A stretch of 64,000 nucleotides of DNA, from NCBI GenBank assembly GCA_001443365.1, contig LDXL01000007.1, positions 1 to 64,000 on the forward strand. Reading direction: 5' to 3'. This stretch comes from Thaumarchaeota archaeon CSP1-1 (GTDB lineage Archaea > Thermoproteota > Nitrososphaeria > Nitrososphaerales > Nitrosopumilaceae). Below are positions 1 to 64,000 of this stretch, one piece after another. The notes under the pieces were generated by a model. That model was not told the DNA's origin. It saw only the letters and a program-made list of their open reading frames with translations, and did not search any database. The position numbers and the translations under genes are program-made. Each line of letters starts with the position of its first letter. Positions within the stretch are counted from its first letter, which is position 1.

Positions 1-279
1 ACCAGAAGTAATCTTAAGTGGAATGCCTGTTGCGTTTACTAAGGCTTTAGGTACATTAGCAACTGCGGTGATTTTACCAGAAATCTCTAAGCTGCTACTT
101 GCCTCTCCCAGACTGGAAATGATTGTTGTCTTTGCTTTCTGAGTTGTTGCAAAACCCATATTGAGAACTACAAAGGCCAAAGCTGCAGCGACAATTACAA
201 ATGCAATTAGTACGATAGCAGACTCTATACCGATGATTCCTCGATGGGTATGTCTATGTCCTTTTTGAATAAGGTTCAT
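1..279 (-). CDS. flaB: Archaellin (archaeal flagellin), N-terminal part, cut by window edge
   Basis: The 93 visible codons run leftward from an ATG at 279 and stay open to the window edge, so the C-terminus is missing. The start is a short basic, His-rich leader followed by RGIIGIESAIVLIAFV and a long hydrophobic helix, then a Thr/Ser-rich stretch. This is the class III signal peptide of archaellins: the FlaK/PibD peptidase is expected to cut after the Arg-Gly and the helix forms the filament core. A TATA-like box lies about 28 bases upstream, consistent with a nearly leaderless message. It could also be another type IV pilin-like protein, but GIESAIVLIAF followed by AFVVLNMGFATTQ is typical of thaumarchaeal archaellins. 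Confidence 0.85.
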   Translation of the reverse strand, partial: MNLIQKGHRHTHRGIIGIESAIVLIAFVIVAAALAFVVLNMGFATTQKAKTTIISSLGEASSSLEISGKITAVANVPKALVNATGIPLKITSG

Positions 280-302
280 TAGTTTTGTAATATGGTAAAG
301 TG

Positions 303-310
303 GGTATATC
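303..310 (-). promoter_or_regulatory. TATA box of the archaellin gene
   Basis: On the minus strand the sequence reads GATATACC, centred about 28 bases before the archaellin ATG at 279. This spacing fits an archaeal TATA box with transcription starting at or just before the start codon. Assigned by eye from position and composition. Confidence 0.45.
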
Positions 311-441
311 CTAGAGTATGATCGATATGATCAAACATTGATTTTTGGGAAATTCACTTTTGATTTAAATGAATTAAGAATAAAGTAATCTATGATAAAA
401 AATATTAGATTATTAAAAAATTCATATGAAATTTGATGATC

Positions 442-454
442 GTTTGATTCAAAC
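442..454. promoter_or_regulatory. Palindrome upstream of the TrmB-like regulator
   Basis: GTTTGA-T-TCAAAC is a perfect inverted repeat with 6-base arms around a single base, about 100 bases before the TTG start of the regulator at 553. It also lies in the shared upstream region of the leftward archaellin gene. It may be an operator, but there is no second copy in the window to support this. Confidence 0.3.
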
Positions 455-522
455 AAACAATTACCTAAATCATCTTTCTACACCTTAACGAATATGTGTA
501 ATTTGTATCTACAAGACTTGGT

Positions 523-531
523 AAATTTAAT
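523..531 (+). promoter_or_regulatory. TATA-like box of the TrmB-type regulator gene
   Basis: TAAATTTAA is centred about 26 bases before the TTG at 553, the normal distance for an archaeal TATA box of a leaderless transcript. This also supports the TTG as the true start. Confidence 0.4.
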
Positions 532-552
532 GATTTTAGGTGGAAGAAAAAT

Positions 553-1362
553 TTGAGTCCGCAAAAGGAGTTAATAGAATCACTCTCGTATTTTGGTCTT
601 GAAAAATCCGATGCAATAGTGTATCTAGGTCTTCTTCAAATGGGATCAGTTACAGTAGGAACAATGTCTACAAAACTAGAAATTGATAGAGGTAAAGCCT
701 ACAGGTCTCTTAATAAATTGCGGAATTTAGGTCTAGTTTCTACTACCTTTTCTAACCCAACAATTTGTCAGGCTGTAGAGCCTGAGGAAGCATTGACAAT
801 TATCATTCAAAGAAAAGAAGATGAAACTGTTACAATGCAAAAGCTTTCAAGAAAAATTGTTACAGATCTTAAGCAAATTGCTCATGAACCAAATGTTTCA
901 GAGGTTTCCTCATTTTCAATTATACAAGGGCGCTCAAACATTTATGCAAGAATTGGAAAATTTATTCAAGATGCAACAAAAACTGTATACCTTGTAACCA
1001 CTGTAGAAGATATTTTAAGAATGTATCATACCTCTATTCCAGAAAAAATAAAAATTTGCCAGCAAAATGGTTCCAAAGTCCTATTACTTTCAGAAACAAA
1101 AAGTGAAAATCTTTTGCCACTTATTGAAAGACTAGGTGCAGATGAGACACGAATTGGTAAGCTTCCTTCAAAGAGTAGGATGATTGTAGAGGATGAAAGT
1201 CAGCTAATTATGTCTGGGTCAATCAAAGAGTCAATGAATCTTAATGATGAAAATGACTCTATTTTGTACACAAATTCTTCTGAGATGATTAACAACATGT
1301 TTAGTCTGTGTAGTCACTTGTGGAAAAAATCAAAACCAATTGAGATTATAAAGACAAAATAA
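553..1362 (+). CDS. TrmB-type transcriptional regulator
   Basis: This 269-residue protein has an N-terminal winged helix-turn-helix (about residues 8-75) with LGLEKSDAIVYLGLLQMG and RGKAYRSLNKLRNLGLV, the pattern of TrmB-family sugar or metabolite-responsive archaeal regulators. Residues about 115-265 form a mixed alpha/beta domain similar to the phospholipase D-like effector region found in TrmB proteins. The start is a TTG with a TATA-like box at 26 bases. It stands alone, divergent from the archaellin gene and convergent with the secreted protein that ends at 1380. Its targets cannot be read from sequence; the palindrome at 442 and the shared elements at 2325 and 8341 are candidates. Confidence 0.8.
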   Translation: MSPQKELIESLSYFGLEKSDAIVYLGLLQMGSVTVGTMSTKLEIDRGKAYRSLNKLRNLGLVSTTFSNPTICQAVEPEEALTIIIQRKEDETVTMQKLSRKIVTDLKQIAHEPNVSEVSSFSIIQGRSNIYARIGKFIQDATKTVYLVTTVEDILRMYHTSIPEKIKICQQNGSKVLLLSETKSENLLPLIERLGADETRIGKLPSKSRMIVEDESQLIMSGSIKESMNLNDENDSILYTNSSEMINNMFSLCSHLWKKSKPIEIIKTK

Positions 1363-1383
1363 AATTTTTAATTAAAATTTTAG
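1361..1383. terminator. AT-rich bidirectional terminator between convergent genes
   Basis: Between the convergent stop codons there is a run of A and T blocks (AAAATTTTTAATTAAAATTTT) that gives a T-tract on both strands. Archaeal termination mainly needs such T-tracts, so it can serve both genes. Confidence 0.4.
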
Positions 1384-2273
1384 TTAAATTGTGGGATTGA
1401 GATTTGAACAATTTCGCTCTCAAAGTTGTTTCCATATCTATCTGTAAACATTAACTTAGCTTTTCCATATTCAGTAAAGCCAGACTTGATATCAGAAGTT
1501 TTGATCTCCCAAGCAAATACATTCTCACCAGCTTCACTCTCACCAAATGCTTCAAAAGATTTTTCATAGTTAGATTTTCTTATAGAAAAGGCATCCAGAT
1601 ATAGAATTCGATTTTTATCATCCATTATTACAACCGATATAGTTCCATCTGGGTTTACAGGGCTTTTGTTTATGTCAATAAGTTTGAATTGTAGATGATA
1701 CAAATCTGTATTTTTGTGTCCTTGTACTTTAAAGTCTTCAATCCTATCAATTTTTGGCCAAACTATAAGATCTTCAGGTAGAGGTTTTAGTTTAGCTAGA
1801 GGCTTAGATTGTATTTCAGATTCTAATGTTAGCACATTGTTTTCAACTAAATATTGTAATGCATTTATGAAATCTTGATCACTTATTTTATTCTGACCCC
1901 ACCACAGAGTAGTTACCTTAATCCAAGACACAACAATTTTTTGTTGTTCGTCAATAGTGTCAACAAATATTCCGTTAGTATCTAATTCATCATGTATTAC
2001 ACATTCATCGGTTGATTCATCCAAAACTAAACCTGGACCACATGAGGGCTCAGGAATTTCAGGTTCTGGAATTACTAGCAATTTATTTTCTACTAGATAT
2101 TGTAATGCGCTAACAAAATCTTTATCACTTATTTTATCTTCACCCCACCATACTGCTGTAGTTTTTAACCACGATGGAAGAATTTCTTCTTGTGCTGAGA
2201 CATTTTCTATTAAACTAGAGAATAAACCTATAGAAAAAAAAGTTAAAACTAGTAATTTATAACGATTTTTCAT
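1380..2273 (-). CDS. Secreted protein with two WWG/ALQYLVEN repeats
   Basis: I place the start at the ATG at 2273 (297 residues) because it gives a compact signal peptide (KNRYKLLVLTFF...VSAQ); an in-frame ATG at 2309 would add 12 residues and lies too close to the presumed TATA region. Two copies of a roughly 37-residue repeat follow, near residues 32-68 and 115-148. Each has a W-[LI]-K-x-T-T-x-W-W-G core, then KISDxDF and ALQYLVEN. A proline-rich linker with two cysteines separates them. The last 120 residues are beta-rich. Such repeats are common in exported thaumarchaeal proteins but their function is not known to me. Its upstream region shares a long element with the operon at 8415. Confidence 0.7.
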   Translation of the reverse strand: MKNRYKLLVLTFFSIGLFSSLIENVSAQEEILPSWLKTTAVWWGEDKISDKDFVSALQYLVENKLLVIPEPEIPEPSCGPGLVLDESTDECVIHDELDTNGIFVDTIDEQQKIVVSWIKVTTLWWGQNKISDQDFINALQYLVENNVLTLESEIQSKPLAKLKPLPEDLIVWPKIDRIEDFKVQGHKNTDLYHLQFKLIDINKSPVNPDGTISVVIMDDKNRILYLDAFSIRKSNYEKSFEAFGESEAGENVFAWEIKTSDIKSGFTEYGKAKLMFTDRYGNNFESEIVQISIPQFN

Positions 2274-2324
2274 CAAATTAAAATTATTTCTTTGTGTTAG
2301 AATCATCATTTTATAATATTATTT

Positions 2325-2383
2325 TTAAAAATTCCATCTCATATCCAATATGATGTTCAGAATGAACATATGATTTTTTTATT
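2325..2383 (-). promoter_or_regulatory. Shared promoter/operator element, copy A
   Basis: Read on the minus strand this segment has an A-run, then a perfect palindrome ATGTTC-N5-GAACAT (arms 2364-2369 and 2353-2358), then CATATTGGATATGAGA and an A/T-rich TATA-like stretch leading to the secreted-protein gene. Almost the same sequence, in the same order and orientation, lies before the CBS-like gene at 8415. The identity over about 45 bases is far beyond chance, so co-regulation is a reasonable inference. Confidence 0.65.
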
Positions 2384-2384
2384 C

Positions 2385-4829
2385 TTATATTGGTACTTGT
2401 TTTGTTATAGTAGGATTTTTTATTTTAATTGTGCCTTTCTTTATGAGTATATACCCCATTAGAATAATGACTGACGGGACAATGATTATCACAGGATCAA
2501 TACCACCAATTTCAGGTTTTATGAATTGTGGTTCTTCTTCAGCAAATGCCAAAAATTCAGAAGTTGAATTAACTCTTACAGTTTTGGTAACTGTACTAGG
2601 TGAATAATATGAACTGGATACACTTGCTTTGATATTTACTGCACTACCAGATGTAGAGATAATTGATGCAATTGCTTCTCCAGTGGTTCCAGTTTTTGAA
2701 TCTGATAATTGAAGTATACCACCATCTACATTCCATTGTACTCCCAATCCTGAAAGAGGAAGATCATCTTGTTTTGCTTCAATCTTTACAGTAAATACTT
2801 CACCACTTTCAATAATTTCAGGTGCATTTAGAAGGAGACTAGGTGTAAGACTTGAAATTTTAATATTTGTTGTGCTAAGTGGTAATCCTTCTGATAAAGC
2901 AGATATTTCTGTAACACCACTTGTTTTTGGTCCTGCATCAAATAAAGTATAGTATTCGCCTTTTTTAATTGTCAAAGTATGTGGAACTTGGATCATTGAT
3001 TCATCATTTACAACAAAAGTTATTTCAATGTCTTCAGTTGCAAAAACTGGAAGGTTTTGAGAATTTACAAGCTGAACTGAAAAAACGTCATTAGTTCCTG
3101 TGAAAATTGTTTCAGAGTGATCAATAATTATGTTAGCTGGTTTTAAAGATAAACTTTCAATAGTCAGGGTAGCATCTGGGAAATCGTTAACAGTAAATTG
3201 TAAAGTGTCAGATCCTGAATCGATGGCTTTAGTGTTTAACATAATTAGATCATCTCCACTAAAAACTGGTTTTGTTTCTACATCAAAGATTTTACTTGGT
3301 GAAACAAATAGATTTGAATTTTTAGGAAATTTTGTAACTTGAGAATTTTCTGTAAAATATAGAACGATTGGAAATTCAGTGTCTTTGAGAACTTTAGTAA
3401 TTAATGGTTCTGCAATTAATTGAAGTGATGTTTCATCTGATCCAAAAACTTCGACCACAGTTGGAGATGAGGATTCACTTTCTACTTCTACTACTGGATT
3501 TATTTCAAATGCACCGTCTATCCCGTTGGGAATACTATGCCCTACCTTACCAAAAACTAAAGCTGAACCTTCTCCAACTTGAAGGAAAACATCATCAATT
3601 GAAAGAAAATCGTTATCAGATGAATCTAGTTTTATTTCTAGATTCTTATCAGATCTGATTGGAAAATCGCTTTCATCTTCAAGAAATATAATTCCTAATA
3701 ATTCCTTATTTCCAGTGGCAAATATTGGTAATCCCTCAAATTTTACAAATCTATCACCATCATTTGATGGTGCATTAGCGACATTCTGATCATAAAAGAC
3801 CGCTTGAATTGTATCTGATTCTAAGGTCAGTGGTTCTCCTGAAGTTATAGTAACAAGATACTCACCTGTTTTTCCACCCACTAAGGAAAATGTATCATAA
3901 CCCCAATAGGATCCTTTTTTTATCGTGATGGTGCCTGTTTTGTCCCCAATATCGGCATTAGGACTAGTATTTTGATTTGCAAAAATATCGTTGGTTACTT
4001 TATATTTTACTGTAATATCTTTACTTGCGATAACAGGTTCTTCACTACCTTCTAATTGAAGTTGAACTATTATGTATGCTTTAGATGATCCAAAAGTATT
4101 GATTTCTTCTTGAACGAGATAAAGTTTAACTTGTAGATCATCTTGTTCGTCTACTGTTATGACATCACTTTTAGTTTCCATACCTAGCGCTGTGACAAAG
4201 ATGTTAGTTTTACCAGTATTACCTGAATCTTTTACAATAAAATGTGTACCAGTAAAATACTCGCCCTTCTTTATTACTAGATTTTCCTGAGATATGTCAA
4301 GTATGTTATTATTTGCAACACTTAGTGAGACACTAACATCTTCTGCTGCTTTTACTGGAAATCCATCAGCATCAGCTAACTCAACAGAAACTAATCCTCT
4401 GAATGGCCCAGCAGATGAAAAGGTATCTGGAACAACTTTAACAAGAAGCTGTTCCTGATTGAAAACATTTCCATAAACTGTTACAGGTAATTCCTGTGAT
4501 GAAAATCCTGGAGCTGCAAGAAATAGTTTTGTTGTACCAGCTTTAATCCCTTTAACAGTTACTTCTGATACAAATCCTGATTCACTATCTTTAACAGTGA
4601 GAACTCGGATTATTTTAGAATCTAAACTTGTAACAGTTAATCCCGGTATCTTCTCTGGCACAAGGCTTGTTCCTTTTTTTGCAAAAATGTGTATCATTCC
4701 TTCCTTGTCTTCAACTAATTTTGTGGGAATGAATCTTGTACCAAATTCAAAATTACTGTCTGCACCATATGTTAAACTAGGTGTTAAAATACTCATTATT
4801 ACCAATACTAGTATAATTCCTACCTTCAA
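2385..4829 (-). CDS. Large secreted, membrane-anchored beta-sandwich protein
   Basis: This 814-residue protein starts at a TTG and has an N-terminal signal peptide (about residues 1-23, ending LTYGA) and a single C-terminal membrane helix (about 776-796, VIIIVPSVIILMGYILI) followed by a short Lys-rich tail. The exported part is Thr/Ser/Val-rich and looks like a string of Ig-like beta domains. A recurring IKKG-x-Y motif occurs at least three times (KKGEYFTG, KKGSYWGY, KKGEYYTL), which marks an internal repeat. The architecture suggests a cell-surface protein tethered in the membrane, perhaps associated with the S-layer or an adhesin. I recognise no enzymatic motif. It lies upstream of, and on the same strand as, the repeat protein ending at 1380, but that gene has its own promoter element. 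Confidence 0.7.
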   Translation of the reverse strand: MKVGIILVLVIMSILTPSLTYGADSNFEFGTRFIPTKLVEDKEGMIHIFAKKGTSLVPEKIPGLTVTSLDSKIIRVLTVKDSESGFVSEVTVKGIKAGTTKLFLAAPGFSSQELPVTVYGNVFNQEQLLVKVVPDTFSSAGPFRGLVSVELADADGFPVKAAEDVSVSLSVANNNILDISQENLVIKKGEYFTGTHFIVKDSGNTGKTNIFVTALGMETKSDVITVDEQDDLQVKLYLVQEEINTFGSSKAYIIVQLQLEGSEEPVIASKDITVKYKVTNDIFANQNTSPNADIGDKTGTITIKKGSYWGYDTFSLVGGKTGEYLVTITSGEPLTLESDTIQAVFYDQNVANAPSNDGDRFVKFEGLPIFATGNKELLGIIFLEDESDFPIRSDKNLEIKLDSSDNDFLSIDDVFLQVGEGSALVFGKVGHSIPNGIDGAFEINPVVEVESESSSPTVVEVFGSDETSLQLIAEPLITKVLKDTEFPIVLYFTENSQVTKFPKNSNLFVSPSKIFDVETKPVFSGDDLIMLNTKAIDSGSDTLQFTVNDFPDATLTIESLSLKPANIIIDHSETIFTGTNDVFSVQLVNSQNLPVFATEDIEITFVVNDESMIQVPHTLTIKKGEYYTLFDAGPKTSGVTEISALSEGLPLSTTNIKISSLTPSLLLNAPEIIESGEVFTVKIEAKQDDLPLSGLGVQWNVDGGILQLSDSKTGTTGEAIASIISTSGSAVNIKASVSSSYYSPSTVTKTVRVNSTSEFLAFAEEEPQFIKPEIGGIDPVIIIVPSVIILMGYILIKKGTIKIKNPTITKQVPI

Positions 4830-4853
4830 GCAGATTCAGAAACAGAAAATTAT

Positions 4854-4861
4854 CATATAAA
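4854..4861 (-). promoter_or_regulatory. TATA box of the large surface protein gene
   Basis: The minus strand reads TTTATATG, centred about 28 bases before the TTG at 4829. This supports a leaderless transcript that starts at the TTG codon. Confidence 0.45.
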
Positions 4862-4927
4862 GCGGTGTCTGGCCTATTTGATCAGATATCACGATATTAG
4901 AAATTCCTAGTTCAACTATGTGTAGGA

Positions 4928-7900
4928 ATGGCCCCAGCATATAACGTAGAGCAAAATAAGCTCAGCATCTTAGATGCACTTCTTTTGCGTCTATTCAATG
5001 AACAAAAAATCAAACTAAAAGTTGATTCAAAAGATAGATTAGAAATTCCTAGTAATTTAAAATCAAAGATAGAAGGAACTCTAAATGTTCGTGCCAATTT
5101 ATTATCAAAAACATTAGAACAAAAAAACGATATTTCCACAGACAAACAAATAGAAACTTTAATTGGAAATTTTTATTATTATACTAATCAATTCGATAAA
5201 GCAGCGATTTTTTATGACAAAGCTAGCAAAATGGATCCAAATTTTATTGAGCCAATATTTAACAAAGGAGATTTACTTGCAAAAATTGGAAAACATGAAG
5301 AAGCTATTTTATGTTATGATATTGCACTGAGTATTGATCCTAATTATTTTGATGCATTATGTTCTAAAGGAGATTCTCTTGTTACAATTTCTAAACATAA
5401 TGAAGCAATTGCTTGTTATGATAAAATTTTAGAAATAGATCCTAATTATTTTGATGCTTTATACAATAAAGGTCTTGCATTAACAAAGACAGGAAGACAT
5501 GAAGAAGCAATAACATTCTATGATCAAACGTGTAACTTAAAACCAAATCATATTCCATCTTTATACAACAAGGGATATTCACTTGCAAAATTAGGGAAAC
5601 ACAATGAAGCACTTACCCTTTGTGACAAAGCATTAGAAATTGATCCTGATTTTTTTGATGCATTAATTGCAAAAGGAATGGTTTTGACTATAAATGGTAG
5701 TTATGAAGAGGCATTGTATTATTTTAACAAGACTTTAGAGTTAGATCCTAAACATCCAGATGTTCTATACAACAAGGGTCTATGTTTAGCTAAGCTTGGA
5801 AAATATGAATCAGCATTATCATATTACAACAAGGCATTAGAAGTTGATCATAATCCAGAAATTTTGCTTTACAAAGGTAATGCATATGTACAACTTGGAA
5901 AGTATACTGATGCTCTTATTTCCTACGACAGTGCATTAACAATTAAACCAGATTATTTTGATGCACTATTCAGGAAGGGATTACTCCTAACACATATTGG
6001 AAAACCTGGTGATGCTATAGTATTCTATGATGATGCTCTAAAGATAAAACCGGATTATTTTGATGCGTTATTTCATAAAGGACTCTTACTTGAGCAGCAA
6101 GGAAAACAAGATGAAGCCTTAGATTGCTTTGAGCGAGCAAGTACAATTGAACCAAATCATTCTGAAGTCAAATATCATAAAGGTCGTTGCCTAGCACATC
6201 TTGGGAAATATGATGATGCTAAAGCATGTTATGACGAGGCTCTAACGATTAATCCCCAGTTTTCTGAGGCATTATTTCACAAGGGTTTGTTATATGCATT
6301 TCTTGGAACTCATGATGATGCTTTAACATATTATGATAAGGCTCTAAAAATTAATCCACAGCATTCAGATATACTTTTACACAAAGGCAGAACGCTTGCG
6401 CATCTTGGTAAGCCTCAAGAAGCCTTGAGCTATTACAATAAAGCTCTAAAGATTAATCCTCAACATTCAGAAGTTCTATTTCATAAAGGAATGTTGCTTG
6501 AACATATGGGAAAACATGGTGATGCTATTGCAGATTATGATAAAGCGCTTAAGATTATTCCAAATTATGTTGAAGTTCTATACCACAAAGGTTTGCTACT
6601 TGAACAGCTTGGAAATCACGGTGATGCTATATTATGTTATGATAGAGCTTTAAAGACAGTACCTGATAATTTTGATGTGCTTTTTCGCAAAGGAATATTA
6701 CTTGCACGTTTTGGAAAACATGGTGACGCTATAGTTTGCTATGATGATGCTCTAAAAATAGCACCTGACAATTTTGATGCTATGTTTCAAAAGGGATTAG
6801 TACTTGAACATCTTGGAAACTACAAAGATGCAATAAAATGTTTTGATAAAGCAATTGATAAAAATCCTAAACATTCTGAGGTATTATTACACAAAGGTTT
6901 GGCTTTATTTTCTATTAATGAATACGAAACTGCAATTAAATTATTCGATCAAGTTTTAACGAATATTCCAAATCATATACTAGCTCTATTCAACAAGGGA
7001 TTGATTTTCGGAAAACTTGGTCTAAATGATGATGCAATACGTTGCTTTGATAAGGTCTTATCCGTAGATGAAAACCATACACTTTCATTATTACACAAAG
7101 GTCTTACATTCACTCGTCTTAAAAAATTCAATGAAGCAATCTTATGTTTCAATAAGGTTCTTGAGATTGAACCAGATAACATTTCGGCTCTAGTTAAGAA
7201 GGCAGATTCTCTTGGAAGTTTGGGAATTACAAATGATGCTATCGCATTTTATGATAAGGCATTAAAGATCAGTCCAGAAAATGTTGAGGCATTATACAAC
7301 AAAGCAATATCTCTTTCAAGCATTTCAAAACACCAAAATGCGATTTACTGCTTTGATAAAGTGCTTGAAATTAACCCACATCATAGTAATGCAGTGTATA
7401 ATAAGGGTCGTTCACTAGTCCAGCAATCAATTTATCCCTTGGCACTTGCTTGTTTTGATAAGGCCTTTGAGTTAGAGCCTGATAATCTTGAGCCGTTAAT
7501 TCAAAAAGGCTTAGTGTTTTCTAAATTGAGAAACCACAAAGAAGCACTTGCTTGCTTTAATTATGTACTTGATAAAGAACCAGGCAATTTTACGGCCTTA
7601 TACAACAAGGGACTCTCATTATTGGCCATAGGTCAATATGAAAAGGCACTTTTACAATTTGATAGTGCACTAAAACAAGAACCATCTAATGTTGATGTAT
7701 TGTTAAACAAGGGACGTGCATTTTCAATTCTAGGTCAATACGAAAAATCATTGTCAAGTTTTGATGGAGTACTCGATATTGATCCAGAAAATTCAGATGC
7801 ACTATTCAGTAAAGCACTCTCATTAGTAACTCTCGGGAAATATGAACAATCAATTCCATTCTTTGATAAAGCCCTAAATATTGTTCCTGCCGATATAGAA

Positions 7901-8257
7901 ATCCTTCACAACAAAGGAATAGCATTACAGGCTATTTGTAAATATGAAGATGCGATTTTTTGTTTTGATAAGATATTATCAATAGATAAAGAAAATTCTG
8001 AGGTTTTGTATAAAAAGGCAAAAACAGTGTTAATGCAAGGAAACATATTTGATTCATTAAGTATTCTTCGAAAGGTAATCGAGCTTGAACCAATCTATAA
8101 AGAGATAATTAAGAAAGAAATTCTATTTAATAGATTAAGAGATAACCTACTTTTCAAAGATATAATCAGAGGAAAAACTGAATTTGATAAACTTGATGAC
8201 GAAAAACCATTTTATGGTTTTGTAAATAAAACTAAGATTATTGAAAATAATTTCTAA
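4928..8257 (+). CDS. Giant tetratricopeptide (TPR) repeat protein
   Basis: After about 75 residues that resemble no domain I know, the 1109-residue chain is an almost unbroken array of 34-residue TPR units, about 29-30 of them, up to near residue 1070. Each has the pattern ALxxKGxxLxxxGxxxEAIxxYDKALxIxPxxxx. No signal peptide or membrane helix is visible, so it is probably a cytosolic scaffold for protein-protein contacts. Several neighbouring units are close copies (for instance two adjacent copies containing DALKIKPDYFDALF), which points to recent tandem duplication. It is transcribed divergently from the surface protein and upstream of the CBS/protease unit, which has its own promoter. The ligand is unknown. 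Confidence 0.85.
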   Translation: MAPAYNVEQNKLSILDALLLRLFNEQKIKLKVDSKDRLEIPSNLKSKIEGTLNVRANLLSKTLEQKNDISTDKQIETLIGNFYYYTNQFDKAAIFYDKASKMDPNFIEPIFNKGDLLAKIGKHEEAILCYDIALSIDPNYFDALCSKGDSLVTISKHNEAIACYDKILEIDPNYFDALYNKGLALTKTGRHEEAITFYDQTCNLKPNHIPSLYNKGYSLAKLGKHNEALTLCDKALEIDPDFFDALIAKGMVLTINGSYEEALYYFNKTLELDPKHPDVLYNKGLCLAKLGKYESALSYYNKALEVDHNPEILLYKGNAYVQLGKYTDALISYDSALTIKPDYFDALFRKGLLLTHIGKPGDAIVFYDDALKIKPDYFDALFHKGLLLEQQGKQDEALDCFERASTIEPNHSEVKYHKGRCLAHLGKYDDAKACYDEALTINPQFSEALFHKGLLYAFLGTHDDALTYYDKALKINPQHSDILLHKGRTLAHLGKPQEALSYYNKALKINPQHSEVLFHKGMLLEHMGKHGDAIADYDKALKIIPNYVEVLYHKGLLLEQLGNHGDAILCYDRALKTVPDNFDVLFRKGILLARFGKHGDAIVCYDDALKIAPDNFDAMFQKGLVLEHLGNYKDAIKCFDKAIDKNPKHSEVLLHKGLALFSINEYETAIKLFDQVLTNIPNHILALFNKGLIFGKLGLNDDAIRCFDKVLSVDENHTLSLLHKGLTFTRLKKFNEAILCFNKVLEIEPDNISALVKKADSLGSLGITNDAIAFYDKALKISPENVEALYNKAISLSSISKHQNAIYCFDKVLEINPHHSNAVYNKGRSLVQQSIYPLALACFDKAFELEPDNLEPLIQKGLVFSKLRNHKEALACFNYVLDKEPGNFTALYNKGLSLLAIGQYEKALLQFDSALKQEPSNVDVLLNKGRAFSILGQYEKSLSSFDGVLDIDPENSDALFSKALSLVTLGKYEQSIPFFDKALNIVPADIEILHNKGIALQAICKYEDAIFCFDKILSIDKENSEVLYKKAKTVLMQGNIFDSLSILRKVIELEPIYKEIIKKEILFNRLRDNLLFKDIIRGKTEFDKLDDEKPFYGFVNKTKIIENNF

Positions 8258-8340
8258 AAAATTACGACCAAAAACTGACTATGTTTTTGTAAAATTACAA
8301 CAACACATTATCTTGATAGTTTTTTACAGATAAAAGAATC

Positions 8341-8400
8341 AAAAAATCGTATGTTCACTACGAACATCATATTGGATATGAGAGGGATTTTTAATTAAAT
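8341..8400 (+). promoter_or_regulatory. Shared promoter/operator element, copy B
   Basis: Palindrome ATGTTC-N5-GAACAT (arms 8351-8356 and 8362-8367) is preceded by an A-run and followed by CATATTGGATATGAGA and then an A/T-rich TATA-like stretch ending near the ATG at 8415. It matches copy A at 2325-2383 in sequence, order and orientation. The palindrome centre is about 56 bases before the ATG, just upstream of the TATA region, where an activator or repressor would bind. Confidence 0.65.
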
Positions 8401-8414
8401 TATATTCAACAGGT

Positions 8415-9344
8415 ATGAAAATGATTAACAATCAAAAAATTACAAGTGCATGGAAAAAGAATCTAAATAAAATCTTAAACAAAAGTTCTGACACAAAAGA
8501 TAATCAATTATTATTCCAATCAATCAATACTGGAAAAAACCTTGAATTACAAGAATGTCTTTTTGATGATTTATTACCAATTTCTCTCTCCTCATCACCA
8601 ATTTCAAGTATTGGAAGTATCGATAATGTTTGGATTGCGTGTTCAATGCTATCAAGAGTATCAGATACCACAAACAACTTGGTTGTATTAGAAAAAGAAT
8701 ATCCTTTAGGAATAATAGGTGCAAGAGAAATTTTGCGTGGACTTCTCAAAAACCCTACACCTTACTATTTTCATGATATTTTAGCCCAAGAAATAATGAA
8801 CAGAAGGTTTTATCTTGATACTAGAAACGCTAGACTTGATAAACTACTTGAACAAATGCATAAGACAAAAAATGAATTTACTATATTACAAAATACTAAA
8901 CATAGTTTCTCTGCAGTTTCCATTAGAGAAATTCTTGAAATTGGTGCGCTTTGTAAAACTGATTTCCAAGCTTCTGATTTAGCTGACCCAAAAATCAAAA
9001 TTTTCAGACGAGATGATACTGTTGAAGATATAATAAAATCATTGATACATGATAATACCGAAGTCTTAGTACTAGAAAATGAATCTTTATTCATTGATCC
9101 TATGGCAATTATTGAAAAAATTGCTGGAGATTTAAACTACCTAAAAGATTGTAATAACTTTTTAGATTTGAATGCTAGTATTTTCAAACTTCAACAACCC
9201 AAATTAATTCCTGAAAAATTATCACTCTCTGAAATTTGTCAAACCATGCTTTACATGAAACATCCCTACATAATGACATCAAACAAATTGTTGACACCTA
9301 GAAATATACTAGAAATTTTGAGTAAGGATTTGAAAATTGAATGA
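8415..9344 (+). CDS. CBS-domain-like protein, partner of membrane protease
   Basis: The 309-residue protein shows four successive segments with the beta-alpha-beta pattern of CBS motifs, roughly residues 55-108, 112-170, 185-235 and 255-305; the clearest is the first, with DNVWIACSMLSRV then LVVLEKEYPLGIIGAREILR. CBS pairs usually bind adenosyl ligands and regulate a partner. The similarity is weak and partly inferred. No signal peptide is seen, so the protein is cytosolic. An ATG two codons in (8421) is an alternative start. Its stop overlaps the start of the metalloprotease gene by 4 bases, so the two are translationally coupled. It is controlled by the shared palindromic element. Confidence 0.55.
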   Translation: MKMINNQKITSAWKKNLNKILNKSSDTKDNQLLFQSINTGKNLELQECLFDDLLPISLSSSPISSIGSIDNVWIACSMLSRVSDTTNNLVVLEKEYPLGIIGAREILRGLLKNPTPYYFHDILAQEIMNRRFYLDTRNARLDKLLEQMHKTKNEFTILQNTKHSFSAVSIREILEIGALCKTDFQASDLADPKIKIFRRDDTVEDIIKSLIHDNTEVLVLENESLFIDPMAIIEKIAGDLNYLKDCNNFLDLNASIFKLQQPKLIPEKLSLSEICQTMLYMKHPYIMTSNKLLTPRNILEILSKDLKIE

Positions 9345-10312
9345 AAGAGATTAGCAGATTAAAATCACATGTAGATATAATGAAAAAAGAACTTGATTAC
9401 ACTACCAAACAGATCAAACTTTTAGAAAAAAATCGAAAAGTTTCTGAGTGGGAGAAAATTGATCATATTAATGGAAAATCAATTGATGAGTTAAAACATC
9501 AAGAAAAGAATCTATCTCAAGAGATTACTCAAATTCAAAAAGAAATTAAAAAATCACAATCAAAAACCTTGATAATTACCGAATTATCTCTTCTGCCAGT
9601 AGTTGTTTTACTTATTTTAATTTCAGGTTTAGGAAACTCTATTATGGATTTTACAAATGATGAGACTACATCATTTAAGACAAGGCATTTAATTGAGAAT
9701 CTAAGAGGCGATACTGTAGATACATGGAAGTCATGGAGGCTGGTTGGTACTACACTAAACGTAAATGTTCTAAATGCTAAAGGATTATCAGAAAATAGAA
9801 TTGATGTAATAAAAAATGCAATAACTTCAGAAGAATCACTTGAAATTGATGATTCACTCACTCATAAAGGTCCTAAGGGATTTAGCTCAACATACTTTAC
9901 AGGATGGGCAGGTGCACTGAAGAATATAGCATCAAAAGATACGTTATACAATATCCCTACTGACTTTAATGTAATCACCTCAAATGGTGGAGAAGGAGAT
10001 GTAATAATTACTCTTTCAAATCTGAGAGATGGGGACGGTTATACGGGCTATACAAAATCAGTAGTTGATGGAAACGAAATTCTAAAGTCATTCATTACAA
10101 TTTATGATGTAACTAACTTAACTGATGAACAATTAGGTACTATTCTTAGACATGAATTTGGTCATGCACTTGGTCTTGGACACTCTACTGCTCCAGAAGA
10201 TCTAATGGCGCCGAATATTGATATGACAGTCCCTTATATTTCTGAATGCAATACCAATGCAATTAGAGATTTGTATAATGGGATACAAGGAAGTACAGTT
10301 TGTGAAAAATAG
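9341..10312 (+). CDS. Membrane-tethered metzincin (matrixin-like) metalloprotease
   Basis: The 323-residue protein has three parts: an N-terminal charged coiled coil (about residues 1-75), one membrane helix (about 80-100, LSLLPVVVLLILISGLG) and a C-terminal protease domain. The zinc site HEFGHALGLGH matches HExxHxxGxxH, and the following DLMAP supplies the Met-turn expected of metzincins such as matrixins. With the basic coiled coil inside, the catalytic domain should face outside the cell. It overlaps the CBS-like gene by 4 bases, which suggests that an intracellular sensor and an external protease work together. Substrate is unknown; the surface proteins upstream are candidates. Confidence 0.8.
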   Translation: MKEISRLKSHVDIMKKELDYTTKQIKLLEKNRKVSEWEKIDHINGKSIDELKHQEKNLSQEITQIQKEIKKSQSKTLIITELSLLPVVVLLILISGLGNSIMDFTNDETTSFKTRHLIENLRGDTVDTWKSWRLVGTTLNVNVLNAKGLSENRIDVIKNAITSEESLEIDDSLTHKGPKGFSSTYFTGWAGALKNIASKDTLYNIPTDFNVITSNGGEGDVIITLSNLRDGDGYTGYTKSVVDGNEILKSFITIYDVTNLTDEQLGTILRHEFGHALGLGHSTAPEDLMAPNIDMTVPYISECNTNAIRDLYNGIQGSTVCEK

Positions 10313-10322
10313 ATTTTGTAAA

Positions 10323-11252
10323 TTAAAATCCTTTTTCGTTTAAAATCAATCCTAATAATGCTGCTCGAGTATACATTCCGTATTCGGCTTGTTTAAAATA
10401 TTTTGCTTGTTTAGTATTATCTACTTCTGCTGAAATCTCGTCTAATCTTGGCAATGGATGTAAAATTATAGCGTCATCTTTCATTTTCTTAGTAATGTCC
10501 AGGCCAATTACATAACTTCCTTTAACCTTGATGTATTCTTCTTCATCTGGAAATCGTTCCTTTTGAATTCTAGTTACATATACCACATCTAGATCGTCTA
10601 TATACTCCTCAAGATCTGTTGATTCTGTAAATGAAAATCTTTTTTTGATTTCATAAGTTGAATCGGTTCTAATTTTGAGTGATTCAGGAGAGATTAAATG
10701 AACATCTACATCATAGTAACTTAATGCGGATAACAAAGAGTAGACGGTTCTTCCATATTTTAGATCGCCTACAATGCCGATTTTAAGACCATCAATCTTA
10801 TTCTTCTCTTTTTTTATTGTAAAAAGATCTTGAATGGCCTGAGTTGGATGTTCTTCTGTTCCACTCCCTCCATTAATGACAGATTTCTCCGAGATTTCTG
10901 CTGCAAATCTGCTAGAACCATCTAGAGGATGTCTCAGAACTAATACATCAGAATAAATCGACATTATCCTAACAGTATCAGCTAAACTTTCACCCTTCTG
11001 GGTCGAAGATGAAGATATATTAGATATTCCAATTGATGTTCCCCCAATTGATGCGATTGCAGCTTCAAAACTTAAGCGTGTTCTAGTACTTGGCTCGTAA
11101 AATAAATAACCTAATGTTTTACCACGACCAATTTCACGTCTATCGTTGGGTTTGAGTTTGATGATTTTATTTGTAGCATCGAAAATTGACTCTAGTTTTT
11201 GTTTATCAAAATCTCGTACAGATATAATGTCTTTTTGAAAAAACTCGTTCAT
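10323..11252 (-). CDS. pyrB: Aspartate carbamoyltransferase catalytic chain
   Basis: PyrB joins carbamoyl phosphate and aspartate in pyrimidine synthesis. The carbamoyl-phosphate loop STRTRLSFEAA, the HPTQAIQDLFTI segment, DLKYGRTVYSL and the HPLPR aspartate-binding motif are all present. I prefer the ATG at 11252 (309 residues) to the upstream ATG at 11264, because a TATA-like box then falls 27 bases upstream and the length fits the family. The regulatory subunit gene pyrI is divergent, separated by only 41 bases, and the two promoters overlap. In many archaea pyrB and pyrI are co-directional, so this back-to-back arrangement is of note. Confidence 0.95.
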   Translation of the reverse strand: MNEFFQKDIISVRDFDKQKLESIFDATNKIIKLKPNDRREIGRGKTLGYLFYEPSTRTRLSFEAAIASIGGTSIGISNISSSSTQKGESLADTVRIMSIYSDVLVLRHPLDGSSRFAAEISEKSVINGGSGTEEHPTQAIQDLFTIKKEKNKIDGLKIGIVGDLKYGRTVYSLLSALSYYDVDVHLISPESLKIRTDSTYEIKKRFSFTESTDLEEYIDDLDVVYVTRIQKERFPDEEEYIKVKGSYVIGLDITKKMKDDAIILHPLPRLDEISAEVDNTKQAKYFKQAEYGMYTRAALLGLILNEKGF

Positions 11253-11261
11253 ACTTTGAAT

Positions 11262-11283
11262 CATATATACAGGTGCATATACA
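11262..11283. promoter_or_regulatory. Overlapping divergent pyrB/pyrI promoters
   Basis: CATATATA at 11262-11269 on the plus strand is about 28 bases before the pyrI ATG at 11294. TGTATATGC on the minus strand (11275-11283) is about 27 bases before the pyrB ATG at 11252. Each gene's TATA box lies within a few bases of the other, so the initiation complexes would compete or be co-ordinated. Confidence 0.55.
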
Positions 11284-11293
11284 AAGTATTCTG

Positions 11294-11755
11294 ATGCAGG
11301 AATCGGACCTTATCGTTCGTCGTATCAAAGATGGAACTGTTATTGACCATATTGATCAAGGAAGAGGCCTTAGAGTCCTAGAAGCCTTAGAAATTGATGG
11401 TAGGGAGGGTAATGTCATTACAATTGCACTTAATGTGCCTAGTGGTAAATCAAAGAAAAAAGACATAATCAAAGTAGAAAATAGGTATCTAGAAGATGAT
11501 GATACCAACAAACTTGCAGTAATTGCCCCAAATTCTACCGTAAATATTATCAAAAATTACAAATTAGTTGAAAAACGACGTGTGTCACTACCAAACGAAA
11601 TAGAAAGAATCTTCAGATGTTCAAATCCTGATTGCGTTACAAATAGCTCTGAACATATTGAATCTACTATGGATGTAATTGACAAATCAGGTCTTGTGTT
11701 AAAATGTAGATATTGTAGTAGAATTTTAGATGTTAACAAACTAAAATATTATTAG
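11294..11755 (+). CDS. pyrI: Aspartate carbamoyltransferase regulatory chain
   Basis: PyrI binds nucleotide effectors and holds the catalytic trimers together. The first part (VRRIKDGTVIDHI, then GRGLRVLEAL) is the allosteric domain. The C-terminal zinc domain has four cysteines in the classic spacing: CSNPDC (C-x4-C) and, about 22 residues on, CRYC (C-x2-C). I choose the ATG at 11294, giving 153 residues, the usual size, over the GTG at 11273; the TATA spacing agrees. It is transcribed divergently from pyrB. Confidence 0.95.
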   Translation: MQESDLIVRRIKDGTVIDHIDQGRGLRVLEALEIDGREGNVITIALNVPSGKSKKKDIIKVENRYLEDDDTNKLAVIAPNSTVNIIKNYKLVEKRRVSLPNEIERIFRCSNPDCVTNSSEHIESTMDVIDKSGLVLKCRYCSRILDVNKLKYY

Positions 11756-11804
11756 CATATTTTAAATAAGTTTGCAGAAAATTTAAAAGAGAAATTATAA
11801 TGTA

Positions 11805-12113
11805 TTATTGTCCTAAGATGATAAACATCATAACTATACCATAGATAGCAATGGATTCGACCATTCCTATGAAGATGAATACTTTAGACTGTAGAGCAGG
11901 ATTCTCACTAATTACTGCAAGACCTGCAGAGCCAACATAACCTAAGCCAACTCCTGCACCACCTGCTGCAACACCAAATGCTATTCCTGCACCAATCAAC
12001 TTTGAACCATCAGCAGAACCTCCACCAGATTCTTCTTGTGCATATGCAACACCAATTAGGCCAGAAATAGAAATAATCATTGTTGTCAAAAGTAAAAGAT
12101 TAACAGGTTTCAT
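11805..12113 (-). CDS. atpK: A-type ATP synthase proteolipid (rotor c/K) subunit
   Basis: The 102-residue protein has an N-terminal hydrophobic segment ending in AYAQ, which looks like a cleavable signal peptide, followed by a Gly/Ser linker and two membrane helices. The first is Gly/Ala-rich (GIAFGVAAGGAGVGLGYVG) and the second carries the ion-binding glutamate in GMVESIAIYG. The hairpin forms the membrane rotor ring. It is the last gene of the leftward ATP synthase cluster. A strong Shine-Dalgarno sequence and a TATA-like sequence lie just upstream, so it could be made in excess of the other subunits, as ring stoichiometry requires. Confidence 0.92.
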   Translation of the reverse strand: MKPVNLLLLTTMIISISGLIGVAYAQEESGGGSADGSKLIGAGIAFGVAAGGAGVGLGYVGSAGLAVISENPALQSKVFIFIGMVESIAIYGIVMMFIILGQ

Positions 12114-12123
12114 TGACGAGTAA

Positions 12124-12130
12124 TCCTCCT
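12124..12130 (-). promoter_or_regulatory. Strong Shine-Dalgarno site of atpK
   Basis: The minus strand reads AGGAGGA about 10 bases before the atpK ATG at 12113. Such a strong site is unusual among the mostly leaderless genes here. A TATA-like TTTAAATA at about 12142-12149 lies just upstream, so atpK may also have its own transcript; if that starts at the usual distance it would exclude the Shine-Dalgarno site, so the two readings compete. Confidence 0.5.
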
Positions 12131-12166
12131 AAGGTTCCATATTTAAATCATGATGTGTTTTGAAAT

Positions 12167-12298
12167 TCAAATTTGATCTAAAGTTTTCTTTTTGAAAGAA
12201 CTTAGATTATTTTTTATCGTATTTTCAAAATTAGTATAATCTTGCTCTAAAACTTTTTTTGAATTTTCTAATAATTTTTTTATTTCGTCTTTTCCCAT
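12167..12298 (-). CDS. Small coiled-coil protein inside the ATP synthase operon
   Basis: This 43-residue ORF starts with an ATG one base after the atpD stop codon and ends 53 bases before atpK. The sequence (MGKDEIKKLLENSKK to LSSFKKKTLDQI) is charged, helical and without a membrane segment. The tight coupling to atpD and similar composition to the neighbours suggest it is translated. It may be a small accessory or peripheral-stalk element such as an H-like subunit, but this is inference; no motif proves it. Confidence 0.5.
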   Translation of the reverse strand: MGKDEIKKLLENSKKVLEQDYTNFENTIKNNLSSFKKKTLDQI

Positions 12299-12299
12299 T

Positions 12300-12932
12300 T
12301 TACTTTCTCTTCTCAATTGCTGCTTTGACTTTTTTTAATCTTACGAATTCTTCTCGTTCTCTTTCCTCCAAAGTAGCTAAAATATATTTTATTCGGGAAT
12401 GATATTGAGGGATAATTACATTTTCTAAGGCATTTAACAACTTTTGAGTTTTTTCCAAAGCCTTTGCCAAACTAAATATTGAATTTTCATATTCTGCAGC
12501 CTTGCAAATTTTTGGAAGCATAGCTTTGATTTGTTTTGCTGCTCTATCAATTGAGGAATTTGTATCGGCAAATCCATAAGGCATTGATTTGGTATCCTTT
12601 TCGGTTACATTGAGTGCTGGAATTTTTACATCAACTACTCGCTTGATGTTAACATCTACTTCCATAACTGCAGGAACAGATTGTGCAACAGAATCAACTG
12701 TATTAGTTCCTAGTGTAAGATAGGCTTCGTTTACAGATTTATACACGTCTTGGAGTGGTTCCCAAATTCCTCCACGTGCCTTTGTAGCTTCTGTTATCAT
12801 TTCTTCAATATTTTTTAGCAAAACTTTTCGTTTATCATCGAGGATGTTTCTGACCATTGTAGCTACTTGACTTGATCGTTTGTATTTTAGAAGCTCAATC
12901 TTAGTTGCAGCAACGTTTTGTCCAAATGACAT
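12300..12932 (-). CDS. atpD: A-type ATP synthase subunit D (central stalk)
   Basis: The 210-residue, mostly helical protein has the subunit D signature: an N-terminal helix with ATKIELLKYKRS and a C-terminal helix with LNALENVIIPQYHSRIKYIL and LEEREREEFVRLKKVK. The two long helices form the antiparallel coiled coil that rotates inside the A3B3 head. It follows atpB with a 6-base gap and is followed by the small coiled-coil ORF. Confidence 0.93.
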   Translation of the reverse strand: MSFGQNVAATKIELLKYKRSSQVATMVRNILDDKRKVLLKNIEEMITEATKARGGIWEPLQDVYKSVNEAYLTLGTNTVDSVAQSVPAVMEVDVNIKRVVDVKIPALNVTEKDTKSMPYGFADTNSSIDRAAKQIKAMLPKICKAAEYENSIFSLAKALEKTQKLLNALENVIIPQYHSRIKYILATLEEREREEFVRLKKVKAAIEKRK

Positions 12933-12938
12933 TAGCTG

Positions 12939-14324
12939 TTACCTTTCCTTGTAGTATTGATCAATAAACTTGTCTTTGACTTTAGTAAGTTCGTTTTTAG
13001 GCAAAAGAGAAACAGCATCCCATTGTAATGCTAGTGTTTCTTCTATTGTCCTGTTTTCATCAAGATCTTGAGATAAGAATTTTTTCTCAAAATCATCACC
13101 GAATTCAAGATATTTGAGATCAACTCCAGTAAGTCCAGCTTTACCTACAATTCCTGCAAGAGCACGTACTTCTTGTGCTCTAGAGTATGCGTCATAATTT
13201 TGGTTTGAAATTTCCTGATGATCAGCTCTTGTTTTTCCTTCGCCAATTCCGTCTTTCATAATTCTACTAAGACTCATCAAGATGTTTACAGGTGGATAAA
13301 TTCCTTGTCTAAACAAATCTCTACCTAGTACAATTTGACCTTCTGTAATGTAACCAGTAAGATCAGGAATTGGATGGGTAATGTCATCTGATGGCATTGA
13401 TAAAATTGGCATTTGTGTAACACTGCCTTTCTTTCCTTGTAATCTGCCTGCTCTTTCATAGATAGTTGAAAGGTCTGTATACAAATAACCAGGATATCCT
13501 TTTCTACCTGGAACTTCCTCTCGTGCTGCACTAATCTCTCGTAGTGCTTCAGCATAATTTGTCATATCAGTAAGTATTACAAGAACATGCATTCCTAAAT
13601 CATATGCAAGATATTCTGCTGCAGTGAGTGCAACTCGAGGAGTGATAATTCTTTCAATTGCAGGGTCATCTGCAAGATTTAAGAACAAAACACTTCTTTT
13701 TAGGGCGCCAGATTCTTCAAGACTTCTCCTGAAATATTCTGATTCACTGTATTGCACGCCAATGGCTGCAAAAACTACTGCAAATTCATCACTAGTTCCT
13801 ACTACAGATGCCTGACGGGCAATTTGTGCGGCAAGAATGTTATGTGACATACCAGAACCTGAAAAGATTGGAAGTTTCTGACCCCTTACAAGAGTCAACA
13901 TTCCATCAATTACTGAAACTCCTGTTTGAATAAAGTCACGAGGATATTCTCGTTGTTCTGGATTCATTGGTTCTCCATTAATGTCTAAGAATTTGTCAGC
14001 AATTGGATCTGGAAGTCCATCTTTTGGTTTTCCTAATCCATCAAATACTCTACCAAGTAGTTGTTCTGAAACTGGCAGATCCATTACTTTTCCTACAAAT
14101 TTAGCTTGAGTTCCAGCAATAGATAATCCAGTTGTTCCCTCAAAGACCTGGACAATAGCTTTACCGTTACCTACCTCAAGAACTTTACCTAATCTTTTTT
14201 CGCCATCAGACGTTTGGATTTCAACAAGTTCATCAAATGCAGCATTTTCTACATCATCAACAATTACAAGTGGACCTTTAATCTCTGCAATCTTATTGTA
14301 TTGAACTCCACCTTGCTTACTCAA
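12939..14324 (-). CDS. atpB: A-type ATP synthase subunit B (regulatory)
   Basis: The 461-residue subunit alternates with subunit A in the head. It has the family features [16 protein letters not shown] at the N-terminus, a degenerate nucleotide loop (GSGMSHN in place of a Walker A), and the [21 protein letters not shown] segment. It is non-catalytic. Its start overlaps the atpA stop by 4 bases, so translation is coupled. Confidence 0.96.
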
Positions 14325-16099
14325 TTTGAAACTTTAACTCCAGTAATACTTTTGAATTGTTCTCTCATGATTTGTCCTATTTGATCTAATTTATCCATCT
14401 CATTGTCCTTAACTTCCATCCTTGCTTTTAGTATAGAACCAATTACTGACATTGCACGAATATCAACAAGTGATGCACCATCCTTTAATGCCTGTTGTCC
14501 ATCTTTGTAAAAGTCAACTAGTAATTTCATTAATTTGAATTGTTTTTCTGGGCTACAATAAGTATCTACATCATCAAAGGAGTTTTGTTGTAAAAGTCCA
14601 ATTTTTATCATCCTAGCAACTTCAAGAATTAATTTTTCCTCATCCGGTAATGCTTCAGGACCTAATAGTCTTACAATTTCTTTTAATGTGTCTTCTCTTT
14701 GTAAAACGCTATAGGCCTCATTTCTAATGTTAAACCATTCATCACTTACGTTTTCGCTCCACCACTTTGCAATATCAGCTAGATAACCAGAGTAACTGTT
14801 CATCCAGTTAATTGAAGGATAGTGTCTTGAATAGGCAAGTTTAGCATCCAACGCCCAGAATGTTTTGATAAATCTCATTGTATGAGTTGTTACTGGTTCA
14901 GTAAAGTCTCCACCAGATGGAGAAACAGCTCCAACCAAACTTACAGAACCATCTCGTTCCGGACTTCCAAGAGCTCTCACTCGTCCTGCTCTTTCATAAA
15001 ATTCTGCTAATCTTGATGCAAGATAAGATGGATATCCTTCTTCTGCAGGCATCTCCTCTAGTCTTCCACTCATTTCTCGAAGAGCTTCTGCCCATCTGCT
15101 TGTAGAGTCGGCTACCAAAACAACGTCCATACCCATATCTCTATAATATTCAGCAATTGTAACTCCAGTGTAGATGCTCGCCTCTCTTGCTGCTACAGGC
15201 ATGTTACTAGTATTTGCAACAAGAACTGTTCTTTCCATTAATGGTTTACCAGTACGAGGATCTTTTAGTTCTGGAAATTCGACTAATACTTCGGTCATCT
15301 CATTTCCACGTTCTCCACAACCAATGTAAACTACAACTTGAGAATCTGCCCACTTTGCTATTTGGTGTAAGGTAACCGTTTTACCAGTTCCAAATGCTCC
15401 AGGAATTGAACCTGTTCCTCCCTTTGCAAGAGGGAAAAATGTATCAATTACTCGTTGGCCAGTCAATAATGGAATTGTTGGATCGTATCTTTTTTGATAA
15501 GGACGTGGTTTTCTTACAGGCCATTTGTGATACATTTTGAGAATAGTTGATTTACCGTCTTTCTCAGCAGTAGCTATTTCTGTTTCTAAATCATAATCTC
15601 CTTCACTAACAATTTTAGTAATTTTCCCACCAGTATAATCTGGAGGTACCATGATCTTATGATCAATCAAGTCAGTTTCCTTTACAGTACCAAGAATATT
15701 TCCAGCTTGTACCTTATCGCCAACATTAACGGTTGGAATGAAATGATATTTTTTAGTCATGTCAACTGGAGTGGTTGTAATTCCTCTTCCAATGAAAGAA
15801 CCTGATTTTTTAGAAAGTTCTTTTAGTGGTCTTTGAATACCGTCATAAATTTGACCAATAATACCAGGCCCAAGAAGAACACTTAGTGGATTACCAGTTC
15901 CTATTACGGGTTCTCCTGGCTTCAGACCACTTGTAGATTCATAAACTTGAATGAAAGCAACATCTCCAGTTAAACGAATTACTTCACCAATTAATTTAGC
16001 ATCTCCGACTGAAACAGTTTCATACATTTTTGCCTCAGACATACCATCTGCTCTAACTGCAGGTCCACTAACCCAAACTATTCTACCTTGTGCAACCAT
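14321..16099 (-). CDS. atpA: A-type ATP synthase subunit A (catalytic)
   Basis: The 592-residue catalytic subunit hydrolyses or makes ATP. It carries the Walker A loop GAFGTGKT near residue 235, the catalytic GERGNEM segment, the bulge region specific to A/V-type A subunits and the [17 protein letters not shown] block. It follows atpE with 1 base between the genes and overlaps atpB by 4 bases. Confidence 0.97.
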
Positions 16100-16100
16100 A

Positions 16101-16700
16101 TCAATGACCTATTCCAAATTTTTTAGCAATATCTTTCCTAATTAAAGGCTTCATGCGATCAACTCTAGCATCAATGGTATTGTTAAAAGTCATTGTACCA
16201 TCTTTTGACTTTACTTCAACTCCGCCAAGACAATCAATTGTATCACTTGAAAATTCTGCATCAGGAAATTTTGATAATAAAGGCTGTACAATTTCTTTAT
16301 CTTTAGAATTCGTATAAACAATTACATCGGTAGTTCCAAGTGCATTGGTGGACTCTGCAAGTAAGAATGCCATTAATTTGGAATATTTATCATCACGGTT
16401 AGTAGACCTAATTTTTTCTATGGCCTTCTCAAAAACTTTTTGAACAGAATCCTCGACAAGCAAAATTTGTTTATTTCTAGATTCTAAATCTGAGCCTCCA
16501 ATTATTTGCTTCTCAATTTTTTGTGCTTCTTTTTTCCCTTCATCTATTATTCTATCATATTCCTGTTCCAGAGATGTTTGTGATTTTGATAGGATCTCTA
16601 ATGATTCTTTAAAAGATTTTTTTAGACTGGATAAATTTTCAACTTCTGTTTGATTTAGAATTTTGTCAATTGTCCTTTCTAATTTAGGGTCAGAAGTCAA
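16101..16700 (-). CDS. atpE: A-type ATP synthase subunit E (peripheral stalk)
   Basis: The 199-residue protein has a long charged N-terminal helix (about residues 1-95, rich in Glu, Lys and Gln) and a C-terminal alpha/beta domain with [20 protein letters not shown], the usual subunit E pattern. It links the head to subunit I in the membrane. It is the first gene of the leftward cluster, starts at a TTG, and has a TATA-like ATTAAAAT about 29 bases upstream. Confidence 0.9.
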
Positions 16701-16847
16701 CGAAGGCGATTCTATTGATATCGGATTTTAATGTTTGGGAGAGATTGAAAATGATTTTGCCGATCATCCATTTTTTAATTAAGAAAATTGTTAACAAAAT
16801 TGACTCTCAGAAAGATTTTAAAACGTCTTCATGACCGTTGGTAACTA

Positions 16848-18950
16848 TTGACTGTTGCAGAACTTCTGATAGGAAACATTGTTCTTCCCAGAACAGATTC
16901 ACCTGCAGCTATTTCACGTCTTACAGAATTTGAGTGGTTTCATAAAATAGAAACAGAAAATGAGACCATAACTCCAGAAATTGATGACCTTCTCTTAAGA
17001 GCTCAAAAAATGTATCAATCTGTTGATGAGGTGATAAAAGGATTGAATATTCCTCTTCGGGTGGGAATAATGGAAATTCTTTTCAAAGGAACTGTGATTA
17101 AAAAAAGAAAGTTTGAGCTTGATGAAATTGAGAATATGATTAATGATTTGGAAAAAAAGACTCCTGATGTAATTACGAAGGCTGCCAAGGTTTTGGAAGA
17201 GAATGCTGAAACAAAACGATCTCTAGAAGAATATACCAATCTAAAAGATACATTACAAGTAATAAGCAAACTGAGTATTGATCTTGCTAACTTTGGATTA
17301 ATGAGATATTTTTACACAAATCTTTTTGTTATAAATTCAGTTGATTATGGTGAGATTGCTCGTTCTTTAGAAGGAATTACAATTTACAAATATAACTTAG
17401 AAAGTAAAGACAAGTCAGCTATAATAATAATTTGTGACGCTAAAGACTCCGATAAAGTTCTAAAGGTTATGAGAGCGCTCAATACAAATCCTTTCACAAT
17501 TCCTCAGGGGTTTCCACAAATTCCAAGCGAGGCTTTTTCCTTAGCAGAATCAAAAATTAAAGAGCTTAAAGCAAAGCAAAAATCCATCTCAAAAGAGCTT
17601 GCCATAATAACTAAGAAGATTCGTGCAGATATTCTTGCTTTACATGAAACAGCTATGGTAGCTAAAGATGTTCTTGAAACCTTACGTAAACCTGGTGGAA
17701 CTAAACGATTTGCAGTAATACAAGGATATATTCCAAAAAAAATGGAAAAGAAGTTTAAAGAGATTACAAGTCAGTGGATGTCAGTAACTGAAGAAATAAA
17801 AGATCCAGAAGTTTTATCAAATCTTCCTGTTCATTTACAAAATCCAAAATGGGTCAAAACCTACGAAGTAATTACAGATAGTCAGGGAATTCCTAGACGT
17901 GGAGAATTCGATCCGACTTGGATGATTGCTTTGATGTGGCCTATCTTTTATGGAATAATGTTTGCTGACATGGGTCATGGATTATTGTTAATGAGTTTAG
18001 GTTTGTTGTTCAAATTCAAAGGTCAAGGAAATCTATCCAGATGGGGAATGTTGTTAGCAATGTCTGGAGCAGCAGGTGCCGTTGCAGGATTATTCCAGGG
18101 AGAAATATTTGGTTTTCATTTAGAACATTTTGCGGCATTAGAATCTCTGTTGCATGAAGGTGGTCCACTTCATTCAATATCTTGGTTGGTAGGAGCAATC
18201 AGTGTAGCAGAATTAAGCTTTGATCAAGTCATAATGATTCTCAAAGTATCCATATTTCTAGGAGTAATCCATCTAGGATGGGCATTTATTTTACGAATTC
18301 ACAATTTTTGGAGAACTGGTAACAAAACTACAATGTTCTTTGAAGCAATTCCGAATTTGTTCATGTGGTTAGGAGTATTTGCAGTAATGATGGGAGCAAT
18401 TGGTTCAGGATACGATGTGATGAACATGTATTCTAGGGTTCACACTGAAGCTGTTCCATGGATTTCTGTACTTGTTGGCGATTGGGCAGTTGTTTGGCTA
18501 GTAGTTAGAATTGCGATATTAGTTGTGATTGGATGTGTTGTATTGATGATTATTGGTGGAATACTCCATAACAAAAAACACCCTGATCAAGGAGGGGATA
18601 TGGTGAGTGTAATCATGGAGGTGTTACTCGGAAAAACTGTAGAGTGTCTCTCGCATACTATAAGCTATGCTCGAATAGGAATCATGCTGTTGGTACATGC
18701 TGCACTTTTACTTACAGTCAATAATGCCTTTAAATCCATGGGAGGATTAGATGCTCCTGGCGCACTTGTCTTAATTGTCGGGGGACAACTTGGCATTATG
18801 ATGATTGAAGGATTAATTGTTTACATCCAGTCATTGAGACTTCACTTGTATGAGTACTTTACAAAGTGGTATGATGGTGGTTCTCAACCATTCAAACAAT
18901 TAGTTCCAGAAATGGTTTACAATTCATTTTCCTGGAAGAATAGAAAATAA
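16848..18950 (+). CDS. atpI: A-type ATP synthase subunit I (membrane a subunit)
   Basis: The 700-residue protein has a cytosolic N-terminal half with coiled-coil stretches (about 1-350) and a C-terminal half of about eight membrane helices. Conserved segments include FYGIMFADMGHGLLL, GLFQGEIFGFHLEHF and HTISYARIGIMLLVHAAL; the arginine of the last one is the residue expected in the ion path. The start is a TTG because the nearby ATG at 16831 runs into a stop. It is divergent from the atpE-A-B-D-K unit, so the complex is made from at least three transcripts. Confidence 0.95.
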   Translation: MTVAELLIGNIVLPRTDSPAAISRLTEFEWFHKIETENETITPEIDDLLLRAQKMYQSVDEVIKGLNIPLRVGIMEILFKGTVIKKRKFELDEIENMINDLEKKTPDVITKAAKVLEENAETKRSLEEYTNLKDTLQVISKLSIDLANFGLMRYFYTNLFVINSVDYGEIARSLEGITIYKYNLESKDKSAIIIICDAKDSDKVLKVMRALNTNPFTIPQGFPQIPSEAFSLAESKIKELKAKQKSISKELAIITKKIRADILALHETAMVAKDVLETLRKPGGTKRFAVIQGYIPKKMEKKFKEITSQWMSVTEEIKDPEVLSNLPVHLQNPKWVKTYEVITDSQGIPRRGEFDPTWMIALMWPIFYGIMFADMGHGLLLMSLGLLFKFKGQGNLSRWGMLLAMSGAAGAVAGLFQGEIFGFHLEHFAALESLLHEGGPLHSISWLVGAISVAELSFDQVIMILKVSIFLGVIHLGWAFILRIHNFWRTGNKTTMFFEAIPNLFMWLGVFAVMMGAIGSGYDVMNMYSRVHTEAVPWISVLVGDWAVVWLVVRIAILVVIGCVVLMIIGGILHNKKHPDQGGDMVSVIMEVLLGKTVECLSHTISYARIGIMLLVHAALLLTVNNAFKSMGGLDAPGALVLIVGGQLGIMMIEGLIVYIQSLRLHLYEYFTKWYDGGSQPFKQLVPEMVYNSFSWKNRK

Positions 18951-19019
18951 TTGTTAATTGGTGAATATTTTTTCAAGATTAATATCAACAATTAATACCA
19001 TGTATTATTTAGAAATCAT

Positions 19020-19106
19020 ATGTCAAAAGAATTCGTAATTACTATTGTACCAGCCTTAATTATGGCGGGTTTTGCAGCTTTTGCATTAATTAAAATCAGT
19101 TCTTAA
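19020..19106 (+). CDS. 28-residue single-helix membrane peptide
   Basis: An ATG at 19020 opens a 28-codon ORF, MSKEFVITIVPALIMAGFAA and a few more residues, ending in TAA. It is one membrane helix with a charged cytosolic start. Small single-span subunits of respiratory or transport complexes look like this. It stands between atpI and the rhodanese gene. The function is unknown and the ORF is short, so the call rests on hydrophobic composition and intact start and stop. Confidence 0.45.
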   Translation: MSKEFVITIVPALIMAGFAAFALIKISS

Positions 19107-19123
19107 CTTTTTACTATTATTTT

Positions 19124-19897
19124 CTAGACTACCGGCAGTTCTAAATTATTTCCCCATTCTCCCCATGAACCTAGATAGACTTTTACATTTTTAAAACCAA
19201 TTTTTTTCAATGCCAAAAAGGTGTTAGCAGCTCTGTATGCACCCTGACAATAAGTAACAATCGGAATATCTTTTGGAATGTTATATAATTTAAAAAGATC
19301 CTCATCTTTTTTCATTGTTCCATCATCGTTTATGTTATAATTCCAATCGATATTAATTGAATTTGGAATGTGACCTCCTCTAGCTGCTCTCACAACCGAA
19401 CCGTTATACTCTTCTTTAGTTCGGGCATCGATAATTTTGAGGTAATTCAGATTTTCTTTAATGAATTCAAACCCAGCAATAAGTTCAGTATTTATTTTGC
19501 CTGAAAATTTTGATGGTTTGTATTGGTTTGATTTAGTTTCAAGTGGAAGATTTTCATTTTTCCATTTTTTTATTCCTCCATCAAGCATCAAAACTCGAGG
19601 ATGGGAGAAATACATCAATAACCATACACCCCGTGCTGCAAGCATTCCTGAGATGTCATCATAAAAAACCACCTTTTTTTCAGAAGTAACTCCAACAAAG
19701 GAGAGGATTTTTTGAGTCTGAATATTGAATGCGTCTATTCCTTGTTTTGAAGTATCAATCCAATGAAATGCAAATAGATCCAGATTTATAGCTCCTGGAA
19801 TATGCCCTTCAAAGTATTCTTTGTAGGATCTTGTGTCTATCAAAAGTAGTTCTGGATTATTGAGATTCTTTTCAAGGTCTGCTGTAGTAATTAACAT
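19124..19897 (-). CDS. Two-domain rhodanese (thiosulfate/3-mercaptopyruvate sulfurtransferase)
   Basis: The protein has two rhodanese folds. The N-terminal one (about residues 1-120) has LLIDTRSYKEYFEGHIPGA but no catalytic cysteine (FYDDISGMLAARG in its place). The C-terminal one has IIDARTKEEYNG and the active loop YCQGAYRA with the persulfide cysteine. This is the normal layout of tandem sulfurtransferases. I place the start at the ATG at 19897 (257 residues); an in-frame ATG at 19915 would add six residues. It lies downstream of amt on the same strand. Confidence 0.85.
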   Translation of the reverse strand: MLITTADLEKNLNNPELLLIDTRSYKEYFEGHIPGAINLDLFAFHWIDTSKQGIDAFNIQTQKILSFVGVTSEKKVVFYDDISGMLAARGVWLLMYFSHPRVLMLDGGIKKWKNENLPLETKSNQYKPSKFSGKINTELIAGFEFIKENLNYLKIIDARTKEEYNGSVVRAARGGHIPNSINIDWNYNINDDGTMKKDEDLFKLYNIPKDIPIVTYCQGAYRAANTFLALKKIGFKNVKVYLGSWGEWGNNLELPVV

Positions 19898-19937
19898 AAT
19901 AGATGTATTACACATGAATGTAAATTCATTTGTCTTT

Positions 19938-21530
19938 TTATGAAGAAATAAAAAAGAAAAAAGGTATTGAGATTTTATTCGTTGACGTAGCTCTTTCGCC
20001 GTGTTGTGCTAAGTCGAGTCCAATTTCCTCTTCTTTTGGAGTAACTCTTATTCCACCTGGCCAAACTGCATCCATTATCTTCAGTATTACAATTGTAACA
20101 CCAAAGGCATAGGATAGAGTCATGATAGCACCAACAATGTTGATGGCTTGTTGTTCATAACCTTCTGGAGTTCCAGTCCAAGCACCGATACCAGCACCAG
20201 TATCCCATATGTGGGGACTAGCTAATGTACCAGTTAAGATTGCACCTGTAAGACCACCCATTCCGTGTACTCCCCATACATCGAGTGCGTCGTCCCATTT
20301 TCGTGCATTCTTGAATGCCACACAACCGTAACAAACTGTTCCTGCTGCAATTCCTATGATAAATGCTGCCATAGGTCCTACCCAACCAGAGGCTGGTGTA
20401 ATTGCTACAAGTCCTGCTACAGCTCCTGATGCAGATCCTATGATACTTGGCTTTCCTGTATGAGCCCAGGACATCAATAACCAAGTAATGGATGCCATAC
20501 CAGTTGCAGTATTTGTTACTACCCAGGCGCTGACAGCAATTCCATCGACCATCACTTCACTTCCTGCATTAAATCCAAACCAGCCAAACCAGAGCATAGA
20601 GGCACCCAGTACCACCATTGGTACGTTGTGTGGTTCCATTGGAACCTTTCCATATCCTAGTCGTCTGCCTAGAACTAAAGCTGCAGCAAGTGCTGAGAAT
20701 CCAGATGTGATGTGTACGACAGTACCACCTGCAAAGTCGAGTCCGAAGCTTGGTGATAGATCAGGATTAAAGTCCAAGTGTCCTATGTATCCTCCGCCCC
20801 AAACCCAGTGTGCAACTGGATCATAAACGAAGGTTGCCCATAGAAGTATGAAGATCACTAATGCACTAAACTTCATTCTATCAATTAATCCTCCAACGAT
20901 TAGTGCTGGAGTGATAATTGCGAATGTAGCTTGGAACATTGCAAACAACTGATGTGGGACTGTATTTGGCCAGCCCTGACCACATTGTTCGGCATCTACC
21001 ATAGCATTCATTTGATATGCAGCTGACCATGTATCACTACATGGGCCTGGTGCACCTAGTGGAGCAAAGTTCGATACTTGGTTAAATCCAACATAATTCA
21101 AAGCTCCCATGAACATGTTTGCGTCATTGTCATTTGGTCCAAATGCGAGCGTATATCCCCACATTACCCATTGAACAGATATCAATCCAATGATGACAAA
21201 TGTCATACCAATTACGCTAACTGCGTTCTTTGATCTTGCCAATCCTCCGTAGAAGAAGGCAACACCAGGAGTCATGAACAATACTAGTGATGTTGCAGAT
21301 AGGACCCATGCTGAGTCACCTGTATCAATTCTACAGGGCATCATGTTACCTTCGCCATCATCATACCAACATTCGTTTGGATTACCAGTATAGATTCCAC
21401 TTGTTCCTTTTACGTACCCGTCCATGCCATCGGTAACCTGTTGTGCAAATGCCTGTGACATTGCACCAGCTGCCGATACAGCGACTGCGGCCACAAGTAA
21501 TAGAGCATACTTGTGGTTTCTAGAATTCAT
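19938..21530 (-). CDS. amt: Ammonium transporter (Amt/Rh family) with an altered C-terminus
   Basis: The 530-residue protein has a signal peptide (ending QAFAQ), an exported Cys-containing loop, and eleven predicted membrane helices with Amt signatures such as FFYGGLARSKNAVS, DFAGGTVVHITSGFSAL and GVHGMGGLTGAIL. It brings ammonium to the cell that oxidises it. The end reads LAQHGERATSTNKIS and continues through a T-rich terminator as IPFFFFISS. In another frame the DNA at 19992-19975 reads SYVNE-stop, close to the family ending (GERSY or GERAY). One missing base near 19993 would explain this: a real frameshift or a sequence error. The protein would then be about 523 residues. Confidence 0.93.
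   Translation of the reverse strand: MNSRNHKYALLLVAAVAVSAAGAMSQAFAQQVTDGMDGYVKGTSGIYTGNPNECWYDDGEGNMMPCRIDTGDSAWVLSATSLVLFMTPGVAFFYGGLARSKNAVSVIGMTFVIIGLISVQWVMWGYTLAFGPNDNDANMFMGALNYVGFNQVSNFAPLGAPGPCSDTWSAAYQMNAMVDAEQCGQGWPNTVPHQLFAMFQATFAIITPALIVGGLIDRMKFSALVIFILLWATFVYDPVAHWVWGGGYIGHLDFNPDLSPSFGLDFAGGTVVHITSGFSALAAALVLGRRLGYGKVPMEPHNVPMVVLGASMLWFGWFGFNAGSEVMVDGIAVSAWVVTNTATGMASITWLLMSWAHTGKPSIIGSASGAVAGLVAITPASGWVGPMAAFIIGIAAGTVCYGCVAFKNARKWDDALDVWGVHGMGGLTGAILTGTLASPHIWDTGAGIGAWTGTPEGYEQQAINIVGAIMTLSYAFGVTIVILKIMDAVWPGGIRVTPKEEEIGLDLAQHGERATSTNKISIPFFFFISS
19948..19962 (-). terminator. T-tract terminator of amt
   Basis: On the minus strand the sequence is two T-runs, CTTTTTT repeated with a C between, directly after the canonical amt stop in the shifted frame (19975-19977). 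A T-tract of this kind stops archaeal RNA polymerase. As read, the annotated amt frame translates through it. Confidence 0.55.
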
Positions 21531-21550
21531 TAAAGACAGAAAAAATTTGT

Positions 21551-21559
21551 AACTATATA
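21551..21559 (-). promoter_or_regulatory. TATA box of amt
   Basis: On the minus strand TATATAGTT lies about 25 bases before the amt ATG at 21530. Its fit to the archaeal consensus is good, as expected for a very highly expressed gene. Confidence 0.5.
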
Positions 21560-21604
21560 ACCCTTGAGATGTATGAAGAAGTAAGAAAGTAAATTATTAT
21601 ATTT

Positions 21605-21622
21605 TAGTATTTTGTGATACTA
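21605..21622. promoter_or_regulatory. Palindrome in the amt upstream region
   Basis: TAGTAT-N6-ATACTA (arms 21605-21610 and 21617-21622) is a perfect inverted repeat, about 75 bases before the amt start and about 83 before the rightward gene at 21705. It is a candidate operator for nitrogen control of amt or for the divergent gene. Confidence 0.35.
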
Positions 21623-21704
21623 ACATAAAATGAGGAAATTATGTCAGATATAATTTGTGCCTGGATTACCATAACATATTCATCAATTAGAGGTATTAGG
21701 TAAA

Positions 21705-22376
21705 ATGAAAACAAAATCCAAATTTCCCAAATTATCGATATTTGATACATTCAAGACAAAAAGGGAGGAATACACAGGGGAAGCATTAAGACAAAGATCA
21801 ATTATTGCACATTTAGCTACTGCAACAAATTCGACTGCAAGAACTAGGACTGGTATATCACAAAGGATAGCTGAAGAAAATGGGATTGTTTGGAAAAATA
21901 TCTATTCAGGAATATTTCGTGATTTGGATGAAATTTTAATTCCTTTAGGATTAGTTCGGGAGGCTGGAAGATTGCCATTGAAACGAGGTCCTAAGGCTTT
22001 GCAAGAAAAAGGAGTTCCATTTTATGAGCTAACACAAGAAGGTCTGCTAATAGCGTTATCTCTTAATGAAATAGTGGGGCGAGAAGAGATTTTGACGCGG
22101 TTTTTCTCAATAGCCAAAATTGAAGAAAATGAGTTTCAAGAAATTTTACAAAAACTTGCAATTATTGTTCCAAGATTTACCTATTCATTATTTGAAAAGT
22201 ATTCAAAGGCATATTGTGAAGGGAAGTTAGAAAAGTTATTGCCTTTTAGTATTTCTAGATTGAAAAAAATTTCTGATGAATCCATACTAATTCAGAGAGA
22301 GTTTTTAGAGGCTTTTTCAAATCTTCCCAGAATGGAAAGAGAGAATGTAATTAGATTTCTAGAAAATATTAGTTAA
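21705..22376 (+). CDS. Conserved-looking hypothetical protein, winged-helix-like
   Basis: I do not recognise this 223-residue protein. It is basic and helical, with a central stretch (about 40-115: SQRIAEENGIVWKNIYSGIF ending in YELTQEGLLIALS) that could fold as a winged helix, since LTxEG-LxxAL is common at the end of such domains. There is no signal peptide or membrane helix. It lies between divergent amt and rightward atpC and could share regulation with either. Function is unknown. Confidence 0.6.
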   Translation: MKTKSKFPKLSIFDTFKTKREEYTGEALRQRSIIAHLATATNSTARTRTGISQRIAEENGIVWKNIYSGIFRDLDEILIPLGLVREAGRLPLKRGPKALQEKGVPFYELTQEGLLIALSLNEIVGREEILTRFFSIAKIEENEFQEILQKLAIIVPRFTYSLFEKYSKAYCEGKLEKLLPFSISRLKKISDESILIQREFLEAFSNLPRMERENVIRFLENIS

Positions 22377-22454
22377 AAAAATTATTTTAAAAATGCTCGA
22401 TTTAAGAGTTTTTCCACCAAACATTAAAATCACAAACAAAGATAAATTATCAAA

Positions 22455-23492
22455 ATGGGTGGTTCTCAGAAGGTATTTGCAGCTGTAAAATCCTACAGCA
22501 AAAAAGGAAGACTTCTCCCAAAAAGTGAATTTCAGACGTTAGCTGAATCCAGAGATTTAGATGAATTAATGACAAGAATTAAAAACACAAATTATGCTGA
22601 TGCAGTATCAAAAATTTCTAAACCATTCACCTCAGAAAAAATAGAATCTGCTCTGAAGAGCCATTTAGCAGACATACATTATTCCATATCAAAAACCGGT
22701 GGAGGATCAAAGGTATTAGAAGCATTTTATCTCAAATTTATCATATCGAATTTGAAATTAATACTAAAAGGAAGAATTTTAGGAAAATCTCAAGAGGAAA
22801 TTGAACCTCGTCTTAATTTACATGCAGAAGAGCTAATTAAACAAAGGGATGTTATTCTAAAGGCATTAGTTGCAAAAGATCTCGAAGAAATAGTTTCTAG
22901 TCTTAACAGCACTGTCTTTGGAGAAGATATTGCAAAAGCAGTTGCCCTGTACAATGATAAAAAGAACATCCAAATCTTTGATACCTATTTTGATAAGATA
23001 TTGATTCAACAGCTCAGTGCATCATTACGAATTTCGGGAGACAAAGATTTAGCTCGTCCTGTTGGAATGAATATAGATTTTTACAATTTACTTAGCATTC
23101 TCAGGGGAAAGTTTTGGGGATTAGATGAACAACAGATTCAGGATTTACTTGTGTCTTCTACTTCAGGTGCACCTAAAGATTTGCTTGGTAGAATGATAGC
23201 AGCTGAATCAGTAAAAGATGCATTAAATGAACTTACCAATACTCCATACAAAAATTTGATACCTCAATCAGAAAGCGATATTGATGCAATTTCAGAATTT
23301 GAGCGAGCCTTTGAGATGGCGATTTACAAGGGTGCCAAAAATACATTCACTAGAATGTTTAGTACTTCTACAAGTGTTGGAATAACAATTCTTACCTCCT
23401 ATGAAGTAAGAAATCTTGGTTCAATTGCTTTTGCAGTTGAACAAAAAATTCCACCACAAATTACCATGTCAAAGATAATTATTGAAGAGTAA
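22455..23492 (+). CDS. atpC: A-type ATP synthase subunit C
   Basis: The 345-residue helical protein couples the central stalk to the membrane ring. The family features are SKKGRLLPKSEF near the N-terminus, LEAFYLKFIISNLKLILKGR, and two repeats of a helical unit with RPVGMNIDFYNLLSILRGKF. It is separated from the other subunit genes by amt and the rhodanese gene. Its ATG at 22455 follows a TATA-like TTTTAAAA at about 22384, so it seems to have its own promoter and a leader. Confidence 0.88.
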   Translation: MGGSQKVFAAVKSYSKKGRLLPKSEFQTLAESRDLDELMTRIKNTNYADAVSKISKPFTSEKIESALKSHLADIHYSISKTGGGSKVLEAFYLKFIISNLKLILKGRILGKSQEEIEPRLNLHAEELIKQRDVILKALVAKDLEEIVSSLNSTVFGEDIAKAVALYNDKKNIQIFDTYFDKILIQQLSASLRISGDKDLARPVGMNIDFYNLLSILRGKFWGLDEQQIQDLLVSSTSGAPKDLLGRMIAAESVKDALNELTNTPYKNLIPQSESDIDAISEFERAFEMAIYKGAKNTFTRMFSTSTSVGITILTSYEVRNLGSIAFAVEQKIPPQITMSKIIIEE

Positions 23493-23568
23493 ATAGTGCT
23501 AACTGTTACTTTCATTAGATTTAGGTAAAGCTAAAAGTTATTACTACCCCTCAAAATCATATCATTAA

Positions 23569-23733
23569 ATGCCCAAACTCCGTTGTAGAGACTATGGTTT
23601 TGACTGTGAATTTGTCTCAGAAGCACCAGAGGTAGCAAAGGTAATTGAAGCCTATGGAAAGCATTCTGAAGAGGAACATGGAATAGAATATTCTAAGGAA
23701 TCCTTGATGCAATTCATACTTAGACAAGGCTAA
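23569..23733 (+). CDS. DUF1059 family small protein
   Basis: The ATG at 23569 gives 54 residues starting MPKLRCRDYGFDCEF, then a helical middle with HSEEEHGIEY. This matches the DUF1059 family, small proteins with CRDYGxDC and an HxxxxHG segment; the two Cys and His might bind metal. Their function is not established. It lies between atpC and a small membrane protein. Confidence 0.75.
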   Translation: MPKLRCRDYGFDCEFVSEAPEVAKVIEAYGKHSEEEHGIEYSKESLMQFILRQG

Positions 23734-23853
23734 AATCCATACAGAAAATTTACTCTCCTATTGAATTTCCCTTTTGTAACTCCAACAAATGATGTAATTA
23801 TCGAAAAATAGGTCATTACATTTATAACAAAAAATTCTTGGATTTAGGTAATT

Positions 23854-24090
23854 ATGATCAACCTTGATAAAAAAAATCCAAATGAACAACCCGTTACTTT
23901 TTCAAAGATTATTTGGAAAAGCTCTATTCTTGCAATGATATTTGCTTTACCTGCATTAGGAATTTTTCTTGGAATCTACTATAGTACTGGAGATCTTCTT
24001 GTAAGTGCAATTCTTGGTTTTGGTGTACACTTTGCTACCCTAATATTTTCAGGGAGGATTTCAAAATGGCTTGTGAAATTTCAAGAGTAA
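23854..24090 (+). CDS. Small two-helix membrane protein
   Basis: The 78-residue protein has two hydrophobic segments, IFALPALGIFLGIYY and SAILGFGVHFATLIF, with basic residues at both ends. It is probably an integral membrane protein. I recognise no family. It precedes the Cas4-like gene with a 31-base gap and may be co-transcribed. Confidence 0.55.
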   Translation: MINLDKKNPNEQPVTFSKIIWKSSILAMIFALPALGIFLGIYYSTGDLLVSAILGFGVHFATLIFSGRISKWLVKFQE

Positions 24091-24121
24091 GAATTCAGAG
24101 GAATATTGAGGTGGCTCTAAC

Positions 24122-24778
24122 ATGATGGGAGATAGAGATTATAGGCAGCTAATCAAAAATGCCATTGAATCTATAGGACGAGATATTGAACCTAAGATTG
24201 ATCCAAAAGACAACAAAACAATTCACATTCATGAGGTTGTAAGGTGTTTAAGACGATCATATTATGATAGAACTGATCCTATTGACTCTCAATGGACTAG
24301 TTTTAATAATTTAATGACTGGCCTCCTTCAAAAAATGGAATATGGCGGGAAAGAAGGAGAATTTCAAATTGAAGACATTATCTTAAAGGGAAAAGCTGAC
24401 ATGATTGTTGATGATGCGATTATTATTTTCCGTTCAACTTTGGAAGTTCCAGAGAACCCATTTTCTTCAGATCTTTTATTTCTTAATGCATGTATGTGGA
24501 TCTTCAAAAAAGTAGAAGGTGTTATTGTTTACATGACCTCAGATGGGAAAGAATCATCATTTTCTCTGAGCAAAGACAATAAGATGTTTGAAGAAGTGGT
24601 AAGGCGTGTTCGCGTTCTAAAGGATCTTCTTGTGGAACAAAAGGTTCCTATTTTAGAACCATCAAATGAATGCTCATCTTGTCAATATTATGAAAGATGT
24701 TTCATCAAACAAAAGATAGGAAAACAAATCAATATACAAGATCTTTTCGGACTAGGAAAATCTAGTGAAAAGAATTAG
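24122..24778 (+). CDS. Cas4-like PD-(D/E)XK protein with Fe-S cysteines and degenerate active site
   Basis: The 218-residue protein has the layout of Cas4/RecB-type nucleases. One cysteine lies in VVRCLRRSYYDR near residue 41 and three more near the C-terminus in CSSCQYYERC (C-x2-C-x5-C), matching the four ligands of the Cas4 iron-sulfur cluster. The GKADMIVD motif supplies the metal-binding aspartate. Where an E-x-K motif is expected (VEIKTS in relatives) the sequence reads IIFRST, so the Glu and Lys are gone. It may be a non-catalytic DNA-binding member. There is no CRISPR array or other cas gene here. A second ATG at 24125 is possible. Confidence 0.65.
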   Translation: MMGDRDYRQLIKNAIESIGRDIEPKIDPKDNKTIHIHEVVRCLRRSYYDRTDPIDSQWTSFNNLMTGLLQKMEYGGKEGEFQIEDIILKGKADMIVDDAIIIFRSTLEVPENPFSSDLLFLNACMWIFKKVEGVIVYMTSDGKESSFSLSKDNKMFEEVVRRVRVLKDLLVEQKVPILEPSNECSSCQYYERCFIKQKIGKQINIQDLFGLGKSSEKN

Positions 24779-24799
24779 TAAGTAGTTTTTTTAATTGAA

Positions 24800-24910
24800 C
24801 TACTCTAGTGGTTCTGGATGTCCTTTACCACGAAGAGCAAATGTTACTACTGCTAATGCAATTGCTACTCCGAGTGCTGAACCAAATGCTGCCATACTTG
24901 CTTCTGCCAT
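24800..24910 (-). CDS. 36-residue single-span membrane peptide
   Basis: The ATG at 24910 opens a 36-codon ORF, MAEASMAAFGSALGVAIALA, then VVTFALRGKGHPEPLE. One membrane helix precedes a short polar tail ending in an acidic residue. It is convergent with the Cas4-like gene. Such peptides often belong to membrane complexes, but nothing here shows which. The call rests on the clean start, stop and hydrophobicity. Confidence 0.5.
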   Translation of the reverse strand: MAEASMAAFGSALGVAIALAVVTFALRGKGHPEPLE

Positions 24911-25029
24911 TTAGTGAATGCAAGTTATTGGATCATATATAACTTTGCCAATTTTTTTTTGCTTTAAACAAATAATCATAATTTTCTAGTTTTATGATAC
25001 AATACCAATTTGTTCCTAAAAAATGGAAA

Positions 25030-25617
25030 TTATTCCTTTAATTCCTTGAGGGTATGTTCAAGATCCTCAATTTCGTCATTGAATAACTCAACCATCTCCT
25101 TCAGAAGAAGTTTTTGTTGTTCAGATTCTCTTTTTTCTGCATTTATTCTACTGGCAATTTTTTCAAGACTTGCTATTTTCTCATTCAACGTAGTAGTTAA
25201 GGTAAGCAAAAATGATTCATATTGTTTTAATTCTATGGATAGTGATGTATCTGTTGCCTTTAGTGATTCTTCATCACCACCCTCAATAAATTCAGTTAAT
25301 CGTCCTCGTAAAACTCGGAGCTTGGTTTCAGTTCCTGTAAGTTTTTCGAGATTTGTTGATATTTTTGGAGAAACGGAGGAATTCTTTTTATTTTCATAAT
25401 TTGATAGCTCCATCCTTGCAAGTTCCTCACTCATGTAACTTGTCATTTTTTTTACAAGAAGTCCTTGTTTTGTAGCCTCATTTTGTTGATGTCTTACTTC
25501 GTCTCTAATTTTTTCAAGATTATTGATCTCATCATTTAAGGATCTGGTAATTTTAAGTAGAAATTCAGTACTTTGAATTAAGTTTCTAATAGAGTATGAA
25601 CCAACAAGTTTAGTCAT
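25030..25617 (-). CDS. Coiled-coil protein of unknown function
   Basis: The 195 residues are almost all charged, helical heptads (LEKIRDEVRHQQNEATKQG; LNEKIASLEKIASRINAEK), with no membrane segment. Two halves resemble each other: an ESFLLT-or-EFLLKITRSLNDEI-like stretch followed by a Glu/Lys helix, so the protein may be an internal duplication. Function is unknown. Its upstream region has a GTTC-N5-GAAC palindrome (25671-25683). Confidence 0.6.
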   Translation of the reverse strand: MTKLVGSYSIRNLIQSTEFLLKITRSLNDEINNLEKIRDEVRHQQNEATKQGLLVKKMTSYMSEELARMELSNYENKKNSSVSPKISTNLEKLTGTETKLRVLRGRLTEFIEGGDEESLKATDTSLSIELKQYESFLLTLTTTLNEKIASLEKIASRINAEKRESEQQKLLLKEMVELFNDEIEDLEHTLKELKE

Positions 25618-25670
25618 TTAGGTAATTCTCCAGATGATTTTTGCCAAAAATACTACAAAACCTAATGTCT

Positions 25671-25683
25671 GTTCGGCATGAAC
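25671..25683. promoter_or_regulatory. GTTC-N5-GAAC palindrome upstream of the coiled-coil gene
   Basis: GTTC at 25671-25674 and GAAC at 25680-25683 are separated by five bases, 60 bases before the ATG at 25617. The core and position resemble the two shared elements at 2325 and 8341, but the flanks match only loosely. Eight fixed bases could occur by chance in this window. Confidence 0.25.
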
Positions 25684-25705
25684 GAACTTTGACTATTCAA
25701 GATTA

Positions 25706-26248
25706 TTATGGAAATTCGAAGGTAATCTCCTTTTCTCCCCCGGCTGTAATGGAGCTAAGATTGAAAGATGCTTCTCCTTTAATTTTCCATTGGGGAGCAT
25801 TATTGGTTAATGCATCCCAAAATTCTGGAAGGTTTCCAGTATTTTTGATTGTAATTGTTTCTCTAAGAATGGTCGGTTGTTCACTAAGTATAGTAAAGTA
25901 ATTTGAGCTATCCACCATTCCCATAGGCCGTTCTCCAATTTGGCTTGCTTTAACTTTGACGTTATTTTCATAGAGTTCATACTTGATCGTCTGAAGAATA
26001 ATTGCTTTGTAATTGGGATTGGTTACTTTGAACTGTACCTCAATTGTTGCAGCTTTCTCATTTACTTCCAAAATAGATATATCTTCTAATTCAATTTTAA
26101 GAGGTAATGCTTCTCTGGGAGCCTCAGATGAAGATACAATACTTCGACCAGAGACATCATCTATAATTGATGAACCTGAAAATCCAAATATTCCAATAAT
26201 TATTACAAATGCAGCAACTACTCCACCTACAATAATCTTAGGATTCAA
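25706..26248 (-). CDS. Membrane-anchored LEA14/WHy-type domain protein
   Basis: An N-terminal membrane helix (about residues 4-24, IIVGGVVAAFVIIIGIFGF) anchors a beta-rich domain outside. The domain has FKVTNPNYKAIILQTIKYEL, close to the water-stress (WHy/LEA14) fold in which a polar N-P pair precedes an aliphatic strand and a YEL strand. Similar proteins are at 51812-52291 and 58036-58491, so there are three paralogs in the window. No catalytic residues are seen. The gene is convergent with the neighbouring downstream region and divergent from the gene at 26323. Confidence 0.65.
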   Translation of the reverse strand: MNPKIIVGGVVAAFVIIIGIFGFSGSSIIDDVSGRSIVSSSEAPREALPLKIELEDISILEVNEKAATIEVQFKVTNPNYKAIILQTIKYELYENNVKVKASQIGERPMGMVDSSNYFTILSEQPTILRETITIKNTGNLPEFWDALTNNAPQWKIKGEASFNLSSITAGGEKEITFEFP

Positions 26249-26322
26249 TGAAAGGAGTTTACTTTTACATATCTTAAATGTTGAGACAAAAAATGCTTAT
26301 AGTGATAAAACAAAATTAAATT

Positions 26323-26673
26323 ATGCAGTATTTTCAAGCTGTAAAAATTGGCAAGGAAAGAGCAAGTAAAGCACAAATGATTCTATTTGATTTAGCTGGG
26401 TTTGCAATGTTAACATTAACTACGAAAAAAAAAGATGGAAAGTTTTTACCTGTTGGAGAAAAAGTGTACGTTGCAGTTATTCATACAGCTGATGGTTATG
26501 TAACAATTCTAGTAGATGAAGACGGATACACCAAAGCCCAATCAAAGGTATTAGAAAAAAATGAGGCAATGAAGATTTTTAAAAAAGCAAGAGACTCTGA
26601 TATTTTAGAATATGGTGGAAAGCAAATTGAAATTTGGACTGAAAGCTATCCTGTAGTTCAAAATGAAAGTTGA
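26323..26673 (+). CDS. Conserved-looking hypothetical protein
   Basis: The 116-residue protein starts MQYFQAVKIGKERASKAQMI and contains a hydrophobic-aromatic stretch (LFDLAGFAMLTLTT) and later strands with VYVAVIHTADGYVTILVDED. I do not recognise the family. It has no signal peptide. The promoter region has A/T-rich sequence but no clear TATA. It is divergent from the LEA-type gene and convergent with pyrH. Confidence 0.5.
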   Translation: MQYFQAVKIGKERASKAQMILFDLAGFAMLTLTTKKKDGKFLPVGEKVYVAVIHTADGYVTILVDEDGYTKAQSKVLEKNEAMKIFKKARDSDILEYGGKQIEIWTESYPVVQNES

Positions 26674-26681
26674 AAAAATTG

Positions 26682-27359
26682 TTAAGGTATTACTATTTCG
26701 GTTCCGACGGAGATACCTTTTATTGCTTTTTCTAGATTTTTAATATCTGCTTTTAGGACACGTGTTTTGATTTTTGAGCGCTCAATTACCTTTAATGCAA
26801 CAATGTCCATAAGGTCATAGCTACCAGCTATAGAATCTTCACGCACAAGTAAACTGCGAAGTTTCTTCAGCTCGATTCGTTTGAATTTTTTTGCTTTCTT
26901 GTTTTTGTTTGGATCAGAATCATAAATGCCATCCACATCTGTAGCATTCAAAAATTCTGAAGCTTTTATTTTTTCAGCAATTAAGGCTGCAGTTCCATTA
27001 GTACTTTGACCTGGATGTAATCCTCCTGCAATAACAATTAGACCACTATCAACTGCATGTCTAACCTCTTGAAGAGTAGTTGGTGGATGTGGATATGCCC
27101 TATTTTGTAGTGCATAAATTAGGAGTTTGGCATTTAGTCTGGAAACTTCTATTCCTAATTCATCCAATGTGGATTCATCAGCTCCAGAGGATCTTGCATG
27201 AGTAATGTAATGCCTAGCAATATTTCCTCCTCCAGCAACAATTACTGGCTGACATATTTTACTAATTTTTACGAGAAATGTAGAATAATCTTTTATTAAT
27301 TTTGTATTATTCATTTCAAAAACTTTACCAGATAGTTTTATTACAATTCTTTTTCTCAA
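26682..27359 (-). CDS. pyrH: UMP kinase
   Basis: The 225-residue archaeal-type UMP kinase phosphorylates UMP to UDP. Motifs are VIKLSGKVF at the N-terminus, [31 protein letters not shown] and [14 protein letters not shown], typical of the amino-acid kinase fold of PyrH. It is the last gene of the tmk-HD-pyrH unit and overlaps the upstream HD gene by 4 bases. Confidence 0.92.
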
Positions 27360-28603
27360 GACCTTCGACCACCAAGGATTAATTTTGCAGCAATTTCAAC
27401 TTTTTTTCTATTTTTGCGAAGAGTATACACTCTTAGAATATTCATGAAACCTGACATTATTGAAACCAAGGGAATTTGAGATATTGGAATCTCCTTTGCT
27501 GAAACTTTGTTATTAGCTCTTGTTATCAAGATTAGTGATTTTGATTCCCTCTTTGAAGGGGATAGTGGTAAAGAAGGAGTAACTGAACTGTCTACAAAAA
27601 TTTCATTTTCATCAACTTTTGACTTTTTTGATAGTTCTTTTTTTAATTGAGATGTTTTCATTTTAGAAATGTGTTCGTTCGGAGTAAGCATTCTTTCAAA
27701 AACACATTTGAAAAGCTTACGGTTTTGATAGTCTGTAGCAATTTTCTGAGCACGCTTCAAATCTGATGTATGTGTTGGCAGTGAGACTAATTTTGCTAAC
27801 ATGTAATCATCAGTAAGTTCGATATAGTCATCTAAACTCATAGAAGAGAGACCTAATTCCTCGTAAGCCAAGCGCATTGATTCTAATAACATTACTTCAG
27901 CTGATCGAACTGTTTTATGAAAATAGACAGCTTTGAACATTTGATACCTTGAATGCATCATAGATTCAAAGGAGTATAGTGCTGATTTCTCAAGGGCGAG
28001 TTTTTTATGATATACGTCAAGAGATTGTGTTATTCTTTTATGATCAATTTTGGCATGTTCTGCTCCAGTAAAGTAACCATCCCGTAGTAAGTAATCCATG
28101 ATATCAGCACTTAATGCACCAGAAATTATTTCATTCATAAATTGAAGTTTGGAATCACCAAAGGCAAGTTTTGTTATGAATTTTTTATTAAAACCAGATT
28201 TTGAAATAAGATCACCAATTTCTGTTTTTAAAATTAGATCCCTACCTAATTGTTCATGTGAACTTTTCTTTTTTCGTTGTGCTACTTCTTCAAAAAGATG
28301 AGAGAATGGACCATGCCCTATATCGTGCAAAAGTGCTGCTAATCTAAGATTTTCAATATCGTCAGAATTAATTATTCCTTTTTCCTCTAATGCTTGAGCA
28401 GCTTGTCCTGTGATGTGCATTACCCCAAGTGAGTGCTCAAACCTTGTATGCTGAGCACCAGGATACGTCAGATATGCTCCGGAAAGTTGTCTAATTCTTC
28501 GTAATCGTTGAAAAATTGGATTATCAATTATCTTAATTTCTCCACCGTAAGCTCTTACAAAGTCATGAATAGGATCGATGATATCTAGATGTCTTCGTTT
28601 CAT
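27356..28603 (-). CDS. HD-domain phosphohydrolase (dGTPase/SAMHD1-like)
   Basis: The 415-residue protein has the HD superfamily metal site: [14 protein letters not shown], then [18 protein letters not shown], with a later D in the [11 protein letters not shown] segment. These are the conserved residues of dNTP triphosphohydrolase and SAMHD1-type enzymes, which break down dNTPs. It lies between tmk and pyrH with 4-base overlaps on both sides, so a role in nucleotide pool control is a fair inference. Substrate is not shown by sequence. Confidence 0.85.
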
Positions 28604-29181
28604 GGCAGAAATTTATTTAAAAATATTTTCAGAATGGATTTATGAATCTCTTCTTTTGAGCGTGATGCATCAACTAATTTCCAATTTTTTTTCTTTGCTA
28701 TTACACGATAGGTTCTTGAAACTTTTTGTAAAAATTCTTTATTCTTCTCAAATTTATCCCTATTAGATTTTTTACGACGAAATGATTCTTTTGGGTGGAC
28801 ATCTAAAACTATTACAAGATCAGCTTTAGGAAGACCTGCATCTAGATGTTCTAACCACCTGGCATTCAATCCATTTATCAAGCCATAAATCAAATTTGAT
28901 TGGTAGTACCTATTCATGATTAGAAAAGAATTTTTTGAGATGGCTTTTTGTATTTCATTTACTTTTTCCCATCTATTTGCAGCTAATAGACAATGAATTA
29001 CCTGTGGTGGAAATTTACGTTTACCATGTAGATATCGCTCAATTTCTTTACCGATAGGGGTAGAGTAATCAGGAAAGCTAAAGAGTTTGGTTTTTAGTTT
29101 TCTTGCTTTCAATGCTTTTACCAAAAGCTCTGATTGAGTTTTTTTTCCTGCCTGATCTCCCCCTTCAATAACAATAATCAT
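28600..29181 (-). CDS. tmk: Thymidylate kinase
   Basis: The 193-residue protein converts dTMP to dTDP. It opens with a P-loop, VIEGGDQAGKKTQS, in which the usual glycine before the Ala-Gly-Lys is absent in favour of a QAGKKT form. The FSFPDYSTPIGKEIERYL segment and the LIMNRYYQSNL nucleotide-monophosphate site follow. It is the first gene of a unit with the HD phosphohydrolase and pyrH, with a 4-base overlap. The unit makes and removes nucleotides. Confidence 0.88.
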   Translation of the reverse strand: MIIVIEGGDQAGKKTQSELLVKALKARKLKTKLFSFPDYSTPIGKEIERYLHGKRKFPPQVIHCLLAANRWEKVNEIQKAISKNSFLIMNRYYQSNLIYGLINGLNARWLEHLDAGLPKADLVIVLDVHPKESFRRKKSNRDKFEKNKEFLQKVSRTYRVIAKKKNWKLVDASRSKEEIHKSILKIFLNKFLP

Positions 29182-29225
29182 TAGTTGTAATCATGTAAAT
29201 TTGAGCAATTAAAAATCTATCAAAA

Positions 29226-29233
29226 TTTATAAC
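29226..29233 (+). promoter_or_regulatory. TATA box of the Hsp20 gene
   Basis: TTTATAAC is centred about 26 bases before the ATG at 29256, in the expected place for a leaderless transcript. Confidence 0.5.
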
Positions 29234-29255
29234 CACACCTACCCTAATTGAGAAA

Positions 29256-29648
29256 ATGGGTCTTGCAAGACATATGGCAAAAGAAGTTATGCGAGAAATT
29301 GGTAACAAATCACGAGAATTTTATGAATTTGTTCTTCCCCCAGTTGATATGCATCTGGAAAATAATAATCTAGTCATTACGGTAGATATTCCAGGTTTTA
29401 ACAAAGATGATATTAAATTAACAATTCATGGAAATATTCTATCCATTAAAGCAGAAAAAAAAGTTAACACTAACAGTAAAGATGAAATTATTTGTAATCA
29501 AAGACCAAACATTATAGATAAAAAAATTCGATTACCAATTAAGATAAAAGAAGGAGAAGAAAAAGTAAATTCTGCTAAATATGCAGATGGTGTACTTACA
29601 ATTAAAATTCCTACTTCAACAACAGGTAAACCAATTTCAATAGAGTAA
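29256..29648 (+). CDS. hsp20: Small heat-shock protein (Hsp20/alpha-crystallin)
   Basis: The 130-residue chaperone has an alpha-crystallin domain from about residue 27: PPVDMHLENNNLVITVDIPG, then the AKYADGVLTIKIP block that carries the A-x-x-x-GVL signature. It should hold unfolding proteins as oligomers. The N-terminal region is short and basic. It has its own TATA box, divergent from the nucleotide operon. Confidence 0.93.
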   Translation: MGLARHMAKEVMREIGNKSREFYEFVLPPVDMHLENNNLVITVDIPGFNKDDIKLTIHGNILSIKAEKKVNTNSKDEIICNQRPNIIDKKIRLPIKIKEGEEKVNSAKYADGVLTIKIPTSTTGKPISIE

Positions 29649-31214
29649 CTAACTTTTTCTAAATATAGTAAAAATTCCCATTATAATTAATGCTCCAACC
29701 ATGCCAATTATTCCTAATACATCATTAGAAGAATAAAGAAATGCAGAACCAACAAAAATTGCTGAAGATAGAATACTTCCTGAAAGCAAAGCATTTGATT
29801 TAGGTTTTGAGTTTAAGAGTTGAAGAGATCTATTTTCATCAATGAATTTTTTTAATTCAGGTGCAATTGATATAGTGGCATCAATTGATTTTGCAAATCT
29901 TTGAAATGAATACTTTAGTTCTTCAATGTATGCATCTTTAATTAGATTTTCTTCTTCCAGTATTTTTTTTAAAACGTTCACAAACTTAAAATCAACTTTG
30001 TGAGTTTTGTAAATTCCTTCAATAATGGAGGTCATTCTCATGTATAGAGCAAGATTTTTTGGAAGTATGAATGGAAACCGACTCATTGTTTTGTTTGCAA
30101 TCTCTAACAAAGCTTTGACTTCCATTTCACTGGGTTTTCTTCCATGCATTCCCCTTATTGCCATCTCGATTGCTCTCTCTATTACTGAACGATTGAATTC
30201 TGGCATTAACATTCCAAGATCATTCATTGCGTTTACTGTCCTAGGAGGATCTTTTTCGATTAAGGCCAGATACAATCTAATCAACCGCAATCGGGTTTCA
30301 TTGTCTAACCTACCTACCATTCCATAGTCATAGAGAATCAGAGAGCCATCATCTGATACAGAAATATTGCCAGGATGGGGATCCGCATGAAATATTGAAT
30401 GGCGAAGCAACATGGTGAAAAAAACCTTATGGACATCAATTACTAGCTTTTGCCGGTCAATTCCCTTTGCATCTAAAGCCTCAACATTTGTTATTTTAAT
30501 TCCAGGAACATATTCCATGGTAAGAACACTTTTTGAAGAATGATCGTCATATACTGAAGGAACTATAACGTTATCATAGTGGGCAATGTTTTCTTTGATT
30601 TTTTTTAGATTTGAAGATTCTAGGGTGTAATCCATCTCTTCATGTATTGTCTCAATAAATTGTGCTAGCATCCCACTAGCAGAAAATCTTAGATTAGGAT
30701 CGACAAATTTAAGCGCAATTGGAAGAATTTTTTTTAAAACTTTTAGATCTTCTTCAACCATTTTTTCTATTCCTGGCCGCTTTACTTTTATAACTACTGC
30801 TTGTCCATTTATCTTAGCATGGTAAACTTGACCTAAAGACGCGCCAGATAATGCATTTTCTTCTATTGAATCAAATTTTTGGTTAATTGGTCCTAATTCT
30901 TTTTCAATAATTGGTTTTACCTTTTCAAAAGGTGCTGCAGGAACATCATCTTGGAGCTTCGCAAGCTCTTCCAAGTAAGGTTGGGGCAATATGTCAGCCC
31001 TTGATGATAACCATTGACCAAGCTTAATGTACACAGGACCTAATGAAATGAAAGTGTTAAGGATTCGTTTGGCATTTTTTCTGTATTTTTCTACATCAAC
31101 ATTTTTTCCTTCTGTCTTCACCCATTCCCTTCTATCTTTTCGTAGGGCAAGAATTATTGGTAAAAGTTTGAAGAATACACTAATAATTCGTAAAGTAGAC
31201 AAATAACAATTCAC
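29649..31214 (-). CDS. ABC1/UbiB-family protein kinase-like protein
   Basis: The 521-residue protein has the ABC1 kinase features: VVIKVKRPGIEKMVEEDL (ATP-binding lysine), VLTMEYVPGIKIT, HSIFHADPHPGNI (catalytic loop) and LYDYGMVGRL. Two C-terminal membrane helices follow. Relatives act on quinone or isoprenoid metabolism in the membrane; a thaumarchaeal substrate is not known to me. It starts at GTG that directly abuts the stop of the upstream gene, so translation is coupled; a later start is possible. Confidence 0.85.
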   Translation of the reverse strand: MNCYLSTLRIISVFFKLLPIILALRKDRREWVKTEGKNVDVEKYRKNAKRILNTFISLGPVYIKLGQWLSSRADILPQPYLEELAKLQDDVPAAPFEKVKPIIEKELGPINQKFDSIEENALSGASLGQVYHAKINGQAVVIKVKRPGIEKMVEEDLKVLKKILPIALKFVDPNLRFSASGMLAQFIETIHEEMDYTLESSNLKKIKENIAHYDNVIVPSVYDDHSSKSVLTMEYVPGIKITNVEALDAKGIDRQKLVIDVHKVFFTMLLRHSIFHADPHPGNISVSDDGSLILYDYGMVGRLDNETRLRLIRLYLALIEKDPPRTVNAMNDLGMLMPEFNRSVIERAIEMAIRGMHGRKPSEMEVKALLEIANKTMSRFPFILPKNLALYMRMTSIIEGIYKTHKVDFKFVNVLKKILEEENLIKDAYIEELKYSFQRFAKSIDATISIAPELKKFIDENRSLQLLNSKPKSNALLSGSILSSAIFVGSAFLYSSNDVLGIIGMVGALIIMGIFTIFRKS

Positions 31215-31613
31215 CTATTGTTTTTTAATTCGTTTAGAAATAGAGTAACCTAGATAACCAAATATTAAGGATGCAATTAATCCTGAAATTGTAGAAGATT
31301 GTTTTACAAAAATTGAATTTTTTTGATTTTTGTAAATGTATGATGCGACTTTTCCACCTCCTATAGCTGCAGAAGCTAATCCAATCAATATTTCAGGTGA
31401 ATCTAAAACTAAATGTCCTAAAAGATTTTCTCGAGGATCAACTTTATCCATGTGAACTAGAAATTTGTCATCGTATTCTCGTATGTGTAAATTTCCATAT
31501 CGATATTGTTTTTTTGCACCATTTTTTTGCCCAAGAGAGGTTTCTTCTGCCTTTTCTAACATAAAGGAACCTAATTCCTTTGGAATTTCAATTTCCTCCC
31601 ATACCATAAACAC
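31215..31613 (-). CDS. Small membrane protein upstream of the ABC1 kinase
   Basis: The 132-residue protein has a soluble N-terminal part (about 1-70, rich in Glu and Lys with IPKELGSFMLEKAEETSLG) and two C-terminal hydrophobic segments (LIGLASAAIGGGKVASYIY and ISGLIASLIFGYLGYSI) ending in a basic tail. I do not recognise it. It sits directly before the ABC1 kinase, on the same transcript. Confidence 0.55.
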   Translation of the reverse strand: MFMVWEEIEIPKELGSFMLEKAEETSLGQKNGAKKQYRYGNLHIREYDDKFLVHMDKVDPRENLLGHLVLDSPEILIGLASAAIGGGKVASYIYKNQKNSIFVKQSSTISGLIASLIFGYLGYSISKRIKKQ

Positions 31614-31674
31614 AAATTTCTTGTATTGAATATATTCTTTCTATAATTTTAAGTGGTAAAAAATCTAATTTTAG

Positions 31675-32994
31675 TTAACTAGTCTTACCAGATGCTTTTT
31701 TTCTCTTTTTAATTTGAGAAAATGAGACTCCGCCAATTATTGCAATAACACCTAAAATAATGTATTGAGAATACTCCGTTAAATCAAAGCCAGATTGTTG
31801 AGTATTTTCTGTCACATCTGGAATGAGAACTGTAGTATCATATGTTTCAAAAATTTCATCTCGTAAGGAATCTTTGTATCTTAAAGTGATTCGTATTTCA
31901 TGTTCACCATATTTTGGTTCACCTTCAAATTCAATTGGTATGTTAAATGGTACAGGAGAATCAATCTCAATCTCATCTATGTATTGAGTAGATTTTTTTA
32001 TGTTAGAGTTACCTAGAGGTTCCAGTGTAACAAAACCAAACAATGCATCCTCATTTCCTTCATTGATGATTTCACCAATTACTGTTGGTTTTCCAGATAA
32101 ATCAATAATTCCAACATCATAAATTGTGGTGTCAATTAATCCTTTAACGTAAAAATCTACAATTCGTGATATTGTAAGTTGTTCACCATGTGCGTTAAAA
32201 TATGTAATTTCCATTGGAGCACGTAGCGTTTGAGCACTCAGAGTTCCTGGAACGTACACATCAAATTCAAGATATTTTGATTTACCTGGATCGATTTGTC
32301 CAACATCCCAATCACTATCAAGAATTACAACATTTTCTACATTAGTTACTGATTGTGAAGTTGATGAGATTGTTTCTTGTGTATTTTGTAATTGAATACC
32401 AACTCCCGAAATGGGTGCAGTACCATCGTTTGATATTTCAATTACTACATGATTCTTTTTGAGAGATGTAAGAAAAGGCTCCAAGGCTCGCATATTGATA
32501 ATACTGTCACCAGTTACTTTGAAATTAAAATCAAAAAATGTATTTCTTGCTCCTGATTCTCGAAGTCTAGAATAATCGATCATGGCAGAAGCAGGATATT
32601 GTTTAATTTCAGCTTGGTCACTAATATCAACAAAGAAGGTTAATTTGAAAACTTCACCAGCTAGTGCTGTTGAATCAAAATCAGCCTCAATTAATGAACC
32701 AGAACCAGCGGTAGGAGAAAAGCCAAAAGGTAGGGATAGTTGTCCCTTTATTCCAGTAATATCTTGAGTACCAACATTTGCCATCACAATTGTAAAAGGT
32801 ACATTTTTGTCACCTGGATTTACCTCAAGCTTTTCATCTGTTGTTCCAAAAAATGCATCAAGGTACTTTACGTCACCAAATTTTCTTTCAAATGGTGAAT
32901 CACCAGAACTAACCTGTGCAGTGGCGTTTTCATACATAATTGGTCCTATGATAAAAATTACAGCTAAAACAAAAATGGAAAATTGTAACTTCAT
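31675..32994 (-). CDS. Exported CARDB-like protein of the ABC exporter unit
   Basis: The 439-residue protein has a signal peptide (ending MYENATAQ), a long beta-rich exported region with repeated CARDB/NEW3-type strands, and a C-terminal membrane helix (about 411-430, YIILGVIAIIGGVSF) with a Lys-rich tail. Its start overlaps the stop of the ABC ATPase gene by 4 bases, so all three genes form one unit. It may act as an extracytoplasmic partner of the transporter. Function is inferred from context only. Confidence 0.7.
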   Translation of the reverse strand: MKLQFSIFVLAVIFIIGPIMYENATAQVSSGDSPFERKFGDVKYLDAFFGTTDEKLEVNPGDKNVPFTIVMANVGTQDITGIKGQLSLPFGFSPTAGSGSLIEADFDSTALAGEVFKLTFFVDISDQAEIKQYPASAMIDYSRLRESGARNTFFDFNFKVTGDSIINMRALEPFLTSLKKNHVVIEISNDGTAPISGVGIQLQNTQETISSTSQSVTNVENVVILDSDWDVGQIDPGKSKYLEFDVYVPGTLSAQTLRAPMEITYFNAHGEQLTISRIVDFYVKGLIDTTIYDVGIIDLSGKPTVIGEIINEGNEDALFGFVTLEPLGNSNIKKSTQYIDEIEIDSPVPFNIPIEFEGEPKYGEHEIRITLRYKDSLRDEIFETYDTTVLIPDVTENTQQSGFDLTEYSQYIILGVIAIIGGVSFSQIKKRKKASGKTS

Positions 32995-33698
32995 GCTACC
33001 GCTTCCAACCTCGTAGATTCTTGTCCTTCAAATGCTCTACCGTCTTTGATTGTAATTACTCGATCTACGTCTCCGAATTGATGTCTGTCATGGGTTACTA
33101 CAATGAATGTTTGTCCTAATTTTTTGGCCATTGACTTCATAAGTTGAACGATTTTCTGGGCTGAAACAGAATCCAAATTACCAGTAGGTTCATCTGCAAG
33201 AACAATCGTAGGATGATTAACTAGTCCCCTCGCAATAGCTGCACGTTGAGCTTGCCCACCAGATATTTTATTGGCCTGTTTATACATCTGATCTTCAAGT
33301 CCCACTATCTTTAACAATTCTTTAGCATCTTTTGATGCAGAAGCATTTGTTCCTTGGATTTGTCTTGGTAACATTACATTTTCGAGAACAGTTAAATCTG
33401 CTAATAGATTGAAGAATTGAAAAATAAATCCAAGTTTATGATTTCTAAAAGATGAGATCTTACCATCATTAAGAGTAGTAGTGTTAGTGCCATCAATGAG
33501 GATCTTTCCACTAGTTGGTCTATCCAAGAGTCCAATCATGTTCAATAAAGTAGATTTACCAGAACCTGAACTTCCTACAATTAAGAGAAATTCTCCTTTG
33601 TTAACTGTAATAGAAACATCTTGTAGAGCATGAACTTTAGTATCACCCTCTCCGTAAACCTTGTTGAGATTATACATTTCAAGAACCTTATCAGACAT
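32991..33698 (-). CDS. ABC transporter ATP-binding protein (MacB/LolD type)
   Basis: The 235-residue ATPase has Walker A GSSGSGKSTLLN, the Q-loop FIFQFFNLL, the signature KISGGQAQRAAIARGL and Walker B ADEPTGNLD. This set, especially GSSGSGKST and FQFFNL, is typical of the MacB/LolD-type exporters. It overlaps the permease gene by 8 bases. Confidence 0.93.
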   Translation of the reverse strand: MSDKVLEMYNLNKVYGEGDTKVHALQDVSITVNKGEFLLIVGSSGSGKSTLLNMIGLLDRPTSGKILIDGTNTTTLNDGKISSFRNHKLGFIFQFFNLLADLTVLENVMLPRQIQGTNASASKDAKELLKIVGLEDQMYKQANKISGGQAQRAAIARGLVNHPTIVLADEPTGNLDSVSAQKIVQLMKSMAKKLGQTFIVVTHDRHQFGDVDRVITIKDGRAFEGQESTRLEAVA

Positions 33699-34878
33699 TT
33701 CTCATAGCCTCCACAGGGAGTAGCTTTGTTGCACGATAGGAAGGATACAATGATGCAATAATTGCGAGACTAAATGAAATTAAGGCAGTTTGAATGACCT
33801 TATCCCATTGGATACTGACTTCTAAAGGAAGGCTGTTATTAAATGACATTTTGGTCTCCTTTGCATAAATGGTATATCCCAATCCAGCAGCTGTTCCAAC
33901 AGTTGCACCAATTGCACCAATTATAATTCCTTGAAACAGGAATATGATCAAGATATCTCTTCTTTTTGCACCAATCGCACGCATAATACCAATTTCTTTT
34001 GTCTTACCATTTACTAACATCATTTGAATAGTAACAATTGCAAAGGCTGAAGACATCATTCCAAAGTATCCTATCATATTTATCATAGCAATTCCAGATC
34101 TGAAACCAGCTAATTGTTCTTCAGCAGCTTCCTCTATTGTTTCAGCAATGAAATCTTCATTTGGAAAAGTTCTCAAGAAGAGATCCTTGACTTCTGTTGC
34201 TTTAGTTGGATCATTTAGCTTAACCATTATTGAGCCAGTATATCCATCTCTGTCCATTAAATCACGTAAAGTATCAATGTGTACGACTACACTGTAATCA
34301 AATCCTTGACCACCAGGAGATTTTGCTATCCCTGTAACAATAAACCTCTTTAGCTGTTCCTGACCATATCTATCAACAATCTTTAGCTTTACACTATCTC
34401 CAACCTTGGCTCCTCCTAGATCTTGTGCAACATTAGAACCTAGAACTATAGAATTTCTTGAATAGACAAATTGGCCTTCAGCTATTGTGTTATGCACTGT
34501 AGAAGCTCTAATATCTCGTAATGGATCAACGCCTACAATTGGAACTCTTGTTTCCTCAATTCTTTCACCAAATTTTGTGATATTAATTGAAGCAGTACTA
34601 GACAGCCTCGGAGTAGCGGCTTCCACATAAGGAATCCTCTCAAACCAATTAACTAATGACTGGTCTGATTTGTCGATATAGTCTTCCTCATCTGTAATCT
34701 GGAGGTTTCCGAATCTATAGTCAGTTAAATCACGAACAATTGCATCAAACAATCCCTGAAATATTACAAAGTTTACATGAATTACTAAAATTCCAATTGT
34801 AACAGCTAATACTGCACCTACTAGACTTCCTCGCTTATTGAATAGCATTCTTTTTGCAAGTTGTAATCGATAATCCAA
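33691..34878 (-). CDS. ABC transporter permease (MacB/FtsX type)
   Basis: The 395-residue protein has an N-terminal membrane helix, a large exported domain (about 40-250) and three C-terminal membrane helices, the FtsX/MacB layout. The block GIMRAIGAKRRDILIIFLFQ is the classic FtsX cytosolic loop. It starts at a TTG with a TATA-like TTAAATAT about 26 bases upstream. With the ATPase and the exported protein it forms a MacB-like exporter, divergent from an Lrp-type regulator. Confidence 0.88.
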   Translation of the reverse strand: MDYRLQLAKRMLFNKRGSLVGAVLAVTIGILVIHVNFVIFQGLFDAIVRDLTDYRFGNLQITDEEDYIDKSDQSLVNWFERIPYVEAATPRLSSTASINITKFGERIEETRVPIVGVDPLRDIRASTVHNTIAEGQFVYSRNSIVLGSNVAQDLGGAKVGDSVKLKIVDRYGQEQLKRFIVTGIAKSPGGQGFDYSVVVHIDTLRDLMDRDGYTGSIMVKLNDPTKATEVKDLFLRTFPNEDFIAETIEEAAEEQLAGFRSGIAMINMIGYFGMMSSAFAIVTIQMMLVNGKTKEIGIMRAIGAKRRDILIIFLFQGIIIGAIGATVGTAAGLGYTIYAKETKMSFNNSLPLEVSIQWDKVIQTALISFSLAIIASLYPSYRATKLLPVEAMRNV

Positions 34879-34916
34879 CCATATTTAATAAAAAGGTCTG
34901 ATATTTAATGTATATG

Positions 34917-34942
34917 ATGTCTATTGCTAATATAACAGACAT
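34917..34942. promoter_or_regulatory. Inverted repeat between the ABC exporter and the Lrp gene
   Basis: ATGTCT at 34917-34922 and AGACAT at 34937-34942 are perfect 6-base arms with a 14-base A/T-rich spacer. The site lies in the shared promoter region of the exporter operon and the Lrp-type regulator. It is a candidate operator for the regulator, which may control both genes. Confidence 0.4.
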
Positions 34943-34995
34943 TTTTATATATAATAAGTATATTATGGGATAATATCAGTAAGGGACAATACGAA

Positions 34996-35898
34996 TTGGA
35001 CAATTTAGACATGAAAATCTTGAGTTTGTTACTTGACAATTGTAGGGAATCAGATAGGCAAACTGGGAAAAAAATTGGAATATCCGGAGGTGCAGTAAAA
35101 TCAAGAATTCAAAAGATGGTTGATAATGGAGTGATTGAAAAATTTACTTTAAAAATCGAACCCCCGGTTTTAGGTCATAATTTATTCTACATCGTAATAA
35201 CTGGACAAGACCAAGAAACAATTTTACAACAAGTTAATTTGATAGGTAAACCATTTTTGGTAGTACCATGTATTGGTGGAATAACAGTTTGCGGTATAGT
35301 AGTAACTGAAAACATTAAACAAAAAATAAAGCTGGCACAAAATTTAATGAAAGATATTAGAGTATTAAGTATCTTTGAAGCCGAAAATCCAGGAATACCA
35401 TCTAATTTAACCCGAACAGACCTTGAGATAATTGATAGACTGATAAAAGATCCGCGAGCAAAAATTGAAGACATTGCAAAATTAACAAAACTTTCAAGCA
35501 AAACAATTACTAGATCATTAGAGAAATTTCAAAGAGATGATACAATATTATTTACTTTAATTTATGATCCAGTAAAATTAAAAGGATACATCCCATATGC
35601 AATTTTAGTTGGAGTAAGAGATGATGTTGCAAAAACACTAATTAAATTAAAAAAAAATTTTTCAAATTCTTTTTTACAAAAACCATTTGTAGCAAAAAAT
35701 CAGATTGTATTATTTATGTATAGTGATAATATATTCAAACTTGATCTTCTTACTCAAAAAGTAAGAGATATAGATGGTGTTTTTACTGCAGATCTTTTTA
35801 TCCCTAAAAAAATAAATCTGCCTATTAATTGGATTACTGATGCAATAAACTTATCAAAAAGTTCTAAGAAGCTTCATTTATTATATCAAACACATTAA
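34996..35898 (+). CDS. Lrp/AsnC-type regulator with two helix-turn-helix regions
   Basis: The 300-residue protein starts with an AsnC-like HTH (LDMKILSLLLDNCRESDRQT). A second HTH-like unit follows at about residue 135 (TDLEIIDRLIKDPRAKIEDI then KTITRSLEKF), and a C-terminal region (about 190-280) resembles the RAM effector fold. Ordinary Lrp proteins have about 150 residues and one HTH, so this is a double-HTH form. It starts at TTG. It is divergent from the MacB-like operon and may regulate it. Confidence 0.75.
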   Translation: MDNLDMKILSLLLDNCRESDRQTGKKIGISGGAVKSRIQKMVDNGVIEKFTLKIEPPVLGHNLFYIVITGQDQETILQQVNLIGKPFLVVPCIGGITVCGIVVTENIKQKIKLAQNLMKDIRVLSIFEAENPGIPSNLTRTDLEIIDRLIKDPRAKIEDIAKLTKLSSKTITRSLEKFQRDDTILFTLIYDPVKLKGYIPYAILVGVRDDVAKTLIKLKKNFSNSFLQKPFVAKNQIVLFMYSDNIFKLDLLTQKVRDIDGVFTADLFIPKKINLPINWITDAINLSKSSKKLHLLYQTH

Positions 35899-35928
35899 TT
35901 AATATCTAAAAGTAATTAAAATTGTTAT

Positions 35929-36444
35929 ATGAAAAAAAAGAAAATCTATGAAGGAAAAATTTTAGGCTTATCACTATATGATCTTACAATTCAAGGAAGA
36001 AAAGTAAGAAGAGAAATAATTGAACATAGAGGAGCTGCTGCAATGTTAGCTATTGATAATGATAATAAAGTAATTTTGGTTAAACAACATCGTTATCCAC
36101 ATGGCAATGTTTTAGAAATTCCAGCTGGTACATTAGAAAAACGAGAGAACCCAAAAAAATGTGCATTTCGTGAATTACAAGAGGAAACTGGCTATAAAGC
36201 ACAAAAAATGACTCCACTTATCACATATTATCCATCTGTTGGCTATAACACAGAAGCAATTCATTGTTTTGTAGCTTCAGGACTTTCTAAACCAGGAGAC
36301 TTAAAATTAGATGAAGATGAAATAATTTCAGTGGTAAAAATTCCACTAAAAAAATTAATTAAAATGATTTTGTCTGGAAAAATTATTGATTCTAAAATAA
36401 TTTGTGCAGTATTTACATATGCTGCAAAAAAGAAACTATTATAA
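35929..36444 (+). CDS. Nudix hydrolase (ADP-ribose pyrophosphatase type)
   Basis: The 171-residue protein has the full Nudix box, with G in GTLEKRE at its start and RELQEETGY at its end, matching G-x5-E-x7-REUxEExGU. The upstream AMLAIDNDNKVILVKQHRYP segment resembles ADP-ribose pyrophosphatases. The start is the ATG at 35929. The 3' end overlaps the phoU-like gene by 6 bases in a convergent way. Confidence 0.88.
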   Translation: MKKKKIYEGKILGLSLYDLTIQGRKVRREIIEHRGAAAMLAIDNDNKVILVKQHRYPHGNVLEIPAGTLEKRENPKKCAFRELQEETGYKAQKMTPLITYYPSVGYNTEAIHCFVASGLSKPGDLKLDEDEIISVVKIPLKKLIKMILSGKIIDSKIICAVFTYAAKKKLL

Positions 36445-37425
36445 TTCTTGTTTGTAAATTGGTTTAATCAAATCTGCAATATCTGCCCATGACTTTACTA
36501 TTCGCTCAAACATGTAGACAATATCTAAAAAATCAATTGGAATTTGTTTTTTGTGTTCTAATGATGAGCGCAGCTTTGTTATTTTATTCAAGTAATCTCT
36601 ATACAGTTTGATTGAATCAATGGCAAGCAGTCTATCATTTGCAATAAATGCATCAATTGATTTTTGGTATATTTTTTCTGCATCCTTAACTGTACTGTGA
36701 ATTATTTTAAGTTCATTTTTTGATACTGTAGTATTACTAATTGAATTAGCAAGCTCTACTATGGTATCTCCAGCAGTTTCTAAAAGGTTTGCAGCTATTC
36801 TATAATCCAAAATGTCTATATTTTCCATATTAAAGACACTGGCAAGTCTTCGATCAACCATAGTACTACGAATTAAACGAACCAACAAAAAGTACTGTCT
36901 GTTAATTTCATTGTCTCTGTTTGACATTGTTTGAAGATTTGTTTTATCTTCTGAAATAAGACCGTCAAGTGTTTCATTAAACATTCCAATAGCAATAGTA
37001 CTCATTCGTTTTAGAATTTTTTCAGGATTTAGGGTAGCTGCATCAAGTAAAAACTGAATTATAATACTAGATGCTTCCTCTTCAACTATTTCTACACCAA
37101 CTAGTCTTCTCATTGATTCACGAATTTTTTCTCTATCTTCAACTGGAATGTTTGTTTTTCCTTTAATCTTGATAATGTCGTATCCAAGCAAATAAGCTCC
37201 TGTAATATCTGCTACAATATTTTCCTCTTTTGGAAGCGGATACGAAATTACAACTTCCTTTGATGGCTTGATATCTTTGTTTGCTGTAATTGATAGACTG
37301 TTTTGGCCAGTTTCAATTTCAATTTCAGAGCTTTTCTCAAGATTGTTTGCATCTACCCATTCCTTTGGAAGAGAAACTAGTAAGCTACTTCCTATCTTTT
37401 GCAGGCGTCGAATGAATTTAGGCAA
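36439..37425 (-). CDS. AbrB-PhoU domain regulator
   Basis: The 328-residue protein starts with an AbrB/SpoVT swapped-hairpin domain (PKFIRRLQKIGSSLLVSLP and KEWVDANNLEKSSEIEIE). A long helical region with PhoU features follows: two helical bundles with many negatively charged residues that could bind metal. Archaeal members of this family are linked to phosphate regulation. No phosphate transporter gene is adjacent here, so the link is from family only. Confidence 0.8.
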   Translation of the reverse strand: MPKFIRRLQKIGSSLLVSLPKEWVDANNLEKSSEIEIETGQNSLSITANKDIKPSKEVVISYPLPKEENIVADITGAYLLGYDIIKIKGKTNIPVEDREKIRESMRRLVGVEIVEEEASSIIIQFLLDAATLNPEKILKRMSTIAIGMFNETLDGLISEDKTNLQTMSNRDNEINRQYFLLVRLIRSTMVDRRLASVFNMENIDILDYRIAANLLETAGDTIVELANSISNTTVSKNELKIIHSTVKDAEKIYQKSIDAFIANDRLLAIDSIKLYRDYLNKITKLRSSLEHKKQIPIDFLDIVYMFERIVKSWADIADLIKPIYKQEL

Positions 37426-37489
37426 TTTATACTAATATAATTAATTTAAGCCATATTGTTATATTTTATGGTAAATTTATACTCCGATC

Positions 37490-38398
37490 ATGAAGGGAGT
37501 GGCATTTTGTCCTGCACATATTACGGGATTTTTCAAAGCAGAGATTGAAAAGAAAAGTAACATAGGAGAGCTCGGCTCGCAAGGTGCAGGCTTTTCAATT
37601 CAAAAAGGAGTAAAAACTACTGTACGAGTAAGAAAAAAAACCGAATATGACATTTCTAATTTTCACCTAAACATTTTAGGCTACCAGACAGATAACGCTC
37701 AAGTTTCTGAGTATGTCATAAAGAAATTTCTTGATTTAGTAGGAAAAGATGTTTTTGTTGATGTTGATCATAACATTACTGTTCCTGTAGGATATGGCTT
37801 GGGTTGTAGCGGTGCAGTTGCATTATCACTTGGATTAGCACTAAACCAAGCACTTGATACTGGTCTTTCAAAAGAACAAGTTGGATTAATTGCTCATGAA
37901 GCTGAGATAAAATGTCAAACTGGATTAGGTGATGTTTTAGCTTCATACCATGGAGGATTTGAAATTAGAATAAAAGGTGGAGCCCCTGGACATGGAATAG
38001 TTAAAAAAATAAAATCTGATAACTATACTGCAGTAATAATTTGTTTTTCACCAATTTCTACAAAGCGCTTTATCAGTGAGAGACTGCCTTTTATTAATGG
38101 ACTTGGGGGAAGGATGGTCATCAAGCTTGAAAAATCAAAAAACATTATTGAGTTTCAAAATATGTCTTTAGAATTTGCAAAATATGTTAATGTAATTACT
38201 CCAAAGATGGCCAGAGTGATTAAAGATCTAAACAAAAATGGAATTAATTGTGGTGTAGCTATGTTTGGTGAAACTGTATTTTCTTTAGTACCTAGAAATA
38301 AAAAGGATAGAGTAATTGATATTCTAAAAAAATATGATGATGGCATTATTATCACATCAAAAATTGATAATACCGGTGCCCGAATAACAAAACAATAA
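37490..38398 (+). CDS. Pantoate kinase (archaeal CoA pathway)
   Basis: The 302-residue GHMP kinase phosphorylates pantoate in the archaeal CoA route. It begins KGVAFCPAHITGFFKAEIEK, and the Gly-rich ATP loop is PVGYGLGCSGAVALSLGLAL. The start is ATG. It is the first gene of a four-gene run of CoA enzymes. In this route it replaces bacterial pantothenate kinase. Confidence 0.9.
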   Translation: MKGVAFCPAHITGFFKAEIEKKSNIGELGSQGAGFSIQKGVKTTVRVRKKTEYDISNFHLNILGYQTDNAQVSEYVIKKFLDLVGKDVFVDVDHNITVPVGYGLGCSGAVALSLGLALNQALDTGLSKEQVGLIAHEAEIKCQTGLGDVLASYHGGFEIRIKGGAPGHGIVKKIKSDNYTAVIICFSPISTKRFISERLPFINGLGGRMVIKLEKSKNIIEFQNMSLEFAKYVNVITPKMARVIKDLNKNGINCGVAMFGETVFSLVPRNKKDRVIDILKKYDDGIIITSKIDNTGARITKQ

Positions 38399-38419
38399 AA
38401 TAATTTTTAGTGTATTGAT

Positions 38420-39160
38420 ATGTCCTTAATTCCCAAAAGTCATCCTCGCGCAAAGTCTTTGTATATTAGGGAAAGACTTGTACACGGATTTGATGATGGA
38501 CTTGTAGCTAAAGAAGGTTTGATGGCACATGGTAGAGGTGAGGCATTTGATTATTTACTAGGTGAGAAGACCTCAAAATACGCACAAAATGCAATACACG
38601 CTGCAGCTTTTTTGCTAGCTACTGCTTCTTATCCTGTAATTTCTGTTAATGGAAATGTAGCTGCATTGTGTCCTAGAGAAATTGTAAAGCTTGCAGGAAT
38701 AGTTAATGCAAAAATTGAAATAAATTTGTTTTATGCAAACGAGAAAAGAAAGAAAAACATTGTTCATGTTCTTAGAAAAGCTGGTGCAAAAGAAATTCTA
38801 GGTGTAGACTCAAAGTCATCTAAAAGAATTTTAGGTCTTGATAGTGCACGAAGAATTGTAGATAAAAATGGAATTTACAAAGCCGATGTTGTTTTAGTTC
38901 CTTTGGAAGACGGAGATCGCACCAAAGCACTAAAAAAGGCTGGAAAGAAGGTGATCACATTCGATCTTAATCCACTATCTAGAACTGCAAAGACTGCTGA
39001 TATTACAATTGTAGATAATGTGGTTCGTGCGATCAATAGACTAATTTTAGAATGTAAATCAAAAAAAATTCAAAAAACTCCATTTAACAACAAAAAAAAT
39101 CTTGCAGCTTGCGTTCTAGAAATAAAAAAGAATCTTTCTAGGAGATTGCCCCATGCATAA
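38420..39160 (+). CDS. 4-phosphopantoate-beta-alanine ligase (phosphopantothenate synthetase)
   Basis: The 246-residue enzyme joins 4-phosphopantoate to beta-alanine, the second archaeal-specific step. Motifs LIPKSHPRAKSLYIRERLV at the start, AAFLLATASYPVISVNGNVA and FYANEKRKKNIVHVLRKAGA match archaeal phosphopantothenate synthetase. It overlaps panB by 8 bases. Confidence 0.92.
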   Translation: MSLIPKSHPRAKSLYIRERLVHGFDDGLVAKEGLMAHGRGEAFDYLLGEKTSKYAQNAIHAAAFLLATASYPVISVNGNVAALCPREIVKLAGIVNAKIEINLFYANEKRKKNIVHVLRKAGAKEILGVDSKSSKRILGLDSARRIVDKNGIYKADVVLVPLEDGDRTKALKKAGKKVITFDLNPLSRTAKTADITIVDNVVRAINRLILECKSKKIQKTPFNNKKNLAACVLEIKKNLSRRLPHA

Positions 39161-39989
39161 GACACCTAGAGATATTATTGCAAAAAAAGTAGCTGGTAAG
39201 AAAATTTCTGTAGTTACAGCATATGATTATTCCCTAGCATTACTATGTGATAGAGTTGGAGTGGATATTTTACTAGTTGGAGATAGTGCAGGAATGGTTG
39301 TTTTAGGATATGATAATACGATTCCAGTAACAATGACTCAAATGCAAATATTTACTGAAGCAGTGAGTCGTGCAAGGGAAAATGCTCTAGTTGTAGGGGA
39401 TCTACCGTTTATGTCATATCAGGCAAATGTTTCAGATGCAATAAAAAATTCTGGTAAATTAATCAAGGCAGGAGCAGATGCAGTAAAGCTTGAAGGTGGT
39501 ATTGAGATGGCTGACACTATTCGAGCTATTGTAGATATTGGAATTCCTGTAATGGGTCACATTGGACTACAACCACAAACTACAATGTTATCTCAAGGGT
39601 ATCGTGTTCAAGGAAAAACAAAAGAGTCTGCAAAGAAGCTAATAGAATCAGCTAAAGCCCTTGAGGAGGCTGGCGTGTTTAGTATTACACTAGAAATGGT
39701 TACTTCTGAGGTAGCAAAGATAATTTCTGAGAGTGTTTCTGTGCCTACAATAGGCATTGGTTCTGGTAAGAACTGTGATGGACAGGTACTAGTAATTCAT
39801 GACATGCTAGGCATGTATGATAAACTAAAACCAAAATTTGTCAAAAGATATCTTTCTTTATCTAAAGAGATCACAAAGGCTGTAGAATTATACAAAAAAG
39901 ATGTAGAATCTGGTCGATTTCCTGGAAAAGAAAACTGGTTTTCAATGGAAAAGTCTGAATTAGATGCACTACGAGAGGAAATTGGCTAG
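39153..39989 (+). CDS. panB: 3-methyl-2-oxobutanoate hydroxymethyltransferase
   Basis: PanB makes ketopantoate from ketoisovalerate. The 278-residue protein has the motifs VVTAYDYSLALLCDRVGVDI, LVGDSAGMVVLGYDNTIPVT and MGHIGLQPQ, typical of the family. It overlaps the synthetase gene by 8 bases, and its end overlaps coaBC by 26 bases (or 8 if the TTG start of coaBC is used). Confidence 0.95.
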   Translation: MHKTPRDIIAKKVAGKKISVVTAYDYSLALLCDRVGVDILLVGDSAGMVVLGYDNTIPVTMTQMQIFTEAVSRARENALVVGDLPFMSYQANVSDAIKNSGKLIKAGADAVKLEGGIEMADTIRAIVDIGIPVMGHIGLQPQTTMLSQGYRVQGKTKESAKKLIESAKALEEAGVFSITLEMVTSEVAKIISESVSVPTIGIGSGKNCDGQVLVIHDMLGMYDKLKPKFVKRYLSLSKEITKAVELYKKDVESGRFPGKENWFSMEKSELDALREEIG

Positions 39990-41223
39990 AAAAATACCAA
40001 AACATCCTTCTTTGGATATAGTTGGTTCTGATGGAGCTGAGCTTTCTGGTAAAAAAATTGTGTTATGTGTTGCAGGAAGTGTTGCTGCCTACAAATCAAT
40101 TGAGTTAGCTAGATTGCTAATGAGACATGGTGCTAGTGTTACATGTGTTGCAAGTGATGCTGCAACTAAATTAATTCAGCCAGCATATTTCAAGTGGGCA
40201 ACTGGTAATCCTGTCATAACGAAATTAACTGGTAATCTAGAGCATATTGCAGTAGCTGATTATAAAAAATCAGATTTAATTATTGTATATCCATGTACTG
40301 CAAATACTTTGGGAAAACTTGCTAGTGGAATTGATGATACGCCAATAGCTACAGTTCTAACAGTAGGATTTGGATCTGGGATTCCTTTAGTGATGTGTTT
40401 GGCAATGCATGAATCAATGTATGAAAATATTGCTGTGAAAAAAAATATTACATTTTTGAAGAAAAAAATTGATTTTGTTTCTCCAAATATGATAGAAGGA
40501 AAAGCTAAAGCTGCTGAACCTGAAGATGTGTTAGAACATGTTTTAAAGAAATTTGGATTTTCTTCAGTTTTACACGGAAAAAAAGTTTTGATAACAGCTG
40601 GTCCAACTATAGAATATTTAGATCCAGTTAGAGTGATAACAAACCAAAGTACTGGTAGAACTGGTGTTTTGTTAGCTAGTGAGTTGATATCAGCTGGCGC
40701 TAAAGTTACTATGGTGTATGGTCCAGGACGAGAAAAACCTCCTAGCGGAGTAAAACTTGTCTGTGTTAAAACTGCAAAAGAGATGTTATTAGCTGTAAAA
40801 AATGAGATGAAGAAAAAGTTTGATATTGTAATAATGGCAGCAGCACCATCTGACTACACTCCTGAAAAGCCAAGTAATTCAAAAATTAAGAGTACAAATC
40901 AGAAAATGATTGTAAAGCTTACTCGAGTTCCAAAAATTATTGATCAAGTAAAAAAGCTGCAAAAAGATGTTTTTCTAGTTGGGTTCAAGGCTTTGGCTAG
41001 AGTTTCTAAAAAGGAGCTAGAAAATGAAGCTCGAAGAAAAATGAAAGATTGTAAAGCTGATTTGATGGTAGCTAATGATGTTGGTTCTCCTAGATATAGA
41101 AAAAATCCAGAAAACAATGAGGTTTTGATAGTAGATTCTAAAAAAGTGCTAGCTTCTGGATGGAAGACCAAAGAAAAAATTGCTAAATTAATTAAAAAGG
41201 AAATTGAGAGAAGAATAGTTTGA
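39964..41223 (+). CDS. coaBC: Bifunctional phosphopantothenoylcysteine decarboxylase/synthetase
   Basis: The 419-residue protein joins two enzymes. CoaC (about residues 20-195) is a flavoprotein with KKIVLCVAGSVAAYKSIEL, the catalytic His in LEHIAVADY and IVYPCTANTLGKLASGIDD. CoaB (about 200-419) has VLITAGPTIEYLDPVRVITN and MAAAPSDYTPEKPS. The ATG at 39964 overlaps panB by 26 bases; an in-frame TTG at 39982 would give an 8-base overlap and is a reasonable alternative. Confidence 0.93.
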   Translation: MHYERKLARKIPKHPSLDIVGSDGAELSGKKIVLCVAGSVAAYKSIELARLLMRHGASVTCVASDAATKLIQPAYFKWATGNPVITKLTGNLEHIAVADYKKSDLIIVYPCTANTLGKLASGIDDTPIATVLTVGFGSGIPLVMCLAMHESMYENIAVKKNITFLKKKIDFVSPNMIEGKAKAAEPEDVLEHVLKKFGFSSVLHGKKVLITAGPTIEYLDPVRVITNQSTGRTGVLLASELISAGAKVTMVYGPGREKPPSGVKLVCVKTAKEMLLAVKNEMKKKFDIVIMAAAPSDYTPEKPSNSKIKSTNQKMIVKLTRVPKIIDQVKKLQKDVFLVGFKALARVSKKELENEARRKMKDCKADLMVANDVGSPRYRKNPENNEVLIVDSKKVLASGWKTKEKIAKLIKKEIERRIV

Positions 41224-41429
41224 CTGTTAAAAGATCGGCAAAAATTAGCACCTTTGATGGAGCTGGCTTTTGGAAAAATGCATATGCACATCAACGAGGG
41301 AAATTACTTCGAGCAGTACAAGTTCCAGATGACCAGCTCAAGATATTTGTTGAGAAAAAATATGCGGAATTACCAGCCGCACTTCGGTATGAAATAGAAA
41401 CTAATGGAAAAAGCTACGATCTAAAATAA
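41220..41429 (+). CDS. Small hypothetical protein following coaBC
   Basis: A TTG at 41220 overlaps the coaBC stop by 4 bases and opens 69 residues: MTVKRSAKISTFDGAGFWKN and so on, basic with KYAELPAALRYEIETNGKSY. No domain is recognised. Position and overlap suggest it is co-transcribed with the CoA genes, but a role in the pathway is not shown. Confidence 0.5.
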   Translation: MTVKRSAKISTFDGAGFWKNAYAHQRGKLLRAVQVPDDQLKIFVEKKYAELPAALRYEIETNGKSYDLK

Positions 41430-41437
41430 TACTTTTT

Positions 41438-42502
41438 TTAAATTTTAATTAGATCTTTTGTGAATTTGTGTAATAGAATTGGTCGGTCTTGAACAATTAA
41501 CGAGTCCTCAATTCTTACACCAAACTTTTTTGGAATGTATATTCCCGGCTCTACAGTAATTGCCATGTTCTTTGCAAGCTTTGCAGTACTTTTTGGACTA
41601 ATGTTAGGTAGCTCATGAACCTCAAGACCAATTCCATGGCCGGTTGAATGAATAAAGTACTTGCCATACTTTTGATTTTTAATATAATTTCGACATGCAT
41701 CATCTACTGATTTGCAGGATGCACCAGGTTTTACAGCCTTTAGACCCAATTTCTGTGACTCTTTAACAATCTCATATACTGATTTTGCTTCAGAAGAAAC
41801 TGAACCTAGTCCAAAGGTTCGAGTAGAGTCAGTTACATATCCCTTGTATCGTAACGTCAAATCCACAACGATAAGATCACCGTTTGCAAATTTTCTTTTG
41901 GTCACCTGGGCATGAGGTAATGCCCCATTTGGACCTCCTGCAATGATTAGAGGATTAAGAGTTGATTTGTAGCCAGTATCAAACATCTCATGCTCTATAG
42001 CATATGACATCAAAATTGCTTGTAATTCAGACTCGCGTTGTTCTTTTTTGATTTTTCTAGTACAAAGCTCAAACATTTCGTCGATAATTTTTGAGGCCTT
42101 CTTAAGAACAGCAATTTCCTGAGAATCTTTGATAATTCTTGCATCATAAAACGGCTCTGTAGAGTGCTTTATCTTAGGAACCGATTTTTTCAGAGATTCC
42201 ATCATCTGATAGTTTTGGCAGTCGGTGCACACCTTTTTGTTTTTTATTTTTTTTACAAGCTCAGAAATCAAGCCTTGGCCGCGCTCAGAGGTAATTACCT
42301 GACAATCCGAACTTTCAGACTTTGCTCGTCCCACCTCAAGCTCTGGAGAGATTATCGTAGTTTTTCCTCCCTTCTCAAGTAATCCTATAGCCTCACCCCA
42401 AAAGCCAGTCATGTAAAAGAGATTCTCAGGCTCAAAGGCAACTACAGTATCACATTCTATTTTCTGAGAATATTTGAGAAGGTTTTTTCTGCGATTGTTC
42501 AT
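41438..42502 (-). CDS. Xaa-Pro aminopeptidase family M24 protein
   Basis: The 354-residue protein has an N-terminal alpha/beta domain and a C-terminal pita-bread domain. The metal ligands are visible: DLTLRYKGYVTDSTRTF (Asp and Asp), HSTGHGIGLEVHE (His), and TVEPGIY and VRIEDSL (Glu). It probably removes a residue before proline from short peptides. It is convergent with the CoA operon. Confidence 0.9.
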   Translation of the reverse strand: MNNRRKNLLKYSQKIECDTVVAFEPENLFYMTGFWGEAIGLLEKGGKTTIISPELEVGRAKSESSDCQVITSERGQGLISELVKKIKNKKVCTDCQNYQMMESLKKSVPKIKHSTEPFYDARIIKDSQEIAVLKKASKIIDEMFELCTRKIKKEQRESELQAILMSYAIEHEMFDTGYKSTLNPLIIAGGPNGALPHAQVTKRKFANGDLIVVDLTLRYKGYVTDSTRTFGLGSVSSEAKSVYEIVKESQKLGLKAVKPGASCKSVDDACRNYIKNQKYGKYFIHSTGHGIGLEVHELPNISPKSTAKLAKNMAITVEPGIYIPKKFGVRIEDSLIVQDRPILLHKFTKDLIKI

Positions 42503-42565
42503 TGTACAAAATATTACTTTTCTAAATTTATGTTTGCTGCAAAGTTTGTATAGTGGAAATCGATT

Positions 42566-43591
42566 TTGCTATCTGTGACAGAAAATACAGAGAAAAAAAA
42601 GAAGGTAGTTGCATTACTCTCAGGTGGACTAGATAGTCAACTGGCAGTAAAGATGATGCAAAAGCAAGGCTTTGAAGTTTCTGCTGTTGCAATAAAGACG
42701 CCTTTTTGTGATTTTGATTGTGGTAGAGGTTGTGGATTTGAAATTAGAGAAAGAGCTGATACACTTGGAGTAGATCTAAAAACAGTTTATCTTGGTGATG
42801 AGTATATTGAGATGTTAAAAAATCCTAAACATGGTTTTGGTTCTGGTATGAATCCATGTATTGATTGTCGTACGATGATGTTCAAAGCTGCAAAAAAACA
42901 TATGGAAGAAATTGGAGCAGAGTTTATAATCTCAGGTGAAGTTTTAGGACAAAGACCAATGAGTCAACATGGTCCAGCTTTGAGAACAATTGAAAAAGAA
43001 TCAGATCTTAAAGGAAAAATTGTTAGACCACTATCTGCAGCACTATTAGCAAAAACAGAACCAGAAGAAAATGGTCTGATCAAACGAGAGAATTTAGGAA
43101 TGATTAGTGGTAGATCAAGAAAAGGACAGCTAGAGCTTGCAAAAGAGTATGGAATAGAAGATCCTCCTAATGCTGGTGGCGGTTGCTTACTTACAGATCC
43201 TGCTTTTTCATTAAGAGCAAAGGATCTCTTTGGACACATTGAAACGCCAACTACAAATGATATTGATTTATTAAAGATTGGAAGACATTTTAGATTAGAT
43301 CAATCCACAAAGTTAGTTGTTGGACGAAATCATAATGAAAACGAAATGATAAAGTCTCTTGCTCTACCTGATGACGTTCTATTCGAAGCTCGTGATCATG
43401 TTGGACCAGTTTCTATTTTGCGGGGAAAAAATAATGGGGACTATTTGGATTTTGCCGCACAAATCACATTACGTTATTCAGATGCACCAAAATCTGAATC
43501 AAGTATTGTGATTACTGAACTAAATGGCAAAAAAACTGAAATCCTCGCTAAGGCTATTGAAGAACTAGCATACGTGAAATATAGAATTTAG
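42566..43591 (+). CDS. PP-loop ATPase, tRNA 2-thiolation-like (MnmA-related)
   Basis: The 341-residue protein has the PP-loop ALLSGGLDSQLAVKMMQKQG for ATP pyrophosphatase chemistry, then a cluster of cysteines, CDFDCGRGCGF, and CIDCR, and a C-terminal domain. The layout resembles MnmA-type tRNA sulfurtransferases; some archaeal relatives bind a cofactor or Fe-S cluster with such cysteines. The sequence does not show the target tRNA. It starts at TTG. Confidence 0.75.
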   Translation: MLSVTENTEKKKKVVALLSGGLDSQLAVKMMQKQGFEVSAVAIKTPFCDFDCGRGCGFEIRERADTLGVDLKTVYLGDEYIEMLKNPKHGFGSGMNPCIDCRTMMFKAAKKHMEEIGAEFIISGEVLGQRPMSQHGPALRTIEKESDLKGKIVRPLSAALLAKTEPEENGLIKRENLGMISGRSRKGQLELAKEYGIEDPPNAGGGCLLTDPAFSLRAKDLFGHIETPTTNDIDLLKIGRHFRLDQSTKLVVGRNHNENEMIKSLALPDDVLFEARDHVGPVSILRGKNNGDYLDFAAQITLRYSDAPKSESSIVITELNGKKTEILAKAIEELAYVKYRI

Positions 43592-43664
43592 GCGTAATGA
43601 CTAGTGTGTGAACGACTCTTGACATGCAAGACTTTTTGAAGGAGTAGATCGCATCTTTCACTAG

Positions 43665-43943
43665 ATGCAAAAACAAGAGAACCCTACCTATCTCAAGGCA
43701 ATTACGATAAGAGATCCCAGTGATATTCACACAATAAAAGAGGACATAAAAAAAGAAATGATACTAATTTTGAGAGTTACTCCTTTGGCACAAAAGGATG
43801 TAGATAAGTTACGCAAAGTTGTAGAAGAACTCTACACAATTGCAAAAAATTCTAATGCAGATATTGCTCGCTTGGGTGAAGAAAGAATTATTGTTACTCC
43901 ACCTGGGGTAAAGATCTGGAAACCAGATTACGATTTAAAATAA
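43665..43943 (+). CDS. sepF: SepF-like cell division protein
   Basis: The 92-residue protein matches archaeal SepF, which links FtsZ to the membrane: an N-terminal region, then TYLKAITIRDPSDIHTIKED and the alpha/beta core ILRVTPLAQKDVDKLRKVVE, with a short C-terminal tail ending IWKPDYDLK. It has no long N-terminal linker. Thaumarchaea divide with Cdv proteins, so its role here is uncertain. Its end overlaps the aCPSF1 gene by 9 bases (convergent). Confidence 0.7.
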   Translation: MQKQENPTYLKAITIRDPSDIHTIKEDIKKEMILILRVTPLAQKDVDKLRKVVEELYTIAKNSNADIARLGEERIIVTPPGVKIWKPDYDLK

Positions 43944-45872
43944 TTTTATAGCTTCTTGAATCTGTGGATAATGAGTCGGTATTCTAAGCATTCGACGAAT
44001 AGACATTGAAAGATTTTCAGATTTTCTTCTTTCTCCATGATTCACAAGAACTCGTCTAAGTTTTGGTCTTAGTTTATGGACAAAGGAAATTAATTGGTTA
44101 TAATCACTGTGACCACTGAATCCATCTAGTCTTTCTATTCCACATTCTATAGTAACAACTTCAACTTTACCTTCTCTACCTATCAGTGATACTTGTTTTG
44201 CACCCTCTAGAACTCTTCGTCCAAGTGTTCCATTAACTTGATAAGAAACAAATAAAATTTTGTTCTTTTTATCAGGAGCGATATTTTTGAAGTATTCGAG
44301 TACAGGTCCACCCTCTAACATTCCTGATGTAGCAATGATAATACAGGGAGTTCCTTCACGTAATGGCTCCTCTCTTGCATCTGGATGTTCTACGTTTGTG
44401 AAATATTCAGAATCAAATGGATTATCATCAGTTTCTAAAATTCTCTGTTTTAGTTCTCGAGCTAGATATTCAGGATATGCTTCGTGGATCGCTGATGCCT
44501 CGGCAATCATTCCCTCATAGAAAACTGGAGCCTCTACCATCTCTCCGGATTTCATGTATTGATCAATTACCATCATAATTTCTTGAGCTCTACCTACAGC
44601 TGGAATTGGAATGAGAACTTTGCCTCCATCTTTTAATATCGAGTTAACAGATTTGAGAAAAGAAGATTCAACTTCTTGCCTACTAGCTTGAATGTCTTCT
44701 TTTGCTCCATAGGTACTTTCAATTAGTAATGTCTCAACTCTTGGAAAATTCCAACTTGCACTCTCAAATAGAATACTTTTTGCAAATTTGAGGTCTCCGG
44801 AATAAACAAAATTATGATCGCCATTTCCAATATGGAAGTGACAAAGGGCTGAACCCAGTATGTGTCCTGCATTTGCTAAAACGAGTTTAATGTCAGGAGA
44901 AATATCAGTAACTGTTCCATATGGAATAGTTATTGCTTGTTTCATTATTTGCTTCACATCTCTGTCTGCATACATGGGAGTTCTTCCTTGTGCTGAAGCT
45001 ACTTTGATTGCATCAAGCTGAATTAAATTCATCATAGGGAGGGTGGGTTCTGTACAATAGATAGGACCTTTGTAACCATATTTGCATAAAACAGGCAAAA
45101 ATCCAGTATGATCAAGATGTGCATGACCTATCACAACTGCATCAAGATCATCCAAAGTTATGTTCGCCCAATCAAGTCTTGGAAAAGAATCCATTGGGCT
45201 TCTTGCTCCTGGATTGATTCCACAATCAATCAAAATTTTGCTATCTGGAGTTGTTAAAAGCATACAAGAACGTCCAACCTGACCAAATCCACCTAGCGTC
45301 AATAAGGAAACTTCAGATTTTTGAGTTAATCTTGGACGGAAGATTTTCTCACCAACCTGCTTGAGTTGTTTTCCTCGATCAGCAGATGAAATCTTCAGAT
45401 TGTAGTTTATGGCTTGAATTGTGCTTGATGGGTTAGTAGTTGCTTTACGAACACGAAGCTTCCAACCAGTTTTTTCTGTAACCTCTGCATGGCTGAAGGC
45501 TTCTGCATTTTTTTGTAATAACCATGGCCTTTTTACTTCTACGGATACTTCACCTGTTGCAGTATCAAAGAAAGTTCCTTGAAGATTGGCTTCTTTAGGA
45601 ATACACTGAGTGAGAATTTTTCTTGCATCTTCTTCTAATTTTCTTATAGACTCATCGGTTCGGACTACAATTCTTTTTTTAATAACATTAACAAGATTTG
45701 AAATGATTTCATTGTGTTCCATCAAATACCTAGGAGATGTTGTATAAAGCGCAATTCTTGGACCTTCGTAATCAATTTTTGTAACATTTGCTTCTCTGGG
45801 AATACTTTGCAGTATTGATGCCATAATACTTTGGCCTGGAGGTAATTCTTTCTGTTGTTGCTTTCTTTGCAT
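43935..45872 (-). CDS. KH-domain beta-CASP ribonuclease aCPSF1 (archaeal termination factor)
   Basis: The protein has two N-terminal KH domains (about residues 1-150) and a metallo-beta-lactamase/beta-CASP core with HAHLDHTG, HILGSALCHF and FSGHSDYNQL motifs. aCPSF1 acts at 3' ends of transcripts and helps terminate transcription. I start it at the ATG at 45872 (645 residues), which begins 7 bases after the psmB stop and gives the usual size; an upstream ATG at 45941 would overlap psmB by 62 bases. It follows psmB and is probably co-transcribed with it. Confidence 0.93.
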   Translation of the reverse strand: MQRKQQQKELPPGQSIMASILQSIPREANVTKIDYEGPRIALYTTSPRYLMEHNEIISNLVNVIKKRIVVRTDESIRKLEEDARKILTQCIPKEANLQGTFFDTATGEVSVEVKRPWLLQKNAEAFSHAEVTEKTGWKLRVRKATTNPSSTIQAINYNLKISSADRGKQLKQVGEKIFRPRLTQKSEVSLLTLGGFGQVGRSCMLLTTPDSKILIDCGINPGARSPMDSFPRLDWANITLDDLDAVVIGHAHLDHTGFLPVLCKYGYKGPIYCTEPTLPMMNLIQLDAIKVASAQGRTPMYADRDVKQIMKQAITIPYGTVTDISPDIKLVLANAGHILGSALCHFHIGNGDHNFVYSGDLKFAKSILFESASWNFPRVETLLIESTYGAKEDIQASRQEVESSFLKSVNSILKDGGKVLIPIPAVGRAQEIMMVIDQYMKSGEMVEAPVFYEGMIAEASAIHEAYPEYLARELKQRILETDDNPFDSEYFTNVEHPDAREEPLREGTPCIIIATSGMLEGGPVLEYFKNIAPDKKNKILFVSYQVNGTLGRRVLEGAKQVSLIGREGKVEVVTIECGIERLDGFSGHSDYNQLISFVHKLRPKLRRVLVNHGERRKSENLSMSIRRMLRIPTHYPQIQEAIKLF

Positions 45873-45879
45873 TAAATCA

Positions 45880-46512
45880 CTAAAGGTTAATGATGGCTTT
45901 CTTTTGTTCTTTAGATAATAGACGGAATCCATCTTTGTCAATTATTGAAACATTGATTCCATCACCTGTTCCAATATTTCTGATAATAGCTGCTTTTACA
46001 GCACGTAGTGCTATTACCTTTGCATCCTCTACATTAAGGTCATCACGATATTCTTCTTCTAATAGACCATAAGCAACTGGAGAACCACTGCCTGTTGTCA
46101 CGTAGGTCTTTTCTTCAACAGAACCAAACATGTCTATATTGAATAATGCTGGTCCTTGTTTGTCGTAACCACCAACTAAAATGTCAGCCATAAATGGATA
46201 ACCACGGTTTTGATGGAAAATAAGTGACGTGAGTCTGGTTAAAGATTTGATGGAAATTGGTTCGTTTTTTTGAATTCTATGTAGATTTGCATGATATCGT
46301 AGAATATCGGTGATGTTTTGTGCATCAGCAACTCCTCCTGCCATGGTCATTCCTGCATGGTCATCTATTTGTTGAATTTTCATTGTGTTATTATTTGCAA
46401 TAAAATAGCCTGCGCTTGCTCTCATATCTGCACAAAGCACAACGCCATCCTTGGCTTTGATACCTACTGTGGTAGTTCCATGTAGTATTTTTTCTTCAAC
46501 GTTATTCGACAA
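45880..46512 (-). CDS. psmB: Proteasome beta subunit
   Basis: The 210-residue subunit has a short propeptide MSNNVEEKILHG followed by TTTVGIKAKDGVVLCADMRA, so maturation leaves Thr13 as the nucleophile. The GSGSPVAYGLLE segment is typical of the family. The catalytic core of the 20S proteasome is thus encoded directly upstream of aCPSF1, with 7 bases between. Confidence 0.96.
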   Translation of the reverse strand: MSNNVEEKILHGTTTVGIKAKDGVVLCADMRASAGYFIANNNTMKIQQIDDHAGMTMAGGVADAQNITDILRYHANLHRIQKNEPISIKSLTRLTSLIFHQNRGYPFMADILVGGYDKQGPALFNIDMFGSVEEKTYVTTGSGSPVAYGLLEEEYRDDLNVEDAKVIALRAVKAAIIRNIGTGDGINVSIIDKDGFRLLSKEQKKAIINL

Positions 46513-46592
46513 AAAGACACCTATTAGAGATAATATGAAAGGTACAACACCCTTTTAAATAACTTTTTGTTTGCTGGTCAGAGTGATAAGGA

Positions 46593-47657
46593 GTGATAAA
46601 AAAGACGAATCATATTCAGTCACATACTATGGAGCTGCCAAGGCTAATTGTAGTAGGAGAAAAAAATATCAGTGAATTTGGCAAATTTCTTCGATCGCTT
46701 AATAATCCAAAAAAAGTATCTTTAGTTTCTGGAATTCACGTAAAAAAATTTATTCAGAAAAAAATTGAATGTGCTCTTACTTTATCAAAAATTCGATATG
46801 TTTGGCATATTGCAAAAAATAATGAAATTAGTTCTATTAAAGAAATTGAAAAAAATGTAAAGAAAGACAATAGTGACCTCATAATTGGAATTGGTGGAGG
46901 AAGATCAGTAGATATAGCAAAAATGATTGCATTTAATCTAAAAAAGTCATTTGTTAGTCTTCCGACTGCTGCTTCTCATGATGGTATAGCTAGTCCGTTT
47001 GTATCAATTCGTGGAGATAAACCACATTCACTTGTAGCTACGGCTCCACTAGGTGTATTTGTTGATATTGACATTATAAAAAAAGCTCCGAAAAAATTGC
47101 TTGCGAGTGGGTGTGGTGATTTGCTTGCAAACATAGTTGCTGTTCGAGATTGGGAGCTTGGACGAGATAAAACAGGTGAATATTTTGGAAGATATTCAGC
47201 TAATCTTGCTTCTATGAGTGCAAAAATTTTGATGGAAAATTCTGATATTTATGCTAAAAAGGGACTTGATGTTAGGGTTATAGTTGAGGCGTTGATTAGT
47301 GCTGGAGTTGCATCATGTATTGCTGGAAGTAGTAGACCTTGTTCCGGTGCAGAGCATTTATTTTCACATGCATTAGATAGACTTGCTCCAGGAGTTGGTC
47401 TTCATGGTGAAAAATGTGGACTAGGTGCAATAATGATGGCAAAGCTACAAGGTCAGGATTGGAAAAAAATTGTCAAGACATTAAAAAATTTAGGCGCTCC
47501 AACTACTGCAAAAGAAATTGGTCTAAAGCCAGAAACATTAGCAAAAGCTATGACAATTGCTCAAGATTTGAGACCAGAGAGATATACTATTCTAAAAGAA
47601 GTTAACATGACACCAAAAAAGGCAATTGCACTTGCAAAAAGCACTAAGGTTCTTTAG
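46593..47657 (+). CDS. egsA: sn-Glycerol-1-phosphate dehydrogenase
   Basis: The 354-residue enzyme makes the sn-glycerol-1-phosphate backbone of archaeal lipids. It has HTMELPRLIVVGEKN at the start, the NAD-binding IIGIGGGRSVDIAKMIAF and the metal-binding SLPTAASHDGIASPF, and later FSHALDRL and LHGEKCGLGAIMM. The start is a GTG with AAGGAG upstream; the HTMELPR motif means that the internal ATG at 46629 is not preferred. Confidence 0.96.
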   Translation: MIKKTNHIQSHTMELPRLIVVGEKNISEFGKFLRSLNNPKKVSLVSGIHVKKFIQKKIECALTLSKIRYVWHIAKNNEISSIKEIEKNVKKDNSDLIIGIGGGRSVDIAKMIAFNLKKSFVSLPTAASHDGIASPFVSIRGDKPHSLVATAPLGVFVDIDIIKKAPKKLLASGCGDLLANIVAVRDWELGRDKTGEYFGRYSANLASMSAKILMENSDIYAKKGLDVRVIVEALISAGVASCIAGSSRPCSGAEHLFSHALDRLAPGVGLHGEKCGLGAIMMAKLQGQDWKKIVKTLKNLGAPTTAKEIGLKPETLAKAMTIAQDLRPERYTILKEVNMTPKKAIALAKSTKVL

Positions 47658-47658
47658 C

Positions 47659-48414
47659 TTAAGCTGCTTTTTGTGCAACTGGTTTTTCTGTTTTTGTAGG
47701 TTTGGTATCTTCTTTCATTTGGGTTTCAGAGGATTTGTTTAGATGAGTTTCTAAAAAGTTAATTTTTTCTAAAGATGGAACAAATTTGAAAATATCTGAT
47801 TGCATGAAATGTTTCATAATTTGTAATCCATCAGCACGAAATAATTCTTCAGGAATATTGATATCAAGGGATTTTCCAGTTTTTGTGAAAACTAATTTTG
47901 AATCTTCAACGGGAATATGACGTTTTAGAATTCCTTTAATTTTTTCGTCGTCAGTTTCTAAAGACTTGAGGATGTTAACATCATAAAGAATTGTTTTTCC
48001 AGCAAACCTATGATTATAATCAACTTGTACTCTTCCAGAGCCAATAAAACGTATTATTCCTTTTTTCTCATCAATTTCTATTGTATCTCCAACTGAGACC
48101 TTATCAGCATCTTCTCCTAGTTTTCGCAAAGGAATCATTCTAACTTTCCCTGGATCTCTTTCTCCAAACCCCTTATCTGGTGTAACTTCAACGGTAGTTT
48201 TATCACCAACTTTTGAATTAGCTAAGGCCTCATCAAGTCCCTTTATTACCCATGACTCGCCTACCGAAACAAGTTTTGGTTGGTATTTTATGTTAGTATC
48301 ATGAAGTGAGTGTTTTTTTGCTTCAGCTTCGATTGTTGTTTCAAAAATTTCATTAGTGTCTTTTACTTTTGCAGTGTAGTCTACTAAGATTAATGAACCT
48401 TTATTGAAAGTCAA
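47659..48414 (-). CDS. FKBP-type peptidyl-prolyl isomerase (SlyD-like)
   Basis: The 251-residue protein has an FKBP domain with an inserted chaperone flap, as in SlyD: VDYTAKVKDTNEIFETTIEA at the start, VIKGLDEALANSKVGDKTTV, then VTPDKGFGERDPGKVRMIP. The C-terminal part (about 155-251) is an extra region ending in a Lys/Thr-rich tail. It should aid protein folding. It is convergent with egsA. Confidence 0.9.
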   Translation of the reverse strand: MTFNKGSLILVDYTAKVKDTNEIFETTIEAEAKKHSLHDTNIKYQPKLVSVGESWVIKGLDEALANSKVGDKTTVEVTPDKGFGERDPGKVRMIPLRKLGEDADKVSVGDTIEIDEKKGIIRFIGSGRVQVDYNHRFAGKTILYDVNILKSLETDDEKIKGILKRHIPVEDSKLVFTKTGKSLDINIPEELFRADGLQIMKHFMQSDIFKFVPSLEKINFLETHLNKSSETQMKEDTKPTKTEKPVAQKAA

Positions 48415-48458
48415 CGTGATCGCTCTTCGAATTTCCTTATATTAAGTTAACATGATTT

Positions 48459-49604
48459 TTAGAGATCCTTGAGTTTTTCTTCAGCAGTTTTTAGAGCATC
48501 TGCTGTGTTTGTTTTGTAACCCATCATATCAAGAGTCGACGAAATTGCAGATATTGTTCTCATAACATGATATCTATGAACCTCCCCCATACAACCAACT
48601 CTGAAAACTTTACCTTTTAGATTTCCAAAACCTCCGGCAACTAAAACTCGAAATTTTTTGGCTAGTGTATTTCGAAAAGTGTTATCTTCTAATCCTTCTA
48701 GATAGTTTAGTGCAATAACTACAGTGGACCTTGAATCTTCTTTTGCAAATGGGGTTAATCCAATAGCACTCAATCCAGAATAAAGTGCACCTGAACAGAT
48801 TCTGTGTCGTTTAATTCTTGCATCTAGTCCTTCTTCTAACATTATGTCAAGAGCTTCACGGTAAGCATACAGCAATGGTAAAGCGGGAGTAAATGGTGTG
48901 TGTTTTGATTCATCATAATATTTGAAATATCTTGGTAAGTTGAAGTACATCGTCTTTGGAGGATTTTCCATCATGTATTTTTTGGTTCTTGCATTTACTA
49001 CTATTGGTGAAATACCTGGAGGAGCAGCAAAAGCTTTTTGAGAACCAGTCATAGCAATATCAATTCCCCATTTGTCTACTTTGAGTTCCTCTCCTCCTAC
49101 AATTGAGACACCATCAACAACATAGTAAGAATCATTTCGTGATGTAAGATCTTTTACTTTATCAAGATATTTTATCATGGTTCCAGTAGAAGTTTCATTC
49201 CACACGCAGTAGAATGCCTTTACATCTTTATTGTTATCAAATGCTTCCTTAACTGAATCAAAGCTTGAATTTTCTCCTGGAGGGGTTTCGAGTTTAATAA
49301 CATTAGCACCTGCCCATTCTAACATCTGTGCTAGTCTGCCACTAAATTCTCCATTTACAGGAATTATTACCTTATCATCTTTTTTTATTAGATTTACAAC
49401 GCTTGCTTCAACAGCACCTGTTCCTGATGCTGAAAGACATACTGCATCTCCCTTGGTTTGAAAAATTTTTTTTGTTTTTTCAACAGCATCTTCATATAAT
49501 TCTACAAAATCAGAACTCCTATGATTTATCATGTGAGTAAACATTGCTCGGGTTACCCTTTCAGGTACATTGGTTGGTCCAGGTAACATCACTAAATATT
49601 CCAA
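48459..49604 (-). CDS. Class V aminotransferase (serine/alanine-glyoxylate type)
   Basis: The 381-residue PLP enzyme has LPGPTNVPERVTRAMFTHMI at the start and the PLP-lysine in GSQKAFAAPPG. The DGVSIVGGEELKVDKWGID segment is typical of alanine-glyoxylate and serine-pyruvate aminotransferases. It probably transfers amino groups between serine, alanine, glyoxylate or pyruvate; the true pair cannot be read from sequence. Confidence 0.9.
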   Translation of the reverse strand: MEYLVMLPGPTNVPERVTRAMFTHMINHRSSDFVELYEDAVEKTKKIFQTKGDAVCLSASGTGAVEASVVNLIKKDDKVIIPVNGEFSGRLAQMLEWAGANVIKLETPPGENSSFDSVKEAFDNNKDVKAFYCVWNETSTGTMIKYLDKVKDLTSRNDSYYVVDGVSIVGGEELKVDKWGIDIAMTGSQKAFAAPPGISPIVVNARTKKYMMENPPKTMYFNLPRYFKYYDESKHTPFTPALPLLYAYREALDIMLEEGLDARIKRHRICSGALYSGLSAIGLTPFAKEDSRSTVVIALNYLEGLEDNTFRNTLAKKFRVLVAGGFGNLKGKVFRVGCMGEVHRYHVMRTISAISSTLDMMGYKTNTADALKTAEEKLKDL

Positions 49605-49647
49605 TAATTTCGCCTGACAAGGTATTCAATAGGTGCTTTATTTAAAA

Positions 49648-50142
49648 TTAAAGAATTTTTAATCTGTTTTTAGCACCGATTTTTTGCAACACAGTTTTTG
49701 TTCCTTCAGGTACAAGGTCATGCCAATTTTGATCGCTGATAATTTTTTCCCTGATATTAGTACCTGAAAGAGTTTCTCGTTCTCTGAATGGTACTGAAGA
49801 AATTTTTTTTCCACGTTTGGAGTAAAGAGATTGAGTCAATTCATCATTTGTAAAAATTACCCCAAAATGTGGTACAATCGAATCTATGTTTTCTATCCAC
49901 TTTTTATGATTTTCAAAATCAGGGATATAGTAAATTTGAATTCGACTAGAAATTGAATTATCAATTGATGATAAAATCATCTCCTTTCTTTCATCTGCAG
50001 TAAATGGATTATTTTTTTCGGTTGGTTTGTTTGAGCTCCCAATTCCGATCCAAAGATTATCAACTTGCGATAATGCAAATCTTAATGCTTCAATATGACC
50101 GAGGTGAAATGGTTGAAATCTTCCAATTAAAAGACCGTTCAT
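49648..50142 (-). CDS. nadM: Nicotinamide-nucleotide adenylyltransferase (NadM)
   Basis: The 164-residue enzyme makes NAD. It has GRFQPFHLGHIEALRFAL with the HxGH ATP motif, and NPFTADERKEMIL and FRERETLSGTNIREKII, typical of archaeal NadM. It is upstream of the aminotransferase gene on the same strand. Confidence 0.94.
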   Translation of the reverse strand: MNGLLIGRFQPFHLGHIEALRFALSQVDNLWIGIGSSNKPTEKNNPFTADERKEMILSSIDNSISSRIQIYYIPDFENHKKWIENIDSIVPHFGVIFTNDELTQSLYSKRGKKISSVPFRERETLSGTNIREKIISDQNWHDLVPEGTKTVLQKIGAKNRLKIL

Positions 50143-50204
50143 GTTGCCATTTCTGGCATATTCTTTAAAAAACTATCATAAGGAGTAGATGATGATATTC
50201 TTTT

Positions 50205-51233
50205 ATGGATTTTTTAAAAATTGATGGATCATATGGTGAAGGAGGAGGACAAATTGTTAGAAGTGCAGTTACTCTCTCCAGCATAACAAAAAAGCCAATC
50301 CTTATTGAAAATATTAGAAAAAAAAGAAAAATTCCAGGGTTAAGACCTCAACATTTAACGGCAATTAAACTGCTAGCAAAAATTTGTAATGCTGATGTAG
50401 ATGGATTGAATGTTGGATCAACAGCTATCAAGTTTATTCCAAAAAATGTAGAAAGTAAGACAATAGATGAAAATATTGGTACTGCGGGAAGTATTTCACT
50501 TATTCTGCAGGTTCTAATTCCTGCTATTTCTATTTCAAAAAAGAGCTTAAAGTTATCAATAATTGGCGGAACAGATGTTCCGTGGAGCCCAACAAGCAAT
50601 TATACAAAATATGTTTTGAAGGAAGCCTACTCTAGAATGGGAATTAATTTTTCAATGGAGATTAAAAAGAGGGGTTATTATCCAAGAGGTGGAGGACTAG
50701 TAGAGTTAGAAGTTTATCCCTCTGAAAAACTAAAACCTATTTCACTTACTCAAAGACAAACCAAATCTGTAAAACTTTTTTGTTCATATTCAGATTTGTC
50801 ATTAGATAGAATAAAAAATGAGGTACAAGAAGCTGAGAATCTTTTGAAAGATGCTAATTTATCAGTAGAATCAGAAATAAAAAAAGAGACAGCGTTAAAC
50901 AAGGGAGGTAGTATGTTAGTATACGCTCACGATTCAAATTCTATAGTAGGTTCTGATGGTTTGACAGATACAACTGCAGAACTTGCTAAAAGTATTTCAA
51001 AAAATTTCATAAGATGTTATTTGGGAGCTGATAACCATCTTTCTGATATGCTTGTTTTGCCTGCAAGTTTGGTTAATGAAACATCGTTTTACAGAATAAA
51101 AGAAATTACAAAGCATTTAGAAACTAACTTGTATGTTACCTCAAAAATTACAGGTTGTAAATATGGAATAGGTAAACTAGATGATGGCTTTGAAGTGAGA
51201 ATTATAGGAAATTCAGATACTGCTATTCAATAA
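50205..51233 (+). CDS. rtcA: RNA 3'-terminal phosphate cyclase
   Basis: The 342-residue enzyme converts RNA 3'-phosphate to a cyclic phosphate. Motifs are DGSYGEGGGQIVRSAVTLSS, RKIPGLRPQHLTAIKLLAKI, and the adenylylation-type His in GADNHLSDMLVLPA. The start is ATG. Its last 21 bases overlap the CopD-like gene in a convergent way. Confidence 0.94.
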   Translation: MDFLKIDGSYGEGGGQIVRSAVTLSSITKKPILIENIRKKRKIPGLRPQHLTAIKLLAKICNADVDGLNVGSTAIKFIPKNVESKTIDENIGTAGSISLILQVLIPAISISKKSLKLSIIGGTDVPWSPTSNYTKYVLKEAYSRMGINFSMEIKKRGYYPRGGGLVELEVYPSEKLKPISLTQRQTKSVKLFCSYSDLSLDRIKNEVQEAENLLKDANLSVESEIKKETALNKGGSMLVYAHDSNSIVGSDGLTDTTAELAKSISKNFIRCYLGADNHLSDMLVLPASLVNETSFYRIKEITKHLETNLYVTSKITGCKYGIGKLDDGFEVRIIGNSDTAIQ

Positions 51234-51707
51234 AGCGGCCATAAACAAAATCCCAACTGAAATAATTACGATGATTTCACCAAGAATTATTATCTTTGAA
51301 CGTAGTTTTTTTATTTGTTGTTCTGACATTTTTTTAGACATAATTTGTTCTTCAATATCTTTCCTAATTATTCTAACATGAATAATATAAGTAATAATTA
51401 ATGCCATTACAAGAATTATTTTAATGGTTAGTAAATTTCCATAACTAGTTGAAAACAAAAGTTCAAAATTATTAAAAAATGAATATGAATTGTATATTCC
51501 TGTACCAATTAAAATAATTAAAGAGGGTATGGCAATTTTGTTAAATCTTCTTCCTACCCGTATCATCATTTGTAATCGTTCTTCAAGCGAATAGGACATT
51601 GTTTTTAGAATGGGTGCAAGGACTGCTCCAATAAATAAAGAACCTCCTACCCAAATTGCTGCGGATGTAAGATGGATCCAAGTTATAATTGCCTGCTCTA
51701 TTGCCAC
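51213..51707 (-). CDS. CopD-like membrane protein
   Basis: The 164-residue protein has four hydrophobic segments. The first, TWIHLTSAAIWVGGSLFIG, carries a His and Trp as in the CopD/copper-resistance D domain, and the others include IPSLIILIGTGIYN and LTIKIILVMALIITYIIHV. Copper handling is plausible because thaumarchaeal respiration depends on copper, but this is family-based inference. It overlaps the end of rtcA. Confidence 0.6.
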   Translation of the reverse strand: MAIEQAIITWIHLTSAAIWVGGSLFIGAVLAPILKTMSYSLEERLQMMIRVGRRFNKIAIPSLIILIGTGIYNSYSFFNNFELLFSTSYGNLLTIKIILVMALIITYIIHVRIIRKDIEEQIMSKKMSEQQIKKLRSKIIILGEIIVIISVGILFMAALLNSSI

Positions 51708-51811
51708 TTTAAATCAGAGTTTAACAAGCAATATTATCTATTTGACTCTTGACAAAGTTTTTTAGTTGTTCAGTTTGTCAACTCAATGATTTGTCACTAT
51801 TACAAGGTAAA

Positions 51812-52291
51812 ATGGTTCTTTATGCAGCAATAGGAGGATTGCTAGTAATTATGGGCGCAATTGTATACTATGCAAGTCTTGATAATCCTGAGTTAGAACA
51901 GGTAGAAATTAAATTGTCTAATGTAGAACTTATAGATGTTAACAGTATTGAAAATCAAGCTAAATTAGAAATAACATTTCTTGTAAAAAATCCTAGTGAT
52001 AAAACATTCACTGTAGCAATTATTTCATACGAACTATACGCCAACGATAGATTAATTGGCACTGGTCAATATTCAACTGAAGATATTGCAATGCCTGGCA
52101 GAGCAGCATTTTATCCAGGTTCTGAAATTCCACTAAAAAGTATTTTTAAATTAGTTTTATCTGATGCCAATGCTCAAGAATACCTATCAATAACCAGGGG
52201 CGAATCAGTCAAGTATAGTGTTAAAGGATCCATCACAGCTGAAACAGCCTGGAGCTTAGTTGAAAAAGAATTTCAGAGTTATATGGGATAA
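51812..52291 (+). CDS. Membrane-anchored LEA14/WHy-type protein, paralog 2
   Basis: I start this protein at the ATG at 51812 (159 residues) so that it begins with a membrane helix VLYAAIGGLLVIMGAIVYYA; a TTG at 51749 would add a Cys-rich extension of 21 residues. The exported part has TFLVKNPSDKTFTVAIISYE, which resembles the LEA14/WHy domain of the proteins at 25706 and 58036. The function is unknown. Confidence 0.65.
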   Translation: MVLYAAIGGLLVIMGAIVYYASLDNPELEQVEIKLSNVELIDVNSIENQAKLEITFLVKNPSDKTFTVAIISYELYANDRLIGTGQYSTEDIAMPGRAAFYPGSEIPLKSIFKLVLSDANAQEYLSITRGESVKYSVKGSITAETAWSLVEKEFQSYMG

Positions 52292-52313
52292 TTGTTTTTT
52301 GGTTAAATAAAGA

Positions 52314-52388
52314 TGGGCCGAGAGAGATTTGAACTCTCGACCACTGCCGTGTCGAGGCAGTATCCTAACCAAGCTAGACCATCGGCCC
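52314..52388 (-). tRNA. tRNA-Val (GAC)
   Basis: Acceptor stem GGGCCGA/TCGGCCC with A73, D-arm GTCT...GGAT, T-arm GAGAG-TTCAAAT-CTCTC and a 5-base variable loop give a class I tRNA of 75 nucleotides without encoded CCA. The anticodon stem is CTGCC/GGCAG with loop TCGACAC, so the anticodon is GAC (valine) and position 33 is C instead of the near-universal U. The overall sequence resembles archaeal tRNA-Val. Confidence 0.85.
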
Positions 52389-52468
52389 GTGACCTACAAG
52401 ACTTTTTGGAGACATTATTAACGTTTAACAAAAGAAAACATGATAAAACAGAGATTAAGCAAAAATGT

Positions 52469-53179
52469 ATGAATGTAGATTTTTCTGATGAAGAGAAAAA
52501 TGGTCTTTACAAGGCGATCTTTTCAAGAAGAGATGTCCGTTCACATTTTACATCTAGGCCTATAGACGACGAAATTTTATCTAGAATCCTAAATGCTGCT
52601 CATCATGCACCTTCGGTGGGATTTTCTCAGCCTTGGAATTTCATATTGATAAAAGATTATGAAACACGAAAGAAAATTAAAGAGTCATTTGAAATTGAAC
52701 GAGAACGCTCTTCACAATTTGTAGAGGAACCTCGAAAATCAAAATACCTTTCTTTCAAATTAGAAGGAATACTTGATTCGCCGCTCAATGTTTGCGTTAC
52801 ATACGATCCATCTAGATTTGGACCGTTTGTAATAGGAAAATCTAGTATTCCAGAGACAGGAATTTACAGTGTATGTTGCGCCGTTCAAAATCTGTGGTTG
52901 GCAGCAAGAACAGAAGGAATTGGATTGGGCTGGGTAAGTATTTTGTCTAATGAATCGCTCAAAAAGATATTAGAGCTTCCTGACCATGTAATACCTGTTG
53001 CGTATGTTTGCTTAGGTCATGTTTCTGAATTTGCACCAAGACCAGATCTTGAAACTTCGAAATGGCTTCCTAGACTTGAACTTAAGGATGTGGTGTTTTA
53101 TGAAAAATGGGAAAAAAAACAAAACTCTAGTTGGAATAATATCCATGAATTGATTAAAGCAAATCTTGATTACGCTTAA
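52469..53179 (+). CDS. bluB: BluB-like nitroreductase (5,6-dimethylbenzimidazole synthase)
   Basis: I place the start at the ATG at 52469 because the longer frame would run through the tRNA-Val gene. The 236-residue flavoprotein has AIFSRRDVRSHFTSRPI, HHAPSVGFSQPWNFILI and the GLGWVSIL segment, the pattern of BluB, which makes the lower ligand of cobalamin from FMN. Thaumarchaea make cobalamin, and a cbiH gene lies 10 kb away. Confidence 0.82.
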   Translation: MNVDFSDEEKNGLYKAIFSRRDVRSHFTSRPIDDEILSRILNAAHHAPSVGFSQPWNFILIKDYETRKKIKESFEIERERSSQFVEEPRKSKYLSFKLEGILDSPLNVCVTYDPSRFGPFVIGKSSIPETGIYSVCCAVQNLWLAARTEGIGLGWVSILSNESLKKILELPDHVIPVAYVCLGHVSEFAPRPDLETSKWLPRLELKDVVFYEKWEKKQNSSWNNIHELIKANLDYA

Positions 53180-53203
53180 ATAATTACTTGCATGTTTTTT
53201 GCT

Positions 53204-53298
53204 GGGCTTGTAGCGCAGAGTCATCATTTGACGCGCAACATGGACAGCGCAGTAGCCTCCTAAGTTACAGGTCGAGGGATCGAAGCCCTCCAAGCCCG
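53204..53298 (+). tRNA. tRNA-Arg (CCT), with a D-loop insertion
   Basis: The acceptor stem GGGCTTG/CAAGCCC, anticodon stem-loop GTAGC-CTCCTAA-GTTAC (anticodon CCT, arginine) and T-stem GAGGG/CCCTC are clear. G73 and no CCA. The D-arm GCGC/GCGC encloses 30 bases where about 10 are normal, so about 20 bases are extra. A short repeat GCGCA at 53213 and 53233 flanks the insertion, and GTCA/TGAC forms a hairpin within it. The T-loop ATCGAAG has A54 where U is normal. The extra part probably is an archaeal intron at a noncanonical position; the exact splice sites are not certain. Confidence 0.75.
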
Positions 53299-53371
53299 CT
53301 TTATTGATTTTAATTAAAATTAGATTTTTCCAAGTTTTGGTTTAAATACACTAAAAATTGTCAACAGTCTA

Positions 53372-53896
53372 ATGAAGGTTATAGTAATTTCTGGTAGCCC
53401 AAGAAAAACAGCTAATACGCAGATTATCATGCAAGAGATCTATGATTATGCAAAATCAAAAAATAAAGATACTAAATTTATCAATCTTTCAAAGAATAAA
53501 ATTGATTGTTATGAAGGACCTGATGGGAATTATAGTGACATTACTAAACAGGCAACCAAAGATATTACTGAGGCTGATGTTTGGCTGATTGGAACGCCAA
53601 TTTACAATTCATTTTTTAGTTCTTCATTAAAAAATCTCTTTGAATATGTTAACTATAAAGAAACTGAAGGTAAAATTGCGGGATTGGCAATCCTAGCTTC
53701 AGGAAATATTGGTTTTATTGCTGTTCAAACCCACCTAACACAACTTATGTCATATTTTCACGTAATTACCAATCCAAAAGCAGTTTTTATGACTGTAGAT
53801 ATGCTAAAAGATGGAAAAGTATCAGATGATGAAGCGAAAATCAAAATGAGAGAATTAGTTGATAATACACTAGCTCTTGCTTCTAAACTTGACTAG
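53372..53896 (+). CDS. NADPH-dependent FMN reductase (flavodoxin-like)
   Basis: The 174-residue protein starts MKVIVISGSPRKTANTQII, the FMN-phosphate loop of NAD(P)H-dependent FMN reductases, and has WLIGTPIYNSFFSSSLKNL and LAILASGNIGFIAV. It is cytosolic and should reduce a flavin or quinone. Its last 14 bases overlap the secreted protein on the other strand. Confidence 0.85.
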   Translation: MKVIVISGSPRKTANTQIIMQEIYDYAKSKNKDTKFINLSKNKIDCYEGPDGNYSDITKQATKDITEADVWLIGTPIYNSFFSSSLKNLFEYVNYKETEGKIAGLAILASGNIGFIAVQTHLTQLMSYFHVITNPKAVFMTVDMLKDGKVSDDEAKIKMRELVDNTLALASKLD

Positions 53897-54353
53897 AATT
53901 AGTTCCAAGATATACTACCTTGAAAATTTTCACGATATAATCGCCTTCAAAAATATTGATTACTTTATCATTGTCTACATTCCTTACTCTAAATCGATAT
54001 TCGTAAGAACCATCATCTTCAACATTAGTCTGAGCAAAGTGAGTTGCTTCTCCATCTTCATCGTAAATTTGTATTATTACAGGATAATCTAATACGTGAT
54101 TTGCAATTTTTCCTTCAACAAATCCCCATGGTAATGTATTATCTGCAGGAGCATGCATAAAAAGAACTGTTTTTTCAATTCCAATTCCATCGGTAAGTGG
54201 AATTATTTCAGTAATTGGTTCATGAGTATGATTATCAGTTTGAACGATTCCAGTATGTGGATGAGCTTCTGCAAATGGAATAGAAATTGACATCAAAGAT
54301 GTCAGAATAACTATTGCTGAAAGAAATCCAATAACTATTTTATTATTTATCAT
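53883..54353 (-). CDS. Secreted protein of unknown function
   Basis: The 156-residue protein has a signal peptide (ending PFAEAHP) and a His-containing start, HPHTGIVQTDNHTHEP, which might bind metal. The rest is beta-rich, with VIIQIYDEDGEATHFAQ and GSYEYRFRVRN, a pattern like Ig or transthyretin folds. I do not recognise the family. The 3' end overlaps the FMN reductase gene. Confidence 0.6.
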   Translation of the reverse strand: MINNKIVIGFLSAIVILTSLMSISIPFAEAHPHTGIVQTDNHTHEPITEIIPLTDGIGIEKTVLFMHAPADNTLPWGFVEGKIANHVLDYPVIIQIYDEDGEATHFAQTNVEDDGSYEYRFRVRNVDNDKVINIFEGDYIVKIFKVVYLGTNSSQV

Positions 54354-54469
54354 GATTTATTCTCCTTAAACATAAATTTATAAAATTTGCTCCTAATTGA
54401 TAGCAATACATCTCAAACTTATTCTTAAATAGACAAATATTAAGATGACGTATGAGTTATTCTAGATAG

Positions 54470-54586
54470 ATGGTAGAAGATATCTCAAAAGATTCTTGTG
54501 AGTGTAAATGTCATTTTGGTGGTGCCGTAAGCTGCCCCAGCTGCAAAAATAGCCATGAAATACATCATTGTAAAAATTGTAGTTAA
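54470..54586 (+). CDS. 38-residue Cys-rich zinc-binding peptide
   Basis: The ATG at 54470 opens 38 codons starting MVEDISKDSCECKCHFGGAV. Cysteines and histidines occur as C-x-C-x-C-H, then CPSC and HHCKNC, enough for one or two zinc sites. There is no other domain. The gene is convergent with the gene at 54589. Small zinc ribbons of this kind are common in thaumarchaea but their roles are not known. Confidence 0.5.
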   Translation: MVEDISKDSCECKCHFGGAVSCPSCKNSHEIHHCKNCS

Positions 54587-54588
54587 GA

Positions 54589-55080
54589 CTAATTTTTCTT
54601 TGTTTTACGCTTTGTGTGTTCTTTAGATGCTAGCATCTTAAGATTAGCAAGTTCAGATTTGAGTGATTCAATTTGTACCATTGTTTGTAGGTTTGCTATC
54701 TCTTGATTGAGTCTTTCTATCTCACTATCTTTTAGTTTTACAGAATGTCTTAATTCATCAAGGTTGTTACCTAGCTCTGTTTTTGCTTCGTTTATTTGAC
54801 TTGTAGTAACTTGTTTCCCATCTGAGGTGTATTTTATGACTGTGGATTGTGGATTATTGTGGTTTTTTTTTACATTGCCAGAACTATACTTGTGTGAATA
54901 ATCTGTTCCCTTTTGAACAATCCAACACATGAATGTGATAAACCATGCAATAGGAATAGCCATTATGAAGACAAAATTAAGAACTGGTGCAATATCAACA
55001 AGTACAGGCCATAATCCAGTTAGAATAGCAGCGAAAACACCCATAATCAAGGTAGCTAGATGGTTCCGGAAGTATCCCAT
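54589..55080 (-). CDS. Membrane protein with C-terminal coiled coil
   Basis: The 163-residue protein has two N-terminal membrane segments (LATLIMGVFAAILTGLWPVL and LNFVFIMAIPIAWFITFMCW), a polar linker, and a long coiled coil (about 95-155) with LDELRHSVKLKDSEIERLNQ. The end is basic (KRKTKKN). I do not recognise the family. It is next to the small HTH-like protein at 55181. Confidence 0.55.
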   Translation of the reverse strand: MGYFRNHLATLIMGVFAAILTGLWPVLVDIAPVLNFVFIMAIPIAWFITFMCWIVQKGTDYSHKYSSGNVKKNHNNPQSTVIKYTSDGKQVTTSQINEAKTELGNNLDELRHSVKLKDSEIERLNQEIANLQTMVQIESLKSELANLKMLASKEHTKRKTKKN

Positions 55081-55180
55081 AATCTAACTCAAAAAATTCT
55101 AGAATATAACAGTTAATGTTGAAATTAATTTCTGATATTAAGGTATAAGAAGAAAAAATGGAAATCCAGGCTTTTTATCC

Positions 55181-55420
55181 TTACTTTTCTGCAATAACTT
55201 CAGTATAAGTTCCAGTTGGTTTTGGAATCTCTGATTGTAAAATCTGAATTTTTTCTACAAGCTCATTTCTTAGATCTCTTGCAACTCTTCTGACAGTTGG
55301 TCTTGGTACACCTAATTCTTCTACGACTTTGCTGTAAATGTCTTGCTTATCAGTAAGGCCTTTGTCAAGATAAGAATTGATGGCTTGTTTAATAATCGTA
55401 CTTTGATTTGTGCGATTCAC
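55181..55420 (-). CDS. Small helix-turn-helix-like protein
   Basis: The 79-residue protein has a helical start and a GVPRPTVRRVARDLRNELV segment that looks like the recognition helix of a winged HTH. It is probably a DNA-binding protein. It ends with a short tail KPTGTYTEVIAEK. Function and targets are unknown. Confidence 0.55.
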   Translation of the reverse strand: MNRTNQSTIIKQAINSYLDKGLTDKQDIYSKVVEELGVPRPTVRRVARDLRNELVEKIQILQSEIPKPTGTYTEVIAEK

Positions 55421-55642
55421 GGATACTAATTTTTAGTTGTTCTATATAAGACTATTTTTTTCTGTATGATTTCGTATATGTATAAATTTCAGGGATCAAT
55501 ATTAGATCATGCGTAAAATTAGACTAAGAAATATTTGTATTATTTCTAAAATCTCGTCGTAAAGAATGTTAATTCTTTATTTGTGTGTTACCTACAAAAA
55601 ATTCCAAAGACTCTTATGATAAAATTGAAAATAATTCAAAAA

Positions 55643-56119
55643 GTGACCAAAGCAGTTATAGAAACTACTCATGGAAAAATTGTCTTAAATTTATTTCCAG
55701 ATATTGCTCCTGAAACTGTAAGGAATTTTATAAAATTGGCAAAATCAGGTTTTTACGATGGTACCTTATTTCACCGTGTAATTCCTGGATTCATGATTCA
55801 AGGAGGAGATCCTAATTCAAAGCAGCCAGATAAGAGAAAGTGGGGGATAGGTGGTCCTGGATATACTATAAAGGCAGAATTTAATCCCAGATCACATCTA
55901 CGCGGTGTAGTTTCAATGGCAAGAGCAATGGATCCTGATAGTGCTGGTTCTCAGTTTTTCATAGTTACAACTGATAGTACATTTCTTGATAGACAATATA
56001 CGGCCTTTGGAGAGGTAATTGAAGGAATGGGGATTGCTGATAAAATAGTAAATCTTCAAAAAGATGAAAATGATTGTCCTTTTGAGGAAGCAAAAATGCT
56101 TCGTATTAGTATTGAATAG
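55643..56119 (+). CDS. Cyclophilin-type peptidyl-prolyl isomerase
   Basis: The protein has the small cyclophilin fold: VIETTHGKIVLNLFPDIAPE, then GTLFHRVIPGFMIQGGDP, and AGSQFFIVTTDSTFLDRQYT. The catalytic Arg (FHRV), Phe and His-rich positions fit. I choose the GTG at 55643 (158 residues), which begins directly before the conserved strand, over a GTG at 55583 that adds 20 residues of unlike sequence; an ATG at 55616 is also possible. Confidence 0.92.
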   Translation: MTKAVIETTHGKIVLNLFPDIAPETVRNFIKLAKSGFYDGTLFHRVIPGFMIQGGDPNSKQPDKRKWGIGGPGYTIKAEFNPRSHLRGVVSMARAMDPDSAGSQFFIVTTDSTFLDRQYTAFGEVIEGMGIADKIVNLQKDENDCPFEEAKMLRISIE

Positions 56120-56128
56120 GCGATCCTG

Positions 56129-57028
56129 TTGAAGAAGATTTTTTGCTCATTAATAGCGTTGGTTCTCATTTCATCTATTCCTCTAGTTTCAGCTCAGATT
56201 ACCCTAGGAGACCCTGCTGACCAAAAATTAGTTAAAATCACAATAAATGAACAAGGTGAAGTTCATGTTCTTCATGAAATTCGAGATAGCAAAAACGTTG
56301 TACAAATCAACACGATTGAAGGAACACTATCAAATCTAAAAGTGATTGATATCAAAGGAAATGACGTTGAATATGGAACTACAGGGATTGAAAGTACAAC
56401 AGGGATTACAATTTTTTCATCAGAGGAGGATGTAATTATAGAATATGATTTAGATGATGTACTATTTGTAAAAGATGGTATGTGGACTTGGGATTTCCTT
56501 TACTTACAAACTACGACGTTCATTCTTCCCGAAGGTTTAGATCTAGTTTATGTAAATAATAGTCCAGTTATGTTACAAAATGCTAAGGGTATTACCTGTC
56601 ATGGATGTAGTGCTATTATTGAATATGCTCTAGATCAACCAACCAACACAAATGAAGTCCAGTGGGAAGATAGAAAGTTTATTGTAGGAATTAGATCACT
56701 AACAGATATTTCTTCATTAAATTTTGATCAATCTACAAAAAGTATTAGCTTTGACGTTGAAGAAGATAATCAATTGATAACATTAATTGTTCCTTTAGAT
56801 CTTCTGTGGAGTCCCTATGAAGTTTATCTTAATGATCAAAAAATTTTAAAACATGAATTTTTTTCAAATCAAACTCATGCGTGGTTAAACATCAGACCAG
56901 AAACTTCTGGAACAATACAAATCATAGGAACTACGGTGGTACCAGAATTTCCAATATTATCTCCACTTTTTATTGGAATTGCTATAATTATTGGACTCCA
57001 ATTAAAAAACAGGATTAATCCCCGCTAG
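56129..57028 (+). CDS. Secreted protein with PEF-type C-terminal anchor
   Basis: The 299-residue protein starts at TTG with a signal peptide (KKIFCSLIALVLISSIPLVSAQ shortened: basic, hydrophobic, ends SAQ). The exported part is beta-rich, with two cysteines in a short CHGC motif. The end reads VVPEFPILSPLFIGIAIII and a basic stop segment, like archaeal PEF-CTERM sorting tails. It follows the cyclophilin gene by 9 bases and may be on the same transcript. Function is unknown. Confidence 0.65.
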   Translation: MKKIFCSLIALVLISSIPLVSAQITLGDPADQKLVKITINEQGEVHVLHEIRDSKNVVQINTIEGTLSNLKVIDIKGNDVEYGTTGIESTTGITIFSSEEDVIIEYDLDDVLFVKDGMWTWDFLYLQTTTFILPEGLDLVYVNNSPVMLQNAKGITCHGCSAIIEYALDQPTNTNEVQWEDRKFIVGIRSLTDISSLNFDQSTKSISFDVEEDNQLITLIVPLDLLWSPYEVYLNDQKILKHEFFSNQTHAWLNIRPETSGTIQIIGTTVVPEFPILSPLFIGIAIIIGLQLKNRINPR

Positions 57029-57200
57029 AACCACATGAACAAAATCCATATTCATCTATTCTTACATTGCATATAGGGCATTTTTCACCATAGTCAACTT
57101 CCCATGGTTCTTTTCCAAATAACTTAAAATGATCATCAATTTCTAGTGGTATTTCTCTTTTTTTAGCCACTGTTTCTTGAAGAACCCCACAACTATACAT
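57015..57200 (-). CDS. Small zinc-ribbon protein
   Basis: The 61-residue protein has KKREIPLEIDDHFKLFGKEP, then EKCPICNVRIDEYGFCSCGS, with four cysteines in C-x2-C and C-x-C order that should bind zinc. The start is the ATG at 57200. It overlaps the end of the PEF-anchored protein by 14 bases and is divergent from another zinc-ribbon gene 30 bases away. Confidence 0.55.
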   Translation of the reverse strand: MYSCGVLQETVAKKREIPLEIDDHFKLFGKEPWEVDYGEKCPICNVRIDEYGFCSCGSSGD

Positions 57201-57230
57201 ACATTATTGGATACACTAGAAATTGATTTT

Positions 57231-57416
57231 ATGGAATGTGGTTGCCATTGCATCAAGTGTAAAAGTACTGAGCTTGAATCAAATGGGGTAGGCAATGTTG
57301 AAAATGATGGTTATTTTGATATGCATCATACATGTAAGAAATGTAACACACACTTTGATCATTTAGAAGGAGATGTATTTGACGATTGCAAAATTTGCAA
57401 TTATAAATCTAAGTAG
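57231..57416 (+). CDS. Small zinc-ribbon protein, divergent partner
   Basis: I start this at the ATG at 57231 (61 residues) because the TTG at 57177 would overlap the divergent gene. It has MECGCHCIKCKSTELE and HHTCKKCNTHFDHL and CKICNYKSK: at least three C-x2-C pairs for zinc. No DNA-binding fold is evident. The gene overlaps the end of the next, leftward gene by 8 bases. Confidence 0.55.
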   Translation: MECGCHCIKCKSTELESNGVGNVENDGYFDMHHTCKKCNTHFDHLEGDVFDDCKICNYKSK

Positions 57417-57903
57417 TTAATAGAGCTTCTTTTGCCAGATAATAGCTCCTATTATCTTGAGAATTTTTTAAAATTTCTTTATTGAATGCCATCTTAGAAA
57501 GTATTTTAGATACAAGAAGTGGGCTTGCAGACCAACCATGTTCTCTAAGTTCACTTACTGTATCAGATACGGTTCTTGGTTGATTAAAAAATGATTTCTT
57601 TTCTAAGAAATGGATCTTATCTTTTATCTCATCAGCAAATATAGACATCGGAGCATTAAACTCAGGTTCATATACTTCAGCATTTTCAAGTGTTCTCAAA
57701 TAGTTTACATTTGATTGGTAAGTATTTTGATTTTTAATTTGTTGTTCTGAGGGTTTTTCGTCATAGATTATTCTAGCTCTATTTTCTTCCATATGCATTG
57801 TAACACTATCAATAACATCACCTAAGGTTTTGTTATCAACATAAAAATCCCTAGATTCAATCTCAATTTCATTTTCTCCAAATTTCAGCTTTATTTTTGC
57901 CAT
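57409..57903 (-). CDS. Hypothetical protein with winged-helix-like C-terminus
   Basis: The 164-residue protein starts AKIKLKFGENEIEIESRDFY, a beta-rich stretch, and ends with a helical part (about 100-155: QPRTVSDTVSELREHGWSAS and LLVSKILSKM) that could be a winged helix. I do not recognise the family. It is convergent with the zinc-ribbon gene by 8 bases. Confidence 0.55.
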   Translation of the reverse strand: MAKIKLKFGENEIEIESRDFYVDNKTLGDVIDSVTMHMEENRARIIYDEKPSEQQIKNQNTYQSNVNYLRTLENAEVYEPEFNAPMSIFADEIKDKIHFLEKKSFFNQPRTVSDTVSELREHGWSASPLLVSKILSKMAFNKEILKNSQDNRSYYLAKEALLTT

Positions 57904-58035
57904 CTAATTTTTTGAGGTAAGAATTGATTTATTCTGTTAGCTCTAAGTAGCTTAAAGAAGATATCAAAACTTTTACACATGTTATAGGGTTTTTTTTCCT
58001 CTTGTATTAAAAAACTAATTTCTGAAAGGTATTTT

Positions 58036-58491
58036 ATGAGAGCCTCTAGGAAAGCCATGCTGATAGTATTATTTTTGGCAGTAGTAGGTATTTTTGGATA
58101 TTCTCAATATATTGCAGTATCTCATATTGGAGTTATTGTTACTGAAAACGAATTTTTGGAAAAAAATAATTCCGGTTCAATCTATAATATACAATTACAA
58201 TTTAGCAATCCTTCTTTGTTAATACTAAATGCTGGGGAAACTGACTTTACCATTATGGTTGAGGATACAAAAATTGCTGAGGGAGTACTTGAGCCCTTTG
58301 TTCTTCCTTCTTTGAGTAAAACAACTGTTAAGGGAACTTATCTTGAAGATGATGAAATTCAAGAGTACAAGTCATCATCAGTAAAAATTAGTGGAATTAC
58401 AAAATATGATATTTTTTTTACTTCAATAGAAATTCCTTTCATCTACTATCCTTCTGATGACCAAGCAAGAGAATTTATACATCAAAATTAG
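58036..58491 (+). CDS. Membrane-anchored LEA14/WHy-type protein, paralog 3
   Basis: The 151-residue protein has an N-terminal membrane helix (KAMLIVLFLAVVGIFGYSQY) and an exported beta-rich domain with NIQLQFSNPSLLILNAGETD, again the strand-Asn-Pro motif seen in the LEA14/WHy-like proteins at 25706 and 51812. It is followed by a PfkB kinase gene with a 12-base gap and may be co-transcribed. Confidence 0.6.
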   Translation: MRASRKAMLIVLFLAVVGIFGYSQYIAVSHIGVIVTENEFLEKNNSGSIYNIQLQFSNPSLLILNAGETDFTIMVEDTKIAEGVLEPFVLPSLSKTTVKGTYLEDDEIQEYKSSSVKISGITKYDIFFTSIEIPFIYYPSDDQAREFIHQN

Positions 58492-58503
58492 TTTGAGAAA
58501 ATT

Positions 58504-59397
58504 GTGTTAACAGTTTTTGGTTCAACAGCTCTTGATACAATACGAACCCCAAATAAAGTGTTAAAGGGAGTATTAGGTGGTGCAGCAACATATGCTAGTA
58601 TATCAGCAAGTTATTTTGTAAAGCCTGGTCTTATTGCTGTAGTAGGAAAAGATTTCCCAAAAAAATATCATAGCATTCTTTTGAAAAATCTTGATCTACG
58701 AGGTTTTACTGTTAAAGATGGAAAGACTTTTCGTTATGATGGAAAGTATGATGAAACTCTAAGCATAAGAACCACACTTAAAACTGAACTTAACGTTTTA
58801 GGAAATTTTAAACCCAAAGTACCTGAGGAATATAGAAAATCTGAATATGTGTATCTTGCAAATAATGATCCTGAACAAAATGTTGCTTTGATTAAGGAAT
58901 TTGATAAAGTTAAATTTTCTATGTGTGATACTATCGAATTTTGGATTGCCAACAAAAAGCCTTCAGTAATTAAAATGATTAAAGCAGTAGATGCAGTGGT
59001 AATTAATGATGAAGAAGCTAAACTTCTAACAAAAGAACACAATTTGATAAAATGTGCAAAAAAGATGATGAGTTGGGGGGCAAAATATGTAGTTATAAAA
59101 AAAGGAGAACATGGTTCTCTTCTTTTTTATGATGATGTAATTTTTCCATCAGTTGCTTTTTCACTTGAAGATATAGTAGATCCCACAGGTGCAGGAGATT
59201 CATTTGCAGGGGCTATGATAGGTTATTTAGCAAGTAAAAAAAATGTAAATCTTTCAACTATTAAAAAAGCTGTCATTTATGGCAATGTTTTAGGGTCTTT
59301 TGTTGTAGAAAAATATGGTTTAGATGGTTTATTGAATCTCAAAAAATCTCAAATTTTAGAAAGAGTCAACCAATATGAGAAAATGATTCGTTTCTGA
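58504..59397 (+). CDS. PfkB-family sugar or nucleoside kinase
   Basis: The 297-residue kinase has LTVFGSTALDTIRTPNKVLK, a Gly-rich GVLGGAATYASISAS and the catalytic DPTGAGDSFAGAMIGYLAS, the signature of PfkB/ribokinase enzymes. The start is GTG. The substrate cannot be read from sequence. Confidence 0.88.
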   Translation: MLTVFGSTALDTIRTPNKVLKGVLGGAATYASISASYFVKPGLIAVVGKDFPKKYHSILLKNLDLRGFTVKDGKTFRYDGKYDETLSIRTTLKTELNVLGNFKPKVPEEYRKSEYVYLANNDPEQNVALIKEFDKVKFSMCDTIEFWIANKKPSVIKMIKAVDAVVINDEEAKLLTKEHNLIKCAKKMMSWGAKYVVIKKGEHGSLLFYDDVIFPSVAFSLEDIVDPTGAGDSFAGAMIGYLASKKNVNLSTIKKAVIYGNVLGSFVVEKYGLDGLLNLKKSQILERVNQYEKMIRF

Positions 59398-59429
59398 AAA
59401 GTTATAGGTGTTAAATTAAAACCGTCTTT

Positions 59430-59762
59430 ATGGAAGACAGGTTAGATTCTATTTTTGCTCTTCAAAAGGGTCTTGAAAACATGATGAATCTTAATAGATA
59501 TCCAAGTGATGTTGAAGGACGGATAGCCGCTTTATGTACTGCTATAATTCATGAAGCAGTTGAATTACAACGAACTACTAATTGGAAGTGGTGGAAGAAA
59601 CCTACAAAATTTAATGAAGAAGAAGCAAGAGAGGAGTTAATCGATATATGGCATTTTGTAGTCCAAGCATCACTGGAGTTGAAGTTAACTCCTGATGCTA
59701 TTCTAGATGAATACAAAAGAAAAAACGAAATAAATAGAGATAGACAAAGAAATGGATATTAG
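59430..59762 (+). CDS. Dimeric dUTPase-like (all-alpha NTP pyrophosphatase) protein
   Basis: The 110-residue all-helical protein has EAVELQRTTNWKWWKKPTKF and EEAREELIDIWHFVVQASLE, the E-x2-E and E-x2-D metal sites of the dimeric dUTPase/MazG superfamily. The KxxxExNRxRQ-like end (YKRKNEINRDRQRNGY) also fits dUTPase_2. It should remove dUTP or a similar nucleotide. It overlaps the next gene (opposite strand) by 4 bases. Confidence 0.75.
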   Translation: MEDRLDSIFALQKGLENMMNLNRYPSDVEGRIAALCTAIIHEAVELQRTTNWKWWKKPTKFNEEEAREELIDIWHFVVQASLELKLTPDAILDEYKRKNEINRDRQRNGY

Positions 59763-60241
59763 TCTTTAATTGATTGTACTAAATTTGTAATTTCTTCCAA
59801 GTCTGTGACCCCAATCTTATTAATTATTCTAACCTTACTTCGAAATTTTTGGACCTCGTTTGATGAAACATTAAGAACTGGATCAGGACTAGATGAATTA
59901 ATTATTCTACCAGTACTATCTATACCATTTTTGTATAAAGCTAATAGTGAATATCCTGGTTTATGACCCAAGACTTCTTGTCCGCAAAGAATTATTGTTT
60001 TCATGAAAGGATTTGAATTAACGTAACGAATAATTGAATCAATTCCTTTATTTTCAGAAAGTAGTCTTCCAACTAAGGCTATATTATTCATTAATTCTGA
60101 ATTTGCAATATCTTTCAACAAATGTATGCTTGATAAAGTACATATCGAAATCGAAGATTTTGAATTTCCTAAATATACTTCCTCATGAATGGGAAATAGA
60201 GTTTTACAGACTTCACCAAAAATATTTTCTATAATGTTCAT
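59759..60241 (-). CDS. MtrA-like protein (tetrahydromethanopterin S-methyltransferase subunit A family)
   Basis: The 160-residue protein resembles the corrinoid-binding domain of MtrA: a strand NIALVGRLLSENKGIDSIIR, then the motif ILCGQEVLGHKPGYSLLALY and NGIDSTGRIINSSSPDP. Methanogen MtrA has a similar LCGSEVKGH block and a following YENG loop. It has no membrane anchor. Thaumarchaea do not make methane, so its role is open; it may bind cobalamin. It overlaps the DegT aminotransferase gene by 4 bases. Confidence 0.6.
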   Translation of the reverse strand: MNIIENIFGEVCKTLFPIHEEVYLGNSKSSISICTLSSIHLLKDIANSELMNNIALVGRLLSENKGIDSIIRYVNSNPFMKTIILCGQEVLGHKPGYSLLALYKNGIDSTGRIINSSSPDPVLNVSSNEVQKFRSKVRIINKIGVTDLEEITNLVQSIKD

Positions 60242-61326
60242 CTTGTCAAGGATTCACGAACAGTTTTTGCTATAAATTCAATATTTTTAGGAGAAACTAA
60301 AGGATGAATTGGTAATGATAAAACATGAGATGCAGCCCAATCTGTAGATGGTAATTTTATTTTTTTATTGTAAAAGGGAGTTTTATGTACAGGAATAGGA
60401 TAGTAAGCAGCTGCACCAATTCCTTTAGAATTTAATTTTTTCAATACCTGTTCTCGATTATTTGTTTCAATTGTATACAGGTACCAATTAACTTTTTCAT
60501 TTTTTCTTTCTTTTGGTATTTTAATATCTAGATCTGAAATCAACTCTGAAAGAATTCTAGCATTTTTTCTTCTCTTAATTAAGAAACTTGGTAATTTTTT
60601 GATTTGTATTTTCGCAATCGCTGCACTAATTTCAGGTAGACGCAAATTCAATCCAAAAATCCTGGTATCATAACCATGTAACATACCATGATTTCGGATC
60701 ATACGTAATTTATCAAAAAGCTTTTTAGAATTAGTTACAATAAATCCCCCTTCTCCTGCAGTCATAACCTTAGCAGGATATAGACTGTAACAACCTAGTT
60801 CAGAAAATGTTCCTGTATGTTTTCCTCTATACGTAGAACCTAAAGATTGTGCAGCATCTTCAATAATTTTTAAGCCGTTTTTTTTAGCTATCTCAATTAT
60901 TTGATCCATATATGCTACGTTTCCGTACAGATGTACTGGTATAATCACTTTAGATTTTTTTGTAATCTTTTTTTTCAAATCGTTTGGATCCATAGTATAA
61001 TTTTCCTTTAGTATATCAACAAAAACAGGTTTAGCTCCAACTGAAATTACTGCATTAGCAGTGGCGACAAAAGTAAATGATGGTAAGAGAACTTCATCAC
61101 CAGCTTTTAAATCATGAACATATAGGGCTGCCTGTAATGCAGCTGTTCCAGAATTTACTGCAACTGCATACTTTGATTTAACAAAAGTAGACGCTAATTT
61201 TTCAAATTCTTGAACATTCTTTCCTCCTATATTTGCAGCAGAGGTAAGAACACCATCTCGCAAAATTGAGGTTACTTCATTCAATTCTTCTTTGCCAAGA
61301 ATAGGAATATTTATCGGAATTTTCAT
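60238..61326 (-). CDS. DegT/DnrJ/EryC1/StrS-type aminotransferase
   Basis: The PLP enzyme has AVNSGTAALQAALYVHDLKA, EDAAQSLGSTYRGKHTG and the PLP-lysine in SLYPAKVMTAGEGGFIV. These enzymes aminate sugar nucleotides for surface polysaccharides. I start it at the ATG at 61326 (362 residues), leaving off 12 residues of an upstream ATG (61362), because IPINIPILGKEE is the usual family start. It overlaps the MtrA-like gene by 4 bases. Confidence 0.88.
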   Translation of the reverse strand: MKIPINIPILGKEELNEVTSILRDGVLTSAANIGGKNVQEFEKLASTFVKSKYAVAVNSGTAALQAALYVHDLKAGDEVLLPSFTFVATANAVISVGAKPVFVDILKENYTMDPNDLKKKITKKSKVIIPVHLYGNVAYMDQIIEIAKKNGLKIIEDAAQSLGSTYRGKHTGTFSELGCYSLYPAKVMTAGEGGFIVTNSKKLFDKLRMIRNHGMLHGYDTRIFGLNLRLPEISAAIAKIQIKKLPSFLIKRRKNARILSELISDLDIKIPKERKNEKVNWYLYTIETNNREQVLKKLNSKGIGAAAYYPIPVHKTPFYNKKIKLPSTDWAASHVLSLPIHPLVSPKNIEFIAKTVRESLTR

Positions 61327-61411
61327 AGTAGATTTGATACCAATTGCTTTAATAAACCTCATTTGAATTTTCAGTGAATTTTTATATCACCTTCTCAGGC
61401 AAACGGCATAA

Positions 61412-61969
61412 ATGGAACGTCGTCATTTGCAAGAAACAGATACTGGATACAAGGTTTTTCTTTACATCTTTTACGTCTGTGCTTTCTTAATGCTTTCAAT
61501 AACAGCATATGGATTCTACGCAATGTATGTTGAATGGGAAGAAAATGGAACATATATCATGGGAGAAGTTTTAGTTAAGACCGAAATTCCTTTTGAAAAT
61601 TTTGCAAAGCTTACAACTTGGCTTTTTTTCTCAACTATTATTGGTTGGTATTGTGTTTCAAGAATTGGATGGAAAAAAACCACCAAGTTGATGACTTGGA
61701 AGATGGCGTTGCTGCAGCTAATGTTATTAGGTTTTGTAATAATTAGTTTATACGAAGTTTTGTATAATTTTACAGTACTTAATGCACAAATTACTGCAGG
61801 AATAATAGATGGTCGGGTCCCAGATATAGATTCGTTAACTGTTGCATACCCAGATCAAAACAGACCATGGAATCTAATCTTTGCAACAAAAATGTTCCTT
61901 GTCGGATTTATAATAAGTTCACATGCATTTTATCTTAGTACAAAGCCAAGAAAGAATTTAGATACGTAA
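61412..61969 (+). CDS. Four-helix membrane protein of unknown function
   Basis: The 185-residue protein has four hydrophobic segments: FLYIFYVCAFLMLSITAYGF, LTTWLFFSTIIGWYCVSRIG, MALLQLMLLGFVIISLYEVL and LIFATKMFLVGFIISSHAFY. A loop of about 30 residues with INAQITAGIIDGRVPD lies between the third and the fourth. I do not recognise the family. It is upstream of tyrS on the same strand. Confidence 0.6.
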   Translation: MERRHLQETDTGYKVFLYIFYVCAFLMLSITAYGFYAMYVEWEENGTYIMGEVLVKTEIPFENFAKLTTWLFFSTIIGWYCVSRIGWKKTTKLMTWKMALLQLMLLGFVIISLYEVLYNFTVLNAQITAGIIDGRVPDIDSLTVAYPDQNRPWNLIFATKMFLVGFIISSHAFYLSTKPRKNLDT

Positions 61970-62002
61970 CTTTATAGGCTTACATTTCAAATCTGTTTTG
62001 AT

Positions 62003-63052
62003 TTGGATGTTACTGAAAAATTTGATTTAATTGCAAAACCACCCACCGAAGAAATAGTAACGCAAGATGAGTTAATGGAGTTACTGAAAACAAATTCTAA
62101 ACCAAAGCACTACATTGGTTTAGAAATTTCTGGTTTTTTACATCTTGGTAGTTTGATTAGTACTGGGTTTAAGATTAATGATTTCATTAAAGCTGGAATT
62201 AATTGCACTGTATTTTTGGCAGATTGGCACACTCTCATTAATGATAAACTGGGAGGTGATTGGGATACAATTTCTAAAGTTTCAAAGTATTATGCTGATG
62301 CTTTCAAACTTGTCTGCCCAGGAGTTAAGATCGTTTTAGGTTCTGAGCTTTATGATACTAGAAAAGACTATTGGTTTGAATTTGTGAAATTTACAAAGCA
62401 TATGTCACTTGCTAGAACTATGAGAACACTTACAATTATGGGTCGTTCTGAAAATGAAGAAAAAGTAGATCTAGCTAAACTACTTTATCCTCCTATGCAA
62501 GCCGTAGATATTCATTCTTTAGATTTAGATATTGTTCATGCTGGAATGGATCAACGTAAAATCCACATGTTAGTGCGAGAAATTTTTCCCAAAATGAAAT
62601 GGAAAGTGCCCATTGCAGTACATCATAAACTTCTCCCAGGACTTTCAGAACCATCTGATGCTTCAAAGGAGTCAAAAATTCTTGGTAAAATGAGCAAAAC
62701 TGATCCAAATTCAGGAGTTTTCATACATGATTCTGATAATGAGATAAGATCTAAAATCAAAAAAGCTTGGTGCGAAGAAGGAAATACTGATAATAATCCA
62801 TTGTTAGAAATTACAAAACATGTGATTTTTCATGAATTCAATGAAATTCATGTAGAACGCCCAGAAAAATTCGGAGGTAATGTAATATACATGGATTCTT
62901 CTCAATTAGAATCTGATTTTTCCCAAAAAAAGTTACATCCATCTGATCTTAAACAAATGGTAGGTAATTATTTAATCAAAATTATTAGCCCTATCCGTGA
63001 AAAATTGACAATTAGTGACGAACTTTTTAAAACTATTAAAAAAAGTATTTGA
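62003..63052 (+). CDS. tyrS: Tyrosyl-tRNA synthetase
   Basis: The 349-residue archaeal TyrRS has the class I motifs GLEISGFLHLGSLIS (the HIGH-like block) and KMSKTDPNSGVFIHD (KMSKS-like, with Thr last). HSLDLDIVHAGMDQRKIHML binds tyrosine. The start is a TTG at 62003. It is convergent with cbiH, with 11 bases between. Confidence 0.95.
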   Translation: MDVTEKFDLIAKPPTEEIVTQDELMELLKTNSKPKHYIGLEISGFLHLGSLISTGFKINDFIKAGINCTVFLADWHTLINDKLGGDWDTISKVSKYYADAFKLVCPGVKIVLGSELYDTRKDYWFEFVKFTKHMSLARTMRTLTIMGRSENEEKVDLAKLLYPPMQAVDIHSLDLDIVHAGMDQRKIHMLVREIFPKMKWKVPIAVHHKLLPGLSEPSDASKESKILGKMSKTDPNSGVFIHDSDNEIRSKIKKAWCEEGNTDNNPLLEITKHVIFHEFNEIHVERPEKFGGNVIYMDSSQLESDFSQKKLHPSDLKQMVGNYLIKIISPIREKLTISDELFKTIKKSI

Positions 63053-63063
63053 TAAGTTATTGA

Positions 63064-63930
63064 TTATGGTGTCTTTAATTCAGGATTTGTTTGTCCAAGA
63101 TTGTATTTTGATTTGTAACCTCTAGGATTTATCATTAAATCTTTGTAATTATATGTTGAAGAGTTTCCAACAATAACTGTACTTATCATTCCTAGTTTAT
63201 CTGAGTGTTTTTCTAGATTCTCCAGATCTGTAAGAACTACTGTTTGAGATTCTCGATAAGCCCCTTTTATTATTGCAACAGGTGTAGATAGTTTTCTGTA
63301 TTTTAACAGAATTTTTCTAGTATCCTGAAGCTGATGAATGCGTTTTTTGCTTGCTGGATTATAAATTACAATTACAAAGTCACCTTGGGCTGCAGCTTCT
63401 ACTCTTTTTACAATAATTTCCCAAGGTACCAAAAGATCACTCATGCTAAGAACAGCAAAATCGGTCATTAATGGGGAACCAATAATTGATGAACATGAAT
63501 TTAGAGCTGAAACTCCAGGAACAATCTCAACTTGTAAACCAGTTTTAGGATCCCAATCAGATTCGGCTAGGGTTTCATAGATTAATCCAGCCATTCCATA
63601 AATTCCTGGATCTCCACTTGAAACTAATGAAACAATTTTTCCTTCTTTGGCAAGGTCAATGCATTGTTGTGCACGTTCTACTTCTTGCGTCATTGCATAT
63701 CGGTAAACATCCTTGTCAGCAAGAAGATCTTGAACCAAATTGACGTAAGTATCGTAACCCACAATTGTGTCACTTTCTTCAATTGCTTGTTTTGCACGAA
63801 AAGTCATATGATCATGATGTCCTGGTCCGACACCAACGATGAAAAGTTTCCCACTCAAGATATCATAAAACTCTTTATCTGATAATTTATCCCTTTTCTG
63901 AAGTTGAGTTAGTTGATTGGAATGGATCAA
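63064..63930 (-). CDS. cbiH: Precorrin-3B/cobalt-factor III C17-methyltransferase
   Basis: The 288-residue SAM-dependent methyltransferase makes the ring contraction step of cobalamin synthesis. The domain starts at about residue 28 with KLFIVGVGPGHHDHMTFRAK and has VSLVSSGDPGIYGMAGLIYE, VEIVPGVSALNSCSSIIGSP and FVIVIYNPASKKR. The start is a TTG; the first 27 residues overlap the upstream gene by 44 bases, so a slightly later start is possible. It is near, but not next to, BluB. Confidence 0.9.
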   Translation of the reverse strand: MIHSNQLTQLQKRDKLSDKEFYDILSGKLFIVGVGPGHHDHMTFRAKQAIEESDTIVGYDTYVNLVQDLLADKDVYRYAMTQEVERAQQCIDLAKEGKIVSLVSSGDPGIYGMAGLIYETLAESDWDPKTGLQVEIVPGVSALNSCSSIIGSPLMTDFAVLSMSDLLVPWEIIVKRVEAAAQGDFVIVIYNPASKKRIHQLQDTRKILLKYRKLSTPVAIIKGAYRESQTVVLTDLENLEKHSDKLGMISTVIVGNSSTYNYKDLMINPRGYKSKYNLGQTNPELKTP

Positions 63931-64000
63931 TAAATGGACTATTAACTATGTGATCACTGTTCATTGGTCTTGCAAGATTCACTGTTATTTGTCCTTCTGA
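63887..64000 (-). CDS. Partial CDS upstream of cbiH, cut by window edge
   Basis: From the window edge an open frame of 37 codons runs leftward to a TAA at 63887-63889 and overlaps cbiH by 44 bases. It reads SEGQITVNLARPMNSDHIVN then PFIDPFQSTNSTSEKG. Since it precedes cbiH it may be another cobalamin gene, but the fragment is too short to identify. The overlap suggests translational coupling. Confidence 0.5.
   Translation of the reverse strand, partial: SEGQITVNLARPMNSDHIVNSPFIDPFQSTNSTSEKG

Follow-up and report, generated by a model that had tools for sequence, protein, structure and literature searches.

Upstream of a CBS/metalloprotease operon and again upstream of the gene for a secreted repeat protein lies the same inverted repeat followed by the same flank, which raises the question of whether the two copies form a shared regulatory element and, if so, which genes it serves and which protein binds it. 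The window, i.e., the whole stretch analysed, comprises 64 kb at the start of contig C7 of its genome (G000, a member of genus g1). A sequence-only reading of this DNA had described two copies of a palindrome with perfect arms and differing spacers; both were located, and they are the sole exact matches to ATGTTC-N5-GAACAT in the entire 1,358,434-base (1.36-Mb) genome. The features concerned are:

1380-2309, minus strand: secreted protein with WWG/ALQYLVE repeats, behind copy A
2337-2369, minus strand: shared block of copy A, before the secreted repeat gene
2341-2344, minus strand: putative TATA box of copy A (ATAT), 31 nt before the ATG at 2309
2353-2369, minus strand: operator of copy A, ATGTTC-ATTCT-GAACAT, upstream of the secreted repeat protein and kept in G001 and G002
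8351-8383, plus strand: shared block of copy B, before the CBS/metalloprotease operon
8351-8367, plus strand: operator of copy B, ATGTTC-ACTAC-GAACAT, kept in all four genus members
8376-8379, plus strand: putative TATA box of copy B (ATAT), 9 nt after GAACA and 35 nt before the ATG at 8415
8415-9344, plus strand: four-CBS protein, first gene of the operon behind copy B
9341-10312, plus strand: membrane-anchored matrixin-type (M10) metalloprotease, second gene of the operon

Both copies have the same orientation relative to their own genes, and in each the palindrome is followed by CATATTGGATATGAGA, a sequence that occurs exactly twice in the window (the third-best match has three mismatches). 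The reversed pattern of the palindrome, used as a control, has no match in the genome, and the exact palindrome is absent from 200 simulated 64-kb windows with the dinucleotide composition of the real one. The spacers are symmetric as well (R-NNN-Y), with a purine in the first and a pyrimidine in the last position of essentially all CBS-operon sites compared across genera; because A-C and G-T combinations are frequent among them, this symmetry points to recognition by a protein dimer and not to an RNA stem.

Within the genus, the 33-bp block is present with zero to three mismatches in four of four genomes (G000 to G003). The two copies occupy the same gene context in G000, G001, and G002; in G003, whose 4.1-kb contig breaks off short of the other site, only copy B is present. 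The relatives' records with the block, which belong to Nitrosopumilales or Thaumarchaeota archaea, are JADNRU010000026, JACZUQ010000031, and BFAR01000008. When the four genomes are aligned, the palindrome and the ATATTGGATATG block stand out as much more conserved than most of the gap around them. A moderately degenerate version of the full block has no other match among 84,980 species genomes, and searches with the copy B region yielded only short, AT-rich chance matches among phage records and no match among viral contigs.

Relatives of the CBS protein are found in 73 of the 151 genomes of the family, and the dyad lies upstream of the closest of them in three further genera, as TCGTATGTTC-RNNNY-GAACATCGAATTGATTATCA in g17, in the imperfect form TGTCC-ACACT-GAACA...TTGGATATCA in g22, and as CTGTTC-AATGT-GAACATACTAGAAAATATCATT in g9. 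The search of Nitrosopumilaceae genomes that the sequence-only reading had proposed thus recovered the element upstream of CBS orthologs both in the genus and in g17, g22, and g9, and its proposal of a shared operator-promoter with the pattern of a dimeric regulator agrees with a symmetric dyad that is kept upstream of orthologs. On sequence grounds, the element is real, conserved, and shared, an operator-promoter whose layout bears the signature of recognition by a dimeric protein.

The gene neighbourhood offers an explanation for the presence of two copies. The order in g17 and g22 is an archaellum/chemotaxis cluster, a TrmB-type regulator, one or more TPR proteins, an Ig-like surface protein, the element, and then CBS, M10, PyrB, and PyrI; in g9, it is TrmB, Ig-like protein, element, CBS, and M10. 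In the genus of the window, the TPR/Ig-like segment runs the opposite way to that in g17 and g22, and each of its ends carries an element:

553-1362, plus strand: TrmB-type regulator, divergent from an archaellin gene; candidate binder of the element
2385-4829, minus strand: large Ig-like surface protein, directly upstream of the element in other genera and inverted here
4928-8257, plus strand: TPR repeat protein of the conserved cluster

Copy A directly follows the Ig-like gene, as does the ancestral element, and now faces the secreted repeat gene. In G002, the downstream promoter sequence is also common to both copies, suggesting that they evolved together or were converted. The most plausible reading of copy A is that the promoter was duplicated along with the inversion: the TPR/Ig-like segment would have been inverted in the ancestor of the genus, leaving the promoter at both ends, and copy A would now drive the genus-specific secreted repeat protein. 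Full-length relatives of this protein were found only in genus g1 among the genomes searched. Its WWG/ALQYLVE repeat, which has no convincing Pfam or NCBIfam model, is found in numerous proteins of all genomes searched, with 26 matches in that of the window.

An inverted segment with an element copy at each end would also be expected if the shared block were only duplicated DNA, a scar of the inversion or an inverted repeat with no role in regulation. This is very improbable, because site B is conserved in genera that lack the inversion and the element stands at a fixed distance from the start codon before unrelated genes at other loci. The sequence-only reading had itself named a recent duplication without regulatory effect as a possible refutation; an old rearrangement does account for part of the history of copy A, but both copies have been retained in at least three species. 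The pure-duplication reading was rejected, as it is contradicted by conservation outside the inverted segment.

A third copy of the element had escaped the sequence-only reading, which had linked only two transcripts. It forms the promoter of the archaellin gene at the very start of the window:

1-279, minus strand: archaellin gene, cut by the contig end (PF01917, E 4.2e-14, over the cut-off)
306-333, minus strand: third copy, archaellin promoter, TGATC-ATATC-GATCA-TACTCTAGG-ATAT, with 26 nt between its end and the archaellin ATG at 279

The archaellin, which is divergent from the TrmB gene, is the only PF01917 match found in the genome, and this promoter layout recurs in front of almost every archaellin gene in the g17 and g22 clusters. 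Hybrid sites in archaellin promoters, in which a TGTTC arm is combined with a GATCA arm or a CGATC arm with a GAACA arm, link the archaellin (GATC-type) and CBS variants of the element. When a matrix trained on CBS/M10 sites only, with archaellin sites excluded from the training, was applied to 57 distinct archaellin promoters, its top-scoring position lay 24-26 nt before the start codon in about 52 of them; the promoters come partly from related genomes and are hence non-independent. Most of the archaellin sites score 9 to 25 bits, compared with 4.0 bits at the 99th percentile of shuffled upstream regions, and imperfect arms are frequent among them, above all in g9 and g12. The sites of CheY and CBS genes lie farther from the start codon (35-130 nt).

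Archaeal TATA boxes are centred 26/27 bp upstream of the transcription start (PMC5512572). The fixed position of the archaellin sites therefore suggests that WTAT, invariably 9 nt after GAACA, is likely the TATA box of leaderless transcripts, which would place the operator directly upstream of the BRE. Where the sequence-only reading had an operator followed by a TATA-like region, the GATAT closing the shared block is probably the TATA box itself. A palindrome with a 6-bp stem and a 5-nt loop could also form a hairpin in the 5' leader, if transcribed, and act like a riboswitch or terminator. That the inverted repeat has this function is highly unlikely, because the element ends 24-26 nt before the archaellin start codons, where a leaderless promoter is expected, the spacer ends are R/Y-symmetric without pairing, and the arms at some archaellin sites are imperfect; the RNA-hairpin reading was rejected on these three points.

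The membership of the regulon was explored by pattern searches among 151 Nitrosopumilaceae genomes with the generalised element YGWTC-RNNNY-GAWCA-N9-WTAT (28 bp). With zero mismatches, 110 matches were obtained in 54 of the 151 genomes, compared with 5 for the reversed pattern, and the spacing to WTAT is constant in all element types. Most matches are followed by genes for archaellins, CheY or CheB, by the metalloprotease operon, or by the gene for a small membrane protein. The genome of the window has four strict copies, which precede the archaellin gene, the secreted repeat protein, the CBS/M10 operon, and cheY. The last of these, at position 10590 of contig C2, stands before a 127-aa CheY (Response_reg, E 1.2e-27), which closes a series of genes for FlaH, FlaI, FlaJ, MCP, CheW, CheB, CheA, CheC, and CheR, whose names, except that of CheY, are based on sequence reading and gene order. 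The assembly seems to be broken inside the archaellum cluster, with the archaellin at the start of C7 and FlaH-FlaI-FlaJ and the che genes on the 16.7-kb contig C2 (1-16727).

Targets in other genera comprise archaellins, CheB (g22), CheY (g9), FlaH (genome G123), an M10 homolog directly behind the element (g12 and g14), and the small membrane protein, which begins with MSRWD (g17). The small surface-remodelling regulon envisaged by the sequence-only reading was right to include the secreted repeat and CBS/metalloprotease genes, but it was too narrow, as archaellin, CheY, CheB, and FlaH genes also carry the element. Judged from these sequence patterns, the element is probably the promoter of an archaellum and chemotaxis regulon of archaellated Nitrosopumilaceae, to which several surface and signalling genes would also belong.

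In the case of the MSRWD protein, the element lies 24-25 nt before the start in both g1 and g17 (loci L225, L186, and L231). The protein has no convincing Pfam family (one sub-threshold match to DUF7475) and is possibly a new motility-linked protein. When one mismatch was allowed, sites shared with sister genomes were found before a response regulator, a probable chemoreceptor-like protein, an MSRWD ortholog, and two coiled-coil proteins; all of these are candidates only, because the control also matches at that level. The window contains one weaker candidate copy, with a near-identical site in G003 (contig C79):

25657-25684, minus strand: CGTTCATGCCGAACA...TTTT, differing from the pattern at one position, in the gap ahead of an ORF for a 195-aa coiled-coil protein (25030-25617)

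Genus g18 has no archaellins over the cut-off, and its element-like sites precede small stand-alone response regulators. Element-like sites before small response regulators are also present in G092 (g14), where archaellins are absent or weak (loci of both groups: L188, L189, L190, and L195). It is possible that these sites represent a second regulon with a similar dyad, in which other factors use the palindrome.

The candidate regulator encoded at 553 has a TrmB winged helix (PF01978, E 3.9e-14, 52.7 bits vs. a cut-off of 25.6) in an N-terminal domain that is predicted with confidence. Its match to the C-terminal sugar-binding domain PF11495 covers 135 of 233 positions with 20.2 bits (cut-off 22.2), and the model has low confidence in this region. 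The gene adjoins archaellins in five genera (g1, g17, g22, g12, and g14) and the CBS operon in g9. Among 48 genomes tested, in which a close relative over 300 bits was scored as presence, archaellins over the cut-off were found in 27 of 27 TrmB-bearing genomes, and archaellins in 1 of 21 without TrmB; the lone exception, G153, is 77% complete, and G002 and G003, whose contigs end before the archaellum-linked gene, were scored positive by a paralog. TrmB and archaellins were lost within the genera g9, g12, and g14, so that the association does not reflect a single split in the tree. No element-like site was found near the start of the TrmB gene, and the archaellin site (306-333) lies about 220 bp away in the divergent gap.

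Archaellated genomes encode several TrmB paralogs that are 54-72% identical and have nearly the same recognition helix (DRGKxYR). The archaellum-linked copies had been expected to form a single clade, which was rejected, as they form no clean clade. Based on linkage to and co-occurrence with archaellum genes, the 553 gene is still the best candidate, as the sequence-only reading had proposed, and its product is most likely the binder of the element; the assignment to the TrmB family is stronger than the choice of this gene.

The same operator and regulon could instead be served by another protein, either a TrmB paralog, such as that at position 49616 of contig C8 in the genome of the window, or an unlinked winged-helix protein, such as a relative of CsmR, with the 553 gene merely a neighbour. 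The shared DRGKxYR helix, the 72% identity of the 553 protein to a paralog in its own genome, the report of CsmR homologs in Nitrosopumilaceae (PMC13286277), and the g18 sites in genomes without a close TrmB all favour a different binder. We consider it unlikely, though worth keeping in mind, because in every element-bearing genus with testable contigs it is the 553 gene that has stayed next to archaellins or the CBS operon, whereas csmR shows no co-occurrence with archaellins in Thaumarchaeota (PMC13286277).

The best explanation, which we hold with reasonable confidence, combines a 28-bp module, an archaellum/chemotaxis regulon, a TrmB-type activator, and the origin of copy A by inversion. 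The sequence comparisons directly show the module with its constant spacing, the genes it precedes, and how it has been conserved; activation by the TrmB protein is deduced by analogy and preferred over repression. An inverted-repeat operator directly upstream of BRE/TATA would constitute a regulated promoter module, in which a dimer of the TrmB-type winged-helix protein would bind just upstream of the BRE and recruit TBP/TFB, resulting in activation. Activation is the preferred model because the position of the operator resembles that of TrmBL1 and EarA sites. A repressor on or next to BRE/TATA, blocking TFB/TBP until motility is needed, is rather improbable: the operator is close enough to the core promoter for occlusion to be conceivable, and TrmB of Pyrococcus furiosus represses from a site overlapping BRE/TATA (PMC4706686, PMC4158304), but the operator described here stops before the BRE region and covers neither TATA nor the start site. 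Moreover, TrmBL1 sites upstream of the BRE activate (PMC4706686), as does EarA (PMC5512572).

EarA activates the weak archaellum promoter of Methanococcus from sites immediately upstream of the BRE, and an improved BRE bypasses EarA (PMC5512572). Like the element described here, EarA sites in the fla/arl promoters of Methanococcus maripaludis and P. furiosus lie directly upstream of the BRE/TATA of archaellin promoters (PMC5512572, PMC10665913), an arrangement that is assigned by spacing in our case, and EarA is a dedicated archaellum regulator, which resembles the proposed role of the TrmB candidate. By contrast, M. maripaludis has four 6-bp consensus sites in one operon promoter, whereas each archaellin gene here has one 17-bp inverted repeat; the present element also precedes cheY, the CBS/M10 operon, and other genes, and its candidate binder is of the TrmB type.

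TrmBL1 of Pyrococcus binds TATCAC-N5-GTGATA and activates when this site is upstream of BRE/TATA (PMC4706686). The Thermococcales glycolytic motif (TGM; PMC4706686) shares with the element a regulator of the TrmB family (here the candidate binder), 6-bp arms, a 5-bp spacer, and the position upstream of BRE/TATA, but the arms are TGWTC/GAWCA instead of TATCAC-N5-GTGATA, the targets are motility genes and not those of sugar metabolism, and the effector domain of the 553 protein is only a sub-threshold match. The element probably works in the manner of EarA- or TrmBL1-type activation; its motif sets it apart from the TGM, and it is likened to EarA in function and position. CsmR of Haloferax volcanii, which is required for motility, is likewise a DNA-binding regulator encoded beside archaellin genes (PMC13286277); unlike the TrmB candidate, it is a small (13 kDa) protein of the Lrp/AsnC type, and its thaumarchaeal homologs do not co-occur with archaellins (PMC13286277). 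As far as the available accounts of Sulfolobus ArnA/B and ArnR extend, these regulators are comparable in controlling archaellum transcription in a TACK archaeon, with different proteins and a different promoter arrangement.

Archaellum regulation is known in methanogens, Thermococcales, Sulfolobus, and Haloferax. In the literature searched, no regulator or operator of archaellum or motility genes was found for Thaumarchaeota, and a review of TrmB proteins calls those of Thaumarchaeota unspecified (PMC4158304). The present analysis yields a 28-bp promoter code, a candidate regulator, and a list of targets, all of which can be tested in archaellated ammonia oxidizers (for example, Nitrosotenuis or related organisms), and it leads to the prediction that the motility programme includes a four-CBS protein and an external, so far uncharacterised metalloprotease. 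A bolder version, which we regard as doubtful, holds that swimming in ammonia-oxidizing archaea is governed by a dedicated master switch, a TrmB subfamily specific to their lineage, and that the M10 protease and the four-CBS protein, which resembles an adenylate sensor, are integral to motility; if true, the protease might, for example, open the S-layer for the archaellum, and the CBS protein might couple swimming to the energy state.

The metalloprotease (9341-10312) matches Peptidase_M10 with an E-value of 1.6e-8 and 35.1 bits (cut-off 24) and combines a coiled coil at the N-terminus with a hydrophobic stretch and a matrixin domain that carries the zinc site HEFGHALGLGH (HExxHxxGxxH); the topology deduced from this layout indicates that the protein is probably external. 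In the CBS protein, the match to PF00571 is sub-threshold (20.1 bits vs. a cut-off of 24), and the predicted fold (mean pLDDT 81) shows a four-CBS match across the whole chain, with the AMP sensors of archaea and eukaryotes, SSO3205-AMP, MJ1225, and AMPK gamma, as the closest folds (E 4e-12 to 5e-11). A link to the energy state of the cell is therefore possible. Its predicted fold also resembles the archaeal ribosome-associated CBS proteins Sri/Dri (PDB 9zng, 9znf, and 9e7f), and two paralogs are encoded in the same genome (C1:65771 and C1:103502).

A separate conserved block is located upstream of copy B:

8283-8303, plus strand: GTTTTTGTAAAATTACAACAA, single in the window

This block (21-22 bp), which contains the inverted repeat TTGTAA-N2-TTACAA, is identical in the four species of the genus, in which its surroundings have diverged, and may be a second operator or a terminator.

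Follow-up and report, generated by a model that had tools for sequence, protein, structure and literature searches.

A four-CBS protein encoded with a membrane-tethered matrixin-type protease in Nitrosopumilaceae, and its possible role in signalling from the cell interior to the outer surface

The four-CBS fold is represented by SSO3205, MJ1225 and the AMPK gamma subunit, and archaeal CBS modules also serve as the ribosome factors Dri, Sri and HibA (PMC13324472). CBS domains fused to membrane metalloproteases are known in the M50 family, as in SpoIVFB and mjS2P (PMC11486902), and one CBS–M50 protease fusion is described in Haloferax (PMC9263693). Internal control of an external protease is known from the Lap and Dvh systems, where the protease cuts a co-encoded adhesin (PMC13090378), while matrixin-type genes of sponge Thaumarchaeota are mentioned a single time, as degradative enzymes (PMC6697440). 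In a literature search made up mostly of titles and the first parts of abstracts, with thin coverage of subscription papers, the combination of a CBS protein with an external matrixin was not found described, and neither was, within the same scope, an external protease as the output of a two-component system, which leaves their absence unproven.

The window, that is, the whole 64,000-nucleotide stretch of Thaumarchaeota archaeon CSP1-1 DNA analysed here, contains two ORFs that correspond to such a combination. Their coordinates and the 4-nt overlap (ATGA) between the stop codon of the first and the start codon of the second, both given in the original prediction, were confirmed. The pair and its parts are as follows.

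8415..9344, + strand: P0001, four-CBS (AMPK-gamma-like) protein of 309 aa (AlphaFold2 model, PDB fold matches)
8415..8549, + strand: basic N-terminal extension of P0001, residues 1–45, found in protease-paired members only
9341..10312, + strand: P0002, membrane-tethered matrixin-type metzincin of 323 aa (Pfam M10, fold matches)
9341..9565, + strand: cytosolic helical (coiled-coil-like) arm of P0002, residues 1–75 (AlphaFold2 helices)
9566..9622, + strand: single transmembrane segment of P0002, about residues 76–94 (hydropathy 2.6 over 19 residues)
10151..10207, + strand: zinc site HEFGHALGLGH (residues 271–281) and Met-turn (Met289) of P0002 (sequence, conservation)

P0001 has the same four-CBS fold as SSO3205, MJ1225 and AMPK gamma (residues about 35–309), but these proteins are only 12–13% identical to it, the clade of protease-paired relatives has an N-terminal extension and an altered CBS3 motif, and, unlike the AMPK gamma type, it is encoded with a membrane protease and not with a kinase. 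With Dri, Sri and HibA it shares the four-CBS module and the extra residues between CBS3 and CBS4 (PMC13324472), but it differs from all of them in having a protease partner, from HibA in lacking an HPF/RaiA domain (residues 46–309 of its 309 aa form the CBS module and Pfam gave no HPF/RaiA match), and from Dri in containing one CBS module where Dri has two fused ones. P0002 resembles the matrixins (M10A) karilysin and MMP-9 in the catalytic fold, the HExxHxxGxxH motif and the Met-turn, but carries an N-terminal membrane anchor and a cytosolic arm and lacks a cysteine switch. SpoIVFB and mjS2P (PMC11486902) are likewise membrane metalloproteases that carry CBS domains, but they are intramembrane M50 enzymes with these domains fused, whereas the locus described here encodes a separate four-CBS protein and an outward-facing metzincin. 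The likeness to LapD–LapG–LapA and DvhD–DvhG (PMC13090378), in which a nucleotide signal from inside acts on an external protease whose gene accompanies that of a large surface adhesin, is one of logic only: their protease belongs to a different class (BTLCP, by prediction, for DvhG), their ligand is c-di-GMP, and a sequence relationship is not claimed.

The first protein had been predicted to contain tandem CBS motifs. The CBS fold was borne out by the AlphaFold2 model and the PDB comparison, but it comprises four repeats, as in the AMPK-gamma-like module, instead of one tandem pair, and the reading of P0001 as a two-CBS protein was rejected on these grounds. The model, computed from 52 homologues (set A1, which includes 35 paired and 17 distinct solo sequences and excludes proteins below 250 aa such as the fragments L007, L018 and L039), reached a pLDDT of 86.7 and a pTM of 0.83 and placed the repeats at residues about 65–112, 134–178, 195–239 and 263–307. 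Both the elements of the model and the PDB matches over residues 35–309 agree with four beta-alpha-beta-beta-alpha repeats forming two Bateman modules. The best solved fold was SSO3205 with AMP (PDB 3ddj; Z 24.0, rmsd 3.2, 259 aligned residues), followed by MJ1225 (3lfz, Z 23.1), the Methanosarcina ribosome factor SriD (9zng, Z 22.1), AMPK gamma (Z 20.9) and Dri (9e7f, Z 20.5). Profile searches, proposed along with the original prediction, gave a single Pfam CBS match below the threshold (E=8e-4; 20.1 bits, cut-off 24) and nothing useful in NCBIfam; a sequence-only profile search also found CBS proteins (best 9zni_6, E=2e-5), and the profile of the 17 solo members had 9znf_5 as its top CBS match (E=2.6e-5). 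A phage origin of P0001 was rejected, as a phage collection gave no match.

The description of the second protein as a protease with a helical arm, one membrane helix and an external matrixin zinc site with a Met-turn was upheld: Pfam Peptidase_M10 (PF00413) matched P0002 with E=1.6e-8 (35.1 bits, cut-off 24), residues 76–94 are hydrophobic, and the window sequence contains HExxHxxGxxH (HEFGHALGLGH) and Met289. Residues 110–313 superimposed on prokarilysin (PDB 4r3v; Z 15.0, rmsd 3.2, 161 aligned residues) and proMMP-9 (5ue3, Z 14.9), as expected for an MMP-type metzincin fold; P0002 is thus a single-pass metzincin with a matrixin fold. In the AlphaFold2 model two N-terminal helices span residues 2–30 and 48–94, the second entering the membrane, and confidence is low at 33–43 and 75–109. 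Residues invariant in 50 aligned proteases include Arg270, Glu272, Gly274, Gly278, Asp287, Met289, Cys303 and Cys321, and the two invariant cysteines suit a catalytic domain located outside. The cysteine-switch propeptide is a feature of animal MMPs; P0002, in which Cys303 and Cys321 are the sole cysteines, has none. Since pro-forms rank among the best fold matches, a putative aspartate-switch latency segment near residues 120–128 was considered. Assignment to the archaemetzincins (NF033823) was rejected at 18.4 bits against a cut-off of 145, and assignment to the site-2 proteases (M50) was rejected in view of the single transmembrane segment and the M10, not M50, match.

Among 250 Nitrosopumilaceae genomes, matches to P0001 were found in 103 and to P0002 in 133, and the two genes form a pair in at least 37 (the window and 36 fetched loci, i.e. 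those where both proteins matched side by side). The paired genomes belong to four genera, with at least 4 in g1 (the genus of the window), 2 in g22, 13 in g17 and 18 in g9. Both genes lie on one strand in all 36 fetched loci, and the intergenic distance lies between −16 and +38 nt in all but one of them, i.e. in 35; in the remaining one, L096, it is 251 nt and both genes are broken. Among the protease matches listed, all 19 with E below 1e-110 were paired. The pair is thus conserved in other genomes, as the original prediction had asked, and its recurrence in at least 36 further genomes at such short distances indicates that the adjacency exceeds chance. That prediction had also named the occurrence of one gene without the other as an argument against it, and this was partly found: set A1 contains the 17 distinct solo CBS proteins, and there are proteases without a CBS gene, including the clade described below. 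We regard a functional partnership of the two proteins as likely.

The neighbouring features of the window are listed here.

2385..4829, − strand: large secreted Ig-like protein of 814 aa with a C-terminal membrane helix, proposed surface substrate (hydrophobic segments, Big_1)
4928..8257, + strand: TPR protein of 1109 aa, encoded next to the Ig gene and divergently from it (Pfam TPR, gene orders)
553..1362, + strand: TrmB-type HTH regulator (Pfam TrmB, 3.9e-14)
8349..8369 (core 8352–8366), no strand: operator-like palindrome GTATGTTC-N5-GAACAT(CA), 45 nt upstream of the start codon of the CBS gene
2354..2368, no strand: second palindrome copy, before the gene of a secreted 309-aa protein (1380–2309, − strand)

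The Ig-like protein of the window has hydrophobic segments at residues 1–19 and 777–795 and a Big_1 match under the family cut-off (E=1e-4). In 31 of the 36 fetched loci the gene directly upstream of the CBS gene, and on its strand, encodes such a secreted Ig-like protein with weak similarity to Big_1; in three of the 31 it is incomplete (L081 and L082 at contig starts, and L087 with 237 aa); complete Ig-like neighbours measure about 776–865 aa. It is missing from five loci: L106 and L112 stop at contig ends, and L077, L078 and L096 are from genus g1. In this genus, and hence in the window too, the divergent TPR/Ig pair is inverted, and for this reason the TPR gene stands before the CBS gene there. 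In genus g9 a gene for a TrmB-type regulator is located directly upstream of the Ig gene. The order TPR, Ig and then protease also occurs without a CBS gene, in five distinct proteases (L119, L056/L129, L131, L133 and L147) that form one clade with a support of 98. The Ig family was found in 93 of the 250 genomes, some without the CBS pair, and is therefore not exclusive to it. In L036/L087 (G258 C28) a run of cheC, cheY, cheW, cheR and cheD-like genes, identified by eye, directly precedes the shortened Ig gene. The secreted 309-aa protein encoded at 1380–2309 of the window (− strand) contains two W-rich repeats, and longer relatives of it adjoin REC–matrixin pairs in g9 (L118, L122, L123, L125 and L130).

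The palindrome core TGTTC-N5-GAACA occurs seven times in the window genome, compared with once for the reversed control pattern; three of the seven sites (L164, L165 and L166) lie inside genes or precede none. The long form, GTATGTTC-N5-GAACATAC, scored at up to 3 mismatches in 16, is present upstream of 32 of the 35 paired CBS genes and of four of the five CBS-less Ig-locus proteases, where it lies 36–37 nt before the protease gene; at the same threshold it was seen before 0 of the 17 solo CBS genes and 0 of the 44 other proteases with upstream sequence. An RNA hairpin was rejected, since there is no co-variation between the five-base arms and pairing is disrupted by the bases that flank them; the palindrome is therefore more likely a DNA site. 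Of 20 further sites, hand-picked from the listing and not random, 16 are at the starts of signalling or motility genes, namely eight histidine kinases, six small response regulators (one CheY-like), a FlaF-like protein and a KaiC-like ATPase (by Pfam on one representative of most kinds, L198 and L209 by eye; in L203 and L211 the palindrome overlaps the mechanically chosen gene start). In the window genome one copy lies 61 nt before a CheY-like gene in an apparent chemotaxis cluster. It is possible that these sites, found upstream of genes for CheY-like and FlaF-like proteins, histidine kinases and response regulators (L163:3491, i.e. G000 C2:10590, and L198–L216), mark a motility/chemotaxis regulon. 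The copies at 2354–2368 and 8352–8366 flank the inverted Ig/TPR segment in g1, and the inversion may have run through these two operator copies.

These data correct the original picture of a two-gene unit: besides the CBS–protease pair, the natural unit includes the Ig-like surface protein and the palindromic operator-like site. It is possible, at somewhat less than even odds, that the Ig-like protein is the substrate of the protease. A functional pair could alternatively act on another envelope, S-layer or archaellum protein, in keeping with the detachment of the Ig gene from the pair in the genus of the window, the presence of the Ig family in genomes without the pair, and the palindromes before a FlaF-like gene in one genome and before two-component genes in others. 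Nevertheless, no other gene separates the Ig gene from the pair that follows it in 31/36 loci, and an Ig gene precedes the CBS-less type too; we consider another substrate improbable.

The proteases that are encoded without a CBS gene mostly have signalling partners of another kind. A REC gene is located 51–52 nt downstream of all five CBS-less Ig-locus proteases (Pfam REC in L133). Of 45 distinct sampled protease ORFs that are CBS-less and outside the Ig loci, 33 have a REC or histidine-kinase domain, either fused to the protease or encoded no more than 100 nt away in its operon; this sample comes from 40 stretches hand-picked among the matches listed and not random, and from L046 and L114–L116, and partner domains were called by profiles built on seeds of Pfam-identified kinds. 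The corresponding background count for the window, 0 of 66 ORFs, says little because the window contains no two-component genes. Nine proteins are HisKA~TM~matrixin fusions (L117, L127, L132, L136, L139, L144, L145, L146 and L151; in L127 Pfam gives HisKA at 1.4e-12 and M10 at 2.8e-9). All nine kept the H-box, no ATPase motif was seen in any of them when it was sought, and eight directly follow a REC gene, so that a phosphorelay ending on an external protease is possible. L046 is a REC~matrixin fusion (Pfam) with a broken zinc site, HEFGRALGLGN. The cytosolic arm differs as well: 35–47 residues precede the transmembrane segment in the CBS-less Ig-locus proteases versus 71–99 in the paired ones, and the short arm of this clade fits rather than contradicts control through the arm. 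As L138 and L149, proteases of other types, likewise have short arms, this link between arm and partner is only suggestive; long cytosolic arms, too, are present in family members without CBS.

The full zinc site is kept in 30 of the 37 paired proteases and in 45 of the 48 other family members. The seven paired proteases that lost a zinc ligand all belong to genus g9 (the site of L098, for instance, reads NEFGHALGLPY), which indicates that proteolysis is not preserved everywhere. In a weak protease tree, from which proteases below 260 aa were excluded, the paired members need four changes, and a single clade is not established. Four further matrixins (L137, L154, L155 and L156; 592–646 aa) come after membrane domains with several hydrophobic segments.

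The retention of the pair despite these seven losses, together with the location of other family members in sensing operons, beside HK and REC genes, would be compatible with signalling in the opposite direction, in which binding or cutting by the external domain is relayed along the arm to a CBS protein acting internally, catalysis being optional. We consider this unlikely, about as much so as another substrate, because most paired proteases and nearly all other members have the full zinc site, the pair has no linked internal effector, and REC and the ATPase-less HisKA are receivers of signals, which fits an output rather than an input. Since CBS, REC or HisKA proteins seem to address the same kind of arm, the protease family as an inside-to-outside output is the preferred reading, and we read its members as outer-surface matrixins controlled from inside. 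On balance, this direction of control is slightly favoured.

The CBS proteins themselves carry a mark of the pairing. In the tree of the CBS module without its extension, a branch with 100/99 support separates the 35 paired from the 17 solo sequences. An N-terminal extension of 35–65 aa is present in 35/35 paired proteins compared with 0–13 aa in 17/17 solo ones, with a median net charge of +4 versus 0 (start codons were picked mechanically in both groups alike). The paired CBS proteins are therefore one clade with its own N-terminal extension. The CBS3 motif (S/N)DR is also distinctive, its D-R at residues 229–230 being invariant in the 17 solo proteins and lost in the paired ones. In CBS4 most relatives have [ST]PxD, the Asp being present in 32/35 paired and 17/17 solo proteins, while P0001 of the window reads T-P-R-N (Asn297). 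The adenosyl-ligand motif of four-CBS modules of the AMPK gamma type we take to be [ST]xx[DN]. The loss of the CBS3 motif in the paired clade and Asn297 in CBS4 of the window suggest that nucleotide binding may be altered, and we give an adenine nucleotide an even chance of being the ligand of P0001. The solo four-CBS paralogues include G000 C1:103502–104278 (L019), C1:65771–66562 (L025) and their relatives; they are candidates for hibernation factors because a 2026 survey lists Nitrosopumilaceae as without identifiable ones (PMC13324472, section 11). That survey entry, the Sri and Dri structures among the nearest folds (9zng, 9e7f) and the existence of stand-alone paralogues could also suggest that P0001 is a ribosome- or translation-linked module similar to Dri, Sri or HibA merely sharing a transcript with the protease, but this is the least probable of the alternatives, as the extension is exclusive to the paired clade, which moreover lost the solo CBS3 motif, and the CBS gene lies within 38 nt of the protease gene in 35/36 loci.

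The original interpretation, in which a nucleotide-sensing partner controls an external protease through its coiled coil, is supported in part, by the CBS fold, the external matrixin, the conserved pairing and the partner-specific N-terminal extension, and had to be revised in the two-CBS size. In the mechanism that we propose, the CBS protein, probably with a bound adenine nucleotide, would dock via its basic extension onto the cytosolic arm of the protease, and the docked protein would set the activity of the outer catalytic domain. By this, the internal energy state could decide whether the Ig-like surface protein, or some other protein of the envelope, is cleaved. In the sister loci, response-regulator or HisKA phosphotransfer domains would address the same kind of arm instead. 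The whole chain, from CBS protein and ligand through arm and protease to surface cleavage, falls somewhat short of an even chance. A still more tentative proposal is that in Nitrosopumilaceae the tethered matrixin is a general signalling output that switches the proteolysis of adhesins, with CBS, REC or HisKA acting on the arm, and that its CBS branch is co-expressed with chemotaxis and two-component genes via a shared operator.

If true, this would be an unreported route by which the interior of an archaeal cell remodels its own surface, an archaeal equivalent, assembled from unrelated components, of the Lap logic known in bacteria, and the external protease would be a type of output for two-component systems not found in the literature searched. 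The analysis also exposes a divergent four-CBS protein family in the Nitrosopumilaceae, a group surveyed as being without known hibernation factors (PMC13324472). For the ammonia-oxidising archaea, the proposed system would provide a handle on surface adhesion and motility.
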